Shown here in pieces: positions 1-59,423 of a stretch of DNA of 59,423 nt. This DNA comes from an uncultured bacterium (GTDB lineage Bacteria; Bacillota_I; Bacilli_A; RFN20; CAG-826). The stretch covers positions 68,924-128,346 of the forward strand of contig CASFZJ010000002.1 in assembly GCA_949299165.1 (NCBI GenBank), written 5' to 3'. Positions within the stretch are counted from its first letter, which is position 1. Each line of letters starts with the position of its first letter. Below the pieces are notes generated by a model. The model made no database searches and had not been told where the DNA came from. It was given only the letters and a program-made list of their open reading frames with translations. Both the position numbers and the translations under genes were made by a program.

Positions 1-513
1 CTTTTTTTTGCTGATGTTGTAATGATTTATTACATTTTCTAAGCACCGATTACTAGAGAAAATACAAAAAGTACTATTATTTAATGCATTATATTCTAAT
101 TTTTCACATAAATCGTAATCCTTTTTATCATTATGAAAATAATAATCTTGCATTAAGTTGTTTGTTGCATCAGTAAGATAAATAATTTTGCAATCTTTTG
201 GGAAAACATTTTTTCCAAAAAAAGAGGATCCTGCTATAACTAAGAAAAGATTTATGTCGTTCTTACTCTTTAAAATTCTTAATTTCATTTTCGTTTTTAG
301 TTGTATATAAATATAATAAACAAGCAATCTTTTTCTTTTAAAAATTTTCGAAAGTAATTTTAAAAAATTTGAAAATAAATCATCCTTAATTGCACAATCA
401 ACAACTTCATATTTTTTCGCTATTAAATGAGCCAAAAAATATCCAGAGCCACTCCGATTTGTAACATCGCATATACTTTTTGTGCTAACAATTCCTATTT
501 TAATCATTTTCAT
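1..513 (-). CDS. Glycosyltransferase, GT4-like N-terminal part, cut by window edge
   Basis: Reading the minus strand from an ATG at 513 gives an uninterrupted frame to base 1 (171 codons), so the C-terminal part lies outside the window. A ribosome binding site AGGAG (521-525) sits 7 bases before the ATG. The protein opens MKMIKIGIVST, a typical beta strand of a GT-B fold. The last part contains a long helix-like stretch followed by a Ser-Ser-Asn segment, like the region of GT4 enzymes just before the nucleotide-sugar binding domain. It follows the GT2 gene by 10 bases in the polysaccharide operon, so a sugar transfer step in polymer assembly is inferred. The donor-binding domain is not visible, so the family call is tentative. 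Confidence 0.55.
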   Translation of the reverse strand, partial: MKMIKIGIVSTKSICDVTNRSGSGYFLAHLIAKKYEVVDCAIKDDLFSNFLKLLSKIFKRKRLLVYYIYIQLKTKMKLRILKSKNDINLFLVIAGSSFFGKNVFPKDCKIIYLTDATNNLMQDYYFHNDKKDYDLCEKLEYNALNNSTFCIFSSNRCLENVINHYNISKKK

Positions 514-523
514 AATTATACTC

Positions 524-1357
524 CTAATGCTTAAACATAAATCTTAAAATTAATCCAACTATAAAAGCAAAGAAAAAAAGGCTTCTTTTAATAAAATTCA
601 ATTTTTCATATTTTTTCCAATACAAAATTAAGTCATTATAAAAAATTTTGAACTTCTTCAATTCATTATTCTTATTATAAATATGATTATGTAAATAGAA
701 CAAATCTGGTAAATAGCATATTTTTTTGTTTTTTCTTTTTAGTTTTTTTGCCAAACTCACTTCCGCAAAATACAAAAAGAAATCTTCATCATAAAAACCA
801 ACATTGCTAATGTCTTTATAATTAGCTAAAAATAAACTTCCTCTAATATAATCAGCAAGAAATAAATTTTCTGAAATTTTAACTAAGTCTAATTTTCTAT
901 TGCCTTTATAAATTTTTGATAATCCTGAAACATTAGCGAATTGCTCAGCAAACTTTGGATAGTTGTATGCGCCAGACATTCTTCGTTCTTTCTCTAAATA
1001 ATCCGTTCCAACAATCGATATATCATTTTCTTTTTTAATTCCATCAGCCATAGTAATTAATATATTTTCATCGACATCAATATCTGAATTACAGACAAAA
1101 ATGTAGTCAGGATTAAATTTTGAACATTTCCTTAAACCCTCATTAGTTCCTTTATTATAACCAAGATTATTGCATGAATAAAAAATCTTAATTTTTTCAC
1201 TTTTTTTCGCGGTTAACAGAATTTCTTTTAAATCAGGCTCAGAACCATTATCAAAGATTACAACAAAATTAATTAAATCGCATTCTGCTAATTTGTTAGC
1301 TAATTCAATACTCCTTGTAGAATCGTTATAGTTTAAAATAAAACAACCAAAAATCAT
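524..1357 (-). CDS. Family 2 glycosyltransferase (rhamnosyltransferase-like)
   Basis: This 277-residue protein has the GT-A layout of GT2 enzymes: an opening strand with FILNYND, the FDNGS turn (residues 35-39) that contacts the nucleotide, NNLGYNKGTNEG around 63-74, and the NSDID metal/sugar-nucleotide site at 90-94. A basic, hydrophobic C-terminal segment (about 250-275) probably attaches it to the membrane. It likely adds a sugar to a lipid-linked polysaccharide repeat unit on the cytoplasmic face. Its ATG overlaps the TGA of the upstream Wzy-like gene (ATGA), so the two are translationally coupled. The exact sugar cannot be read from sequence. Confidence 0.85.
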   Translation of the reverse strand: MIFGCFILNYNDSTRSIELANKLAECDLINFVVIFDNGSEPDLKEILLTAKKSEKIKIFYSCNNLGYNKGTNEGLRKCSKFNPDYIFVCNSDIDVDENILITMADGIKKENDISIVGTDYLEKERRMSGAYNYPKFAEQFANVSGLSKIYKGNRKLDLVKISENLFLADYIRGSLFLANYKDISNVGFYDEDFFLYFAEVSLAKKLKRKNKKICYLPDLFYLHNHIYNKNNELKKFKIFYNDLILYWKKYEKLNFIKRSLFFFAFIVGLILRFMFKH

Positions 1358-2703
1358 AAACTTACCTTCATCATTGAATCGACTTGTTTATTAGAATATT
1401 TTTTAGAATATTTCTTCGTTTTTTTAGTATAAACATTCGATAAACTCGTATATAAAAGCACTAATAAATATGGAGAGGTAAATTCTTCTACTAACCCACT
1501 CGCACAATATAAAATAAATAAAGCGGACACCTTAAATACAGAAAAATGTTTTCCTTTAAAAACGACATTTATCAATATAATCATCAACAATAATCCTAGT
1601 ACGCCTATATTAGCGATAACTTGGAAAAACATGCCATGGCAATAAACCGTTCCGATACCGACGCCAAACAATGGAGCCTGACAAAAACTGTATAATGCAT
1701 ACTTAATAGAATTAATTCTAAAACTACTAGAGCCCCATTCTTGTTGCGATATGCCTGCGAACTGAAGGATTTTCTCAATTTGAGAACTGAATAAGCCTAA
1801 GCGAATTATAAGATACAGCCCTAAAATAGTAAAAATAAAATATATTAAAAAAAATTTATTTTTTCTTTTCTTTAATAAATTCAATAAAAAATATATCCAG
1901 GCAAATGCAACCATAATTATTCCTGTAGATGAATTTGTTAAAAACACCGCAAAAGCGCCAAACAAAAATAGCAAAAAATACTTAAAAGGTTTTTTGTAGG
2001 ATTTTTCAGCACAAGCAAGAAAAAAAGGAAAAGAAATAATAATCGATGAAGGCTCCGGTAACCATCCGCTTACGACATAATAATCTAAAAATCCTTGCCA
2101 AACATTGTAAGTAGAAAGGCCCAAGATATTATAAATCTTTATTAGATAATTCACATTAATTAGATTAGCAATTGCAAATTCTGTATAAATTAAAACAAAC
2201 AATATAAAAATTAAAATATTTAAAATCCTTAGACTTTTTTTAATTAGATTATTGTTTGCTATAAAATCATTGTTACAATAAATGAAAAATAAAAATATGT
2301 CAAAAAAAACAAAATGTTTTAGGACATTAAAATCGAATTTTGGAACGAAAAATTCTCCAGATAAATCCAATAAATCAGTGTTACTTTGATTAATCAAAAG
2401 TGATTTAGGATTAAAAATACCAATTTCCAAATTAATAATCTGTACAATCATTACAATATTTATCAAAAATATAATGCTGAGTAATCTAGGTCTAATTGGC
2501 TCGCCGATAATTTTGGGGATACTTATTAGTATTGAAAAAATGCAAAAGTAAACATAAATCGGCATTCCTAAAAGAGGATCACTAATGGAGAAAAAAAGAA
2601 AAGAAACAATTATTGTCAACACAAATAAATATTGACGAAATTTATAAAGCTTATATCTTAATAAAAGAAATAAATTTATTACAAAAAATGAAGCGGTAAT
2701 CAT
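1354..2703 (-). CDS. O-antigen/capsule polymerase-like membrane protein (Wzy-type)
   Basis: The 449-residue protein is almost entirely hydrophobic, with roughly ten to twelve predicted membrane segments and a larger polar loop around residues 195-225 (containing WLPEPSS). That pattern, together with its place between glycosyltransferases, is typical of Wzy polymerases, which join lipid-linked repeat units on the outer face of the membrane. Sequence identity within this family is low, so the call rests on topology and context. It starts 3 bases after the GT32 stop and ends in TGA overlapping the next ATG. A second polymerase/ligase-like protein at 6714-8420 in the same cluster means the two may have different roles, one perhaps a ligase. 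Confidence 0.7.
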   Translation of the reverse strand: MITASFFVINLFLLLRYKLYKFRQYLFVLTIIVSFLFFSISDPLLGMPIYVYFCIFSILISIPKIIGEPIRPRLLSIIFLINIVMIVQIINLEIGIFNPKSLLINQSNTDLLDLSGEFFVPKFDFNVLKHFVFFDIFLFFIYCNNDFIANNNLIKKSLRILNILIFILFVLIYTEFAIANLINVNYLIKIYNILGLSTYNVWQGFLDYYVVSGWLPEPSSIIISFPFFLACAEKSYKKPFKYFLLFLFGAFAVFLTNSSTGIIMVAFAWIYFLLNLLKKRKNKFFLIYFIFTILGLYLIIRLGLFSSQIEKILQFAGISQQEWGSSSFRINSIKYALYSFCQAPLFGVGIGTVYCHGMFFQVIANIGVLGLLLMIILINVVFKGKHFSVFKVSALFILYCASGLVEEFTSPYLLVLLYTSLSNVYTKKTKKYSKKYSNKQVDSMMKVSL

Positions 2704-2706
2704 ACT

Positions 2707-3405
2707 CTATTTATTTTTCCACAGAAAACTAAAGCCTAACTTAATAAGTATTGTTTTAATAAACTTAAGAAACTTCCTGGTCGGAGAATACCGGCTTGAA
2801 TCTAAATGATGAATGCTAACAGTATTTTTTGTTTTTAAAATTTTATAAGTTTTATAATCCTTTCCACAAAAATATTCAATCGGATAAACAGATATATTAC
2901 TTAATTCGAAAAGTTTATTTGGATTCATACTACTTGAAAACAACAAATCAAAAAGTATTCTTGAATTAGGAGTTAAATCCAAATTTTGAAAATTTTCATC
3001 GTTGTTCTTTTGATTATAAACATCTAAGCACTCTTTTATAAAAGTATTGTGTTTCTCTGCACCAATTACTGCAGTACATAAGCTACTAGAACTCTCAAAA
3101 GAAATAAAAGATTTTAAGTTAAGGAAATCATTAAAATTCTTAAGAACTTCTACATCAGTATCAAGGTAAATTCCACCATAATTAAAAAGTGCATATAATC
3201 TTACATAATCTGCTACGAATGCGTATTTTTTTGCTTCATATGCTAATTTTGTAAACTTAAAATCGGCAGCATTAAAATTATTTTCGTTCCACTCGATAAA
3301 TTCGTAATCGGAAAGCTTCTTTTTCCGCGAATTAATTAATTTAATGACTTTCTTTGGTTTTTCTTTTTTTCCGAACCAGCAATAATGAATAATTTTAGGA
3401 ATCAT
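2707..3405 (-). CDS. GT32-family capsular polysaccharide glycosyltransferase
   Basis: The 232-residue protein starts MIPKIIHYCWFG, the hallmark opening of the GT32 (OCH1-like, capsular polysaccharide) glycosyltransferases. It continues with the helix YEAKKYAFVADYVRLYAL and the strand GGIYLDTDVE, where D82-T-D84 is the DxD motif that holds the metal and nucleotide sugar. Length is normal for the bacterial family. Its ATG lies inside the end of the acetyltransferase gene (11-base overlap), with AAGG as ribosome binding site. It probably adds a hexose to the growing repeat unit; donor and acceptor cannot be told from sequence. Confidence 0.88.
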   Translation of the reverse strand: MIPKIIHYCWFGKKEKPKKVIKLINSRKKKLSDYEFIEWNENNFNAADFKFTKLAYEAKKYAFVADYVRLYALFNYGGIYLDTDVEVLKNFNDFLNLKSFISFESSSSLCTAVIGAEKHNTFIKECLDVYNQKNNDENFQNLDLTPNSRILFDLLFSSSMNPNKLFELSNISVYPIEYFCGKDYKTYKILKTKNTVSIHHLDSSRYSPTRKFLKFIKTILIKLGFSFLWKNK

Positions 3406-3946
3406 ATTTAATTACCTTATTTATACCTACAACGGTTGCTTTTGGTGGAATATCTTTTGTCACAACAGCGCCTCCACCAATTTTACAATCGTTTCCTATA
3501 TTTACATTGCCTAATATTATTGCTCCATAGCCAATAAAAACATTATCACCAATTTTAGGAGCACCATTACCTATGGCGCCAATGCAATTTCCACCGACTA
3601 AATTTACATTTTTACCGATTACACATGATTTATTAATTACTATACCACCGTGATTGAAGATAAAGCCTTCGCCAATGTTATCACAATTGATTTGGCAAGA
3701 AGTCTTTAAGGAATACTTGCCATATTTTCTTCCCCAATATAGTTTTTGGAAGTATTTTCCTCTTTGTTTTTGATAATAATTAAAATAACGATATGATTTC
3801 ATTAATTTATATTGATAATACTTAAAATTATTAAAAACATGGTGAATGAAAATCGTCAAAAATAAATTATTAAACTTTACTGAAGCGTTTTCAAAAATTA
3901 GAAAAGTTTCTTTTTTTACAATTCTTTTTAATTCGAATTTAGTCAT
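3395..3946 (-). CDS. Left-handed beta-helix acetyltransferase (serine acetyltransferase-like)
   Basis: The C-terminal half (from about residue 95) is a hexapeptide-repeat helix with repeats such as IGKNVNLVGG, IGDNVFIGYGA and IGNDCKIGGGAVV, ending in the DIPPKATVVG turn of the CysE/sugar O-acetyltransferase family. The N-terminal half is helical and basic and lacks the full serine acetyltransferase N-domain, so an O-acetyltransferase modifying the polysaccharide is more likely than a cysteine biosynthesis enzyme. I chose the ATG at 3946 because AAAGG lies at proper distance before it; two further upstream ATGs (3955, 3964) are in frame. It overlaps both neighbours by a few bases, so it is part of the operon. 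Confidence 0.78.
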   Translation of the reverse strand: MTKFELKRIVKKETFLIFENASVKFNNLFLTIFIHHVFNNFKYYQYKLMKSYRYFNYYQKQRGKYFQKLYWGRKYGKYSLKTSCQINCDNIGEGFIFNHGGIVINKSCVIGKNVNLVGGNCIGAIGNGAPKIGDNVFIGYGAIILGNVNIGNDCKIGGGAVVTKDIPPKATVVGINKVIKYDS

Positions 3947-5042
3947 TTCTAGCATACCTTTCATACTTTTCTAAAAGTGAGTTTGATTGGATATTTATAT
4001 CAAATTTTTGAAAATGATTTTCAAAAGCAGACTTTCTTACACCGTTTTTTTCAAATTCAATAACATATTCAATCCATTTATCTAAGTTTGAATTGTCCAA
4101 GAAATAACAATTTTCAATGATTTTAGTCTCTTTTGTAATATTACTTGAAAATAAACAGGTTAAACCATTTATTTGCGCTTCAACACCTACAACAGGAAGC
4201 CCTTCATATAAGCTAGGAAGCAAAAATATATCAAACGCATTATAGAAATCTTCTGGTTTATCTGTTTTCGAAACCATTATAACTCTATTTTGAATGCCTT
4301 TTTCCTTGATAGAATTTTCTAAATCTTGTTTAAGTTCGCCATCTCCTACAATAATCAATTTATATTTATGGTCTAATTTTTCAATTAAATCTAACAAAAA
4401 TTTTTGATTTTTTTGGCTACAAAGTCTGCCAATATTTCCTAATACTATTTCATCATCTTTTATATTATATTTAGTTCTAGTAGAAATTCTTTTTTCCTCA
4501 TTGAATTTGAATCTATCGATGTCGATAGCATTATTTAAAACAAAAACTTTTCCTTTATTAAAAGTTCTGTTTCCAAATAGCCATCTTCCTGCAAGTTCTG
4601 AACAAGCAAAATAATGAGTCGCAAATACTTTAGAAAATGGTCTAAGTATACCTTTTATTAAGTTTCTTAAATGTTCTTTTTTATTCGAGGTTGAGTGTGA
4701 ATGAGCAATTCTAACTTTAATTCCTGCTAACCACGCAGCAAATAAAGGAAAAACACTTAAAGTATTTAAATTAGAATGAACAATATCATATTTTTCTTGT
4801 TTAAATTTTTTACGTAAAAAACTTAAATATTTGAATAAATTAGTGTACTTTGGCGTAATAATTACTCTTCCGCCCATACTTTCGATGACTTCTTTATTAA
4901 TAATATCTGAAGTATTCTCAACAAAAAAATCGAATGTAACCTGACTTTTATCGATAGCTTTAAAGTAATTGAAAATACAGGCTTCAACGCCACCATTAAA
5001 TCCTTTACCTACTATTTGAGCTACTTGTATCTTTTTATCCAT
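3939..5042 (-). CDS. GT4 family glycosyltransferase
   Basis: The 367-residue product has a GT-B fold. The N-domain starts KIQVAQIVGKGFNGGVEACI, the glycine-rich loop of GT4 enzymes, followed by HSNLN and AHSHSTS. The C-domain carries the ordered strand IVLGNIGRL and the E-x7-E element in LYEGLPVVGVEA, which binds the nucleotide sugar. An upstream extension of 39 residues is open in the same frame but is hydrophobic and atypical, so the ATG at 5042 is preferred; it lies 4 bases after the stop of the priming transferase. It resembles EpsF/CapM-type enzymes that add the second or third sugar of a repeat unit. Confidence 0.85.
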   Translation of the reverse strand: MDKKIQVAQIVGKGFNGGVEACIFNYFKAIDKSQVTFDFFVENTSDIINKEVIESMGGRVIITPKYTNLFKYLSFLRKKFKQEKYDIVHSNLNTLSVFPLFAAWLAGIKVRIAHSHSTSNKKEHLRNLIKGILRPFSKVFATHYFACSELAGRWLFGNRTFNKGKVFVLNNAIDIDRFKFNEEKRISTRTKYNIKDDEIVLGNIGRLCSQKNQKFLLDLIEKLDHKYKLIIVGDGELKQDLENSIKEKGIQNRVIMVSKTDKPEDFYNAFDIFLLPSLYEGLPVVGVEAQINGLTCLFSSNITKETKIIENCYFLDNSNLDKWIEYVIEFEKNGVRKSAFENHFQKFDINIQSNSLLEKYERYARND

Positions 5043-5046
5043 AAAA

Positions 5047-6636
5047 TCATTTAAATCTCTTCCCCTTAACAGGAATAATAATGCCTGTTTCAGCATCGAA
5101 TTGCCTCTTATGATTAAGAACACGAATGTAATCTTTATGTTGATTAAATTCATGATCATAAGCTTTTAAAAATTCATGGAATGAAACGTTATCAATTGTG
5201 ATACCTTCGGCCATTCCTTTAGATAAAACAGTTTTAACTGTCATCAAAATAATATAAAAATCTAATGCGACAGAATATTCAGCAATATAGTTTAAATCGT
5301 AACGTAACTTATCATTAAAATCTGTATGATATGTGCATTTAACTTGTTGTAAACCAGTCAAACCTGCTTTTACATTATATCTATATTTATATAACTCATT
5401 TTGTTCTAAGAAATCTTTAACAAATTCTGGTCTTTCTGGACGTGGCCCAACAAAGCTCATATCACCTTTTAAAATATTTAAAATTTGAGGGATTTCATCA
5501 AGTCTAGTTGCTCTTGTAAATTTTCCAATAGGAGTAATTCTATCATCATGAGCTTTAGCAAGTTGTGCGCCACCTATTTTTTCAGCATCAACTTTCATTG
5601 ATCTAAATTTAAGAATTCTAAATTCTTTCATTCCTTTTGTAAGTCTTACTTGAGAATAAAATACAGGTCCGCCATCATATAATTTAATAGCTAAAGGAAC
5701 TACCAACCAAACAGGTATAGTTAAAATTAAAAATACTAAAGAAATTAAAATATCAACAAGTCTTTTAACTGCTGCTTCTACCATATTGATTTGTAGTGGT
5801 CTTTGTTCAAAAGCTAGCATATCGCCAATATTTTGATCGTTTAATGAAGTGATAATAATATCAAAATAATTAGAACAAAGATAAACATCCTTGTTTAAAC
5901 TTGACGTAAAGAAATACATAAGTTTTTCTTTTGTTTTGTGTGATAAAGAGTTAAGTAAAATAATCTCGTTAACATTCTTAAATTTAGCGTAAATTAAATC
6001 AGAAACCTTCCCATCAATCTCATAGAAAATATATCTAATTTTAAAACGTGGATTTCCTTCACTTAGCAATTTTCTCGCAAGGTTTTCTGCATCTTCTTTA
6101 GGTCCAACAATTAAAGCAATTTTCATTTTTCTTTTATCAAGAATAACGAAAACAACACGGGCGATAAATATAGATACTACATAGAACGAGGAAGCCATTA
6201 AACTTAACCAAAGCCAATCTGCTCCTTTAATTGTAGTTGCAGCTTCCCAAACAAAAGATGTTGCTAAATTAATTGAAAAAGAAAAGAAAACACTAACAAT
6301 TGTTGTTCTTAGTATACCTTTTAGAAGCGAAACATTTTTGGTCGAAAACTCCATAAAAAGCAAGAAAAGAGAAGTAACGAGCCATTCAACAATAAAATAA
6401 ATGTATCCAGGAAATTCAAATAGATAACTATTTAAATTTGATAAATACATAACAAGTAAAGCGATTGGAAAAGCAAGAAACGCTAAAACAACTACTAAAA
6501 CTTTCTCCACATTTTGAAGTCTTCTTCTTAAAGAATAGCAATCATCAAGATAAAGATCATCATCGTATAAATCTTTATTAATATTAAGTTTATCTAAATC
6601 AATTAAAGATGTATCCTTGCTAATATCTTCTTTCAT
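5047..6636 (-). CDS. Polyprenyl-phosphate sugar phosphotransferase (priming transferase)
   Basis: This 529-residue membrane enzyme has the layout of WbaP/CpsE-type priming transferases. There are several N-terminal membrane segments (about 48-160), a CoA-binding-like domain (about 165-265), one membrane helix near 290-320, and the catalytic domain with KFRSMKVDAE, TRLDEIPQ and SFVGPRPERPEF. It moves a sugar-1-phosphate from a UDP-sugar to undecaprenyl phosphate, starting each repeat unit. The ribosome binding site AAAGGAG and a -10 box TATAAT (6675-6680) precede it, so it can be transcribed separately from the Wzy gene upstream. It ends with TGA. Confidence 0.92.
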   Translation of the reverse strand: MKEDISKDTSLIDLDKLNINKDLYDDDLYLDDCYSLRRRLQNVEKVLVVVLAFLAFPIALLVMYLSNLNSYLFEFPGYIYFIVEWLVTSLFLLFMEFSTKNVSLLKGILRTTIVSVFFSFSINLATSFVWEAATTIKGADWLWLSLMASSFYVVSIFIARVVFVILDKRKMKIALIVGPKEDAENLARKLLSEGNPRFKIRYIFYEIDGKVSDLIYAKFKNVNEIILLNSLSHKTKEKLMYFFTSSLNKDVYLCSNYFDIIITSLNDQNIGDMLAFEQRPLQINMVEAAVKRLVDILISLVFLILTIPVWLVVPLAIKLYDGGPVFYSQVRLTKGMKEFRILKFRSMKVDAEKIGGAQLAKAHDDRITPIGKFTRATRLDEIPQILNILKGDMSFVGPRPERPEFVKDFLEQNELYKYRYNVKAGLTGLQQVKCTYHTDFNDKLRYDLNYIAEYSVALDFYIILMTVKTVLSKGMAEGITIDNVSFHEFLKAYDHEFNQHKDYIRVLNHKRQFDAETGIIIPVKGKRFK

Positions 6637-6674
6637 ATAATAAAAGCTCCTTTTGTTTAAGAGTTCATAACTAG

Positions 6675-6680
6675 ATTATA
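6675..6680 (-). promoter_or_regulatory. -10 box before the priming transferase gene
   Basis: On the minus strand the exact hexamer TATAAT lies about 38 bases before the ATG at 6636. A weak -35 candidate TTTATA lies 17 bases further upstream. The AAAGGAG ribosome binding site follows. It would start the main polysaccharide transcript (6.6 kb down to 0). Confidence 0.5.
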
Positions 6681-6713
6681 AAATAAGAAATCTCAATTAT
6701 AAACAATGAATAA

Positions 6714-8420
6714 TTAGTATTCTCCTATATAAAGCACTACTTTATCTGGATAGTAGGCAATTTGAACTTGGCATTTTAATACAATATTTGCGCGATTATC
6801 AAATATAATCTCTAGTTTTGTATTTTGATTGAGACTTAAATTGGAAAGCGTTTTTAATAAGAGCGCCTGTAATTCTTCATAATTCACATCAAGTTTTAAT
6901 TTCTTTTTAAGTGTTTCAACGTTATAGATATCACTAATTACTAAAGTCTTAATTGATGAATCATATTGAATATCATTGATGAGCATATTAATATATCCAC
7001 TCTTTTCATATTCAGCCCATAAGTTAGGTAAAGTAACTGTAAGTAGAGTAAACATCACGCTAACAAAGTTATTAAAGAAAAGAGGGAGCGATTCAAACAT
7101 ACCATAAAAACATTGTGAGAAAGACATAAATGAAATTATCCCAAGAAGTCTCCAGTTTTGAGTTTTAATTCCACACTTTAAAGTTCTCACAAAAACATAA
7201 ATCCATAAAGCAGCTATAAAAAGAGAATAGAGAATTCCGCCTTGGAGATAAATTTCATAAAAAGAGTTATGGATATAGTAAATATAGTAATCATATGTTC
7301 TAGGAATAATGTAACTTACCCCATACCCAAAACCAAAAATCCAATCGCCTCTAGTCATATTAGGGAAAAGATCAGTAATAATATACAACCTAGTATTTAT
7401 ATAATTCTCAAAAATACTATACACAAATTCTTTTAAAGAAAGCGATGTATCTCCAATTTCAATTCTTATAAAGTTATATAAATTAAAATCGATTGTTATT
7501 AAAATAGTTAAAGCAATAAGCACTAATGTAAAGAAAGTAAATAAGACTTTTGAATGGTGCCATGATCTTATATATAGATAAACAAATAAACCAACATAGA
7601 GCATAAATGTGGCAAGTATTGTTGCTCGACAGGCTGAATAAAAAACAAAGAAAGCAAAGAAAAATGAAGGAATGATGAGCCAGTATTTTCTAAATAAATA
7701 TGCGGCAGCAATACATGTTAAAACAGCAACAAACATATTGTGCCCAAATACGTTTCCTATACCAAAAAAAGAAACAATCCAGACACTACCTTCTTCATGT
7801 TTATAAAAAACATCAACTAATCCTTCAAAGTTAATATATTTATCCCATTCATGAACAAGGGAATAACCAATAACACATAATTCATAAAGAATTATTAAAG
7901 TGAAAGCAAATATTATAAACCCTTTAAATCCTTTAACAGGTTTAATTAAAGAAAACATTGCATAGATATTAGTTAAACTTAAATAAAATGACATTAATGC
8001 CCATATCTTTTCGTCAAGGGTAGGAATATCTCGACTGCCATCAAACCAAGTGCCATATATATGTTTTATATCACGCGTAAAGATAACAAGTGCCATATAA
8101 ATAAACATCACTAGTAACACCACAGCAAAAGCAAAATGATTTACGTTTTTCTTGATGATGCCATTTTTATAAGCAATAACAATTATAAAGATATATAAAA
8201 GAGTGATAAGAGACGGAACAAGAATGATTAACCATAAAGGGAAAGTCCCACCAAAATAAATATATTGAGGGAAACTACCAATGTTTCCATCCATCATGTT
8301 GCCATAGATTGCTGAGGAGACTATAGCCAAAGCAATCAAAGTAAGATATAAAAACCCCTTTAACTTTTCACTTCTTATTTGCATGTCTCTTATTTTAAAA
8401 TTCTTTTGTTTACTTTTCAT
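6714..8420 (-). CDS. O-antigen ligase/polymerase-like membrane protein with C-terminal soluble domain
   Basis: The protein is about 568 residues with some twelve membrane segments. A loop near residues 330-375 contains the WIFGFGYG and YIHNSFYE segments, typical of the O-antigen ligase/polymerase (Wzy_C) fold. An unusual soluble tail of about 100 residues (from about 465) has strands like LVISDIYN and LEIIFDN and ends at residue 568. The family acts outside the membrane, polymerising or transferring lipid-linked glycans. A TTG at 8423 is also possible, but the ATG at 8420 is preferred; no clear ribosome binding site is present. It is the first gene of the cluster and is followed by a separate promoter. 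Confidence 0.75.
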   Translation of the reverse strand: MKSKQKNFKIRDMQIRSEKLKGFLYLTLIALAIVSSAIYGNMMDGNIGSFPQYIYFGGTFPLWLIILVPSLITLLYIFIIVIAYKNGIIKKNVNHFAFAVVLLVMFIYMALVIFTRDIKHIYGTWFDGSRDIPTLDEKIWALMSFYLSLTNIYAMFSLIKPVKGFKGFIIFAFTLIILYELCVIGYSLVHEWDKYINFEGLVDVFYKHEEGSVWIVSFFGIGNVFGHNMFVAVLTCIAAAYLFRKYWLIIPSFFFAFFVFYSACRATILATFMLYVGLFVYLYIRSWHHSKVLFTFFTLVLIALTILITIDFNLYNFIRIEIGDTSLSLKEFVYSIFENYINTRLYIITDLFPNMTRGDWIFGFGYGVSYIIPRTYDYYIYYIHNSFYEIYLQGGILYSLFIAALWIYVFVRTLKCGIKTQNWRLLGIISFMSFSQCFYGMFESLPLFFNNFVSVMFTLLTVTLPNLWAEYEKSGYINMLINDIQYDSSIKTLVISDIYNVETLKKKLKLDVNYEELQALLLKTLSNLSLNQNTKLEIIFDNRANIVLKCQVQIAYYPDKVVLYIGEY

Positions 8421-8461
8421 CAAGAAAATAGATTGTGCCAGAAGTCTAGACCTTTATTTTA

Positions 8462-8482
8462 AAATCAAAATATCTTTGATTT
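8462..8482. promoter_or_regulatory. Perfect inverted repeat upstream of the polysaccharide cluster
   Basis: AAATCAAA and TTTGATTT form perfect 8-base arms separated by ATATC, about 40 bases upstream of the first polysaccharide gene (start 8420, minus). There is no T-run, so an operator is more likely than a terminator. The binding protein is unknown. Confidence 0.4.
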
Positions 8483-8880
8483 AACTAAAATTCCTTGCAA
8501 ATCTTATATATTTTCAAATTATTATTTCAAAATTAATTTTTTGTTTCTTCTCTTTATGAAAGCCGTTACATTTTTAGGTTTATTATTATTGGAGACATTA
8601 TTTATCCTTCACTTCTTATATATTATGTTTAAAAAATATACAAATATATGATTATGTGCGGGTAATATGTGCCGGAAAACTATTATTTATTCCTTGTTTA
8701 GGTATTTATTTAAGTCTTTTATTATTTAAAGCAATTAAATTACGGAATTTATTATATTAACCAGGAGATATTTATCATCAAAAGAAAAATTTATTTTTTA
8801 TCAAAAATATTTCAAAAACCCTTATTACGTAATAATAAGCCTGCAAAAGTTCAATAATTTTTAAAATTTTTTTAAAAAAA
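8483..8880. other. AT-rich non-coding stretch with possible decayed membrane-peptide ORF
   Basis: No supported gene is visible in this interval. A plus-strand frame at 8556-8651 encodes a 31-residue hydrophobic peptide (MKAVTFLGLLLLETLF...), and a different frame just after it (8660-8760) is also hydrophobic (LLFIPCLGIYLSLLLF). This suggests a frameshifted remnant of a membrane protein, but there is no ribosome binding site and the composition alone could give this. A 14-base palindrome TTATTACGTAATAA lies at 8822-8835. A copy of the dispersed CTGCAAAA motif lies at 8841. Confidence 0.3.
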
Positions 8881-8883
8881 TGT

Positions 8884-8912
8884 TTGCAATTTAAAATTTA
8901 GCTTGCTAGAAT
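8884..8912 (+). promoter_or_regulatory. Strong sigma-A-type promoter with extended -10
   Basis: TTGCAA (8884-8889), a 17-base spacer and TAGAAT (8907-8912) form a near-consensus promoter. The -10 is preceded by TGC, giving the extended TGn element. It reads rightwards into the three-hairpin region, about 370 bases before fic, so it most likely makes a non-coding RNA or a long fic leader. Confidence 0.6.
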
Positions 8913-8918
8913 TATTCC

Positions 8919-9160
8919 ACTTAGAAATTTGTAAGACCGACGAAGGATTTCCTTCAATAGGTGATTTAGTTAAGATCGACGAGTTTAACTCAATAGATCA
9001 AGTTTTATAGAATCGACATAGTTAATCTATAAAAGATTCATTAAATTAAAGCATTAATAAAATTAAGTTACGATTATTTAGAAGAATTATTTAATTAAAA
9101 GATTTAAGGCATAGTTACTTGAGTTATTTTTATTTAAAAATCTAACAGCTTTAGGAGTTT
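8919..9160 (+). ncRNA. Candidate structured RNA with three hairpins of one plan
   Basis: Downstream of the 8884 promoter, three units at about 37-base spacing (8936-8962, 8974-8999, 9010-9039) each fold as outer stem, internal loop, inner stem. The outer stems differ (ACC/GGT, GATC/GATC, GAATC/GATTC) and the inner stems differ (GAAGG/CCTTC, GAGT/ACTC, ATAG/CTAT). The internal loop is kept: GAC on the 5' side each time, AATA, AATA, AAAA on the 3' side. Changed but still paired stems around a constant loop are covariation-like evidence within one sequence. Further stem potential lies at AGATTT...AAATCT up to about 9152. There is no long open frame. The 3' end is uncertain, and it may be a regulatory leader of fic. 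I cannot assign it to a known RNA family. Confidence 0.4.
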
Positions 9161-9171
9161 TTCAAGAGAAA

Positions 9172-9247
9172 AGTTGCTAAGCTAGTTGCTAAGCTTGTCA
9201 AAAAAAGAAGGAAAAAAATTGATAAGCTAGTTGCTAAGCTTTATCAA
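9172..9247 (+). repeat. Three copies of the 12-mer AGTTGCTAAGCT with an inverted repeat, before fic
   Basis: Exact copies lie at 9172-9183 and 9184-9195 (head to tail) and at 9229-9240. The third is inside an imperfect palindrome: TTGATAAGCT (9219-9228) pairs with AGCTTTATCAA (9237-9247). The second copy also lies between AAGCT and AGCTT arms. The block ends 33 bases before the fic ATG, so it may be an operator array or a weak terminator/attenuator (TTATTATT follows). Confidence 0.5.
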
Positions 9248-9280
9248 TTATTATTGATTAAATTGGGAAAAATTTAATTT

Positions 9281-10042
9281 ATGTATGTTCCACCATTTAA
9301 AATCACAAAAAGTATTGAGCGTTTAGTGGCCAAGATTAACGAACTCACTAAAATTTATGAATCTTCTTTTAAATCTAATAAAGCAAGTTTAAAAGATAAG
9401 TTAGTTGAAATGATTAATGCAACTTGCGCAATTGAAGCTAATTCTCTTTCGCTTGATGAAACACGCGCAATTATCAAAGGCAAAGAGATAATCGCTGATA
9501 AAAATGTGATAAAAGAAATCGAAAATGCAAATCTTGCTTATAAAATGAGTCGCTCACTTAATCCTTTCAGTGAATTAGATCTTTTAAAGGCACATGAAGT
9601 TTTAATGAAAGATTTAACTAAGCGAAACGGGAAATATCGCTTAAATGAAGAAGGTGTTTATTCAGGAAGTATCTGCGTATTTATCGCGCCGCCTCCACAA
9701 ATGGTGCCTCGCCTTATGAAAGATTTATTTAATTGGCTAAATAGAGTAAAGGGAACTTTGTCCCCTTTAATTTATGCTTCAGTTTTCCATTATGAATTTG
9801 TTTTTATTCATCCATTTCTTGATGGAAATGGACGAACAGCCAGATTATGGAACACTATTTTATTAAAAGAATATTTAAATTCTTTTATGTATCTTGGACT
9901 AGAAAAAGAAATTTGGCTTCATCAAAGGGAATATTATGAAGCCATAAACGCATCGCATAAAAATGGCGATTCCACTACTTTTGTAACCTTTATTTTAAAG
10001 ATGATTATTGAAGCGTTAAAGAAAAATATGCTTCAAAATTAG
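9281..10042 (+). CDS. fic: Fic/DOC family protein (AMP-transferase), class II-like
   Basis: This 253-residue protein carries the Fic core HPFLDGNGRTAR at 177-188. H177 is the catalytic base; D181, N183, G184 and R185 bind the ATP phosphates. In the N-terminal region T48-CAI-E52-A53-N54 corresponds to the inhibitory (S/T)xxxE(G/N) helix of class II Fic enzymes, whose glutamate blocks ATP binding; the usual G/N after the Glu is Ala here. The family transfers AMP (sometimes other groups) to hydroxyl side chains of target proteins. No antitoxin gene is adjacent, consistent with intramolecular inhibition. It is alone on the plus strand, and its upstream region is long and structured. The ribosome binding site is weak (GGGAAAA). 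Confidence 0.9.
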   Translation: MYVPPFKITKSIERLVAKINELTKIYESSFKSNKASLKDKLVEMINATCAIEANSLSLDETRAIIKGKEIIADKNVIKEIENANLAYKMSRSLNPFSELDLLKAHEVLMKDLTKRNGKYRLNEEGVYSGSICVFIAPPPQMVPRLMKDLFNWLNRVKGTLSPLIYASVFHYEFVFIHPFLDGNGRTARLWNTILLKEYLNSFMYLGLEKEIWLHQREYYEAINASHKNGDSTTFVTFILKMIIEALKKNMLQN

Positions 10043-10063
10043 TTAAAACACTGCAAAACTCTA

Positions 10064-10690
10064 TTATTTTTCGTCTTTAGTAAAATCAATATCTATGTGA
10101 TTTACATCATCATCAATTGATTTATTTAAAGACTTAATAATGGATTTCTCTCTTCTTTCTCTTTTAGAAATATCAATAAGTTCAACAATATTTAATAAAC
10201 CGCTAGCAATTGCAAAAGAGCCGATTATTATTGCTATTACATCACTAGCAAGACCATTTAGGAAATACATCATAAAACCAAGCGTGAAATAAAGTACACC
10301 TAAAAGAAGAGTTAACCGCCAAGAAGATACTCTAAATCTTCTTAATGTAGTTGAATCCCACATCTTTGAAACGCCTCTTATAACGAGCCAAGTTGCCATT
10401 ATAAAAGATACAAAGCTAACTGAAGCATCCCTTATAGTTGTTAATACAATACCTAGAACAATCGAAAGTATTCCTTGAATAATGAGCCATCCGCTTCCAA
10501 GAATCATTTTCTTGATAACAACTGCATAAATTATAGTTACAATCCCTATCGCAATAAGCATTACACCAAGTACAATTCCTAGTGACCAAGCTAAATATTC
10601 TCTAGCACACATCACTAAAATTCCTAATACAATTAGGAGAATTGAATTTAATGCACTAATTGCTTTTGAAATCCATTTCTTCTTTTTCAT
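10064..10690 (-). CDS. DUF308/HdeD-like membrane protein
   Basis: The 208-residue protein has six hydrophobic segments arranged as repeated pairs, with short glycine-rich stretches (LGIVLGVMLIAIGIV, ILSIVLGIVLTTI, LLLGVLYFTLGFMMYF, IIIGSFAIASGLLN). This is the DUF308/HdeD pattern. The tail (about 173-208) is charged and cytoplasmic. HdeD-type proteins are linked to acid stress in enterobacteria, but in Firmicutes their role is unknown. AAGGA precedes the ATG. It converges with fic with a 21-base gap that holds one copy of the dispersed CTGCAAAAC motif. Confidence 0.75.
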   Translation of the reverse strand: MKKKKWISKAISALNSILLIVLGILVMCAREYLAWSLGIVLGVMLIAIGIVTIIYAVVIKKMILGSGWLIIQGILSIVLGIVLTTIRDASVSFVSFIMATWLVIRGVSKMWDSTTLRRFRVSSWRLTLLLGVLYFTLGFMMYFLNGLASDVIAIIIGSFAIASGLLNIVELIDISKRERREKSIIKSLNKSIDDDVNHIDIDFTKDEK

Positions 10691-10839
10691 AACATTAAAT
10701 CCTTAGTAATAAATATTTTATACTTCTTTAAAATTAATTGTTAAAAATCTTAACTATAAAACTGTAGCAAAATTAACTGATTGAAAAAGTCAAATTCGAT
10801 TAAAACTAAGCAAATTTCTTAGATTTTAAAGGTGATGAA

Positions 10840-10920
10840 AAATTTTTTTCAAAAAATTAAAAATATTTTTAATATTTTTGAGTTTCATCTCCTTCGTAAT
10901 AAGTGAAAGGAGGTTTTTTC
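10840..10920. repeat. Dispersed repeat copy A: AT tract plus CTCCTT...AAGGAG hairpin and T-run
   Basis: On the plus strand an A/T tract is followed by CTCCTT (10889-10894), a 12-base loop, AAGGAG (10907-10912) and GTTTTTT, which looks like an intrinsic terminator. No plus-strand gene ends nearby. The whole block matches a second copy at 51529-51608, including the loop start TTCGTA(A/T)TA. The rest of the 10691-10983 intergenic region shows only AT-rich sequence. Confidence 0.55.
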
Positions 10921-10983
10921 TAGGCATATAGATAAAAGCCTAAAAAGAGCAAGCCAAAAGTAAAAAAGAACCCTTGTTAAAAA

Positions 10984-11760
10984 CTAGGCATCAGCTTTCA
11001 TGTTTTTAGCGCTTACTTTAGTTACTAAACTACGTGGGAAAAATCTAGTTATAAAAATCGTTAATTTGTTTTTAAAGCCAGTGATTAAGATCTTTTTACC
11101 TCTTCTTGATGCTTTATAAGCTTTCTTTGCAACAGTTGCAGCATCAAGTGGTTTGATTTTCTTAAAGGTATAATCATTATGAGCTTTCTTAACAAAGTCT
11201 GATTTAAATGGACCTGGGCAAAGAGTTAAAACCTTAACACCAAACTTATTGAATTCATAAGCGATGGATTCACTAAGAAGGAGGACATATCCTTTAGTTG
11301 CGTGATACGTGCACATATAAGGACCTGGAATAAATCCCGCAATTGAAGAAACATTAATGATATGTCCTTTATGAGCTTCGCACATCTTTTTGCCAAAAGC
11401 ATGGCACAAATATAAAAGTGCGTTGCAATTTACTTCTGTCATCTTGATTTGTTTATCAATGTCCATCTTTAAAAAGTCTTCGCGATCTCCAAAACCTGCG
11501 CAATTTATGAGTCGCGAAACAAAGATCTTTTGATTTTCAAGTTGAGTTAATAGAAGTTTTATAGAATCCATATCAGAAACATCTATTGCCTTAATTTCAA
11601 CTTTTACATCAGGAAAATTCTTAGCGATTTCTTTCTTGCAAATTTCTAAGCCAGCAACATTAACATCCGCTAAGATTAAATTTTCTTTGTTTTGAGCATA
11701 AAGTTTGGCAAATTCTTTGCCTAACCCACTAGCTGCACCAGTAATAAAAGTATATTCCAT
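10984..11760 (-). CDS. Short-chain dehydrogenase/reductase
   Basis: The 258-residue protein is a classical SDR. The Rossmann motif TGAASGLG is at residues 7-14, NCAGF and the NVSSIAGF catalytic serine strand follow, and YHATK supplies the catalytic Tyr-Lys pair. CPGPFKSDF follows as in the family. The tail (from about 225) has a basic hydrophobic segment, KLTIFITRFFPRSLV, similar to DltE/YqjQ-like SDRs that associate with membranes. The substrate cannot be told. It lies 15 bases downstream of the TPR gene, probably in one operon. Confidence 0.88.
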   Translation of the reverse strand: MEYTFITGAASGLGKEFAKLYAQNKENLILADVNVAGLEICKKEIAKNFPDVKVEIKAIDVSDMDSIKLLLTQLENQKIFVSRLINCAGFGDREDFLKMDIDKQIKMTEVNCNALLYLCHAFGKKMCEAHKGHIINVSSIAGFIPGPYMCTYHATKGYVLLLSESIAYEFNKFGVKVLTLCPGPFKSDFVKKAHNDYTFKKIKPLDAATVAKKAYKASRRGKKILITGFKNKLTIFITRFFPRSLVTKVSAKNMKADA

Positions 11761-11775
11761 CTTTTTTAGTCTCCT

Positions 11776-13062
11776 TTAAGCGACATCGCTTGCTAAATCA
11801 TTTCTACTTTCATTGAGTTCATAGCCGATTGTTTCTTGAATAACTATAAAGGCGATGGTTGCTAAATAACCATTACCATCATCTTGAATTAAATAGTTAT
11901 TAGCAAAGAAATCAAATCTTTTCTTAAATTCATCTTTTTGATCAATGTATGCCCCTTCAAGAGCAGTTAAGTAATCAAGTCCTTCTTTTTCTTTCTTTGT
12001 TTTTCCAGTTGTTGAAACCTTTTCTATATCTTCATAATGAAGTGGCGTTTCATTATTTGCAAAATATTCATGAAGATAGAAGAAAGTTTTTAATAAATCT
12101 TCATCAATGAAATAAGCTAAAACAGAAGTTTCAAAATTACCTTCTTCAGAATCTTTAATTAGTTGTTTCAAATCTTCATCGCTTAATGCTGCGTAGATAT
12201 CTCTATAAAGCAAAAATCCTTCTTCGATAGATTTTTTGGAATAATAAGATGTGTAATTTAACTCATTTAAAACTTCATCTGATAAATATAAAGAATGTAT
12301 TACAAAAAAGGCTAGATAAATATTAATGCTAACTAGTTTGCTAAACAAAGTTTTACAAACTTCATCTGTTGGATATTTTGGAAGATCCTTTGAATTATCA
12401 AAATATTCAATCAAGGCAAGACAGACTTCAATCTCATCATTTTCTGGAAATTTAAGGGCCAATTTGCGAAGTTTTTCTTCATTATGGCCTGAAAGATAGA
12501 TACAAGCAACTTTCTTAATAACACCTAAATCATCCTCAGGATTAGTGTTTAAAACAAAATTTAAGTACTTCTCTGCTTCATTAAATTTCTTCTCTTCAAA
12601 ATAGGCTTCTCCAATTTGATCAAGTAGACGAATATATCCACGATTTTCAATTTTCATATAAAGAAAATTGTCTTCATCTTTTGACATAAAATCTTCATTT
12701 AAATCGTTGTCTTTTAGAAAAGCATCACGTACTTCCTTTTCAAGTTCAAGTGATTTTTGGATAAATTCTGAAGGTGTTGAACAAGTAAAATTAAGTAGGC
12801 GCGACTTAACATCTAAATCACTAGGTTCAATTTCCAAAATCTTTTTCCCTAGTTCAAGAGCCTTATCTCGATTAGTTTCTGTTTCAAAAGAAAAATAAAG
12901 ATCAAACAATTTATTTGTTTCTTCATTATTTGCTTGCTCTTCTTTGACTAAGTCAAACAGTTCTTTACTTATTCTCTTAGCTTCATTTTCATCCTTTATT
13001 ATTTCAGTTTTCTTTTTCAATTCTCTTGCGACAAAACAAGAAAACACTTCATTACTTCTCAT
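11776..13062 (-). CDS. TPR-repeat protein of unknown function
   Basis: This 428-residue, strongly acidic, soluble protein has helical repeats of TPR type, best seen at about 145-180 (LLDQIGEAYFEEKKFNEAEKYL, then NTNPEDDLGVIKKVACIYL). TPRs bind protein partners; no catalytic domain is recognised. The N-terminus has a Glu/Lys-rich helical region, possibly coiled coil. A GAGAGG ribosome binding site precedes the ATG at 13062, and TATACT upstream is a possible -10. It shares a transcript with the SDR gene. Confidence 0.6.
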   Translation of the reverse strand: MRSNEVFSCFVARELKKKTEIIKDENEAKRISKELFDLVKEEQANNEETNKLFDLYFSFETETNRDKALELGKKILEIEPSDLDVKSRLLNFTCSTPSEFIQKSLELEKEVRDAFLKDNDLNEDFMSKDEDNFLYMKIENRGYIRLLDQIGEAYFEEKKFNEAEKYLNFVLNTNPEDDLGVIKKVACIYLSGHNEEKLRKLALKFPENDEIEVCLALIEYFDNSKDLPKYPTDEVCKTLFSKLVSINIYLAFFVIHSLYLSDEVLNELNYTSYYSKKSIEEGFLLYRDIYAALSDEDLKQLIKDSEEGNFETSVLAYFIDEDLLKTFFYLHEYFANNETPLHYEDIEKVSTTGKTKKEKEGLDYLTALEGAYIDQKDEFKKRFDFFANNYLIQDDGNGYLATIAFIVIQETIGYELNESRNDLASDVA

Positions 13063-13244
13063 GTTTATTCCTCTCGTGATGTTTAAAGTATATAAAATTC
13101 TTGCTCAAATTACATTCAAAAAGAAGATTGTGTAGAAGAATCAAGTCAATTAATTTATCACAACTACTTTTGCTAAGTTCTACTTTTAGTAATTTGACCA
13201 CAAAGCAATTTGTACAAAAAAATTATAATAATTTACTTTTTTGC

Positions 13245-13272
13245 TTTACATTGTAAATCATTTTGGTAAAAT
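13245..13272 (+). promoter_or_regulatory. Promoter with palindromic operator for dinJ-yafQ
   Basis: TTTACA (13245-13250) as -35, a 16-base spacer and TAAAAT (13267-13272) as -10 precede dinJ. The -35 is the left half of the palindrome TTTACA-T-TGTAAA (13245-13257), well placed for repression by the DinJ-YafQ complex, as is known for such modules. The GAAAGG ribosome binding site is at 13279-13284. Confidence 0.6.
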
Positions 13273-13293
13273 AAGGATGAAAGGTATTAAATT

Positions 13294-13566
13294 ATGTCAA
13301 CTATTCCAACTCAAATAAGAATTGATTCTGCTATTAAAAAACAAGCTGCTGCTTTATTCGATAAACTTGGGCTTGATATGTCTAGTGCTATAAATCTTTT
13401 TTTGCATCAATGTATTTTACGTGGAGGCATTCCTTTTACTATTGAAGTTCCAAATTACAATAAAAAAGTCTTAGCAGCTATGGCTGAGGCAAAACGTATT
13501 TCTAGTGATCCGAATGTCGAATCCTATGACAATATAGAAGATTTACAAAAAGCTCTCGATAATTAA
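13294..13566 (+). CDS. dinJ: RelB/DinJ family antitoxin
   Basis: The 90-residue protein starts with a ribbon-helix-helix domain (TQIRIDSAIKKQAAALFDKLGLDMSSAINLFL), the DNA-binding and dimerising part of DinJ antitoxins. The family pattern GLDMSSAINLFLHQ is very clear. The C-terminal part (about 50-90) is polar and would wrap around the toxin. Its TAA overlaps the ATG of the toxin by one base, giving tight coupling. It is expected to repress its own operon through the palindrome at 13245. Confidence 0.92.
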   Translation: MSTIPTQIRIDSAIKKQAAALFDKLGLDMSSAINLFLHQCILRGGIPFTIEVPNYNKKVLAAMAEAKRISSDPNVESYDNIEDLQKALDN

Positions 13567-13844
13567 TGTACAAAATTAAATTTACCACTGCTTATAAAAA
13601 AAGTTATAAATTAATGAAAAAACGTGGTCTTGATTTAAATCTTTTAAACCAAGTAGTAAACACATTAGCTCAAGGTAAATTACTTGACCCAATTTATAAA
13701 GATCACGAGCTTAGAGGGAAATTCAAAGGTTTTCGTGAGTGCCACATCAAACCCGATTGGCTTTTAATATATTATATTGAAGAACAAATTTTAACACTGA
13801 TTCTTGTAGACACAGGTTCACATTCAGACTTATTTGAAATGTAA
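13566..13844 (+). CDS. yafQ: YafQ family mRNA interferase toxin
   Basis: The 92-residue RelE-fold toxin has the YafQ signature region YKDHELRGKFKGFRECHI, PDWLLIY and DTGSHSDLF. The histidines in KDH, ECHI and GSHSD, with the Asp of PDW and the final Phe, match the residues used by YafQ to cut mRNA in the ribosomal A site. The length is normal and the frame intact, so it is probably active. It is the second gene of the dinJ-yafQ pair. Confidence 0.93.
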   Translation: MYKIKFTTAYKKSYKLMKKRGLDLNLLNQVVNTLAQGKLLDPIYKDHELRGKFKGFRECHIKPDWLLIYYIEEQILTLILVDTGSHSDLFEM

Positions 13845-14045
13845 ACCATTATCTAAAGAATGATCTCATAGAATCTTATTAGTTTGATTGTCATTGAGGT
13901 TAATCAAATTCTTTTAGTTTATAACTTAACTTTCATTTTGCTTTTTCAATAATTTGAAATGCAGACAAAATATCACTTGCCCTTAATTTTCTTTCTATTT
14001 TAAAGACGAATGTAATAATTAACGGTAAATTAAGGATTTTTTTAA

Positions 14046-14088
14046 AAATATTCAAAAATCTTGAATATTTATATTTGTTTCTTATAAT
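14046..14088 (+). promoter_or_regulatory. Promoter overlapped by a 10-bp perfect inverted repeat (ATPase-TOPRIM operon)
   Basis: AAATATTCAA (14046-14055), a 5-base spacer and TTGAATATTT (14061-14070) are perfect arms. The right arm contains the -35 TTGAAT (14061-14066), followed at 16 bases by TATAAT (14083-14088). The start codon is at 14107 with TAGGAA before it. This looks like a tightly controlled promoter; no regulator gene is in the operon. Confidence 0.6.
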
Positions 14089-14106
14089 TTAAATAGGAAT
14101 AAGATT

Positions 14107-15210
14107 ATGATTATTTTAAGAATTAAAGCTACAAATTTTGCATGTTTCAATGCGTTTGACATTAATTTTGTTTACACAAAGAAAAACACTTCTTCTAATA
14201 TAGAAGATGAGTTTTTATCCTACAATACAAAATTTAACTACAAGAAAGTAAATATAATTTATGGTAACAACGCAAGCGGTAAATCAAGTTTGGGGAAATT
14301 AATATTATCTATATTTAACTTTATTTTTAATGGCAATACACAAAATTTAATTGCATTAATTAATAAAGAAAATGAAGACAGTTATTTTCTAATCGATTTT
14401 ATTTCTAAAGACGGATTGTTAACAAGAGTCGAATGCAAAATTTCTGAAAATAAAGACTTTTCTATAAAAACAGAGAGCGTGAGTTGCCGCACAGGAACAT
14501 ATAAAGCCAATTCAGAAAAATTAGATAAATTAATCGGTAAAAAAGATTTTTCAAACAACTATTTGGATTTGTTAAAAAATCTGAATAACGAAAATGTTAG
14601 TTGGCATTTTAACTTCCCTTCTACTGATAGCAATGAGATAAAATGTGCATTTACTAATCCTTCACTAAGAAACGAGTATTGCACTTTACTAACCGTGCTT
14701 TTAAAAACTTTTGATAAAAATATTTTAAGTGTTGGGCAAAGCATCGAAGCAGATAATGCATATGTTATTACTTTGAAAAATAAAAAGAAAATTATTATTC
14801 AAGATGGAATGAATATAGAAAACATTGGCATATTATCGAGCGGCACAAAATACGCAATAAATATCGCTTCTTTACTCATAAGTATTAAATATAATTTAAA
14901 TGGCTTTTATTACGTAGATGAGCAATTTTCATATATATCAAGCGAATTAGAAAATATTTTGCTTTCATTAATGATTTGTTATTTACCAACTAATTCACAA
15001 CTATTTTTCACAACCCATAACCTCGATTTATTAGATAAGTTACTTCCTAAACACTCATTCCTTATATTAAGACAAGACATGAAAGGCAATAGCCAGCCTA
15101 TTTACATCGAAAACTATATTAACAAAAATAACCAGTCTCTAAGGAATCTATATGAAAATGACTATTTTAATAATTTTGCCAATACTACAGAGATAGAAAA
15201 ATTAATATGA
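14107..15210 (+). CDS. ABC/OLD-type AAA ATPase, partner of TOPRIM protein
   Basis: The 367-residue protein has an SMC/OLD-like ATPase head. Walker A is GNNASGKS (53-60), the ABC-type signature LSSGT is at 243-247, Walker B is FYYVDEQ (267-273), and the switch histidine is H304 in TTHNLD. Between them (about 70-230) is an insert region without long coiled coil. ATPases of this kind act with a nuclease partner in OLD, PARIS and related anti-phage systems. The next gene overlaps it by 4 bases (ATGA) and encodes a TOPRIM-like protein, so a two-component DNA-end or phage-sensing nuclease module is inferred. It could also be a housekeeping repair pair, though its place among toxin genes favours defence. 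Confidence 0.8.
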   Translation: MIILRIKATNFACFNAFDINFVYTKKNTSSNIEDEFLSYNTKFNYKKVNIIYGNNASGKSSLGKLILSIFNFIFNGNTQNLIALINKENEDSYFLIDFISKDGLLTRVECKISENKDFSIKTESVSCRTGTYKANSEKLDKLIGKKDFSNNYLDLLKNLNNENVSWHFNFPSTDSNEIKCAFTNPSLRNEYCTLLTVLLKTFDKNILSVGQSIEADNAYVITLKNKKKIIIQDGMNIENIGILSSGTKYAINIASLLISIKYNLNGFYYVDEQFSYISSELENILLSLMICYLPTNSQLFFTTHNLDLLDKLLPKHSFLILRQDMKGNSQPIYIENYINKNNQSLRNLYENDYFNNFANTTEIEKLI

Positions 15211-15704
15211 AACAACGTGTTTATTATTTTGTCGAAGGACAATGTGAAAAAACATTAATTGACCTCATCAAATCTAACGAATTCAATTTAATAGTCCCCG
15301 GTGTATGCAAAGTTCTAAATGTTCTAACGCATAAAATTTCTACATTTGACTTACAAAACCTAAAAGCTCCAAACAAAATTATTTTAATTTATGATACAGA
15401 TGAAATTGATAATTTAGACATTTTGCAATTTAATCTTTCAAGGTTAAAAAAGACAAAAGCTAAAATTATCAATTTGCATAGTGTTTTATCTTTCGAAGAT
15501 GAAATCGTTAGATCGACTAATGTCGATTCGCTGAATAAAATCTTTAAAACATCATCAGTAAGTGATTTTAAAATTAAGTTTATTACCTGTAAAAACTTAA
15601 AATATAAGTTAGAATCACGCGATTTCGACATAAATAAGATGTGGATTACGAAATCAAAGTTAAGTTTTTTGCAAAATACATCAAGAGAAATTTTAAATTC
15701 TTAA
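15207..15704 (+). CDS. Small TOPRIM-like nuclease candidate
   Basis: The 165-residue protein opens MKQRVYYFVEGQCEKTL, in which E10 sits in the VEG motif of TOPRIM folds. The strand IILIYDTDEID gives D63-T-D65, the metal-binding DxD. It is shorter than OLD-type TOPRIM domains and has no ATPase of its own, which the preceding gene supplies. It resembles RloB/DUF4276-like or AriB-like partners in layout, but I cannot place it in one family. The start overlaps the ATPase stop as ATGA. It probably cuts DNA or tRNA when the ATPase is triggered. Confidence 0.65.
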   Translation: MKQRVYYFVEGQCEKTLIDLIKSNEFNLIVPGVCKVLNVLTHKISTFDLQNLKAPNKIILIYDTDEIDNLDILQFNLSRLKKTKAKIINLHSVLSFEDEIVRSTNVDSLNKIFKTSSVSDFKIKFITCKNLKYKLESRDFDINKMWITKSKLSFLQNTSREILNS

Positions 15705-15745
15705 TAAACATTTACATTTTTTTCAAATTATTAATCGATGGTCTT

Positions 15746-16228
15746 CTAATATATTTTGATTCCAGTTTTAAGAATTTCATATGTTAGGTCGAAATTATTT
15801 TCAAGCTCACTATCTCTTATCAAATCAATCTTTTTATGAAGAGTTTGTCTAATTTTTTCCATCAAACCAACCAACTTAAATCCATTTAAATTTGAAGAAA
15901 CATATAAATCAACATCACTATTTTCTTTTGCAGTACCTTTGGCGTAACTTCCGAATAAATAACAAAAGTTAATGATTCCCTTATATTCACTATTGAACAA
16001 GTCACTTAACTTAGCTCTAATTTCTTCAATAGTTAAAAGTCCTTTTTCTTCGTTAACCAGGAAATGATTATTGATACGATTACAAATTATTTCTCTTTTG
16101 ATTTCATCACTATATTGGTCATCAGTTTCATATCGCCTAAAAGTTGTAATTGGAATTTTAGCGATATTTGCGGCTTCTATTTGAGAAACTCAATATTTAT
16201 TTCTGGTTTCTAGTATTGTTTGTTTCAT
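15746..16228 (-). pseudogene. Helix-turn-helix plus minimal nucleotidyltransferase gene with in-frame TGA at codon 13
   Basis: From an ATG at 16228 the minus frame runs 161 codons to the stop at 15746 with one internal TGA (16190-16192). The N-terminal part after the TGA, VSQIEAANIAKIPITTFRRYE, looks like a helix-turn-helix. The C-terminal part carries the nucleotidyltransferase motif FGSYAKGTAKENSDVDLY, with the GS...DxD residues of MNT/DNA polymerase beta-type enzymes. No good start codon lies after the TGA until a TTG at 16000, which would give only an 84-residue fragment that keeps the GS and DxD motifs. TGA is a stop elsewhere in this window, so the gene appears disabled. MNT proteins usually act as antitoxins of HEPN toxins; no HEPN gene is adjacent. 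Confidence 0.65.
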
Positions 16229-16271
16229 AACTAATTAATACTATTTAATGTCCTATTTTAAAATTTTAAAC

Positions 16272-16311
16272 AGGTCAGATTGGCCTAAAAATATTTTACA
16301 AACAGGCCAAT
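16272..16311. promoter_or_regulatory. AGGYCA operator-like half-sites upstream of the nucleotidyltransferase gene
   Basis: ATTGGCCT (16279-16286) and AGGCCAAT (16304-16311) are perfect inverted arms, and a third half-site AGGTCA lies at 16272-16277. The last two are preceded by the same AAACAGG context. Their position just before the broken gene, which has a helix-turn-helix part, suggests an autoregulatory operator left behind. Confidence 0.4.
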
Positions 16312-16335
16312 TATCAAAAATAACGTTCGAAAACT

Positions 16336-16375
16336 TAAAAAGGTTTGAAACTTATTTTGAAAAAGTTCAAACCTT
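16336..16375 (-). terminator. Intrinsic terminator after tRNA-Ala
   Basis: On the minus strand AAGGTTTGAA pairs perfectly with TTCAAACCTT (10 bp, arms 16366-16375 and 16340-16349), and the hairpin ends in a run of T. It lies directly 3' of the tRNA gene. Confidence 0.7.
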
Positions 16376-16388
16376 CTACTAAGTTAAT

Positions 16389-16464
16389 TGGTGGATCCGA
16401 CCAGGCTTGAACTGGCGACCTCTTCGTTGCGAACGAAGCGTTCTCCCAACTGAACTACGAACCC
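16389..16464 (-). tRNA. tRNA-Ala (anticodon CGC)
   Basis: The 76-base minus-strand sequence folds as a full cloverleaf. The acceptor is GGGTTCG/CGGATCC, the D arm GTTC/GAAC, the anticodon stem CTTCG/CGAAG with loop TTCGCAA, the T arm GCCAG/CTGGT with TTCAAGC, and CCA is encoded. The anticodon is CGC (codon GCG). The G3-U70 pair, the main alanine identity element, is present. A -10 box TATAAT lies at 16477-16482 just upstream. An Ala-CGC tRNA is uncommon in such an AT-rich genome, where UGC usually reads all alanine codons. Confidence 0.92.
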
Positions 16465-16575
16465 TTACGCTCATTAATTATAGAAGAAAAAACTTAAAAT
16501 TAAACCTTAAATCGACTCACTTGAAAAATGTTCGAAAAAAATCGACAATATTAGAAGTGATGGAGGACAAATTTA

Positions 16576-17503
16576 ATGTCAAGTTTTAAAGATTTAAGAA
16601 TAGTTGATAATTTTTATCAAACAAGTGCATTCTTCCCAATGCCAACTATTTTAATATCAACTATAGATGATGAAGGAAAAAACAACTTTAGGCGCATATT
16701 CTTTATGTTTTCCTTATTACATTGCAGGAAAAGATTACTACGCAATGATTCTAGAATGTAGAAATTCATCTAATACTGCTCAAAACATATTAAAAAGAGG
16801 TAAATGTGCCTTAAATTTCTTAGAAGATTCTTATAAAGATTTTAAAGAAACAGTAAAACTAGGTTTCCCTGGACAAACACCTAAAGAAAAGATGGCTAAT
16901 TGTAAATTCGAATTCGAGAAAGGTTTAGCCGAAGGAGAAGATAGGCCACTTGTTCTTAAAAAAGCTTATCAAGTATTTGAATGTAGTTGGGACGACACAT
17001 TAGAAAACGCTTTTGAAGATAAAGTTAAAGTTGGTCAATTAGATGGAATCGAAGGTCCTTACAGAAATTTCAATGGTGTTACTTCAAAATTTGGTTGCCA
17101 CTTCATTCTTAAAATCGACAAGATTTTAATGAAAGAAAAATTCTATAACGCAATTGTTAATGGCGTTAAATCGAGAGATTTCCCTAAAGTACCAGTTGAT
17201 TATGGCTATAGAGATTCAACATATTTCCGGTATTCAAAATCCAAGAAACCACTTAAATGTCCTATTCCAGATGTTCAATCAAATAGTGTCGCTTCAGTAC
17301 GCTATGCTTCAGAAAGAATCGATCCATCAGTTAAATTTACTGATGAAGCTTGCGCAATGCTAGTTAAAGTTCCTAGAGTATTTTTAAAGACTGTTTTAAA
17401 TGGTTGTGTTAAATACGCTAAAGAACATAACATTACTTTGATTGATGAAAAAATCATGAAAGATATTAACGATAAAAGAAAAACGGAGAAAGGTAAAAAG
17501 TAA
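16576..17503 (+). pseudogene. Flavin reductase-like FMN-binding protein with C-terminal PCP_red-like domain, frameshifted
   Basis: The ATG at 16576 follows a strong GGAGG site and starts a flavin-reductase split-barrel (FFPMPTILISTIDDEGK). The frame then needs a +1 shift at a run of six A (16677-16682) to continue as TTLGAYSLCFPYYIAGKDYY and on to 17503, about 308 residues in all. With five A the frame would be intact. The C-terminal 45 residues (FTDEACAMLVKVPRVFLK..., then NITLIDEKI) resemble the small PCP_red domain found in light-independent chlorophyllide reductase subunits and some anaerobe flavoproteins. The zero frame alone gives 61 residues. This could be a true mutation, a consensus error at the homopolymer, or slippage at A6. 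A second ATG at 16667 lacks a good ribosome binding site. Confidence 0.7.
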
Positions 17504-17550
17504 TTATTTTTCCTAAAAACTCCGCAAAACTTCGATTGTTTTTAAGTAAT

Positions 17551-20500
17551 CTATTTAATTTCAACTAAATTATTGTCGATAATTGATAACAAATATGCCT
17601 TTGTAGGCAATGAAAGTGATGATTCAACATAATCTTTATATACCTTAAGTTGGTCGTTATATTTTTCGTCATTAATATTCTTTAATTTATAATCAACCAC
17701 TATTGCTCTATCATCAAAAACTAAAAGTAGATCAATGATGCCTTTGTTGCCATTATTTTCATCGACAAATTGATATTCTTTAAACACTTTAGCATTTTTG
17801 ACATCCAAAGTTTCTAATAGTTTTAATGTTTTCTCAACAAGGCGTTTTTCTCTTTCGTTAGATATAAAACTTAAATCTGGATTATTAAACGATACAGTTT
17901 CAAGCAAAGAGTGAATATGAGTTCCAAAGTCTAAGGTAGTCTCATCACTTTCGTCATCACGATCTTTACTAGCTTTCTTAAGTCTTACTACGTTTTCTTT
18001 TTCTATATTTATTTCAATGATTTTTTTGCCTTCTCTAGACTCAACTCTATTAAATGCGGCTAGTTCGTCTTCGTTTTTAACAAAGTACTTCTTAAGAATT
18101 TCTTCTACTTTCTTTGCTTTATTGTTAAAAAGATCATTCTTAATTAACTCTACTTGTTCGACATTCAAATTAGTAACTTTTAATTTCTTGGAGCAATAAA
18201 AGTAAAATTCTAATTCGATATTGCTACTACTAAAAATCTTTTCTTTAACTTTTAGTAAATATTCACTATAAACTTTGATTGCTCCTTCCCATAAAATTAC
18301 TTCTTTATAACGTAAATCTTTAGGCGCATTAAATTCTTTTTCTACTTTTTCTTTAATGCTAGCAAAATCAACATTGTCGAAACTATGGTTATTAAGAATA
18401 TAAGCCTTTAAAATTTCCTTTTTAAAAACTCTCTCTAAATTTCGATCTTCAAAATTTTGTTGTTCCAAAATTTCATCAAGTTTCATTATTCTTGGATCCA
18501 TAAAAGGATCTAAATCATATTCAACAAAAGCGTTAAATAAAAATTCATTAAAATTGGCTCCATTATGATCTTTTACATAGTTTTCAAGTTCATATTTTGC
18601 AACTTTTAGTGCTTCCTCTTCGGTTAAAATTACATTTCTTTTCGCGTAACGCTTTTCTGCTCTATCTACGTATTCTTCGAAAACAGTTACGTAATCTTTA
18701 ACTTTATCTTTCGATAAAACTAAGACTAAATCTTCTTTAGCTCTTGTTAACGCAACATAAAGAAGCCTCAATCTTTCCTCTTTATCAGCAATAATCGGTC
18801 CTTTATCGTTTTCTAAAATTAATCCAATTAAATTTGTATCTTTATGAGGATCAGCAAAAAACGGCAAGAAGAAATATTTACCACTTAAGACATAATAATC
18901 GCCATTATTTTTAAATTTAGGTTCAACAAAATCATAAAGGCAAGGCAGATAGACTAAGTTATATTCTAATCCTTTAGATTTATGGATAGTGGTTAAAGTT
19001 ACAGCATCGCCTTTTTCGCTATAAATAGTTTGGTCCATTTTAATATTAAAGTTACTTAAAGATTTTAAATAGAGAACGAAGTCATCAAGCGTGTAGCCAA
19101 GTTCATCCATGGTTTTGGTCTTATTGTAGAAAATATTATTTTTGTCTAAAGTGTTAATTGCATCCTCGATTCTTGCAAAGGCTTCAATGTAATTAAATTC
19201 ATTCATTACTTTTTCAAACAACAATTTTAATGAGCCATTTGCGTAGTTTTTTGATAAATTAAGTATTTTTTGGTAAATTTCATCTTCTTTATAACCATCT
19301 TTATTTTCAGTAAAAATCTTGTATAAATCACCATCTGAATAATTAAAGACAAACGATCTTAAAATAGAAGCAAGTAAGTGACGAACTTCTCCCTCGTTTT
19401 TCTCTTCTTTACTTAAAAGATTGATCAAAGAGAAAATATTAATCAAAACAACTATTGAATTATCTTCTTTTAAGTCGTCGGTGTAGATAACGTTTAACGG
19501 AATATTTTTCTCTTTAAACACTTCTTCGAAATATTTAAATTTTTTGCCTTTATAAGTAAGAATTGTAAAATCACTATATCTTGCTGGTCGTAATTTTTTT
19601 TCTTTAGCATCATATACGTGATAACCACTATTCATTCTCTTAATAATATTGTCACAAATTGCGCTAGCTTCAGCTTTAACTTTAGCTTCAGCATTATCTT
19701 GTTGGTTGCCATCCTTATCAAAATAAATAGCCGAATAAGGCATTTGGAAAATTCCATGTTTTTGGTCTTTAAACTCATCATAAGTTGTATTAGATGCTTC
19801 AATCATATGGTCTTTAACATAATCTGCTCCGCCAAATTCGTTAGTCATTAAACGAGAAAATACGATATTAATCATATCTAAAATTTCTCTTCTACTTCTG
19901 AAGTTTTTATTCATATTGATGGCTCTTCCACCATCTAAAGAAGAATATTTATCATATTTTCTTTTAAAAAGTTCAGGACGAGCGTTTCTAAAGCGATAAA
20001 TTGATTGTTTTATATCACCAACCGAAAAAACATTATCATTAGCAATTAAATCGATAAATTCTTCTTGCGATTCAGATGTATCTTGAGTTTCATCAATCAT
20101 TATCAATTTATATTTATTCTTGAGTTCGTTTCGAATATCTTCATTTTCTTTTAAAATTTTAATCGATAATTTTGCGATATCGCCAAAAGTATAAAAACCT
20201 GTTTCTTTTTTAAATTTATCGATTTCACTTAAAGTTTTAAGCAAAATATTATCGATAATGTAATTTAAATAAGTTATTTGATAATCAATATCATATTTAC
20301 GATAGTCGTCTAGTAAAAAATATGATAAAGCCGAAATAGCTCTATATCTCTTAGAGATTTCCTTAGATATTCGATAATCAACATCATAGTTCACGCTATC
20401 TTTTGAATCATCAAGAATAGATTTAAATTTATCCCAGATGTCGCCAAAACTATCAAAGAATTCGTTTAAAGATATTAGATAGTCAACTGTTAAATTTTCT

Positions 20501-21213
20501 GTTAATGGTGCGATGGCCTCATCAACAACATCGAGTAAACTTAGGTCATTTAGTTCCTTTTTCTTCTCTTTGATTTCAGCTAAATATTTAGTAGCAATTT
20601 CACCAGCTTGGACTATAAGATTTTCAAAATAATCTTGAGTTAATATATTCTTTCTATATTCCTCTAAAAACTTAACTGGATCTTCTTGTTTTAGTAAGAT
20701 TTCGTTAAAAATATCAAGCAAGAATTGGAAGAATTTATTATCATTTTTTAGGCAATATTTGTAAATTATCCCTGCAAAAGTGTCATTATTTTCTAAATAT
20801 TGATTATCTAAAATACTTCTTAAAGTATTAGCAATTTTAACAAAAAGAATGTCGTTATCTAAAACATTAATTGAAGTATTTATTCCGATTCTTTGACCAT
20901 ATTTTTTAAGTATAAATTGAGAATAAGCATCAAAAGTTTCAATATGTGCGCTATCAACAAAAGGAACTAAATTTGATAAATCAGAATTAGCAGATAAAGC
21001 TTCTTTAATCTTATTTTTCATCGAAGTTGCAGCATCGTTAGTAAAAGTTAAGATTAATAACTCATCTAAAGCGACTTTACCACTTACATTTCCAAGAATA
21101 TTTTGTTTTACACGCTCGGTTAAAACAGTGGTTTTACCACTTCCTGCTCCCGCACTAACAATAATATTGCCTTTACTATAAATAGCATCCTTTTGTTCTT
21201 TATTAAAATCCAC
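17551..21213 (-). CDS. addA: ATP-dependent helicase/nuclease subunit AddA
   Basis: This 1220-residue protein is a UvrD-type helicase with a nuclease domain. Walker A is in SAGAGSGKTTVLTER (about 16-30), and the helicase motifs include IDETQDTSESQEEFI, VGDIKQSIYRFRNA, TIHKSKGLEYNLVYLP and LRLLYVALTRAKEDL. The C-terminal PD-(D/E)xK nuclease has KGIIDLLLVF and VVDYKLKN. With AddB it unwinds and trims double-strand breaks until a Chi site, then loads RecA. It starts with GTG overlapping the addB stop (TAGTG). The length is normal for AddA/RexA. Confidence 0.96.
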   Translation of the reverse strand: MDFNKEQKDAIYSKGNIIVSAGAGSGKTTVLTERVKQNILGNVSGKVALDELLILTFTNDAATSMKNKIKEALSANSDLSNLVPFVDSAHIETFDAYSQFILKKYGQRIGINTSINVLDNDILFVKIANTLRSILDNQYLENNDTFAGIIYKYCLKNDNKFFQFLLDIFNEILLKQEDPVKFLEEYRKNILTQDYFENLIVQAGEIATKYLAEIKEKKKELNDLSLLDVVDEAIAPLTENLTVDYLISLNEFFDSFGDIWDKFKSILDDSKDSVNYDVDYRISKEISKRYRAISALSYFLLDDYRKYDIDYQITYLNYIIDNILLKTLSEIDKFKKETGFYTFGDIAKLSIKILKENEDIRNELKNKYKLIMIDETQDTSESQEEFIDLIANDNVFSVGDIKQSIYRFRNARPELFKRKYDKYSSLDGGRAINMNKNFRSRREILDMINIVFSRLMTNEFGGADYVKDHMIEASNTTYDEFKDQKHGIFQMPYSAIYFDKDGNQQDNAEAKVKAEASAICDNIIKRMNSGYHVYDAKEKKLRPARYSDFTILTYKGKKFKYFEEVFKEKNIPLNVIYTDDLKEDNSIVVLINIFSLINLLSKEEKNEGEVRHLLASILRSFVFNYSDGDLYKIFTENKDGYKEDEIYQKILNLSKNYANGSLKLLFEKVMNEFNYIEAFARIEDAINTLDKNNIFYNKTKTMDELGYTLDDFVLYLKSLSNFNIKMDQTIYSEKGDAVTLTTIHKSKGLEYNLVYLPCLYDFVEPKFKNNGDYYVLSGKYFFLPFFADPHKDTNLIGLILENDKGPIIADKEERLRLLYVALTRAKEDLVLVLSKDKVKDYVTVFEEYVDRAEKRYAKRNVILTEEEALKVAKYELENYVKDHNGANFNEFLFNAFVEYDLDPFMDPRIMKLDEILEQQNFEDRNLERVFKKEILKAYILNNHSFDNVDFASIKEKVEKEFNAPKDLRYKEVILWEGAIKVYSEYLLKVKEKIFSSSNIELEFYFYCSKKLKVTNLNVEQVELIKNDLFNNKAKKVEEILKKYFVKNEDELAAFNRVESREGKKIIEINIEKENVVRLKKASKDRDDESDETTLDFGTHIHSLLETVSFNNPDLSFISNEREKRLVEKTLKLLETLDVKNAKVFKEYQFVDENNGNKGIIDLLLVFDDRAIVVDYKLKNINDEKYNDQLKVYKDYVESSLSLPTKAYLLSIIDNNLVEIK

Positions 21214-23639
21214 TATTCCATCTCCTCAATCTTATTGCGTTTAAAACAAATATCGTAATTTTTGCAAAAAGTGCATCCGACAATTGTTTTACCTTTTCTG
21301 AAAGGTTCAATTTCAAAATTACAATTTGCAATTCCACGAACAGAATCATGTAAATTATTTTTAACAGCCTTTTCAAAATTTAAGAAATCTTCTATTGTCG
21401 ACTTCTTAGTTTTGCCTTTGCCATTTCCTTTAAGTGCGAATTTATCCTTTTTAGCTTTACCTGTTTCTAAACCTAATATAAATTCCGAAACTTTATTTTC
21501 TTCGTTTATCGTGTAGTCAAAAGTTAATAAAGCATCATAGTCATCTAAAAATGCACCATTGAGTTTTAGTCCTTCAAAATCTTCAAGAGATGGATGGTTA
21601 TAGTTATAAAAACGAGCATCGCTCGCAATTACTCTTTCGATAAATGCACCACCTATTTTCTTTCCTTCAAAACTCTTAAGGTTTGAATTATTTATGAGAT
21701 AAATATAAGTTGGCAGTTGAAGATCAAGTTTATATTTCAAAACATTGTTTTTGCTAAATCCATCATTTCCGGTTTTGTAATCAACAATGAAGATATTATC
21801 GCCACTTGTTTCAACAATGCTATCAATAGTTCCTTTGAAAAATGTGTGATAGTTTATCGGTTCAATCTTTAAAGTTTCGCCGTCTATAAACCTTTTTGCG
21901 CCAACATCTTCATATGTAAAAAGAGTAAGTTCAGAATAATTTTTAACAAAACTCATATTCTTCTTATGAGGTAAAATTATTCGGTTAACTGCACTTTTAA
22001 CTTCATCGAAAAATCTATTTAGAAGAATTTTCTCTTTTGGTTCAATCGTCTCCCCTCTTGCGATAAGTCTTATTAGCGCTTCATCTTTTGCTTTATCAAA
22101 GTCGAATTCATTTTCATAAACATGTTCAAGAATTTCATGAATTAATGTGCCATATTTTTGATAAATATTCTTTTCAAAAACCGAAACATTTAAAATGTTG
22201 TCGCAAAAATAAGCAAAAGGACAATCTTTATAGGTTTTAAGGTTAGAATATGAATAATGGGTTTTCTCGTTATATTGATATCCACTAAACTTTTCAAAAT
22301 CAGATGAATAGGTAAAAGGTATTTCCTTATCGTAAAGTTCCTTAAATACTTTTAAATCCTCAGTTACAATTCCGTTTTTCTTAAACTTATCATAAAAATT
22401 GCGGTAATAAAGTTTAGAAACATCCGCGATATATTCTTCACTTTGAATTTCATTTTTAATCTTTTGCATATTAAAAGCAGAAATATAATAACTTGGAGAA
22501 TATTGTCCATTATTATCTTTTAAGTGATAAGAGATAAATTTAACATTCTTTTGCTTTATAAAAGCGGTCTCGAGTTTACTGTTCATTAAGTTGACTTCAT
22601 TAAGTGAATCAAATCCATATGAATAGAGCTCATCATAAGAAAAATATTTATTATCTTTCTTAGCTTTAGGCAAAAATGAATTATCTAATCCAAGAATATA
22701 AATTTCTTTATTTAATGAAAAAACTTTGTTTGAAGTAATTTCCATTCCGTTTCCGTATACTTCGTTCCCTAAAAATAAAGAGTCGGCAATTTCATTAAAA
22801 TAAAATTTCTTGTTCTTTAAATTATCGATTTCGTAAAAACTTAACAAGTTATAAAAGGAATCAAATTCTTCAGGATTATATCTATCTTTATTTTCGTTTA
22901 AGAAAGATAGAATATTAAAATCATCGTTGATTAACCTGAAAATTTCTTTATAAATCTTTGTATTCTTGAAACTTAAATTTTCTATAAAATTGATTGGTAA
23001 ATTTAAATTTGTTACAAAAAGATCAAGATAAAATTTATAGCGCTCTAAATCTAAAGTAAAAACTATATTATTAGGTTTCTTATTTAAATTTATTTTCTTA
23101 AAAGCATCATTGAAAGAATATTTAATTTCATCGCCTGCATTAAAGAATTCGTGATAAGCTAAATTCTCATTTCCTTCGATAATTTCATTTAATGAATAAA
23201 AAGCAAAATTTGTAATCTCATAGTGCTTTAAAAAATTTTTAACGTAACTAGAATCTTCATAGTTTATAAAAACTAATTTACGGTTTTTTAATAAATTTAC
23301 AAAATCATGATTTTCAGAAATTAGCTTTTCTTCTTCTAAAACCCTGCAAAACTCAATTATTTTTTCGTTTTTTAATAATTTATTATCTAAAATGTGAAAA
23401 CATAACTTAGAAATTTCTTTAATATTTGAAAACGAAAAATCTGGGAAATATTTAAGTCCAAGTTTAACAACTTCTTTATTTAAGTAAGAACCTTTGATGT
23501 TTGAAATTATTTCATCTAGTGTGAAAAGTTTAAAATTAATAAAAGGTGAAGTTTTTCTAAACTCAAAAAAGTAATCTTTAAGTTCTTTTGGAACTATCAA
23601 GATTACTTCATTATTTTCAAAAATTTCATTTAACTTCAT
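21213..23639 (-). CDS. addB: ATP-dependent nuclease subunit AddB (RexB-type)
   Basis: The 808-residue protein is shorter than the B. subtilis AddB and has a degenerate helicase-like N-terminus, as in RexB-type subunits. The C-terminal PD-(D/E)xK nuclease is clear (GTLIHEILEHVYE, then IDSIVE and FIVDYKTG). Four cysteines that could hold an iron-sulphur cluster flank it: C in DCPFAYFC before and CTFCKNYDIC after. Its ATG lies only 6 bases after a TATAAT, so the message may be leaderless. addA overlaps its end. One copy of the dispersed CTGCAAAAC motif lies inside the gene. Confidence 0.92.
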   Translation of the reverse strand: MKLNEIFENNEVILIVPKELKDYFFEFRKTSPFINFKLFTLDEIISNIKGSYLNKEVVKLGLKYFPDFSFSNIKEISKLCFHILDNKLLKNEKIIEFCRVLEEEKLISENHDFVNLLKNRKLVFINYEDSSYVKNFLKHYEITNFAFYSLNEIIEGNENLAYHEFFNAGDEIKYSFNDAFKKINLNKKPNNIVFTLDLERYKFYLDLFVTNLNLPINFIENLSFKNTKIYKEIFRLINDDFNILSFLNENKDRYNPEEFDSFYNLLSFYEIDNLKNKKFYFNEIADSLFLGNEVYGNGMEITSNKVFSLNKEIYILGLDNSFLPKAKKDNKYFSYDELYSYGFDSLNEVNLMNSKLETAFIKQKNVKFISYHLKDNNGQYSPSYYISAFNMQKIKNEIQSEEYIADVSKLYYRNFYDKFKKNGIVTEDLKVFKELYDKEIPFTYSSDFEKFSGYQYNEKTHYSYSNLKTYKDCPFAYFCDNILNVSVFEKNIYQKYGTLIHEILEHVYENEFDFDKAKDEALIRLIARGETIEPKEKILLNRFFDEVKSAVNRIILPHKKNMSFVKNYSELTLFTYEDVGAKRFIDGETLKIEPINYHTFFKGTIDSIVETSGDNIFIVDYKTGNDGFSKNNVLKYKLDLQLPTYIYLINNSNLKSFEGKKIGGAFIERVIASDARFYNYNHPSLEDFEGLKLNGAFLDDYDALLTFDYTINEENKVSEFILGLETGKAKKDKFALKGNGKGKTKKSTIEDFLNFEKAVKNNLHDSVRGIANCNFEIEPFRKGKTIVGCTFCKNYDICFKRNKIEEME

Positions 23640-23645
23640 GCAAAA

Positions 23646-23651
23646 ATTATA
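23646..23651 (-). promoter_or_regulatory. -10 box 6 bases before the addB ATG (leaderless candidate)
   Basis: The exact hexamer TATAAT on the minus strand ends 6 bases before the ATG, placing the expected transcription start at or next to the start codon. No ribosome binding site is present. This would separate addBA expression from the gat genes upstream. Confidence 0.5.
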
Positions 23652-23682
23652 CTACAAGTTAACTAAGAATTTTGAATTTAAA

Positions 23683-25107
23683 TTACTTATTGAGTTCTTG
23701 GAGAATAAGCTTATTTGCGATTCCAGGATTTACTTTTCCACCAGTTTTCTTCATGATTTGACCCATGACGAATCCTTGAGCTCTTGTTTTACCTGCTTTA
23801 AAGTCATCTCTTAATGTTGGATTAGCATCTAAAACTTCAAGTACAAGTTTTAAAATTTCACTTTCATCATTAATTAAAACTGCTCCAACTTCTTTTTGAA
23901 TAATTAAAGGTGATTTATTTTCTTTAACTAATTTTTCAAAAATTTGTTTACCTTGTGATGAATTGATTTTCTTGGATTGAAGTAAATCAACAAGTTCACT
24001 AATAAATTTTGGTTCAACTTTGAAATCTAAAATAGAAATATTGTTCTTATTCAAATATCCATTAACATCACTAATGATAAAGTTTGCAAGTGGCTGATAA
24101 AGTTTAGTAAATTTTGCACATTCATCGTAATAATTTGCCATATCAACACTAGACAAGATAATCTTTGCATCAACTTCATTTAATCCATAAACATTTAAAA
24201 ATCTTTCAAATTTTTGATCATATAGTTCAGGGCATGTATCAATTGCATCTTTTACAAATTCATCGCTTAATTTAATAGGTGGAATGTTAGGTTCTGTAAA
24301 ATACTTATAGTCAACTGCATCAGTTTTCTTTCTCATTAAAACAGTTTCTTTTTTAGCCTCATCAAAACGTCTTGTTTCTTGTTCAACTTCTTTTCCTAAA
24401 AGCAAGAGTTCGCTTTGTCTTTTTGCTTCAAAATCGATAGCTTTTTCAACATTTGCAATTGAGTTTAAGTTTTTAATTTCGACTTTTGTGCCGAATTTAT
24501 CGCTTCCATAAGGCCTAATTGAGACGTTGACGTCGCATCTTAACGAACCTTCTTCCATTTTTCCATCGCTAACGTTAGCAAAAGTAACGATTTCTCTAAT
24601 TTTTTCGACATATTTTCTTGCTTCTTCACCACTTCTAATTTCAGGTTTAGAAACAATTTCAATTAAAGGAATACCTGCTCTATTGTAATCAAGTAAGGTA
24701 TAATCACTAAAATGGTGTTGCATACAGGTATCTTCTTCCATGTGGAGTCTTTCAATACCAATTTTCTTATTTTTACCATTTACATTAATTGTGAGATAAC
24801 CTTCACTACCAATTGGTCTAGCTTGTTGAGTAATTTGGAAGCCTTTTGGTAAATCAGAATAGAAATAATTTTTTCTATCAAACCAAATTTCTTGATCAAT
24901 ACTCATATGTAAAGCATTTGAAACCCTAATTGCATTTCTAACTGCTTCTTTATTTACACGAGGCATTGTACCAGGGAAAGCCATATCAAAAGCAACAACT
25001 TCACTATTAGGAGTTAATCCAAAACTAATTGGTGCAAGAGAAAACATTTTTGACTTTGTTTTCATCTCAACGTGAATTTCAATACCAACAACTGTTTCAA
25101 AATTCAT
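23683..25107 (-). CDS. gatB: Asp-tRNA(Asn)/Glu-tRNA(Gln) amidotransferase subunit B
   Basis: The 474-residue protein begins MNFETVVGIEIHVEM, the GatB opening, and contains GIPLIEIVSKPEIRS, RCDVNVSIRP and the C-terminal YqeY-like tail ending NPGIANKLILQELNK. GatB binds the misacylated tRNA and activates it for amidation with ammonia from GatA. I chose the ATG at 25107 because nine upstream codons (MLHKRRVNK) overlap gatA and are not conserved in the family. It is one base after the gatA stop. Confidence 0.97.
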   Translation of the reverse strand: MNFETVVGIEIHVEMKTKSKMFSLAPISFGLTPNSEVVAFDMAFPGTMPRVNKEAVRNAIRVSNALHMSIDQEIWFDRKNYFYSDLPKGFQITQQARPIGSEGYLTINVNGKNKKIGIERLHMEEDTCMQHHFSDYTLLDYNRAGIPLIEIVSKPEIRSGEEARKYVEKIREIVTFANVSDGKMEEGSLRCDVNVSIRPYGSDKFGTKVEIKNLNSIANVEKAIDFEAKRQSELLLLGKEVEQETRRFDEAKKETVLMRKKTDAVDYKYFTEPNIPPIKLSDEFVKDAIDTCPELYDQKFERFLNVYGLNEVDAKIILSSVDMANYYDECAKFTKLYQPLANFIISDVNGYLNKNNISILDFKVEPKFISELVDLLQSKKINSSQGKQIFEKLVKENKSPLIIQKEVGAVLINDESEILKLVLEVLDANPTLRDDFKAGKTRAQGFVMGQIMKKTGGKVNPGIANKLILQELNK

Positions 25108-25108
25108 C

Positions 25109-26590
25109 TTATTTACCCTCCTTTTGTGCAGCATATTCAGGATAATTTAAATTAATTAAGCCAGTTCCTTCTTCAATCTTACTAGCAATTCCAAATAAAT
25201 TTACTTCATCGAATGGTTTAGCAAATAAATTTCCACCAAGTGGCATATCATTTTCAAAACCAATTGGTAATGTGATTGATGGATATCCGCCAAAATTACC
25301 TACAGCCATCCAGTTATCTGTAATCATGAAATCTTCATTAAAGTTTTCACTTGTTTTATTAATTAATGGAGCAATCGATGGAGCAGCTGGCACATAAATT
25401 GCATCAAATTTTTCAAAAATTTTATTAAAAGTATTAACAATAAAATGTCTAGCTTTTTGTGCTCTTAAGAAAACTTCTTCTTGGTTTTCTCTCATCAAAG
25501 CATAACTTCCAATAACAAATCTTCTTTTAATAAGTGCCGAGAAACCTTTTGTACGAGCGTTAAACATGACTTCACTATATGTTTTTCCTCCATAGTTAGG
25601 TCCGAATTTAATACCATCTAAATTAGCATCATTACTTGTAGCTTCAGCACATGAAATAATCATATATGTTGGATAAATTGCTCTTAATAAATTAATATCT
25701 ACATCAATATATTCGACTTTTGCGCCGTTTTTTTCTAAATAAGCTAGTGTTTTATTAAAACTATTAATGACTTCTTTGTCATCAATTGAATTAACAATTC
25801 CATTAATAACAGCAATCTTTTTACCTTTTACATCACTGGTATAAGAAAGATAATTATCTCTTTCTTTATATGATGAAGTTGAATCGTTCTCATCGAGTTT
25901 TGCTAATAGTTCAGTCGCAAGAGCTGAATCAAAAACTGATCTTGTAAAATAAGCAACATGATCTAAACTTGGTGCAAAAGGAAATAAACCAAAACGTGAA
26001 ATTAAACCCCATGTTGGTTTAAAGCCAACAAGTCCAGCATAAGATGCAGGTTTTCTAACTGAGTCTCCAGTATCACTTCCAAGAGCAAAAGGAACAATCG
26101 CATCACTTACTGCTGTTGCACTTCCTGCACTAGAGCCGCCAACAAGTCTTGTATGTGACTTATCATATGGATTATAAGTAACACCTTTATGGCCGCTTGT
26201 ACCTGTGCCACCCATTGCAAGTTCATCAAGAGTGGTTTTACCAATTAAAATCGCCCCAGCTTCATCTAAAAGTCTAATAACAGTAGCATCAAATACTGGC
26301 ACATAACCATTTAAAATATTACTACTTGCAGTTGTTTCATAACCTTTTGTTGAGTAGTTATCTTTTGCTACATAAGGAATACCAAAAAAATAATTATCTT
26401 TTGGAACAGGAAGTTTCGATAATTCTTCGGCTTTTTTAAGAGCATCTTCTTCGATGATCATTTCAAAAGCGTTGTCATTATTTTCTTTAGCTCTTTTTAT
26501 GGCTTCTTTTGTAAGTTCAAGTGGATTAGTTTTGCCATTAACTAATGCTTCATGAATTTCTTTAATTGTTAAATCTAAATAGCTCTTCAT
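25109..26590 (-). CDS. gatA: Asp/Glu-tRNA amidotransferase subunit A
   Basis: The 493-residue amidase-signature enzyme has the family core GTGTSGHKGVTYNPYD and VGGSSAGSATAVSD. The Ser-cisSer-Lys triad is made by the Lys in AKDNYS, the first Ser of GGSSAGS and the Ser in GDSVRKPAS. The usual TGGS(I/V)R is changed to TGDSVRKP here, a detail found in some family members. It releases ammonia from glutamine. The ATG at 26590 is preferred over one 12 codons upstream, which overlaps gatC. Confidence 0.96.
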   Translation of the reverse strand: MKSYLDLTIKEIHEALVNGKTNPLELTKEAIKRAKENNDNAFEMIIEEDALKKAEELSKLPVPKDNYFFGIPYVAKDNYSTKGYETTASSNILNGYVPVFDATVIRLLDEAGAILIGKTTLDELAMGGTGTSGHKGVTYNPYDKSHTRLVGGSSAGSATAVSDAIVPFALGSDTGDSVRKPASYAGLVGFKPTWGLISRFGLFPFAPSLDHVAYFTRSVFDSALATELLAKLDENDSTSSYKERDNYLSYTSDVKGKKIAVINGIVNSIDDKEVINSFNKTLAYLEKNGAKVEYIDVDINLLRAIYPTYMIISCAEATSNDANLDGIKFGPNYGGKTYSEVMFNARTKGFSALIKRRFVIGSYALMRENQEEVFLRAQKARHFIVNTFNKIFEKFDAIYVPAAPSIAPLINKTSENFNEDFMITDNWMAVGNFGGYPSITLPIGFENDMPLGGNLFAKPFDEVNLFGIASKIEEGTGLINLNYPEYAAQKEGK

Positions 26591-26591
26591 A

Positions 26592-28891
<2,300 letters not shown>

Positions 28892-31120
28892 TTACCCCAC
28901 TAGTTTTGATAAAGCTTTATGTGATGCAAGAAGAGTTTTTTTACCAAAATCATCAAAAACAACTTCGATTATATCGTTTTCAACTTTAACAACTTTTCCT
29001 CTTCCAAAAACTGTGTGCATACAAATGTCACCAACATTCCAAGTGATTCCATTTCCAACATTAATATTAGTAAACGAGTCAGGAAGTTTGTTTGTTTTCT
29101 TATAAATTCCAGTACCTTTATTGTTTTTATTGAAGTCATAGAAATAAATATTTTGATTATTTTGTTGACCAAACGATAAAGATTCTCCAAGGAATTTAAA
29201 TTCAGGTAATTTAATTTCGGCTTCTTTTATGAAACGAGATGGAATATTGTTGCTTTGAAGTGAATAAGAATAATCACGATTCAAAGTTAAATAAAGTTGT
29301 TTTTTCGCTCTTGTAAAAGCAACATAAGCAAGTCGTCTTTCTTCTTCAAGACCATCTCTATCTCTTTCATTTATTGCTCTTTGATTTGGGAAAACTCCAT
29401 CATTAAGTCCCATAACAAAAACGTAATCAAACTCAAGACCTTTTGCTGTGTGAACTGTCATAAGTGAAACATTGTTATCGCCAGTGATTTCATCTTGTGA
29501 AGTCATTAAAGCAATATTTTGAAGATATTCTTCAAAATTACTTTCAGGATTGTTTTTTAGATATGTTCTCACATCATCAATCAAAGCATGGACGTTTTCA
29601 ATTCTATCATCTTGATCTTCACCATCTTCAAGTGCCTTATAAAAACCAATATCCTTGAGAAATTGATCTAAAACCTCGCTATATGCCTCTAAATTTATAT
29701 TTAATTTAGTCGCAGTCGTATCCATTTTTTCAATAAGTTCTTTCATCGCTTTTACAATTGATGGCTTAATACTTGTTGTGTAATTATCAATTTTTTTGAA
29801 ATATTCTAAGATTCCAAGTTTGTGATCAGAAGCTTCTTTTCTAGCAAGTTCTAAATTCTTATCCCCAAATCCACGACGAGGGAAATTACAAATTCTAGTA
29901 AAGGAAACATCATCTTTATCATTTAAAAGAAGATGGAAATAAGCTAAAGCATCTTTAATTTCTTTACGAGCGTAGAATTTTAAACCACCATAAACTTTAT
30001 AAGGAATTCCACGAGTAGTTAATGCGTTTTCAATTTTTAAAGATAAATAGGAAGAACGGTATAAAATTGCGATATTTTTATACTCAACATCTGGATTTTT
30101 GTTTTTTATCTCTAAAATCGTGTTCCCAATAAAGTTTGCTTCGCTAATTGAACTATCTAAATTTCGAATGATAATATCATTTCCACCCTTATTGTTAGTG
30201 AAAAGATCTTTTTTTACTCTGTCGACGTTTTTTGAAATTAATTTGTTACTCGCTTCAAGAATTTTACTAGTGGAACGATAATTTTCATTTAAAATAATCG
30301 TCTCCATTGGTCTAAAAATCTTATCAATATCAAGAATGATTTTTTGATTTGCTCCACGCCATGTGTAAATTGTTTGGTCAGGATCGCCAACAACATAAAT
30401 TGAAGTATCTTCGTTTGTTAAAAGACGCAAAAGCTCAAATTGAACATCGTTTGTATCTTGGAATTCATCAACAAGAATATGTTTATATCTTGAAGCATAT
30501 TTTGCTCTAACTTCAGGGAATTCCTTTAAGATTTTAATGGTATAAATTAATAAATCATCAAAATCTAAAGCATACGCTTCTGATTTTCTAAGCTCATATT
30601 CTTTAAAGAACTCTAAAAATAATTTTTCTTTTGGATTGCGGCCAAGTTTTACATCGCTTGGTAAACGCCCCATCATTTTTTGGCTACTAATATAACTTGC
30701 AGCTTGTTTTATTGTTTCATCAGTCTTTTTAAATCCTTTTTCGACTCCAATTAATTTTAAAAGTCTCAACGAATCGTCATCGTCATAAATCATGTAATTT
30801 CTTGGATAACCTAAAAGATCTGCTTCAACTCGTAAAAAACGTGCACAAAAAGAGTGAAAAGTTGAGATGATTAAGCCAGAAAGATTGTAATCAGGAAGTA
30901 AGTTAGATGTCCTTTCTTGCATTTCACGAGCAACTTTATTTGTAAAAGTAATTGCCACAATTTGATAAGGATGAACATTAAATTTCTCGATTAAATAGGC
31001 AATTCTATAGGTTAAAACTCTGGTTTTTCCACTACCAGCGCCAGCAATAATTCTTAAATATTGCTTGTCAGAACTTACTGCTTCATATTGCTTGTCGTTT
31101 AATTCATTTCTATAATCCAT
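28892..31120 (-). CDS. pcrA: ATP-dependent DNA helicase PcrA/UvrD
   Basis: The 742-residue superfamily 1 helicase contains Walker A GAGSGKTRVLTYR, motif II VDEFQDTNDVQFE, motif III VGDPDQTIYTWRGA, motif V TVHTAKGLEFDYVF and motif VI EERRLAYVAFTRAKK. The C-terminal 70 residues end in the Tudor-like RNA-polymerase-binding segment (VGDICMHTVFGRGKV). It acts in repair and rolling-circle replication. The ATG at 31120 is family-like (MDYRNELNDKQ) but has no ribosome binding site; an extended -10 lies 9 bases upstream, so it may be leaderless. It heads the ligA-gat run. Confidence 0.97.
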   Translation of the reverse strand: MDYRNELNDKQYEAVSSDKQYLRIIAGAGSGKTRVLTYRIAYLIEKFNVHPYQIVAITFTNKVAREMQERTSNLLPDYNLSGLIISTFHSFCARFLRVEADLLGYPRNYMIYDDDDSLRLLKLIGVEKGFKKTDETIKQAASYISSQKMMGRLPSDVKLGRNPKEKLFLEFFKEYELRKSEAYALDFDDLLIYTIKILKEFPEVRAKYASRYKHILVDEFQDTNDVQFELLRLLTNEDTSIYVVGDPDQTIYTWRGANQKIILDIDKIFRPMETIILNENYRSTSKILEASNKLISKNVDRVKKDLFTNNKGGNDIIIRNLDSSISEANFIGNTILEIKNKNPDVEYKNIAILYRSSYLSLKIENALTTRGIPYKVYGGLKFYARKEIKDALAYFHLLLNDKDDVSFTRICNFPRRGFGDKNLELARKEASDHKLGILEYFKKIDNYTTSIKPSIVKAMKELIEKMDTTATKLNINLEAYSEVLDQFLKDIGFYKALEDGEDQDDRIENVHALIDDVRTYLKNNPESNFEEYLQNIALMTSQDEITGDNNVSLMTVHTAKGLEFDYVFVMGLNDGVFPNQRAINERDRDGLEEERRLAYVAFTRAKKQLYLTLNRDYSYSLQSNNIPSRFIKEAEIKLPEFKFLGESLSFGQQNNQNIYFYDFNKNNKGTGIYKKTNKLPDSFTNINVGNGITWNVGDICMHTVFGRGKVVKVENDIIEVVFDDFGKKTLLASHKALSKLVG

Positions 31121-31129
31121 AGCCTAAAA

Positions 31130-31138
31130 AGTATATCA
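31130..31138 (-). promoter_or_regulatory. Extended -10 promoter 9 bases before pcrA ATG
   Basis: The minus-strand string TGATATACT (TGn plus TATACT) ends 9 bases before the ATG. The predicted start of transcription falls within a few bases of the start codon, and no Shine-Dalgarno site fits between. The same geometry is seen before the genes at 37694 and 48177. Confidence 0.55.
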
Positions 31139-31181
31139 TTTTTGGCTACTCGTTTATAGTAAAAACACTAGGGATTTTTAT

Positions 31182-31209
31182 GAAAAACGGAACACCATAG
31201 GTGTTCCGT
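31182..31209 (-). terminator. Intrinsic terminator before pcrA
   Basis: ACGGAACACC (31187-31196) and GGTGTTCCGT (31200-31209) form a perfect 10-bp stem with a 3-base loop, followed on the minus strand by TTTTT. It ends the tsa-asnS transcript and separates it from pcrA. Confidence 0.85.
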
Positions 31210-31212
31210 AAA

Positions 31213-31491
31213 TTAAGCAATATTTGCAAAGATCGAGATGACTAAATAGATGATGTAAGCAAATAAAGCCACATCTAACATCGCTATCAAAATAAATCCC
31301 GCGACATTCTTTCTTTTTTTAAGAAGTTCGGCCTCTTCATCAGTAAGTGGAGCCTTAACTTTTTCTTTTTGAACTTCAATATCGGTGGTCATTGAAGGAA
31401 AAATTTCACTGTTAAAAGGTTCTTCTTGAATGTGAGGTTTTCTATCTTCTGGAGTTAAATAAATATTACTGTTTTCTCTTTCTTCTGCCAT
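31213..31491 (-). CDS. Small membrane protein of unknown function
   Basis: The 92-residue protein has an acidic, polar N-terminal region (about 1-58), a short charged helix DEEAELLKKRKN, and one long C-terminal hydrophobic segment (about 66-92) that spans the membrane once or as a hairpin. No family is recognised. It follows asnS by one base and precedes the terminator, so it is the last gene of that operon. Confidence 0.6.
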   Translation of the reverse strand: MAEERENSNIYLTPEDRKPHIQEEPFNSEIFPSMTTDIEVQKEKVKAPLTDEEAELLKKRKNVAGFILIAMLDVALFAYIIYLVISIFANIA

Positions 31492-31492
31492 A

Positions 31493-32875
31493 TTAATATT
31501 TTAAACTACCTGGACAGCGAGGGAAAGGTTGAACATCTCTAATATTTTGCATACCAGTGATATACATTAAAAGACGATCAAATCCAAGTCCAAATCCACT
31601 ATGGATGCATCCACCATATTTTCTTAAATTTAAGTACCATTCAAGGCCCTTATCATTGCCAATTTCTTTCATCTTAGCGAATAGTTTATCGTAATCTTCT
31701 TCTCTTTGAGATCCGCCAACAATTTCGCCTTCTTTTGGTACAAGTAAATCGCATGCCGCAACAGTCTTATTATCTGGATTAAGTTTCATATAGAAAGCTT
31801 TAATTTCTTTTGGATAGTTGATAAGGAAAACTGGTCCTTTAACTATCTCTTCAGTGATATATCTTTCGTGTTCACTCATTAAATCCGTGCCCCAATAAAT
31901 GTCAGGATTTTCAAATTTATGTCCAGCTTCTGCAGCTTTTTTGAGTAATTCAACTGCTTTTGTGTAATCCATTCTTACGAATTCTGAATTAATAACATTG
32001 TTAAGTTTTTCAATTACGCCTTTATCAATGAAGTTATTGAAAAATTCCATTTCATCTTTACAGTTATCTAAAACATATTTAATGACATATTTTAAGAAAC
32101 TTTCGATTAAATCCATGTTATCGTCAAGATCAGCAAAAGCAATTTCTGGTTCAATCATCCAGAATTCGCTAGCGTGCCTATTGGTGTTACTATTTTCAGC
32201 TCTAAATGTTGGACCAAATGTATAAACATCTCTAAAAGCAAGCGCAAATGCTTCAGCATGAAGTTGACCACTAACTGTTAAGCAAGCTGATGAATTAAAG
32301 AAATCGTTTGGATGTTTAAAATCATTAACAACATGGAAAACTTGTCCTGCTCCTTCAGCATCATTTGATGTAATTTCTGGAGTATGAACATAAATGAAGC
32401 CTCTTTCTTGGAAAAATTTGTGAATAGCATAGGCACAAGCATTTCTAACTCTATATACTGCATTAAATGTATTTGCTCTTGGACGAAGGTAAGCTATATC
32501 ACGTAAAAATTCAAAAGTATGTCTTTTCTTTTGAAGTGGATAATCTTCGGCACAATCGCCTAAAACTCTTAAATCAGTTAATTGAATTTCAAATGGTTGT
32601 TTCATTTCTGGAGTTAATCTAACTACACCATTTATTTCAATAGAAGAACCATATTTTGCTTTAGAAATTTTAGCGAAATTTGCATTTTCTTTATCATAAA
32701 CAAGTTGAATATTTTTAAAATAACTTCCATCGTTAAATTCGATAAAACCAACTGAGCCATTATTTCGATGAGATTTAATCCATCCTTCAAGTGTAACGTT
32801 TAAATTATTTTCGAGTGCACCATCGTAATACTTAAAAAATAATTTTCTTGCTGTTAAATCTCTTTTTTGACTCAT
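31493..32875 (-). CDS. asnS: Asparaginyl-tRNA synthetase
   Basis: The 460-residue class IIb synthetase has an N-terminal OB anticodon domain ([21 protein letters not shown]) and the catalytic motifs. These include motif 2 [21 protein letters not shown], the asparagine-specific [10 protein letters not shown] and motif 3 [15 protein letters not shown]. It ends LKY after [12 protein letters not shown], as AsnRS does. It charges tRNA-Asn directly. AGGAG precedes the ATG. No T-box leader is seen between tsaD and asnS (35 bases). Confidence 0.97.
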
Positions 32876-32910
32876 AAAAATTCTCCTTACAAATAAAAAT
32901 TATAAACTAA

Positions 32911-33930
32911 TTAAAATTTTTTAAAATCTTCTATTCTCCAACTTGGGTCAACCGAAACCGAAAGTGGAGCAAACAATTTTTCTTTATATAAATATTCACC
33001 AACTTTAGCAATCATTGCAGCGTTATCTGTTGTGCACCAAATAGGTGGAATATTTACTTCAATATTTGTGCCTTCAAAAGTTTTTACAATTTGCTCTCTT
33101 AAATAGCTGTTAGCACTGACCCCTCCTGCAAGAACAATTTCTTTAACAGGATATAACTCAACTGCTTTTTTAACTCGATCAAGTACCATACCAACCGCAA
33201 CATCTTGGAAAGATTTTGCCATATCTTCAATTACAACCTCTTCTCCTTTTTGATCAAGTGTGTGTTTTAAATTAATTACAGCTGTTTTTAAACCACTATA
33301 AGAGAAATTTAAACTTCCATCATGAAGTGGGGTAGGAAGTTTATAAGTGTGTTTGCCACTTTTCGCAAGTCGATCAATTGCGATGCCTCCTGGATAAGGA
33401 AGGCCTAAAACACGAGCAACTTTATCAAAACTTTCTCCGATTGCATCATCCTTTGTTTCGCCAATTATTTCGAAAGATAAATGTTCTTTCATGTAGACAA
33501 GTTCAGTATTTCCGCCACTTACAACAACTGCAAGAAGAGGAAATTTCAATGGTTTAATAAATTCGTTAGCATAAATATGTCCTGCTAAATGGTGAACCGG
33601 AATTAAAGGTTTATCATAAATTAAGCTAAGTGTTTTTGCCGCTTGAATTCCAACATGAAGTGCCCCAATTAAACCTGGTCCACGAGTCACAGCGATTGCA
33701 TCAACTTCTTCTAATCTAACTCCTGCTTCTTTTAATGCTTCATCTAAAACACAAGCCACATTTTCAAGGTGTAAACGAGAAGCAATTTCTGGCATAACTC
33801 CACCATATTTTTGATGAACAGCAATTTGAGAAGAAATAGCGTTTGATAAAAGTTTGCCACCTTTTGTGATAGCACAAGCTGTTTCATCACAGCTACTTTC
33901 AATTCCTAATATAACTAACTCTTTCTCCAT
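32911..33930 (-). CDS. tsaD: tRNA threonylcarbamoyladenosine (t6A) transferase TsaD
   Basis: The 339-residue ASKHA-fold protein starts with LGIESSCDETACAI and has the metal-binding HHLAGHIYAN (two His in the family HxxxH), the FSYSGLKTAV region and the VLAGGVSANSYLR strand. It transfers the threonylcarbamoyl group to A37 of ANN-reading tRNAs, working with TsaB and TsaE. It follows rimI by 1 base. Confidence 0.97.
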   Translation of the reverse strand: MEKELVILGIESSCDETACAITKGGKLLSNAISSQIAVHQKYGGVMPEIASRLHLENVACVLDEALKEAGVRLEEVDAIAVTRGPGLIGALHVGIQAAKTLSLIYDKPLIPVHHLAGHIYANEFIKPLKFPLLAVVVSGGNTELVYMKEHLSFEIIGETKDDAIGESFDKVARVLGLPYPGGIAIDRLAKSGKHTYKLPTPLHDGSLNFSYSGLKTAVINLKHTLDQKGEEVVIEDMAKSFQDVAVGMVLDRVKKAVELYPVKEIVLAGGVSANSYLREQIVKTFEGTNIEVNIPPIWCTTDNAAMIAKVGEYLYKEKLFAPLSVSVDPSWRIEDFKKF

Positions 33931-33931
33931 A

Positions 33932-34375
33932 CTAGATAAGTCCTTTCACCATATAAATCGCGTCTTCGCCATCTTCATAATATTTTTCTTTGATAGTTAC
34001 TTTTTGAAATCCATATTTTTCATAAAGATTAAGTGCCGGCAGATTGGATTTTCTAACCTCTAAAGTAAAGAATTCAACATTTTGTTTTTTAAGATTTTCT
34101 ATTGCGTTTTTTAGCAAAAACTCTGCAAAACCTTGATTCCTTTTGTTTTTCTTTACTGCAATTTTATCAATTGTAGCTGAATCAAATGTAATCCAATAAT
34201 CAAGATAGGCTACAATTTCATCATCAACTACAAGTACATCAAATTCTGAAACCGGATTCTCTTCAATTTCATAAAGTAAATCATTTTCTTTAAAAGGATT
34301 TAAAAATGATTCATCTTCGATTTCTTTAATCGCTTTTAAATCTTCTTTAGTTGCTTTTCTTATAATCGTTTTCAT
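33932..34375 (-). CDS. rimI: Ribosomal-protein-alanine N-acetyltransferase RimI
   Basis: The 147-residue GNAT enzyme has the acetyl-CoA loop KNKRNQGFAEFLLKNA (motif A, Q/RxxGxG/A) and the C-terminal LEVRKSNLPALNLYEKYGFQKV, a strong RimI pattern. It acetylates the N-terminus of ribosomal protein S18 in other bacteria. It overlaps tsaB by 29 bases and lies between tsaB and tsaD, a common gene order in Firmicutes. The sequence of its CoA loop coincides with one copy of the dispersed CTGCAAAAC motif. Confidence 0.88.
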   Translation of the reverse strand: MKTIIRKATKEDLKAIKEIEDESFLNPFKENDLLYEIEENPVSEFDVLVVDDEIVAYLDYWITFDSATIDKIAVKKNKRNQGFAEFLLKNAIENLKKQNVEFFTLEVRKSNLPALNLYEKYGFQKVTIKEKYYEDGEDAIYMVKGLI

Positions 34376-34955
34376 CTTTTAAATATATAGCTTTAAGTTT
34401 AAGAATATTTTCAACTTTATGATTTTCATTCTTTAACGCAAGCATGTTTTTTAAAACATCATTATTTTCAGAAACTAAATCAAGATAGCTTGCATCTCCA
34501 CAAATTGCATAATCTTGATGTTCATTAACATATTTAATTACTTCATCATTAGTTAAAACTTGATCTGCAATTAATGCTTTACCTTTTTCATATACCGCAA
34601 AATAACTTCTATTACTTCTTGCGTTCATTAAACAAATTGATGGTTTTTCTAAATCCGATAAAATTTCTAATGAAGAAAACGTATAAACTGGAATATTTAA
34701 TGCGTAGCCATAAACTTTAGCTATTGTTAAAGCAATTCTTACTCCAGTATAACTTCCCGGACCTTTAGTGACTAAAATTTCACTAATATCCTTAGGATTT
34801 ACGTGATTTTTCTTAAAAATGTTCTCGATTTCAGGAATCATTAATTCGCTTTGTCTTTGCCATGCTTCATATTTAATCTCATCAATAAGTGTGCCATCTT
34901 GTGCCAAAGCTACGCCAAGTTCTTTATTAGCACTATCAAGAATTAAACTAAGCAT
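34347..34955 (-). CDS. tsaB: t6A biosynthesis protein TsaB
   Basis: The 202-residue protein opens LSLILDSANKELGVAL and contains the TsaB core KGPGSYTGVRIALTIAKVYG. TsaB pairs with TsaD as a non-catalytic ASKHA platform. An AGGAGG site precedes the ATG. It overlaps tsaE by 8 bases. Confidence 0.93.
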   Translation of the reverse strand: MLSLILDSANKELGVALAQDGTLIDEIKYEAWQRQSELMIPEIENIFKKNHVNPKDISEILVTKGPGSYTGVRIALTIAKVYGYALNIPVYTFSSLEILSDLEKPSICLMNARSNRSYFAVYEKGKALIADQVLTNDEVIKYVNEHQDYAICGDASYLDLVSENNDVLKNMLALKNENHKVENILKLKAIYLKDENDYKKSN

Positions 34956-35430
34956 CTCTTTTTCCTCCTAAAGACTCAATAAGTGAAGCGTAGCGTGGAC
35001 TCAAAGAAGAAATAGTAAGTTTTCTTTTTGTATCACCAAGAGAATGTATTTCAATATTCATCGAGTGGAAAGGAATCATTTCTTTAATAAATTCAGGCCA
35101 CTCAATAATTGCGACTCCATCTCCTTCTATCACTTCTTCAAGACCAATATTTTTTCCTTCTTCACTTACATCTTCAAGTCGATAAGCGTCAATGTGATAT
35201 AAATTTAATTTTTTATTGAAGTAACACTTAAGAATATTAAATGTAGGTGAATTAATTTCTTCTTCGATTCCTAAACCAAGACCAATACCTTTTGTGATAG
35301 TTGTTTTTCCCGCACCTAAATCACCATTTAAGGTAATTACACTTCCAGGAAATAAAGATTCAGAAATCTTTTTACCAAGTTCAATTGTTTCTTCTTTTGA
35401 ATTTGTAAATAACTCAATCGTCACTTTCAT
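34948..35430 (-). CDS. tsaE: t6A biosynthesis ATPase TsaE
   Basis: The protein is about 160 residues, with Walker A LNGDLGAGKTTITKGIG and the family strand NSPTFNILKCY, followed by HIDAYRLEDVSE and IIEWPEFI. TsaE hydrolyses ATP to reset the TsaB-TsaD complex. The reading frame is open from a GTG at 35433; an ATG at 35430 and a GTG at 35424 are also possible, with AGAGG just upstream. I list the ATG. It overlaps the DUF402 gene end by 17 bases. Confidence 0.93.
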   Translation of the reverse strand: MKVTIELFTNSKEETIELGKKISESLFPGSVITLNGDLGAGKTTITKGIGLGLGIEEEINSPTFNILKCYFNKKLNLYHIDAYRLEDVSEEGKNIGLEEVIEGDGVAIIEWPEFIKEMIPFHSMNIEIHSLGDTKRKLTISSLSPRYASLIESLGGKRDA

Positions 35431-35962
35431 CACCTCTTTTCGTCGCTTCTAAAAACAACTTATAATACTCTTTTATTTTTTCATCGTTAAATGGAAATTT
35501 TGCCTCTTCCATATATTCTTTAACTTGAGTTATGTTATATCTTAAAATTTGATCAATATCTGGGCCGTAGTTATATTTTTTTCGATGATATCCATATTCT
35601 TTAACGTCAATTAAGCGAATATCATTATTTGGATAAAGCTTAAGATCTAAATCGTAATCAATATATTTCACTTTTTTAGAATCAATCACAAAAGGGGAAG
35701 CAAGATTAACATAATATGTTAAGCCGTTTTTCTTGAGCATTGCGATAACATTCCGCCAATGTTTTGTGAAAAAAATCATAATTGCCGGCTCTTTGGTGTA
35801 CCAAATTCTAAAATCATGCTCGATGACTTTGGTTTTTGTGCTGGCAGCAACTATATAATCATCAGTTTGGTCGACAATAAAAACACTGTCCCAAATGCGA
35901 TGCATTCTACCATCATGCTTATAACCTTGAATTTCAATCCATTTATTTTTAAATGAGTTCAT
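35414..35962 (-). CDS. DUF402 protein (nucleoside tri-/diphosphate phosphatase-like)
   Basis: The 182-residue protein has the DUF402 pattern: an N-terminal SH3-like barrel with HDGRMHRIWDS, then WYTKEPAIMIFFTKHWRN and YYVNLASPFVID, and the metal site YIDYDLDLKLYPN. The S. aureus homologue hydrolyses nucleoside di- and triphosphates; that role is inferred here. A GAGGAAAAG ribosome binding site precedes the ATG. It overlaps tsaE. Confidence 0.85.
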   Translation of the reverse strand: MNSFKNKWIEIQGYKHDGRMHRIWDSVFIVDQTDDYIVAASTKTKVIEHDFRIWYTKEPAIMIFFTKHWRNVIAMLKKNGLTYYVNLASPFVIDSKKVKYIDYDLDLKLYPNNDIRLIDVKEYGYHRKKYNYGPDIDQILRYNITQVKEYMEEAKFPFNDEKIKEYYKLFLEATKRGDESDD

Positions 35963-35992
35963 GTGCTTTTCCTCCTTAAAAATAATGGTTTA

Positions 35993-37039
35993 CTATTCAA
36001 TATCATCAAAAATCTTAAGAACTTTTTCTAAATCCTTTTCGGTTCTTCTAACTTGGTTGAAATCAAATTCGTGTTCGACTGGAATGTTCATGAATTCATC
36101 GACATAGTCGATACCAACACTAGTTTTTCCAGGTCTAATAGAAATAATTACATCAATTAAAGTTTTATCAATTTTTAATTTGCAGATATCTTTAATGACA
36201 TCTTGTTTTAAAACTTTTCTCCATTCTTCATCGTTTGAATAAATGGCATAGGTATCATTTCCATCAACAAGTTTTAAATCTTCAACATCATCAATTGGTC
36301 GAGATAATTCGCCTCCTTTTATTTGCATGATAATTCTTTTGCCTTCTTTATCATAACTATTTTCATAATCATAAAATTTTCCTAAGAACATTGGTGAAAG
36401 TCTATTTTTGATTAAGATGTTACCTGCAAGATCAGCTGCAACTAAAAGTTTACCTTTATATTTAACGCTAACTAAGTTTCTGCTTCTTGTGCTTTTTAAA
36501 TCTTTATAGAAACGGGCATCAAAGAAAATTTCATCTTTAAGTTGACCTTGTGGTTTAAATGAAAGTTCAGAAAAACCTTCTTTTGTATAAAGATATGTGT
36601 CAATTTCGTTATAAAGCTTTGCGATATAATCTTCAGCTTTTGCGCCAAGCTTATTTTTAGCAAAACGTTGGAAAATGAATACACAAATTAAAGCAACAAT
36701 CATGATGCTGATTGAAACATAAGTAATCCATTGAACTGTCGAGCTTAAAGCTATCATCAAAACTAAAGCAGCAACTAAAACGACCATAACAGCAATTGTT
36801 ACAATTGTATTAATTCTTCTTTGTTTTTTACTTGCTTCAAAATAAAAATTACGAGCTTCTTCAATGTTTTTCTTAATAGTTTCTTGATCTACTGAAAGTG
36901 GCTCAGCATTTTCTTCTTGAGTTAATCTTTCGTTTTCTTCAATAGTTAATGCAAGTTTATTTGTTGCTTCTTCTTGAACTTTTTCAGCTTCTTGTTGCTG
37001 TTTTAATTCTTCCTCTTTGTCATACTTCTTTAATGGCAT
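35993..37039 (-). CDS. Membrane protein with two central helices (DUF3137-like), function unknown
   Basis: The 348-residue protein starts MPLKKYDKEEELKQQ with an AAGGAG ribosome binding site; an upstream in-frame ATG ten codons earlier overlaps that site and is rejected. The N-terminal part (about 1-75) is Glu/Gln-rich coiled-coil. Two membrane helices at about 88-108 and 113-135 follow, then a 210-residue soluble beta-rich domain (SVKYKGKLLVAADLAGN, KGGELSRPIDDVE). The overall order resembles DUF3137 proteins, but the match is loose. It is the first gene of the DUF402-tsa operon. Confidence 0.5.
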   Translation of the reverse strand: MPLKKYDKEEELKQQQEAEKVQEEATNKLALTIEENERLTQEENAEPLSVDQETIKKNIEEARNFYFEASKKQRRINTIVTIAVMVVLVAALVLMIALSSTVQWITYVSISIMIVALICVFIFQRFAKNKLGAKAEDYIAKLYNEIDTYLYTKEGFSELSFKPQGQLKDEIFFDARFYKDLKSTRSRNLVSVKYKGKLLVAADLAGNILIKNRLSPMFLGKFYDYENSYDKEGKRIIMQIKGGELSRPIDDVEDLKLVDGNDTYAIYSNDEEWRKVLKQDVIKDICKLKIDKTLIDVIISIRPGKTSVGIDYVDEFMNIPVEHEFDFNQVRRTEKDLEKVLKIFDDIE

Positions 37040-37069
37040 AATATTAAACTCCTTTACATAGTTGAACAT

Positions 37070-37388
37070 ATTTTACTATATGTAGGGATATTTAAAAATT
37101 AAAATAATTTTTAATTGTCAATGGATTACAACAATTTTTATATCGTGAACAACTTAAATACAAATAGCTTTTGCTTGTTATAAAATGAAAATAAAAAGAA
37201 AACTACATTTGCTTTTTAAATCGATTATTCTTGAGGCATTTTCTTATATCTTTTTAATTAGAGTTGTGTGCAAGTAATAACAAATTTTATTTTTACAAAT
37301 CGCTAATATTTGAACAATTTTCGCTTAATTTTACATGAAATTGCTAAAATATTAGCGATTTTAAATTTTAAAAAGGCTCACTTGGAGC
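37070..37388. other. Intergenic region dominated by a long inverted repeat
   Basis: No gene is visible in these 319 bases. AAATCGCTAATATTT (37297-37311) and its exact complement AAATATTAGCGATTT (37347-37361) form a perfect 15-bp stem, and inside it CAATTT and AAATTG can extend the hairpin. The terminator of the 37389 gene lies at its right side. The left part is plain AT-rich sequence likely to hold the promoter of the 37039 gene. Confidence 0.5.
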
Positions 37389-37389
37389 C
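37366..37389 (-). terminator. Intrinsic terminator touching the stop of the 37389 gene
   Basis: On the minus strand GGCTC, a CAAGT loop and GAGCC form a short GC-rich hairpin right after the TAG, followed by TTTTT. It ends the message of the small 37389-37694 gene. Confidence 0.7.
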
Positions 37390-37694
37390 TATTTTACTTT
37401 TAACATTTTAATCATTAAATCGCGTTCTTTTTTTAACTCATCTAATGATTTTTGAAGTTTCATACGTTTTTTAATATCGCTAGCAAGTTTGATAGATTCA
37501 ATATCAGTATCTCGGCCAATATAAACACTTTTAACTTTATCGTTTTCACGATGTTTGAGATATAAATAAACATTTTCTTTAGCTTTTACTTTTACTAAAG
37601 ACCCTTTTGGTAATTCATCGATTTCATCTTGAAGAATTCCAATGTTTTTTTCAGTTTTTTCTAATTCTCTTGTCAAAATGTTTCTTATCTTCAT
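37389..37694 (-). CDS. Small charged protein of unknown function
   Basis: This 101-residue protein is highly basic and acidic with two helical, coiled-coil-like ends (about 5-28 and 72-99) and a short beta segment between (GSLVKVKAKENVYLYLKHR, then VKSVYIGRD). The beta segment recalls small conserved proteins that carry a 'strand-turn-strand, tyrosine-rich' motif, but I do not recognise a function. It has its own promoter and terminator, so it is a one-gene unit. There is no ribosome binding site; an extended -10 lies 9 bases before the ATG. Confidence 0.6.
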   Translation of the reverse strand: MKIRNILTRELEKTEKNIGILQDEIDELPKGSLVKVKAKENVYLYLKHRENDKVKSVYIGRDTDIESIKLASDIKKRMKLQKSLDELKKERDLMIKMLKVK

Positions 37695-37703
37695 ACTTAA
37701 AGT

Positions 37704-37712
37704 ATTTTATCA
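37704..37712 (-). promoter_or_regulatory. Extended -10 promoter 9 bases before ATG at 37694
   Basis: TGATAAAAT (TGn plus TAAAAT) ends exactly 9 bases before the ATG, the same geometry as at pcrA and the response regulator gene. A leaderless message is the simplest reading. Confidence 0.5.
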
Positions 37713-37735
37713 ATTTTTTAAGAAGAAATTAACAC

Positions 37736-38347
37736 TTAATAGACAACTAGAAGTATTCCGTTTTTAACTTCAACTTCAGGAGATAAACCTATGTATTCAT
37801 TATCGATTCCTAAAGCAAATTCATTATCTAAAGTAATATTTTCAACTGTGTATTTTAAGTTTTTAATTGAAACATTTTTGCTTTTTTCACTAAGACTAAA
37901 CACTGAGAAAAATCCCTTATTTTTCTTTGAAAAAACCATTTTTTCGTTCTTCAAAACAACGAATTTTTTTCTGTTTTTTACCAATAACCCTGCAAAACCC
38001 CTATTTTTTAAATAAATAAGAATAGATATATTTGCGAAAGTGTGTTCTTCCCTCTTTCCTAAAGCACCAATGAAAATAAAGTTTTTATAACCTCTTTTGA
38101 TACCTTCCAGTGTTGCATGAAATGAATCAGTATCATCTTTAATTTTATTTAATTTAACTGTTTCAATATTTGTTGGAATTTCCCCTTTAAATGAATCAAA
38201 ATCTCCAACAATTAAATTAACTTTAATGTTGTGTTTCAAAGCGTATTTATATCCACTATCAGCACAAATTACAAAATCATCTTCTTTAATATAATTGAAG
38301 TCATTTTTAAATGCGCTGCCGCCAGATATAATTACACAATTACTCAT
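37736..38347 (-). CDS. thiN: Thiamine pyrophosphokinase
   Basis: The 203-residue protein has the ThiN/TPK order: CADSGYKYALKHNI and VGDFDSFKG (Asp residues binding Mg-ATP), then DTDSFHATLEGIKRGYKNFIFIGALGKREEHTFANI, and a C-terminal beta barrel ending in GLSPEVEVKNGILLVVY. It makes thiamine pyrophosphate from thiamine. Its start is 2 bases after the thiT stop, and together they form a salvage operon under the TPP riboswitch. Confidence 0.94.
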   Translation of the reverse strand: MSNCVIISGGSAFKNDFNYIKEDDFVICADSGYKYALKHNIKVNLIVGDFDSFKGEIPTNIETVKLNKIKDDTDSFHATLEGIKRGYKNFIFIGALGKREEHTFANISILIYLKNRGFAGLLVKNRKKFVVLKNEKMVFSKKNKGFFSVFSLSEKSKNVSIKNLKYTVENITLDNEFALGIDNEYIGLSPEVEVKNGILLVVY

Positions 38348-38349
38348 AT

Positions 38350-39498
38350 TTAATTATTTTCTAGTTTAACTGTTTCTTCTTCGTTTTCAACGATATTATT
38401 AACTTTTTTAACTGGGAAGATTCTATTAATAAGAATTACTGGTTCAAGTAAAAGAACTGTTGCTGCAATTGAAATCCAAACAGCTCCAGGAACATAAGTT
38501 GATTGATAAATGAAGTTGGCTAATGGATCTTCTGCCATACCATAGAGAATAGCTCCATCAATCATATGTCCTGCATATCTAATAATCATAACAGGAATGC
38601 CAGCTAAAACTATTGCGATTACCGAATAAATAAATTGCATTTTACGATATTTTGATGGATCTTCAATATTTACATAGAATCTTTTTGCAAAATTATAGAA
38701 TGTACCAACTAAGCCATATCCACTTAATGCAATTAAATAATCAAATGGGAAGGTTTGGAAACCATAACCATCCATTAAACAAGTAATAAATCCAAAAATA
38801 AATCCACTTGCAATGAATCCTTTAAAAGCACCATATCTAATAGCAATAATAAAAAGTGGTAAAGCGCTAAAACTTATTGAACCACCATTTGCTTGAATTG
38901 GAATTTTACAGAATTGATCCAAAACAACAGCTAAAGCAACCATAATTGCAGTTTCAGCGATTTCTTGAACGGAATATTTTTTAGCATTAAAAATATAAGA
39001 AAATAAAATTAATGCCATTAATAAGCTAAAAATCGAAAATGTTGCACCAAATGGAATTAAAGTACTTGATTCTAAATATCCTTCACCTGCAAATGAAGCT
39101 AAATCTAAAGAAACAAGACAAAAACCACTAAGCATAAAAGCAAAAAGTGTGGATAATACAAAAATCAAAGAAGTTGATTGCAAAATAATTTTCGTTTTTC
39201 TGTTTTTAATAAAAATATTAGTTAAAACTAAAATTTCGCTCAAAATAAACACAACCAAACCAAAAACTAAAAGTATGGATGTGTTTTTGAATGCAAAGTT
39301 TGTTCCATCGATTGTCACATTGCCACCAATAAGCGCGTTAATAAATGAAATTTCGCCAATAAAAATTTCTGTCTCATCATTAACTTTCCAATTTAATCCC
39401 GCAAATGGTAGAGCAATAAGGCAAAGGCAAACAATAAAGCAGACGGTGAAGATAATTTCTAGTCTCCACTTACTAACTTTCTCTAAAAAGTTTTTCAT
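38350..39498 (-). CDS. thiT: Thiamine ECF transporter S component ThiT with long N-terminal membrane extension
   Basis: The ATG at 39498 follows AGGAGG at 39508-39513, so the protein is 382 residues; the open frame further upstream runs into the attenuator and is rejected. Residues from about 175 match ThiT: GGSISFSALPLFIIAIRYG, FPFDYLIALSGYGLVG and a later aromatic stretch. It would bind thiamine and work with the shared EcfA/EcfT module, not present here. Normal ThiT is about 190 residues, so about 175 extra N-terminal residues with four membrane segments (about 14-34, 74-96, 104-130, 150-172) are unusual and unexplained. The gene is controlled by the TPP riboswitch. Confidence 0.85.
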   Translation of the reverse strand: MKNFLEKVSKWRLEIIFTVCFIVCLCLIALPFAGLNWKVNDETEIFIGEISFINALIGGNVTIDGTNFAFKNTSILLVFGLVVFILSEILVLTNIFIKNRKTKIILQSTSLIFVLSTLFAFMLSGFCLVSLDLASFAGEGYLESSTLIPFGATFSIFSLLMALILFSYIFNAKKYSVQEIAETAIMVALAVVLDQFCKIPIQANGGSISFSALPLFIIAIRYGAFKGFIASGFIFGFITCLMDGYGFQTFPFDYLIALSGYGLVGTFYNFAKRFYVNIEDPSKYRKMQFIYSVIAIVLAGIPVMIIRYAGHMIDGAILYGMAEDPLANFIYQSTYVPGAVWISIAATVLLLEPVILINRIFPVKKVNNIVENEEETVKLENN

Positions 39499-39515
39499 TT
39501 GTGTCTTCCTCCTAA

Positions 39516-39540
39516 ATAAAAACTCTACGCAAGCGTAGAG
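39516..39540 (-). terminator. Riboswitch-controlled intrinsic terminator (attenuator)
   Basis: On the minus strand CTCTACGC and GCGTAGAG form a hairpin (39523-39540) followed by TTTTTATTT, immediately before the thiT AGGAGG. The left arm CTACGC can instead pair with GCGTAG inside the TPP aptamer 3' side (39561-39566). So ligand-free aptamer would act as antiterminator and bound aptamer would allow termination. Confidence 0.8.
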
Positions 39541-39555
39541 CAACACAAATAAAAA

Positions 39556-39641
39556 GTTTCCTACGCTAGCATTACCTAGATCAGGTTCTCGGTCAAACGA
39601 GTATCACGTTTATCTCAGCCCATACTTGAGCTCCCGTGAAT
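39556..39641 (-). ncRNA. TPP (THI box) riboswitch
   Basis: The minus strand carries the conserved THI-box parts in order: CGGGAGC, GGCTGAGAT, GAGAACCTGATCTAGGTAATGCTAGCG, split as P2/P3 (CTGAGA) and P4/P5 (ACCTGATC, TAATGCTAGCG). The last stem bases GCGTAG also match the attenuator downstream. A -10 box TATAAT (39643-39648) is just upstream. It would shut off thiT-thiN when thiamine pyrophosphate is high. Confidence 0.95.
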
Positions 39642-39745
39642 AATTATACACTTTCAATAACAATTAAGTTAACTAAAAAATTCCAAGAAAAAACGAAAAA
39701 ACATAGGAAAAAGTATCATTTTTCTAGGAAAAACGTGCAAAAACC

Positions 39746-40528
39746 CTATATTTTTAACGAAATTTTCCCAAAATTTTTAATTTCTTCTGTATTTTTTATA
39801 ATATTTCCTACATTTTTTATTAATTTTTCTAGAGAAATTTCATTTTTTTCTATAATTGGATGGTTATGACCAACAAAATATTTTTCAATACTTAATCGTT
39901 TAAGTTTTATCAAACTATTCAAATAATCATGAATTGACGTTCCTTCATCAGCTAAATCAATTTCGCCAAAATACAAAAAGTCACCTGTGAATAAATATTT
40001 AAAGTCAGGCATATAAAAGCATAAAGAACCTGGTGAGTGCCCTGGTGTTTTAATTACTATTAATTTTGTGCCTTCAAATATAAACTTATCATTATCACTT
40101 AAAAATTTATATTTGTTTATCTTCTTTACCTTATATTTTTGAAGATCAAAACCAACAGGAAACTCGCTATTTATCGAAATTTCTTGTTTAACATAAGCAT
40201 CTGAAAGGTAGTACTTCTCAAGCCATTTGGAATCTTCTTTTCCAACAAATAACTCTTTAATTATTCTTCCATCATATCCATTAAAATGATCATAATGGGC
40301 ATGCGTCAAAAGAATTGTTGCGATTCTAATCTTATAAATTTCCTCTAAACATTTAATAAAATTAGGAAAAACACCACTTAAACAATCAATTAAAAGACCT
40401 TTCTTGTTTTTTACAATAAGAAAACAGTTTGCTCTATATCCAATTTTATCTTCAGAAATTGCAAAAATATTGTCGTTAACTTTTTCAATTTTGAAATAAC
40501 AGAGAAAATCTTTAATTATTTTATCCAT
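39746..40528 (-). CDS. Metallo-beta-lactamase fold hydrolase
   Basis: The 260-residue protein has the MBL metal motif HAHYDH, the Asp of FTGDFLYFGE and the late His in VGHNHP, so two metal ions can bind. GTKLIVIKTPGHSPGSLCFY is the central strand with another His. The family includes glyoxalase II-like and RNase-like hydrolases, and this one cannot be assigned a substrate. Its start overlaps the end of ung by 13 bases. It closes the hydrogenase-ureohydrolase-ung run. A weak hairpin and T-run at 39695-39735 may end it. Confidence 0.85.
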   Translation of the reverse strand: MDKIIKDFLCYFKIEKVNDNIFAISEDKIGYRANCFLIVKNKKGLLIDCLSGVFPNFIKCLEEIYKIRIATILLTHAHYDHFNGYDGRIIKELFVGKEDSKWLEKYYLSDAYVKQEISINSEFPVGFDLQKYKVKKINKYKFLSDNDKFIFEGTKLIVIKTPGHSPGSLCFYMPDFKYLFTGDFLYFGEIDLADEGTSIHDYLNSLIKLKRLSIEKYFVGHNHPIIEKNEISLEKLIKNVGNIIKNTEEIKNFGKISLKI

Positions 40529-41193
40529 TTTATAGGCTCTAAGTTATTTTTCGATAAAAATTCATTGGTTTTTAAGAAACAACCTGAATTAAACCATCCA
40601 CCTTGATTTGCGCTTAAAGGTGATGGGTGAGAAGTTTCTATTACTAAATGTTTAGGGTTTGTTATAAATTTATGGTATTTTTTCGCATTATTTCCCCATA
40701 ACATGAAAACAGTCGGGTTTTTTCTCTCATTTAAAGCAGACATTATATCCTTAAAAAACATATCATATTCCTTAATTTTATGACTTAATGGATGTCCCGC
40801 TACTACTGTTAAATAAGGATTTAAAAGTAAAACGCCTTGTTTTGCTAAATAAGTTAAATCGCCTGAAATAGGTAAATCAATGTTAAGGTTAAATTCACTA
40901 ATTATTTCTTTAAAAATGTTTTTTAAACTAGGAGGCAAAGGAATTCCTTCTCTAACGCTAAAAGAAAGCCCCATTGCTTGATTAGGATTAGGGTACGGAT
41001 CTTGACCCAAAATTACTACTTTAACATCTTGTAATTTAGTATATTTAAAAGCATTAAATAAGTCTTCTTTGGGTGGATAAATAGTTTTATTTTCGTATTC
41101 AAAAGATAGAAAACTCATCAATTTATTGAAATATTCTTTCTTTTCAATTTCTGAAAAAACTATATTCCAATCATTGTTTTCTTCAAAAAACAC
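40516..41193 (-). CDS. ung: Uracil-DNA glycosylase, family 1
   Basis: The 225-residue enzyme has the catalytic loop VVILGQDPYPNPNQAMGLSF, with Asp of GQDPY as the catalytic acid; the usual PYHG is PYPN here. The FLMLWGNNAKK-type strand (VFMLWGNNA) and the leucine-loop HPSPLSANQGG, with the second catalytic His, are intact. It removes uracil from DNA. It starts with GTG, with GGGG upstream as a weak ribosome binding site. One copy of the dispersed CTGCAAAAC motif overlaps the start. Confidence 0.93.
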   Translation of the reverse strand: MFFEENNDWNIVFSEIEKKEYFNKLMSFLSFEYENKTIYPPKEDLFNAFKYTKLQDVKVVILGQDPYPNPNQAMGLSFSVREGIPLPPSLKNIFKEIISEFNLNIDLPISGDLTYLAKQGVLLLNPYLTVVAGHPLSHKIKEYDMFFKDIMSALNERKNPTVFMLWGNNAKKYHKFITNPKHLVIETSHPSPLSANQGGWFNSGCFLKTNEFLSKNNLEPIKWIK

Positions 41194-41211
41194 TGCAAAA
41201 CCCCACTATTT

Positions 41212-42102
41212 TTATCTTTTTAATTTATTTGATGCGATTAAAGTATGGAATAATTCGTATAAAGATTTTAATGCTAACCAAGAAGTAATGTTATTAACAT
41301 CAAGAGGTGGCGCAACTTCAACTATGTCTAAACAAGTTACATTTAAATTTGCAACAAGTCCAGTTAAGATTGCAACTGTCTCAAAATTAGTTAATCCGAA
41401 AGCTTCTGGTGTACCAGTGCCTGGTGCATAAGCAGGATCATTAGCGTCGATATCATAACTAAAATAAACTTCGTATTTAGGATCTCTATATTTAGAAACA
41501 AGTAAGGTTAATAAAGCTTCAACACCAAGTTTTTTGATATCAAAAGCTTTAAAAACATCTAATTTTGGCTGTTTTTTAAACGTTTCGATTTCTTGTGCTT
41601 CAAAGCCTCTAATACCAACCATTGTGATGTTTTCGTCTTTATAGCCATATTCGAGTGCTCTAAAAATAGGACAAGCATGAGAATATTTGCTTCCTTCATA
41701 GACATCACAAATATCCGGATGAGCATCCATATGAATAATAACTGGGGTTTTACCTCTAGCTACACAATCATCAAAAAATGCTCTTTCACTAGCAATAGCA
41801 ATTGAATGATCTCCGCCTAAAATAATATGAAAACCATCTTTTTTTAGGAGTTTCTTTTGAATATTTTCCTTAAGTTCTTCAAAATTATCCCCGCAAAAGT
41901 CGCCTAAATCGTGAATTTTTACTTTTGTTAAGTTATTTCCAAGCATATCTAAAGCAGGTAAATCGTAACTTAATTCACGAATGACTTTTGGTGCAAGTGA
42001 AGCGCCTTTCCCTACGCTTGCATTTTTATCAAATGGCACACCACAAATAAAGACATTAGCTTCGTCTTCATTTTTGGCCATTAAATCTCTAAATTCGTTC
42101 AT
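41212..42102 (-). CDS. Ureohydrolase (arginase/agmatinase family)
   Basis: The 296-residue protein has all three manganese-binding motifs: GGDHSIAI, HMDAHPDICD and SYDIDANDPAYAPG. The last two give the Asp and His ligands. It should hydrolyse a guanidino compound such as agmatine, arginine or formiminoglutamate to urea (or formamide) and an amine. The substrate cannot be told from sequence; GTGTPEAFGLT after the last motif is typical of agmatinase/formiminoglutamase. The ATG touches the hydrogenase stop (TAAATG). Confidence 0.88.
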   Translation of the reverse strand: MNEFRDLMAKNEDEANVFICGVPFDKNASVGKGASLAPKVIRELSYDLPALDMLGNNLTKVKIHDLGDFCGDNFEELKENIQKKLLKKDGFHIILGGDHSIAIASERAFFDDCVARGKTPVIIHMDAHPDICDVYEGSKYSHACPIFRALEYGYKDENITMVGIRGFEAQEIETFKKQPKLDVFKAFDIKKLGVEALLTLLVSKYRDPKYEVYFSYDIDANDPAYAPGTGTPEAFGLTNFETVAILTGLVANLNVTCLDIVEVAPPLDVNNITSWLALKSLYELFHTLIASNKLKR

Positions 42103-43536
42103 TTATTCAGCCTTCTTTTCAACGTTTTCAGTAATATTTTTACTTGCAACAGCTGAATATTTATCTAAAGTTAATTTATTTTTAATTTGATGTTGCAAGT
42201 TACATGGTCCACCAATACATCCGCCTTCACATGCCATACCTTCAATAAAGTTAAATTCGCAATTTTCTTTCTTAAATTGCATTAAGGCTTTTTTGATGTT
42301 TTCCATTCCATCAACCGCAAGTCCTTTAACATCGAAATCAATTCCTTTTTCTTGAATTGTTTCTTGAACTGCACTTGATAAACCACCACACTTTGCAAAT
42401 CCTCTACCAAAGAATGAGCCGGCATAACTTCCATAGTTATCTTCTTCGAGTTCAGAAACATTAATGTCTCTAGCATCAATGAAAGCTTGCAATTCTTCAA
42501 AAGTCATGCAGCTATCAACATATGGTTTAACATTTGGATGCTTAATTTCACTCTTTTTAGCGGTGCAAGGACCAATAAAGACAACTTTTGCACCAGGATA
42601 TTTCTCTTTAATATAGCGAGAAACAGCGTGCATTGGAGATGGTGAACTTGAAATATATTGAGCAAGTTCTGGATAGAATTTTCTGATATATAAAGCAAAA
42701 GCTGGACAACATGAAGAAGTTAATTTTCCTCTTTCAACAAGTTCTTCTGTTTCGCTAATTGCAACCATATCCGCTCCAAGAGCTGCTTCTGCAACATCAT
42801 AAAAACCAAGTTTTTTAAGTGCCGCAATAATTTGACCATTTTTATATTCGACAAAATTACCACCAATTGATGGAGCAACTACAGCAAAAACCTTATATTT
42901 TGTGTTATTTTCGCTCTTTTGAAGCATTTCAATGATTTCGCGAATGTAACTAACGTCGACAATTGCGCCAAATGGGCAAGTATAAACACATGCACCACAG
43001 TGGATACATTTAGCATCATTAATTGAGGCAGCGTTTGTTTCTGGATTTGGACTAATTGCTTTTTGTTTACATGCTCTTTCACATGGTCTAATACGGTTTT
43101 CAATTGCACTATATGGACAAGCTTTAGCACATAAGCCACAATTTACACATTTAGATTTATCGATGTGAGCTCTTAAAGATTCATCAAAACTGATGCACTT
43201 TCTAGGACAAGCTTCAGAACATCTATGAGCGATACAACCTCTACATGCATCACTTACTGTGAAGCCACCAAGTGGACATTCATCACAGGCAATTGGAATA
43301 ACTTTAATAATATTTTCATCCATATCAGAACGATGAAGGGTTGCAATTTTAATTCTTTCTTCAATAATTGCTCTTTCTTTATAGATACAGCAACGCATTG
43401 ATGGTTTTGGACCAGGAATTACTGCTTTTGGGATATCATAAAATGATTCATTCAAATCACCTTTATCGAGATGTTTAACAATTTCCTTTAATACGTTGTA
43501 TCTTAATTCTTGTACTCGGGTGTCAAATTTTGGCAT
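42103..43536 (-). CDS. [FeFe] hydrogenase-like protein, group B-type motifs
   Basis: The 477-residue iron-sulphur protein has several cysteine motifs in the N-terminal half, including CDECPLGG, ferredoxin-type C130-VNCGLCAKAC and C177-IHCGACVYTC. The C-terminal H-cluster domain has the three loops TSSCCPAF (273-280), GPCTAKKSE (322-330) and MACEGGCIGGP. These differ from group A (TSCCPxW, MPCxxKxxE, ExMACxGGCxxGGG) in the ways known for group B enzymes. It probably makes or oxidises H2 with ferredoxin. No HydEFG maturase is in the window. It is first in an operon with the ureohydrolase, ung and MBL genes. Confidence 0.85.
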   Translation of the reverse strand: MPKFDTRVQELRYNVLKEIVKHLDKGDLNESFYDIPKAVIPGPKPSMRCCIYKERAIIEERIKIATLHRSDMDENIIKVIPIACDECPLGGFTVSDACRGCIAHRCSEACPRKCISFDESLRAHIDKSKCVNCGLCAKACPYSAIENRIRPCERACKQKAISPNPETNAASINDAKCIHCGACVYTCPFGAIVDVSYIREIIEMLQKSENNTKYKVFAVVAPSIGGNFVEYKNGQIIAALKKLGFYDVAEAALGADMVAISETEELVERGKLTSSCCPAFALYIRKFYPELAQYISSSPSPMHAVSRYIKEKYPGAKVVFIGPCTAKKSEIKHPNVKPYVDSCMTFEELQAFIDARDINVSELEEDNYGSYAGSFFGRGFAKCGGLSSAVQETIQEKGIDFDVKGLAVDGMENIKKALMQFKKENCEFNFIEGMACEGGCIGGPCNLQHQIKNKLTLDKYSAVASKNITENVEKKAE

Positions 43537-43559
43537 ATGTACTATTCTCCTAATTGTTA

Positions 43560-43590
43560 GAAAAGACGCTATAAGCGAGTTATAGCGTCT
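43560..43590 (-). terminator. Intrinsic terminator between adhE and the hydrogenase gene
   Basis: AGACGCTATAA (43564-43574) and TTATAGCGTCT (43580-43590) form a perfect 11-bp stem with a 5-base loop. On the minus strand it follows adhE and is followed by TTTTC, a short T-run. Confidence 0.75.
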
Positions 43591-43615
43591 TTATTATTAC
43601 ATTTTTTTAAAGATT

Positions 43616-46240
43616 TTAAATCTTTGATTTTCCCTTAACGTAACCAGTATATGCTTGTTTCATAATTTCTTGCATATCTTTTACGAGAGGAATTCTTGGG
43701 TTACATGGTGTACATTGATCTTCGAATGCACTGTAGGATAATTCTTCCAAACTATCCATCCATTTTTGTTCATCGATACCTTCTGCTTTGAAATTCATCT
43801 TTTCGCCACATTCAATACCAAGATCATAGATTGCATCAGCAAGAGCTCTAACACCTTCTTCAGTTGTATTGAATTTTAAACCAAGAAGTCTAGCGATATT
43901 TGCATATCTTTCGTTTGCATCATAGACATTGTATTTTGGCCATGTTCCAAGTTTTTGAGGAATTTCACCATTATACATGACTGTGAATGGAAGTAAGACA
44001 GCATTTGTTCTTCCGTGTGGGACATGGAATAATCCACCAATCTTGTGTGCCATTGAGTGGTTCATACCAAGGAAGGCGTTAGCAAATGCCATACCTGCCA
44101 TAGTTGATGCATTATGCATTTTTTCTCTAGCTTCAAGATCGTTTTTACCATTCTTACAACATCTTGGTAAGTATTTAAAGACCATTTGAGCAGCTTGAAT
44201 TGCAAGAGCATCGGTATAATCTGTTGCAAGCATACTGACATAAGCTTCGAGTGCGTGAGTTAAAACGTCCATACCTGTATCAGCTGTAACAGATGGAGGT
44301 AAATTTGTTGTAAATTCAGCATCAACAATAGCGATTGTTGGAGTTAATGAATAGTCAGTTAAAGGATATTTCTTATTGTTTGCTTTATCAGAGATAACAG
44401 CAAATGGGGTAACTTCACTACCTGTGCCAGAAGTTGTTGGGATACAGATAAGTTTACTCTTCTTACCGAGTTCAGGATATTTGAAAGCTCTCTTTCTGAT
44501 ATCCATGAATTTTTGTTTGAGGTCGTCGAAGTTGACTTCTGGGTGTTCATAGAATAACCACATACCTTTTGCAGCATCCATTGCAGAACCACCACCAAGA
44601 GCGATAATTGTATCTGGTTCGAATGAAGTCATTAATTCACAACCTTTCTTGACTGTTGTGATATCTGGATCTGGTTCAACATCTGTGAAGAGTTGAATTG
44701 TGACTTCGTTTCTTCTGAGTTTTAATTGATCAATGATTTTTTGTAAGAATCCAAGTTGAACCATTGATTTATCTGTAACGATGAATACTTTATTAACATT
44801 TTTAGCATCTTTTAAGTATTGAATGCTATTTCTTTCAATATAGATCTTGCTTGGAACTTTGAACCATTGCATATTATTTCTCCTCTTACCAATTCTCTTA
44901 ATATTAATTAAGTTGATTGCACTAACGTTTCCACTAACACTGTTATGGCCATAAGATCCACAACCAAGTGTCATTGATGGTAAGTAAGAGTTATAAATGT
45001 TACCAATTCCACCAAATGATGTAGGAGAATTCCAAATAATTCTACAAGCTTTCATTCTCTTACCGAATTCATCAACAAGGTTCTTATCAGATGTATGAAT
45101 ACATGCGGAGTGGCCTAAACCATTAAATTCAACCATTGCTTCAGCTTTGTTGAAGCCATCTTCAGTTGAACTTGATTTGACTAAAGCTAAAACTGGTGAA
45201 AGTTTTTCTCTTGTCATTGGTTCTTCAGGACCAACTTTAGAACATTCAACCATTAAAATTGGAGTTTCTTTTGGAACCGAGAAACCGGCAAGTTCAGCAA
45301 TTTCCCAAGCTGGGTGACCTACGATTTGTGGGAAAACGCCAGTAACAATGCCATCTTTATTTGGTTGGAACATTAATTTTTCAAGCATAGCTTTTTCTTC
45401 TTTGTTACAAAGATATGCGCCATACTTTTTAATATCTTTAACAAATTCGTTATAGATTTCTTTATCGATAATTGCAGCTTGTTCAGAAGCACAAACCATA
45501 CCATTATCGAATGCTTTTGACATTAAGATATCGTTAGCTGCTTGAGCAACATTACATGTTTTTTCAACATATGCAGGAACGTTACCAGCACCAACACCAA
45601 GTGCAGGTTTACCACAGCTATAAGCTGCTCTAACCATTGCGTTACCACCAGTTGCAAGAATACAAGCAACTCCTGGGTGTTCCATTAATGCTGTTGTTGC
45701 ATCAAGGGAAGGATGTTCAATCCATTGAACACAATTTTTTGGAGCGCCAGCTTCAACTGCAGCTTTTTCGATAATTTTTGCAGTTTCAACACAGCATTTT
45801 TGTGCATTTGGATGGAAACCAAAGATAATTGGGTTTCTTGTTTTTAAGCTGATTAAAGATTTAAAAATAACTGTACTTGTTGGGTTTGTAACAGGAGTAA
45901 CACCTGCAATAACACCAAGTGGATCAGCAACTTCAGTAATACCAGTAACTGGGTCGTCACTAATAATACCAACAGTTTTTAAATGTCTCATTGCGTTTGT
46001 AATATACTCACAAGCGAATAAGTTTTTAGTACATTTGTCTTCGAAGACACCTCTATGTGTTTCTTCAATTGCAAGACGTGCAAGATATTCGTGGTGATCA
46101 AGAACTTTTGTTGAAACTTTTGCGACGATATAGTCGACTTGTTCTTGATTAAGCTTTTCAAATTCGTCTAAGGCAGCAAGACCTTTCTTTACTAAACCGT
46201 CAACTTCTTTGACTGCTTCAGGATTTAAAACTTTATCCAT
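43616..46240 (-). CDS. adhE: Bifunctional acetaldehyde-CoA/alcohol dehydrogenase
   Basis: The 874-residue protein has an N-terminal aldehyde dehydrogenase domain (about 1-420) with the catalytic cysteine in NGMVCASEQ. The C-terminal iron alcohol dehydrogenase domain (about 450-870) has GGGSAMDAAKG, the metal-binding GMNHSMAHKIGG and LFHVPHG. It turns acetyl-CoA to ethanol, oxidising two NADH, and forms spirosome filaments in other species. rex overlaps its start by 8 bases, so redox control of adhE is local. Confidence 0.97.
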   Translation of the reverse strand: MDKVLNPEAVKEVDGLVKKGLAALDEFEKLNQEQVDYIVAKVSTKVLDHHEYLARLAIEETHRGVFEDKCTKNLFACEYITNAMRHLKTVGIISDDPVTGITEVADPLGVIAGVTPVTNPTSTVIFKSLISLKTRNPIIFGFHPNAQKCCVETAKIIEKAAVEAGAPKNCVQWIEHPSLDATTALMEHPGVACILATGGNAMVRAAYSCGKPALGVGAGNVPAYVEKTCNVAQAANDILMSKAFDNGMVCASEQAAIIDKEIYNEFVKDIKKYGAYLCNKEEKAMLEKLMFQPNKDGIVTGVFPQIVGHPAWEIAELAGFSVPKETPILMVECSKVGPEEPMTREKLSPVLALVKSSSTEDGFNKAEAMVEFNGLGHSACIHTSDKNLVDEFGKRMKACRIIWNSPTSFGGIGNIYNSYLPSMTLGCGSYGHNSVSGNVSAINLINIKRIGKRRNNMQWFKVPSKIYIERNSIQYLKDAKNVNKVFIVTDKSMVQLGFLQKIIDQLKLRRNEVTIQLFTDVEPDPDITTVKKGCELMTSFEPDTIIALGGGSAMDAAKGMWLFYEHPEVNFDDLKQKFMDIRKRAFKYPELGKKSKLICIPTTSGTGSEVTPFAVISDKANNKKYPLTDYSLTPTIAIVDAEFTTNLPPSVTADTGMDVLTHALEAYVSMLATDYTDALAIQAAQMVFKYLPRCCKNGKNDLEAREKMHNASTMAGMAFANAFLGMNHSMAHKIGGLFHVPHGRTNAVLLPFTVMYNGEIPQKLGTWPKYNVYDANERYANIARLLGLKFNTTEEGVRALADAIYDLGIECGEKMNFKAEGIDEQKWMDSLEELSYSAFEDQCTPCNPRIPLVKDMQEIMKQAYTGYVKGKSKI

Positions 46241-46889
46241 TTTTTGACTTCTCCTTTTTATTCTTCAAATAAAGTTCATAGGATAAAACTGCGAGAGATG
46301 TTGCAAGATTTATGTTAGAAACAATAATTCCTTCTGGGACATTGATTTTTGTTGGAGCAAAATTCCAAATCCCTTGAATTCCTGCTTTAACGAGTAAATC
46401 TGTTACATTTTGAGCAGCATATCCAGGTACAGTTATAATACCGATGTGAGCATCTAACTTATTGAGTGTTTCCTCAGTTAACATGCTTAAATCGTAAACT
46501 GGTTTTTCATCAAGTGCACTTTCTTTAGAAGGTTTAATATCGAATCCGGCTACAATTTTGAGTCCGAAATCTTCAAAACCTTTGTAGTGCATAAAGGCGG
46601 TACCTAAGCTTCCGGCACCAACTAAAACTGCATTTGAAATAGTTTTATAACCTAAAATTGTTTCAATATCAGAAATTAGTTGTGCAATATTTCTTCCTTT
46701 ATTAGGTACACCACTTTGAGAACTGATTAATGCGATATCTTTTCTTACAAGTTCATTGTTTAAATCTAAACAATCAGCAAGTGTTTGAGAACTTACTACT
46801 TTCATGCCGCTGCTTTCGAGATTTTTTAAAACCCAGAGATAATCTGGCATGCGATGTAATTGGTTTTTCGTTAGATTCGTATACTTCAT
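46233..46889 (-). CDS. rex: Redox-sensing transcriptional repressor Rex
   Basis: The 218-residue protein has the winged-helix start KNQLHRMPDYLWVLKNL followed by SSQTLADCLDLNNELVRKDI, and a Rossmann domain with NAVLVGAGSLGTAFMHY. It binds NADH through that domain and leaves DNA when NADH is high. The ATG at 46889 is family-like; an in-frame TTG 14 codons upstream has no support. It overlaps adhE, the usual Rex target. Promoter and a cre-like site lie upstream (46983-47030). Confidence 0.94.
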   Translation of the reverse strand: MKYTNLTKNQLHRMPDYLWVLKNLESSGMKVVSSQTLADCLDLNNELVRKDIALISSQSGVPNKGRNIAQLISDIETILGYKTISNAVLVGAGSLGTAFMHYKGFEDFGLKIVAGFDIKPSKESALDEKPVYDLSMLTEETLNKLDAHIGIITVPGYAAQNVTDLLVKAGIQGIWNFAPTKINVPEGIIVSNINLATSLAVLSYELYLKNKKEKSKNG

Positions 46890-46982
46890 TCTCGTAGTTC
46901 GGTATTTTTTTACCGAGTTAATAATACCCAAATCCCATTTTGAAATAAAGAGATTTTTTAAATAAAACGCTACAAAAAATTA

Positions 46983-47030
46983 AGAAAGCGCTTACATACA
47001 TAATATATATATTATATATTAAGCTTTCAA
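46983..47030 (-). promoter_or_regulatory. rex-adhE promoter with cre-like site
   Basis: On the minus strand TTGAAA (47025-47030), a 17-base spacer and TATATT (47002-47007) form a promoter. Just downstream TGTAAGCGCTTTCT (46983-46996) matches the CcpA cre consensus with one mismatch and covers the expected transcription start, a good position for a roadblock. This suggests carbon catabolite repression besides Rex; a CcpA gene is not in the window. Confidence 0.6.
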
Positions 47031-47033
47031 TCT

Positions 47034-47471
47034 TTAATTAACGCAGTCTTTGAAGTAGTTAGCAATACAACCAACCATTAAAGCAAAACTTGTAACCGAG
47101 CAAGCTATTGATACACCAACAAATAAACCAAAATTATTTATAAATATTCCTGGCATACAGCCATGATAAGAAAAGTATAATATTTCAATGATCAAAAGCA
47201 CGATTGTGCCAATTAAAGAATGCCTCATTGAACGAGCTACAATGATATTTTTTATGCACCAAACATTAACCCAAATAAAAGCTATTAAAAATAAAATAAA
47301 AAAAGAAACGTCGAAAATGTTTGCCATTGCATTACTGCCAGAAAAAATTTGATTATATAAATCCATATGAGTTAAATAATCAAAGATGTTAGATGCAATA
47401 ACTACAACTAATAAAATAAAATTAATAATTGTCGCGATTAAAATAAGTAATCTACCAAAAAAATTTCTCAT
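47034..47471 (-). CDS. Four-helix membrane protein of unknown function
   Basis: This 145-residue protein has four hydrophobic segments (about 5-25, 47-70, 83-103, 113-137) with short loops and few charges. No domain is recognised. It follows the response regulator gene by 16 bases and may share its transcript. No ribosome binding site is evident. Confidence 0.55.
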   Translation of the reverse strand: MRNFFGRLLILIATIINFILLVVVIASNIFDYLTHMDLYNQIFSGSNAMANIFDVSFFILFLIAFIWVNVWCIKNIIVARSMRHSLIGTIVLLIIEILYFSYHGCMPGIFINNFGLFVGVSIACSVTSFALMVGCIANYFKDCVN

Positions 47472-47487
47472 AAATAAAAGAACGAAC

Positions 47488-48177
47488 TTATTTTATTTTG
47501 TTCATTCTGTAACCAACACCAATATCAGTTCTAATTAATTTAGATGATTTAATGTCTCTATTTGTTTTCTTTCTAATTCCTGCCATAAAAACTCTTAAAC
47601 CATTTTGATCTTGACCGCCTTTTCCCCAAATATGGTCAATAATATAATCATAAGTAAGAGTTTTTCCTAAGTTATACGCTAATAAAACAATAATTTTGTA
47701 TTCAAAGTTCGTGAAATGAACTTCTACTCCATTAATAAAAATTGTTTTAGCATCATAATCAATTGTCAAATTGCCGTTTGTAAATTGATGTTTTTCATCG
47801 TTTACTAAATAACGAAATTCTTTTCTCATTCTAGCTTCAAGTTCCGCAAGATTAATTGGTTTAACCATATAATCATTAGCGCCGGCATCTAAAGCTAAAA
47901 TTTTACTTTCAATCAAGTTCCTTGAAGATACAACAATAATTGGCAAAGTATTATTAAAAGTACGGATTGTTTGAATGACATAAATTCCATCTTTATCAGG
48001 TAAATTTAATTCAAGTAATACAATATCGACTAAATTTTTAATGCAAAAATCGATAGCAGCTTGTGCACTATCAACCGAATAAATCTTAAATCCTTTTTCT
48101 TTTAGATGGTTTCTGATCCTTGTTTGCCAAACTCTATCAGATTCAACAACAAGTATAGATTTATTGTCTTTTTCCAT
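47488..48177 (-). CDS. OmpR-family response regulator with Glu at the phosphoacceptor site
   Basis: The 229-residue protein has a receiver domain (about 7-120) and an OmpR/PhoB winged helix (about 133-225, with GVGYRMN at the end). The acceptor position reads LLELNLPDKDG, so Glu56 (GAA) stands where Asp should be. The acidic pair is also altered (VVESD: Ser at the second position). The conserved Ser of VVSS and the Lys of MVKP are kept. It probably works without phosphorylation, as an always-on or atypical regulator. No histidine kinase gene is adjacent. It seems leaderless (extended -10 9 bases upstream). Confidence 0.9.
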   Translation of the reverse strand: MEKDNKSILVVESDRVWQTRIRNHLKEKGFKIYSVDSAQAAIDFCIKNLVDIVLLELNLPDKDGIYVIQTIRTFNNTLPIIVVSSRNLIESKILALDAGANDYMVKPINLAELEARMRKEFRYLVNDEKHQFTNGNLTIDYDAKTIFINGVEVHFTNFEYKIIVLLAYNLGKTLTYDYIIDHIWGKGGQDQNGLRVFMAGIRKKTNRDIKSSKLIRTDIGVGYRMNKIK

Positions 48178-48186
48178 ACTTAATTA

Positions 48187-48195
48187 ATTATATCA
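48187..48195 (-). promoter_or_regulatory. Extended -10 promoter 9 bases before response regulator ATG
   Basis: TGATATAAT (TGn plus exact TATAAT) ends 9 bases before the ATG at 48177, with no ribosome binding site between. It has the same geometry as the pcrA and 37389-gene promoters. Confidence 0.6.
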
Positions 48196-48245
48196 TAAAT
48201 AAAAACTTATATTTTTATAAATTTTTCTAGCATTTTTTTAAAAAA

Positions 48246-48298
48246 TCCCAAGAATTTTGAAAAAAGTAATACTTTTTTGCATTTTTTGGGACTTTTTT
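48246..48298. promoter_or_regulatory. Nested palindrome between divergent genes
   Basis: TCCCAA (48246-48251) and TTGGGA (48286-48291) enclose AAAAAAGTAATACTTTTTT (48260-48278), a perfect odd palindrome; T-runs flank both outer arms. It looks like a bidirectional terminator, but genes diverge from it on both sides, so an operator or insulator is more likely. A TATAAT box for the plus gene lies just to its right. Confidence 0.45.
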
Positions 48299-48338
48299 AA
48301 ATATTTATTAGAACTTATAATATTTACGAGGATAAAAA

Positions 48339-48833
48339 ATGAAAGAAATACAATTTAACGAATTTGAAAAATACACAAAAAAAGATAAACTTTATTTGAT
48401 TTTTTATGTAATCATGCTTACTTTATCACTTGCGATGATAGTTTTAAACGCAATAGTTTTGGCTTTTAACAACCAAGATGTTGCCTCAATAGTTTTCGTT
48501 GCAATATTTTCTGTTATTGCACTATTTGTAATTTGCCTACTTTCTATGTATTTAATTGTGCCTACAAAAGTGCTTTCTATCGATTATGCAAAAGAAACAA
48601 TTACAATCAACAAACGTTTATTTAATTCAGTTACACTAAACTTAAAAGACATCAACGAGATTAAAATTACTGACAAGAAATTAATTTTCAATGTAGTTAA
48701 TCTTGGTTCTATTTATTTCTTAACTAATACCAAAACCTACCGAGCTAAATATTTAATTTCGCCAAAATATTTAATGATAACTTTAAACATCTATTTAAGC
48801 GTAGTTAAGGATGGTGGTAATAATGTTAACTAA
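48339..48833 (+). CDS. Membrane protein with two helices, unknown function
   Basis: The 164-residue protein has a polar N-terminus, two adjacent membrane helices (about 20-43 and 50-76) and a C-terminal soluble part of about 85 residues with beta-strand character (VLSIDYAKETITINKRL, DLINEIKITDKKL-like). The order resembles PH-domain-like membrane proteins but no firm match is seen. ACGAGG precedes the ATG, with TATAAT (about 48316-48321) upstream. It overlaps the DUF2804 gene. Confidence 0.6.
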   Translation: MKEIQFNEFEKYTKKDKLYLIFYVIMLTLSLAMIVLNAIVLAFNNQDVASIVFVAIFSVIALFVICLLSMYLIVPTKVLSIDYAKETITINKRLFNSVTLNLKDINEIKITDKKLIFNVVNLGSIYFLTNTKTYRAKYLISPKYLMITLNIYLSVVKDGGNNVN

Positions 48834-49833
48834 AGGTAATATCTTAGATGAAAGAGGAAATTTAATTGAAAGTGGAATGACTTTTGAGGATTTAAAAGTT
48901 TACAACAAAGAAAGAATTCCAAGCTATTTAAAATCACGAATAAAAGAATGGGATTATTACACTTTCCAAAACGATAAAATTGGCTTTCTTTTAACAATAG
49001 CAAATAACACATATATGTCCTACATAAGTTGCTCTTTTGTTAACCTAGAAACTGCTTCTTATGTTACTAAAACCTATATCAATGTTGCTAATCCTGAAAA
49101 ATTTATTTTGCCTATTTCTGCGTTTAAGGGAAACATTGAAATTCAAGATAAAAAATATTTTTTAAAGGTTGAAAAAACTCCCAAAACTACCAAAATCCTT
49201 GCAAAACTCACACATTTTGTAAAAAACATGGATATTTTACTTAATTTAGAAATTACACCTAACAAACTAGAAAATGGAATTTTTATATTACATCCTTTCA
49301 AAAATAAACACCATTTTTACTATAACTATAAAGAGAATTTACTTAATGCAAAAGGTACTGTAACACTTGGAGGAAAAATCACAAAATTTGAAGGCTATGG
49401 ATCATATGATTTTGGACGAGGTATCTGGCCTTACAAAACAGAATGGTATTGGATTTCAGCAACTAAAGTTAGAGCTGATAGTGCCTTGAGTTTTAATCTC
49501 GGTTGTGGATTTGGAACGTGTAAAGAAAACGAAAATTTCATTATTTATGACAATCAAAAATACAAACTTCCTGATATTCAAATTGAAATTCCATATGATG
49601 AAAAACACAAAATAAATTATTTAGATGAATGGAAAATTATAAGTATTGACGGTTCAATTAATCTTACTTTTAAACCAATTTTAAATCGCAAGGATACAAC
49701 TCACGCAATAATTTTATATTCAAAGCAAAATCAAGTTTTTGGCGATTTTTATGGCGAAATAAAAACCACTACTTCGACTATTAAAGTTGAAAAAGTTAGT
49801 GGTTTTATCGAACATTTTAATAATAAACGGTAA
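48823..49833 (+). CDS. DUF2804 family protein
   Basis: The 336-residue protein shows the DUF2804 signature near residue 200, SYDFGRGIWPYKTEWYWIS, and starts with a short segment typical of the family (LTKGNILDERGNLIESG). It is beta-rich with no signal peptide. Biochemical function is unknown. In-frame ATGs at 48811 and 48823 are both possible; GGTGG before the second decides it. It overlaps the previous gene by about 11 bases and abuts the Nudix stop with no space. Confidence 0.88.
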   Translation: MLTKGNILDERGNLIESGMTFEDLKVYNKERIPSYLKSRIKEWDYYTFQNDKIGFLLTIANNTYMSYISCSFVNLETASYVTKTYINVANPEKFILPISAFKGNIEIQDKKYFLKVEKTPKTTKILAKLTHFVKNMDILLNLEITPNKLENGIFILHPFKNKHHFYYNYKENLLNAKGTVTLGGKITKFEGYGSYDFGRGIWPYKTEWYWISATKVRADSALSFNLGCGFGTCKENENFIIYDNQKYKLPDIQIEIPYDEKHKINYLDEWKIISIDGSINLTFKPILNRKDTTHAIILYSKQNQVFGDFYGEIKTTTSTIKVEKVSGFIEHFNNKR

Positions 49834-50376
49834 TTACTTATTTAATAGACCTTTAGCATTTAAGAAAGCGAGGCATGCAATTGTTTTTGCATCTTTTATT
49901 TCACCTTTTTTAATTAAATCGTTAATTTCTGGAAGAGTATATTCATAGATTTCAAGTGCTTCATTTTCGTCTAAATATTGTGAAGTTTTTGCAAGATTTG
50001 TTGCGAAATAACAATATATGATTTCATTTGTATAAGCGCAACTTGGATAAATTTCTCCTAAAAATTCAATTCTATTAGCTAAATATCCTGTTTCTTCTTC
50101 AAGTTCTCTTTTAGCAGTAATTAATGGATCTTCCTCTTTATCGCACTTCCCAGCTGGAAATTCAAAAATAACTTCATCATATGGATAACGATATTGTTTT
50201 TCGACTAAAAATTTACCATCGTCTGTTAAAGCCATAACACAACTTGCTCTACAATGACTCACGTATTCCCTAACAGATTCATGTCCATTTGGACAAACAA
50301 CTTTATCCTTATAAACATCAATGATTTTCCCTTTATAAATTAATTCAGAAGATAACTTTTTTTCTTTTAAATCCAT
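49834..50376 (-). CDS. Nudix hydrolase (ADP-ribose pyrophosphatase-like)
   Basis: The 180-residue protein has a full Nudix box, GKCDKEEDPLITAK then RELEEETGYL, fitting Gx5Ex7REUxEExGU. The preceding strand FEFPAGK and the later ALEIYEYTLPEI match ADP-ribose pyrophosphatases. It would split ADP-ribose or related nucleotides. A GAGGGTGG site precedes the ATG. Its stop directly abuts that of the DUF2804 gene on the other strand. Confidence 0.92.
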   Translation of the reverse strand: MDLKEKKLSSELIYKGKIIDVYKDKVVCPNGHESVREYVSHCRASCVMALTDDGKFLVEKQYRYPYDEVIFEFPAGKCDKEEDPLITAKRELEEETGYLANRIEFLGEIYPSCAYTNEIIYCYFATNLAKTSQYLDENEALEIYEYTLPEINDLIKKGEIKDAKTIACLAFLNAKGLLNK

Positions 50377-50419
50377 GTTTCCACCCTCGCGAAAAATATT
50401 TTATCATATATAAGACATT

Positions 50420-51538
50420 ATGATTAATTTAGTTGCTTACATTAAAGATTACAAAAACAAATCGCTTAAAGACGAACCATTCAATGAACTTGATGCGGCT
50501 ATTTTTTCTAGATTAAGCTACATTGATTACACTTCTTTAATTAAATCTAGAAAATATTTTTCTTTAAAACCTATTTCTTCTGTATATAAAGAATTGAGCG
50601 AAATAAAAGATGAAAATCGATTTAAATTTATTGAAGACAAACTTCTTTTAGAAGAAGTTAGTTCATCTCTTCGCTTTAAAGATCTTTACATTAAATCTTT
50701 CATTAAGTTAACCGATAAAGAATCGACAAAACAATTTTCTGCTGTCACGTTTTTTAATAAATCAAAATCAAATAAATTTTTATTAATTTCTTTTAGAGGG
50801 ACAGATGGCACTTATACTGGATGGAAAGAAGATTTCGAACTTTGTTATAAAAATATTATTCCTGCTCAAATAGAAAGTGAAAAATACCTTAAAAAAATTA
50901 TTCGATTCACAAAAACAAAGACAATTTATGTTGTAGGCCATTCCAAAGGTGGAAACCTAGCAATTTATGCTTCAGCTAATGCTAAAAACAAGAAAATCAA
51001 AGAAATATATGCTTTTGATTCTCCTGGATTTAATAAATTATTTATAACTTCAAAAAACTTCTTAAATATAAAAGACAAAATTCAACATTTCGCTCCACAA
51101 ACTTCAATTATTGGTAGATTACTTTATAAAGATTATCAAACTACTATAGTTGATTCAGACAAAGCTTTATTAAATCAACACAACATTTTTAATTGGAACG
51201 TTGACAATAATCATTTCAAGACATTAAACAAATTTACTTTTATTTCAAATAAACTTTCTGATGCTATTAAAACAAATTTAGAAAAAATGAGTTACGAAGA
51301 AAGGGTGGAATTTGTCGAATCACTTTTTAGCGTGATTAATGATTTAACCGAAGATGACACTATTAATTTTGGAGATTCAATCTTCACATTTATTCTTCGC
51401 TTTAGAAAAGTCTTAAAAACTAAAAGTGAAGAAACAAAAAGAGTAATTTATTCAATTTTTGGCAAAGATAATCCACCTAAAGAAGAGCCAATCAAAGTTA
51501 TACCGATTAAAAATAAAGATAAAGAAAAAAATTTTTAA
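50420..51538 (+). CDS. DUF2974 (Mbeg1-like) alpha/beta hydrolase
   Basis: The 372-residue protein has the alpha/beta hydrolase nucleophile elbow VVGHSKGGNLAIYASAN; the catalytic Ser is that of GHSKGG. The opening PFNELDAAIFSRLSYID is typical of DUF2974. It resembles lipases and may cut lipids or esters inside the cell, as no signal peptide is seen. An Asp of YAFDSPGF and a late His (HFKTL) may complete the triad. No ribosome binding site is near; an AT-rich -10-like element lies about 7 bases before the ATG. The tail is highly charged. Confidence 0.82.
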   Translation: MINLVAYIKDYKNKSLKDEPFNELDAAIFSRLSYIDYTSLIKSRKYFSLKPISSVYKELSEIKDENRFKFIEDKLLLEEVSSSLRFKDLYIKSFIKLTDKESTKQFSAVTFFNKSKSNKFLLISFRGTDGTYTGWKEDFELCYKNIIPAQIESEKYLKKIIRFTKTKTIYVVGHSKGGNLAIYASANAKNKKIKEIYAFDSPGFNKLFITSKNFLNIKDKIQHFAPQTSIIGRLLYKDYQTTIVDSDKALLNQHNIFNWNVDNNHFKTLNKFTFISNKLSDAIKTNLEKMSYEERVEFVESLFSVINDLTEDDTINFGDSIFTFILRFRKVLKTKSEETKRVIYSIFGKDNPPKEEPIKVIPIKNKDKEKNF

Positions 51539-51608
51539 AAAAGTTAAAAATTTTTTTAACATTTTTCGAATTGACCTCCTTCGTATTATATGAGGAGGTA
51601 TTTTTTTA
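51529..51608. repeat. Dispersed repeat copy B, also terminator for the DUF2974 gene
   Basis: ACCTCC (51574-51579) pairs with GGAGGT (51594-51599) and is followed by ATTTTTTT, so on the plus strand it terminates the DUF2974 gene. The A/T tract before it, the stem and the loop start TTCGTA match copy A at 10840-10920 across about 80 bases. Confidence 0.65.
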
Positions 51609-51638
51609 GAGTCAGACGCGATTAATAGTTTTATAATA

Positions 51639-52946
51639 TTGCTTGTGAAAAATAAACTATTATCTTTTTTGAAACAAGCAGCTATTTTATTATTAAGCGC
51701 AGCCTTATCGGGGCTCGTGGTTGGACTTTACCAATTAGGAATACAACAAATTGTTAAAGTTTCTACTTTTATGTATACTTCACGCACTCCGCTAATTTTG
51801 TTAACTTTAATAATTTTAGTGGCTTTTTGCGTAGTTATGAATCAATTAATCATACTTGGCGACTCATCTATTGATGGATCTGGCATACCATCAATGAAAT
51901 TAGAAAGAAGAAATAATATCGAATCTAAATGGTATAAAGATATTCCTCTTCTTATTGGAAATTCTTACGCATCAACATTTTCGGGTTTTACCTTAGGTAG
52001 CGAAGGTCCTTCGGTAGTTTTATCTTCTAAGATAAATTCTGGAATTAATAAATTATTTAAAAATGAAGATAAAACAAGTGAAGAAATTTCCGAAGGTGCA
52101 GGCTTTGGGTGTGCTTTTCTTTCACCTCTAGCTGGTATATGTTATGCTTTCGAAGAATCGATTGAGACGAAACTTAATTATAAGGCAATTATTAAAACGC
52201 TTGCCATTATCGCTGTTGCTTTTCTAGTAACAAGTCTTATTAATAAGAATCATCTTTTATCGTTATCTACTTTTGAAACAATCGCTTTTAAAGACTATTA
52301 CATTTTCCCATTACTTCTATTAATAAATGTTATATTTTCAGTAATTTTTTATAAATTAATGTTGATTTTGCGAGGTTTTTTCATAAGAAGAAAGAATAAT
52401 ATCTTTATCAAAAATAGATCATTTCCGCTCTTTCTAATCACTTTTATTTTAAACATATTCATAATTGAATACATGCAATCAGGCGGAAAAATTATTGCTT
52501 CAATTCATGAAAACACAAATTTTCTTATATTAATTGGAGTTTTAATTTTAAGAATTAGCTTAACAGCAATCTCGGGTTCTGGAAGTGTTACTGGAGGATT
52601 AGTAATCCCTATAATGACAATTGGTGCGATTAATGGCCAAATAATCTCCACGTTGTCTTCAGAATTTTTCGGTTTTGATGAAAGCTATTTTGAATTAATT
52701 TCATTAATATCGGCCTTAATGTTTTTTGGCATTTTAATCCACACTCCTTTAACTAGTTGTGCTTTGTTATATTCGTGTATTTCTCTCGCAACTAAAAATT
52801 TTGTTATTGCTCTAACCATACTTCCAATTTTCGTATTAACAATTTTTATTTCATATTTAATAACAAGCAGACTATTTAAATTAGATTCATTGTATGAAGG
52901 GATGATCGAAGTCAGCAAAAAAGCGGCCAACAAAGCAGCCGCTTAA
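51639..52946 (+). CDS. ClC-family chloride channel/transporter
   Basis: The 435-residue protein has the ClC ion-path signatures: GSGIPSMKL, GSEGPSVVL with the gating glutamate, and GSGSVTGGLVIPIM. It has about ten to twelve membrane segments. It moves chloride or fluoride, perhaps against protons. The start is unclear: TTG at 51639 or GTG at 51645, neither with a ribosome binding site; the first membrane helix begins within about 10 residues. Its last codons (KKAANKAAA) coincide with the terminator of htpG. Confidence 0.9.
   Translation: MLVKNKLLSFLKQAAILLLSAALSGLVVGLYQLGIQQIVKVSTFMYTSRTPLILLTLIILVAFCVVMNQLIILGDSSIDGSGIPSMKLERRNNIESKWYKDIPLLIGNSYASTFSGFTLGSEGPSVVLSSKINSGINKLFKNEDKTSEEISEGAGFGCAFLSPLAGICYAFEESIETKLNYKAIIKTLAIIAVAFLVTSLINKNHLLSLSTFETIAFKDYYIFPLLLLINVIFSVIFYKLMLILRGFFIRRKNNIFIKNRSFPLFLITFILNIFIIEYMQSGGKIIASIHENTNFLILIGVLILRISLTAISGSGSVTGGLVIPIMTIGAINGQIISTLSSEFFGFDESYFELISLISALMFFGILIHTPLTSCALLYSCISLATKNFVIALTILPIFVLTIFISYLITSRLFKLDSLYEGMIEVSKKAANKAAA
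52916..52943 (-). terminator. htpG terminator inside the 3' end of the ClC gene
   Basis: On the minus strand AGCGGC, a 10-base loop and GCCGCT are followed by TTTTTT. The same bases encode the last residues of the ClC protein on the plus strand. The U-run and stem fit an intrinsic terminator for htpG. Confidence 0.75.
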
Positions 52947-52970
52947 ATGTCAAATATTTTAGGTTTAATC

Positions 52971-54887
52971 TTATTTTTTCAAGGATTTAAGCATTAATTC
53001 ATTTAAATTTTTGATGAAGTTTGCCTTATCTTCAATATCAAAACCTTCAAGTAACATAGCTTCATCATAAAGAACATCAGAATATTTTTTGATAGTATCT
53101 TTGTCACTCTTGAATTCACTCATTGCCTTAAATAACTCATGATTTAGATTGATTTCAAGAACCTTACTTGCTTTTGCTCTTTCTTCCCCCGGAACTTCAT
53201 TAATAGTTTTTTCCATATTTAATGAAAGTCCATTTTGAGTAGAAATGCAAACTGGCGAATCAACAAGTTTTGTTGAAACGGCTACTTTATCGACTTTTTC
53301 GCCTAAAGATTCTTTAATGTTATCGAGTAATTCTTTATTTTCTGCTTCTAAAACATCAAGTTTACTCTTCTCTTCTTCCGATAAATCATCTTTATCGTGA
53401 GTAGCAATATTCATAAATGGAATCTTTTCATACTCATTCATCATCGAAAAAGCAAATTCATCGATGTCTTTAGTGAAGAATAAGACATCAATTCCTTCAT
53501 TTTTATATTTTTCGATTTCAGGCAAAAGTTTGATTGATTCAATACTCTTTCCTGTTGCGAAATAGATATATTTTTGATCTTTCTTCATATTATCTTTATA
53601 TGTTTTCAAATCAATTTCTTTTTCATTGTTCAATGATTTGAAAACTAAAAGATCCGCAAGTAAATTTTTCTTAAATCCATAACTTGAATAGATTCCATAC
53701 ATTAAATGGTCACCATAGAGAGAATAGAATTTAAGATATTTATCATAATCACTACTCTTTAAATCTTTAAGTTTTGCAATAAGTTTATTTTCAATAGTTT
53801 CACTTATTTTCTTTAATCTTGGATCTTCTTGGAGCATTTCACGTGAAATGTTTAATGTTAAATCATTAGTATCAACTAAACCTTTCACGAATTTAAGATA
53901 ATCTGGTAATAATTCTTTAGCTTTTTCCTTTATAAATATACCTTTAATAAAAAGTTTTAGACCTTTTTCATAATTTTGTGAATATAAATCATAAGGAATA
54001 TGAGAAGGAATAAATAATAAAGAATTAAAGCTGATTAAACCTTCAACATTTAGATTTAAAGATAATAATGGGTCTTCAAAATCTGTAAAGTTAGCTTTGT
54101 AGAAAGCATTTAATTCATCGTCGCTAACTTCATTTTTATTCTTTTTCCATAAAGGAACCATTGAATTTAAGGTTTTGATGACTTCTTTATCTTCATATTT
54201 GTCTTCGATATCTTTGCCATCTTTATCTTTTTGATGAACTTTTTCAGTAACTTTCATTTTGATAGGATATCTTACGAAATCGCTATATTTTTTAATTAAA
54301 GATTCAAGTTCATAATCTTCAAGATATTTATCGTAATTTTCGTCGCCTTCATTCTTTCTTAGATGCAAAACGATTTTTGTGCCGCTATCTTCGATATTTG
54401 CTTCATCAATCGTGTAAGAAGATTCACCATCACTAGTGAAAACATATCCTTGTTCATCATTTACTGACTTTGAATAAACTTCGATACTATCAGCAACCAT
54501 AAAAGCACTATAGAAGCCAACGCCGAATTGACCGATGATATCTAAATCATTTTTCTCTTTTGCTTCCTTGATTTTGTTTAAGAACTCTTTGCTGCCACTA
54601 TGTGCAATTGTGCCTAAATTTTGAATTAATTCGTCCTTATTCATACCAATTCCGTTATCGGAAATAGTTAAAGTCCTCTTCTTTTTATCAACATCAAGCC
54701 AAATTTCATAGTTTTTAGAAGGAACTTTGCCCTCGCTTGTTAATTCTAAATATTTATATTTATCAATTGCATCGCTTCCATTTGAAATCAATTCTCTTAA
54801 AAATATTTCCTTATTAGAATAAATTGAATTGATCATTAATTGTAAAAGTTCTTTACTCTCAGCTTGAAACTCTCTTGTTTCTGCCAT
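52971..54887 (-). CDS. htpG: Hsp90 chaperone HtpG
   Basis: The 638-residue protein has the Hsp90 ATP-binding N-domain (ELISNGSDAIDKYK, DNGIGMNKDEL, GQFGVGFYSAFMVAD), the middle domain (LNISREMLQEDPRLKKI) and a shorter C-domain ending LNELMLKSLKK. It is a cytosolic ATP-dependent chaperone. AGAGAGGAG precedes the ATG. The transcript comes from the hsp20 promoter through an intergenic hairpin (54908-54937). Confidence 0.97.
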   Translation of the reverse strand: MAETREFQAESKELLQLMINSIYSNKEIFLRELISNGSDAIDKYKYLELTSEGKVPSKNYEIWLDVDKKKRTLTISDNGIGMNKDELIQNLGTIAHSGSKEFLNKIKEAKEKNDLDIIGQFGVGFYSAFMVADSIEVYSKSVNDEQGYVFTSDGESSYTIDEANIEDSGTKIVLHLRKNEGDENYDKYLEDYELESLIKKYSDFVRYPIKMKVTEKVHQKDKDGKDIEDKYEDKEVIKTLNSMVPLWKKNKNEVSDDELNAFYKANFTDFEDPLLSLNLNVEGLISFNSLLFIPSHIPYDLYSQNYEKGLKLFIKGIFIKEKAKELLPDYLKFVKGLVDTNDLTLNISREMLQEDPRLKKISETIENKLIAKLKDLKSSDYDKYLKFYSLYGDHLMYGIYSSYGFKKNLLADLLVFKSLNNEKEIDLKTYKDNMKKDQKYIYFATGKSIESIKLLPEIEKYKNEGIDVLFFTKDIDEFAFSMMNEYEKIPFMNIATHDKDDLSEEEKSKLDVLEAENKELLDNIKESLGEKVDKVAVSTKLVDSPVCISTQNGLSLNMEKTINEVPGEERAKASKVLEINLNHELFKAMSEFKSDKDTIKKYSDVLYDEAMLLEGFDIEDKANFIKNLNELMLKSLKK

Positions 54888-54907
54888 AATTTCTCCTCTC
54901 TGGTAAT

Positions 54908-54937
54908 AAAAAAGTTGATAGGCACAAACCTATCAGC
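54908..54937 (-). terminator. Hairpin with T-run between hsp20 and htpG
   Basis: On the minus strand CTGATAGG, a TTTGTG loop and CCTATCAA are followed by CTTTTTTATT. It would stop part of the transcripts after hsp20 and so lower htpG relative to hsp20. Confidence 0.75.
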
Positions 54938-54954
54938 TTAAAAATTTATAGTTT

Positions 54955-55395
54955 TTACTTAATTTCAATTTTTGCAGGTTCGTTAGCTTTCTTAATTTCT
55001 TCTAATTTTGGAAGAATGATTGTTAAAACACCATCAGTATATGTTGCATTAATATCTTTTTCTTTATATTCATTACCAACATAGAATGATCTACTCATTG
55101 AACCATAATATCTTTCTTTTCTTAGAAATCTACCATGATTTTTATCATCTTCATTTTCATTAGAAACTGTATAAGAAATTTCAAGATAACCGTTATTAAG
55201 TTTTAAACTAATATTTTCTTTCTTAGCTCCAGGAATATCAACTTTTAAGACATAGCTATTTTCTACTTCTTGAATATCTGTTTTCATAGCTGTATTCTCA
55301 AATCTTCTATAGGATTTTGGAAGAGCAAAAAAGTCATCAAAATCGTCGAAGAATGGATCTCCAAAAAAGCCTAATTCATAATTTTTTCTACTCAT
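54955..55395 (-). CDS. Small heat-shock protein (Hsp20 family)
   Basis: The 146-residue protein has an N-terminal Phe-rich arm (FFGDPFFDDFDDFF) and the alpha-crystallin domain with VLKVDIPGAKKENISLKLNNGYLEI and the GVLTIILPK strand. The short tail contains AKIEI, the IxI-type motif for oligomer contacts. It holds unfolding proteins for ATP-dependent chaperones. The AGGAGG ribosome binding site (55404-55410) overlaps a CIRCE element, linking it to HrcA. Confidence 0.93.
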   Translation of the reverse strand: MSRKNYELGFFGDPFFDDFDDFFALPKSYRRFENTAMKTDIQEVENSYVLKVDIPGAKKENISLKLNNGYLEISYTVSNENEDDKNHGRFLRKERYYGSMSRSFYVGNEYKEKDINATYTDGVLTIILPKLEEIKKANEPAKIEIK

Positions 55396-55407
55396 ATTTT
55401 TATCCTC

Positions 55408-55434
55408 CTAGCACTCTATATTCCTAAGTGCTAA
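55408..55434 (-). promoter_or_regulatory. CIRCE operator 1 (HrcA site)
   Basis: CTAGCACTC, a 9-base spacer and AAGTGCTAA match the CIRCE consensus (TTAGCACTC-N9-GAGTGCTAA) with one mismatch per arm. It adjoins the AGGAGG of hsp20. Confidence 0.85.
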
Positions 55435-55453
55435 CTATATTATAGACCTGAAA

Positions 55454-55480
55454 TTAGCACTGTCAATAGTTAACTGCTAA
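55454..55480 (-). promoter_or_regulatory. CIRCE operator 2 (weaker)
   Basis: TTAGCACTG, a 9-base spacer and AACTGCTAA match CIRCE with three mismatches in total. It is 19 bases from CIRCE 1, so HrcA dimers may bind side by side. Confidence 0.65.
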
Positions 55481-55609
55481 AATTTTTAAAAATATTTTTT
55501 TCGATATTTTGCGTATTTTTTAGAAATTGTGCCTGTAATAATGCGATAAACTTTTAATTTATTTGTCATTATGATATTATTTTATCAATCACAAATTGAG
55601 GTACATATA

Positions 55610-57265
55610 ATGGGATTTACACTAAATATTGATGGCGTAAAACGCTCTTTCGATAAAAAAGTCGAATTATTAGATTTAACGGACGGAAACAAAGATATAA
55701 TTTGTGCAACCGTTAATGGTCGCGTTAGAGAATTAAATTACGATGTTTATTACGATGCAGACATTAAATTTTTAAAAGTAAACGACCATGATGCAATGGG
55801 AATTTACGAAAGAGGAATCCGTTTTCTCTTTGCAATGGCCACTCACAATCTTTATCCGGACTTAAGATTTAGATTAACCTATAGCGTTTCTCGAACAATT
55901 TACGCAGAAATTAACGATAAAGACACAACAAAATTTCTAACTGAAGACATGGTTAACGACATTGAAAAAGAAATGCATAGAATTGTTGATGCAGATTATG
56001 AATTTAAAAGGCTTATCAAAACTAACGAAGAAGCTAAAGAAATTTATAAAAAGTTTGGACTTTACGATAAACTAGAAATCCTACCATATCGAAAAGAGAA
56101 AACCGTTCACTTCTACGATTGCAATGGTTATTTCAATTATATGTATGGAAAAATGGTGCCAAGTACTGGATATTTAAAAGAATTTAATCTTATTTTTTAC
56201 ACACCAGGTTTAGTTATTCAATATCCACGTAGCGAAAATGATGGTAAAATACCTGCTTTTAAGGATGAGCCGGTTTTTTCTGATTCTCTAATTAGAGCTC
56301 AAGAATGGTCTGATTTAGTGGATCTTACTACAGTTTCTCATATTAATCAAAGAATTAAAGATGATGAATTAAGTGCTGTTGAATTAATCAACCTCTGCGA
56401 AAACCGTCACAACAGAATGCTTTGTGAACTGGGCCAACAAATTGAAAGCAACATTAAAAAGATAAGATTAATTTGTATTGCTGGGCCTTCAAGTAGCGGA
56501 AAAACTACTTTTGCTGATAGACTTACAGTCGAACTTAAATCTCGTGGAATAAATCCAGTAAGAATTTCGATGGATGACTATTATAAAAGAAGAGAAGATG
56601 TGCCAAAAGATGAAGATGGAAATTATGACTTTGAGTGCCAGGAAGCGCTTGATATCAAACTTTTCAATCAAAATCTTGTCGCATTACTTAATGGTCAAAC
56701 AGTAGCTTTACCTTCTTTTGATTTCAAAACAAATGATCGAGTATTTAACAGAAAACTTAAAATTGGGCCAAATGATCCGATTATTATCGAAGGAATTCAT
56801 GCTTTAAATGAAGCTGTTACCACTTCAATTCCAAAGTATCTTAAATTCAAGATTTATATTTCGCCACAGGCACAAATCAATCTTGATAACGAAAATCCTT
56901 TATCACTTACCGATATCAGACTTCTTAGAAGAATCGTTCGCGATAACCAATATCGTGGAAGCGATGCTGAAGAAACAATTTCAATGTGGCCAATCGTTCG
57001 TAAAGGCGAATTCAAATGGATATATCACACCCAAGAAGACGCAAATTACGTTTTTGATAGTTTCTTAAATTATGAATTATGTGTTCTCAAAAAACATGCG
57101 ATGCCATTACTCCTTAAAATAGATCGTGAAAGTGAGTATGGTCCAGATGCCGAAAGATTAATTAACTTACTTAAATATTTTAAAGACATTGATGAAAAGC
57201 GGATCCCTTCTACTTCGCTTTTGAAAGAATTTATCGGCGGATCATGTTATAGAGACGCCAAATAG
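55610..57265 (+). CDS. Uridine kinase-like protein with TGS/threonyl-tRNA synthetase-like N-terminus
   Basis: The 551-residue protein has a TGS-like start (TLNIDGVKRSFDKKVELLDL), a region similar to the N2 editing-like part of ThrRS (up to about 260), and a C-terminal uridine kinase/phosphoribulokinase domain. Walker A is AGPSSSGKTTFADRL, with the nucleobase region SMDDYYKRREDVP following. The family occurs in Firmicutes; its substrate is unknown. The ATG at 55610 has GAGGT at the right distance, so the 13 codons upstream are rejected. Confidence 0.85.
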   Translation: MGFTLNIDGVKRSFDKKVELLDLTDGNKDIICATVNGRVRELNYDVYYDADIKFLKVNDHDAMGIYERGIRFLFAMATHNLYPDLRFRLTYSVSRTIYAEINDKDTTKFLTEDMVNDIEKEMHRIVDADYEFKRLIKTNEEAKEIYKKFGLYDKLEILPYRKEKTVHFYDCNGYFNYMYGKMVPSTGYLKEFNLIFYTPGLVIQYPRSENDGKIPAFKDEPVFSDSLIRAQEWSDLVDLTTVSHINQRIKDDELSAVELINLCENRHNRMLCELGQQIESNIKKIRLICIAGPSSSGKTTFADRLTVELKSRGINPVRISMDDYYKRREDVPKDEDGNYDFECQEALDIKLFNQNLVALLNGQTVALPSFDFKTNDRVFNRKLKIGPNDPIIIEGIHALNEAVTTSIPKYLKFKIYISPQAQINLDNENPLSLTDIRLLRRIVRDNQYRGSDAEETISMWPIVRKGEFKWIYHTQEDANYVFDSFLNYELCVLKKHAMPLLLKIDRESEYGPDAERLINLLKYFKDIDEKRIPSTSLLKEFIGGSCYRDAK

Positions 57266-57293
57266 ATGGCTTGGAACGTCTATTTGGCCTTAT
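57257..57293 (+). terminator. Intrinsic terminator after the uridine kinase-like gene
   Basis: GCCAAATAGA (57257-57266) and TCTATTTGGC (57279-57288) form a perfect 10-bp stem that includes the TAG stop, followed by CTTATTTT on the plus strand. Confidence 0.75.
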
Positions 57294-57302
57294 TTTACAA
57301 AA

Positions 57303-58427
57303 TCACTTCTGATTTGATATTTTCTTATTACTTAAAAAGGTTGCTTTGCAGATTGAATAGATAGAATGAAGTTCTCCTAGGTATATTTTTTTCATTCTCT
57401 CGTATTGCTCAATAACTTCTTTTGAATTTGCACTCTTATATAAAGCTTCAAAAATCATTTCCAATCTGAAGAAAGACTCGTAAAGATTTAAAATTGTGAT
57501 TTCAAAGTAATATGATCTTCGGGAAAAAAGTAATAGCGGAGATGAATGAGCAATTTCACTAGCCATTTCATAAATTTTAGCATAACTTGAAAGTCCGGCT
57601 AATTTTTGAACACCATCTCTGAAATTTAATTTGATTGGATTTTCTGGGGTAATTTCTTTTGAAGTATATAAATAGCCGTATTCAATGAACTTCTTCATGT
57701 CTTTGCTTTTAAGACCATGTTCTTTCATTTCAGACTTTATTTCTTCAAAAATTGCATCAACTTCTTCTTTATTTTTGATTTGACCACGATAAGCTAACGC
57801 ATAACGAATATGTTTGAAATATCCTTCATACATTTCTTTACCATTCTTTACTAGACAAAGCATAATACATTCGTTTTCATGAAGTGTTCTCCAAGTAGAG
57901 AATGCTTCAGTTTCGAAACCATCGATAAGTAAAGTCAAAATGCACTTACCCATCTTTAAAGCTTTTAAAAGCATATCTCTAATTAAAGTCGCCCCACGAT
58001 CTTTAAAACTGATTCTTTCTAATGTTCTTAAAGAGAAGTTTAAATATAGATCTAACGTTGAAATTGGGGGATTAAATCTATTAAGAAAAGCTTCTGATTT
58101 AAAATTTAATTTTTCGTTGGTTAAGAACTTATCAGCACATAAACTGGCAATCATTTGAAGAGAATCAGTATTTTCAAATACATCAGATTTGTCGCGGTTC
58201 TTAATGGTAAATAAGAAATATTTGTATTCGTTTAAGATATAAAGAATCACAATATAGTGGTTAATATCAACATTAAACTCGTTCTTTGCTTGGTTCGAAA
58301 CTTCGTTTACTGTTTCAATAACCATTTCATAAATTTCGTAAAGATAATCGAAATCGCTTTCATCGGCATATTTACGAGATTTTATAAAGCTTATAAATGC
58401 TTCTTTTGTTACCTTATTCGCTTGCAT
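57303..58427 (-). CDS. DUF5677-like protein
   Basis: The 374-residue soluble helical protein has the conserved R-TLHENE region (TEAFSTWRTLHENECIMLCLV, split here around WRTLHE) and later AHSSPLLLF, as in DUF5677 proteins. The function is unknown. The ATG at 58427 lies 7 bases after TATAAT with no ribosome binding site, so it may be leaderless. Confidence 0.7.
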   Translation of the reverse strand: MQANKVTKEAFISFIKSRKYADESDFDYLYEIYEMVIETVNEVSNQAKNEFNVDINHYIVILYILNEYKYFLFTIKNRDKSDVFENTDSLQMIASLCADKFLTNEKLNFKSEAFLNRFNPPISTLDLYLNFSLRTLERISFKDRGATLIRDMLLKALKMGKCILTLLIDGFETEAFSTWRTLHENECIMLCLVKNGKEMYEGYFKHIRYALAYRGQIKNKEEVDAIFEEIKSEMKEHGLKSKDMKKFIEYGYLYTSKEITPENPIKLNFRDGVQKLAGLSSYAKIYEMASEIAHSSPLLLFSRRSYYFEITILNLYESFFRLEMIFEALYKSANSKEVIEQYERMKKIYLGELHSIYSICKATFLSNKKISNQK

Positions 58428-58475
58428 AAACCTAATTATAAAGAAATTTTACGAAAATTACCTTAAAAATTATCC

Positions 58476-59027
58476 TTAAATTAAATCTTTCTCCTCGTTA
58501 TCTCTTTCACCTGGAAAATAGAATTTATGATAGTGAATTGTTTTATAAATCGTTAAAGGTTTCTTCAATAAATTTAAGCAAATCGCTTCAATTTCAAATC
58601 CTTCTTTAACCATTTCTTCCAGTGCTTGTAGTTCCATTTTTGTAAATTTAACACTATTCACTGGGTATCTTTCGACAAAATTATAATACTTTCGAAAGTC
58701 ACGATAGATTCTAAGCCTTGCGTCCCTATTAAAGACTAAGGCCGAATAAATTTTCCCATCTTTATTCATTGCTACAATCTCCCCGACGCCAAGCTTATTA
58801 ATCTTTGCGTATTTTGACGCTCCAACTAAACGTACACCATATTGTTTCAAAGATACTAAACCTATAGTTGATAGATAAAGCAAGAACGAATCTCGATCTA
58901 CTTTCTCTTCATTGAATTCGTTTAGTAGTTTGCTCAATTCAATGTACATTTGTTGAAAGGTCAAACACTTCATTGAAATTTTTTCTTCCAGTAGTTTATC
59001 TGGAATTTCCATGTCTAATATTCTCAT
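58476..59027 (-). CDS. Conserved protein of unknown function
   Basis: The 183-residue protein is soluble, with a helical N-terminus (about 1-60) and a beta part (GEIVAMNKDGKIYSALVFN). I recognise no family. AAGGGA lies 9 bases before the ATG at 59027, so the first six codons of the longer frame (from 59045) are rejected. An imperfect palindrome TCACCTT-GCGGT-AAAGTGA (59109-59127) upstream may be its operator. Confidence 0.6.
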   Translation of the reverse strand: MRILDMEIPDKLLEEKISMKCLTFQQMYIELSKLLNEFNEEKVDRDSFLLYLSTIGLVSLKQYGVRLVGASKYAKINKLGVGEIVAMNKDGKIYSALVFNRDARLRIYRDFRKYYNFVERYPVNSVKFTKMELQALEEMVKEGFEIEAICLNLLKKPLTIYKTIHYHKFYFPGERDNEEKDLI

Positions 59028-59206
59028 AAGTGAATATCCCTTCATCTTTACCGAAAGAGTAGATTAAAACATTAGTGTTTAAACTTTAAATATTCCTAAT
59101 ATTTTCGTTCACCTTGCGGTAAAGTGATTTTAAATCTAGCACTATAAATAAAATTAAGCAAATAAATTTTTTTCGATAAAATCGGTACTTTTCAATAATT
59201 TATCGC

Positions 59207-59238
59207 TTAAAAAAATAAAAACCCCACAAATAAGGGGT
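59207..59238 (-). terminator. rRNA operon terminator
   Basis: On the minus strand AACCCC and GGGGTT pair around TTATTTGT, followed by TTTTATTTTTTT. It lies about 90 bases 3' of the 5S rRNA and would end the ribosomal operon. Confidence 0.75.
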
Positions 59239-59330
59239 TAAATTCTCGTTAAATTTCTTTAAAAATTTTTTTAATTTCTTTAGAAATTTAATAAATATTC
59301 TTATAAAAAAATAAAGAGAAAAAGAAAAAA

Positions 59331-59423
59331 GCCCGGCGACGTGTTATTCTTGCCAAAGGCTACCTTCACCACTGCAGTGCTTAACTTCTCTGTTCGGGAT
59401 GGGAAGAGGTGTGTCCACTGCGT
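59331..59423 (-). rRNA. rrf: 5S ribosomal RNA, partial (5' end beyond the window)
   Basis: The minus strand reads the 5S core: CCCATCCCGAACAGAGAAG and TTAAGC, then the helix region to CGTCGCCGGGC at the 3' end (59331). About 93 of the normal 115-120 bases are inside the window. The rest of the rRNA operon lies to the right. Confidence 0.95.

Follow-up and report, generated by a model that had tools for sequence, protein, structure and literature searches.

A candidate structured RNA carrying three copies of one putative docking site in two related species of uncultured Bacilli

Introduction

Several bacterial small RNAs of the CsrB/RsmZ type consist of multiple hairpins and titrate an RNA-binding protein (known examples are given in PMC7652899 and PMC5027483). 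As at the locus described here, one short RNA presents several copies of a recognition element on hairpins whose stems differ in sequence. In CsrB/RsmZ RNAs, however, the element is a GGA in the hairpin loop, whereas what stays constant here is GAC/AAWA, an internal loop with unequal sides. GGA occurs only in the first of the three hairpins (unit 1) and lies partly in its stem, in contrast to the GGA loops that most units of such a sponge carry. The likeness is one of possible working, and we use it as an analogy only.

A related layout is that of type III toxin-antitoxin loci, in which a promoter is followed by a short RNA repeat array 5' of the toxin gene (PMC8860590). Tandem repeats behind a promoter are also found here, spaced by 37-39 nt behind TTGCAA-17-TAGAAT. 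However, the repeats of ToxI, CptI and antiQ are near-identical pseudoknots, whereas those described here are two-stem hairpins of differing sequence, which give simple hairpins under nested folding. Type III loci encode a ToxN/CptN/TenpN-type endoribonuclease directly downstream; the gene found here instead encodes a Fic protein (PF02661).

Antiterminators of the HK022 put type suppress downstream pausing and termination. They work as nascent RNA and place their hairpins at the very start of the transcript (PMC9378689). Compared by layout, the hairpins reported here would also stand at the transcript start; unlike at put, no terminator was found in the region scanned. Finally, many families of structured RNA are collected in Rfam, and like them the element is conserved, intergenic, structured and non-coding. 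No Rfam 15 family matches it at the gathering threshold, and nothing relevant appears even at E < 10. Here, we describe this element and argue that it is probably a structured RNA not known before, restricted to its lineage and bearing one candidate docking site three times.

Results

Genomic setting and features

The element lies in a 59,423-nt stretch of DNA (the window), part of contig 2 of the 1.43-Mb, AT-rich genome of an uncultured bacterium (G000). Promoter and hairpins lie in an 857-base gap between fic and a minus-strand gene at 6714-8423. The latter is without a Pfam match and is named polysaccharide-polymerase-like from its membrane-protein look and its neighbors. A counterpart was found in a sister species (G013, an uncultured Bacilli bacterium MAG; contig CALVRY010000099.1). 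The features are as follows.

8821..8839, no strand assigned: inverted repeat CTTATTA..TAATAAG, 5' of the promoter; arms kept in G013, with three substitutions, all central
8884..8889, plus strand: -35 hexamer TTGCAA, unchanged in G013
8904..8912, plus strand: extended -10, TGC (8904-8906) and TAGAAT (8907-8912), unchanged in G013
8913..8936, plus strand: 5' leader, 0 of 24 nt changed in G013
8936..8962, plus strand: unit 1, ACC-GAC-GAAGG(ATTT)CCTTC-AATA-GGT (ACC 8936-8938, AATA 8956-8959, GGT 8960-8962)
8974..8999, plus strand: unit 2, GATC-GAC-GAGT(TTA)ACTC-AATA-GATC (GATC 8974-8977, AATA 8992-8995, GATC 8996-8999)
9010..9039, plus strand: unit 3, GAATC-GAC-ATAG(TTAAT)CTAT-AAAA-GATTC (GAATC 9010-9014, AAAA 9031-9034, GATTC 9035-9039)
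9173..9242, plus strand: short direct repeats (GTTGCTAAGCTA) ahead of fic, distinct from the hairpins
9281..10042, plus strand: fic gene (253 aa; PF02661, E = 2e-21), a neighbor of the hairpins

Further along the window, after SDR and TPR genes, a RelB/YafQ toxin-antitoxin pair, an AAA ATPase with a small partner gene and a nucleotidyltransferase stand close together (13294-16000), a group that looks like a small defence cluster.

Promoter, leader and upstream motifs

A first, sequence-only reading of the window had called an extended -10 promoter, TTGCAA-17-TGC TAGAAT. This call holds at 8884-8912, where both hexamers are unchanged in G013. The spacer is 17 nt long in both species and differs by four substitutions; these changes at constant length support the promoter. 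The match alone is at chance level in this AT-rich region (7 found vs 7.3 expected). The leader can form a 4-bp hairpin (CTTA 8920-8923 with TAAG 8932-8935) that abuts unit 1 and appears in the consensus fold.

The inverted repeat at 8821-8839 is a possible operator. Read on the minus strand, it leads into GGTTTTT. Next to it, at 8840-8862, is an intergenic motif close to CCTGCAAAACTCAATTATTTTT, which has 24 matches in G000 vs 4 for the reversed control and also recurs across the genus; it is possibly a 3'-end signal.

Three hairpins of one plan

The three units share a plan that the sequence-only reading had recognized and that folding and a descriptor scan bear out at 8936-9039. The outer stem has 3-5 bp and ends in a closing C-G pair. 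Between it and an inner stem of 4-5 bp is an internal loop with GAC on the 5' side (3 nt) and AATA, AATA or AAAA on the 3' side (4 nt), giving the consensus C-GAC-N / N-AAWA-G. The GAC motifs start at 8939, 8978 and 9015. The spacing first put at about 37 bases is thus exact between units 2 and 3, and is 39 nt between units 1 and 2.

Folded alone, each unit gives exactly the proposed hairpin. The fold of 8919-9160 as a whole, which had been suggested as a check, is unremarkable (MFE z = -1.2), so folding energy alone would not have revealed the element. In the window sequence an alternative fold that displaces the outer stem of unit 2 is better by 1.1 kcal/mol, while the MFE structure in G013 is the three-unit plan together with the 5' mini-hairpin. 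All stem pairs are Watson-Crick, with G-U absent, and pairing by itself therefore does not tell one strand from the other, or RNA from DNA. A kink-turn (L7Ae-type) site was considered and rejected: it needs a three-nt bulge followed by tandem G-A/A-G pairs, but in units 1 and 2 the bases GA that follow the 3-nt loop form Watson-Crick pairs with TC, and unit 3 has AT or GT at that point.

What stands out is the repeated plan, rather than folding energy or the promoter match. The descriptor scan of both strands of the 59-kb window returned the three units and one stray match. A covariance model of the unit, trained on the window units and their G013 counterparts, gave 51, 40 and 38 bits at the three units and 19 bits at the next place in the window. 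We also searched either strand for three neighboring hairpins of the same plan whose 5' internal loops are identical and whose 3' loops differ by one change at most; the triple at 8936-9039 was the only such set in the window. When the whole window was dinucleotide-shuffled 1000 times, a triple of some kind turned up in 105 cases, but in none did one have as many constant loop bases.

Conservation in the sister species

In G013, one of the 25 other species of the genus, the element stands in the same place, ahead of fic and the DUF308 gene. Identity is complete in the promoter hexamers, the TGC, the leader (24 nt) and the internal loops (21 bases). Four substitutions and one gap are found in the stretch of roughly 105 nt that starts at the -10 and reaches the second linker, whereas the flanks diverge by 36% upstream and 34-43% downstream, and four-fold sites in the neighboring SDR and DUF308 genes differ by 25% and 45%. 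Most changes are in linkers, hairpin loops or the spacer of the promoter; units 1 and 2 differ in their hairpin loops alone. From 9040 to 9165 the two species are not conserved (82 gap columns). The element hence ends at about 9040, short of the position 9160 to which it had first been drawn.

The inner stem of unit 3 changes from ATAG/CTAT in the window to GTAGC/GCTAC in G013, that is, by one compensatory pair (A-U to G-C) and one gained C-G pair; its outermost pair is missing in G013. Because the element is present in two species only, covariation between species amounts to this one pair and is not significant by itself. Across all six units (three per species), 94% of cells are paired and 7 of 9 pairs are changed on both sides. 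In 500 shuffles neither the pairing nor the covariation score of the real units was equalled, and when the register is slid only 27-48% of cells pair. The units are paralogues, so these double changes reflect duplication and divergence rather than independent species evidence. Together, the constant loops, the two-sided stem changes, the compensatory and gained pairs and the unchanged promoter and leader support selection on the folded structure, as had been suggested from the window alone.

Distribution

Covariance-model searches found no further copy in the G000 genome itself or in the other 24 genomes of the genus, placing the element in 2 of 26 species. None was found in 279 genomes of the order, nor in samples of the class (395) and the phylum (392); these were sampled searches with stricter Infernal filters and a two-sequence model, which distant copies with changed stems or linkers could escape. 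Model searching of relatives, the check first recommended, thus yielded one homologue with one compensatory pair and none beyond it. A pattern scan of GTDB contigs and viral contigs found two units together nowhere but in the sister species, and its other single matches were without a convincing second unit. Phage and plasmid collections gave no match. The element is real, on the evidence of these comparisons, very narrow in distribution and in all likelihood an RNA.

Weak matches in G585 (E = 0.017), G182 and G022, and single-unit matches in G024, G046 and G042, were set aside as chance: they are without further units, and those in G585, G024, G046 and G042 lie in or over open reading frames. 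Elsewhere in the window, Rfam matches are limited to one 5S rRNA, one tRNA and one TPP riboswitch (RF00059; 39541-39647, minus strand).

Relation to the fic gene

The hairpins lie upstream of fic on the same strand, at a distance of about 240 nt in the window and about 160 nt in G013. The link to Fic that was first suggested comes down to this adjacency. Eleven other Fic homologues in relatives are without such hairpins, and a scan of the regions 5' of these genes and of the DUF308 loci of relatives found no units. The Fic proteins of the window and G013 share 61% amino acid identity (39% different), vs about 4% nucleotide change in the RNA. The window protein lacks the C-terminal Fic-like_C domain (PF21247) that is present in the G013 Fic (342 aa, L019 2100-3128), even though its gene retains the repeats on its 5' side. 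Polymerase-like genes come directly after DUF308 in G011 and G017, with neither fic nor hairpins in the slot. Both therefore occupy a variable slot.

Direct repeats of 11-12 nt (such as GTTGCTAAGCTA or AATAAGCAAGAT) precede fic and its likely promoter at L027, L028, L029, L030, L031 and L033, in several genomes of the order. They resemble an operator, perhaps one for the C-terminal domain found in many of these Fic proteins, and those at 9173-9242 are possibly the operator of fic here; a literature search found no paper on short direct repeats 5' of fic. A terminator scan of 8400-9400 found no terminator-like site, and an inverted repeat near 9214-9252, in the short-repeat region, is missing a full T run.

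Discussion

We propose that the element is a short non-coding RNA with its own promoter and three docking sites for one partner, acting as a titrator or docking RNA; from the sequence comparisons at hand, we give this reading an even chance. Transcription from the sigma-70-type promoter would produce an RNA from about 8918 to at least 9040. It would carry three copies of one recognition module, in which two short stems are split by the internal loop. Since stem sequence appears free as long as it pairs, the loop would be the part that is read, and the best inference is that it is a putative protein-binding site or tertiary contact, present three times. A single partner, probably an RNA-binding protein, may be bound multivalently by the tandem sites, and the RNA would then serve as a docking array or a titrating sponge for it. 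As no terminator was found, a stand-alone small RNA remains a proposal.

For the same reason, the hairpins may be the 5' leader of the fic mRNA, acting in cis, for example by protein-dependent attenuation or through an effect on the transcribing polymerase of the kind HK022 put exerts. They lie directly 5' of fic on its strand with no terminator found between, both species with hairpins have fic downstream, and in the window the 359 nt before fic contain no ATG (about 8 expected). However, the G013 interval has three ATGs, the segment that would join hairpins to gene is the unconserved one, and fic elsewhere appears by eye to have its own promoter right after the repeats, a layout that is plausible here as well. 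We consider a leader possible though unlikely. Given other fic loci without hairpins, a diverged Fic and repeats of its own ahead of fic, we regard the hairpin RNA as more probably transcribed independently than tied to a Fic system as an obligate component.

An element acting as DNA, with three protein-bound repeated sites or extrudable inverted repeats, is improbable. The absence of G-U pairs would suit it, as would the direct repetition of the units every 37-39 bp (TAAGAYCGACGA..TCAATAGRT in units 1 and 2) and the inverted repeat at 8821-8839, which suggests DNA sites nearby. Yet a DNA site would keep its bases rather than their pairing, and here the stems change on both sides; the array also stands just after a conserved promoter, within the expected transcript.

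The order of parts, with a promoter, a short-repeat array and a toxin-like gene, recalls type III loci (PMC8860590), and Fic and the RNA share the slot between DUF308 and polysaccharide genes that is without both in two relatives. An RNA antitoxin with Fic as its toxin is nevertheless very doubtful: the downstream protein is Fic and not ToxN, CptN or TenpN, the units are hairpins of differing sequence, Fic has diverged while the RNA has hardly changed, eleven other homologues are without the array, and Fic itself keeps a motif that, by eye, resembles an inhibitory helix (TCAIEANS). We hold it equally hard to credit that the hairpins represent a new RNA family that inhibits or titrates the adjacent Fic and so controls it; the locus would then be a Fic toxin module regulated by RNA, and C-GAC/AAWA-G a new kind of loop for protein recognition.

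A remnant of a small coding gene with amino acid repeats (KTDE..SI / KIDE..SI), in which the constant loop would be repeated codons, was rejected as most improbable on frame and substitution pattern: in G013 a reading frame stays open across the three units (46 aa) and GAC and AATA are in register in units 1 and 2, but in the window this frame shifts by one base between units 2 and 3 and lacks an ATG start (a TTG sits immediately ahead of the -10 region and overlaps it), the in-frame species differences within units 1 and 2 alter the amino acid, Pfam gives no match, and the paired stems are left unexplained.

The candidate RNA makes a compact and clear example of discovery through repetition within one genome: its three units, not a broad set of species, revealed it, and they supply most of the covariation. 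RNAs as narrow as this one, confined to two species of the 26 in the genus, slip past Rfam and family-level surveys. If the element is transcribed, RNA recognition would gain a new element in the repeated GAC/AAWA loop, whose partner could be fished out directly.
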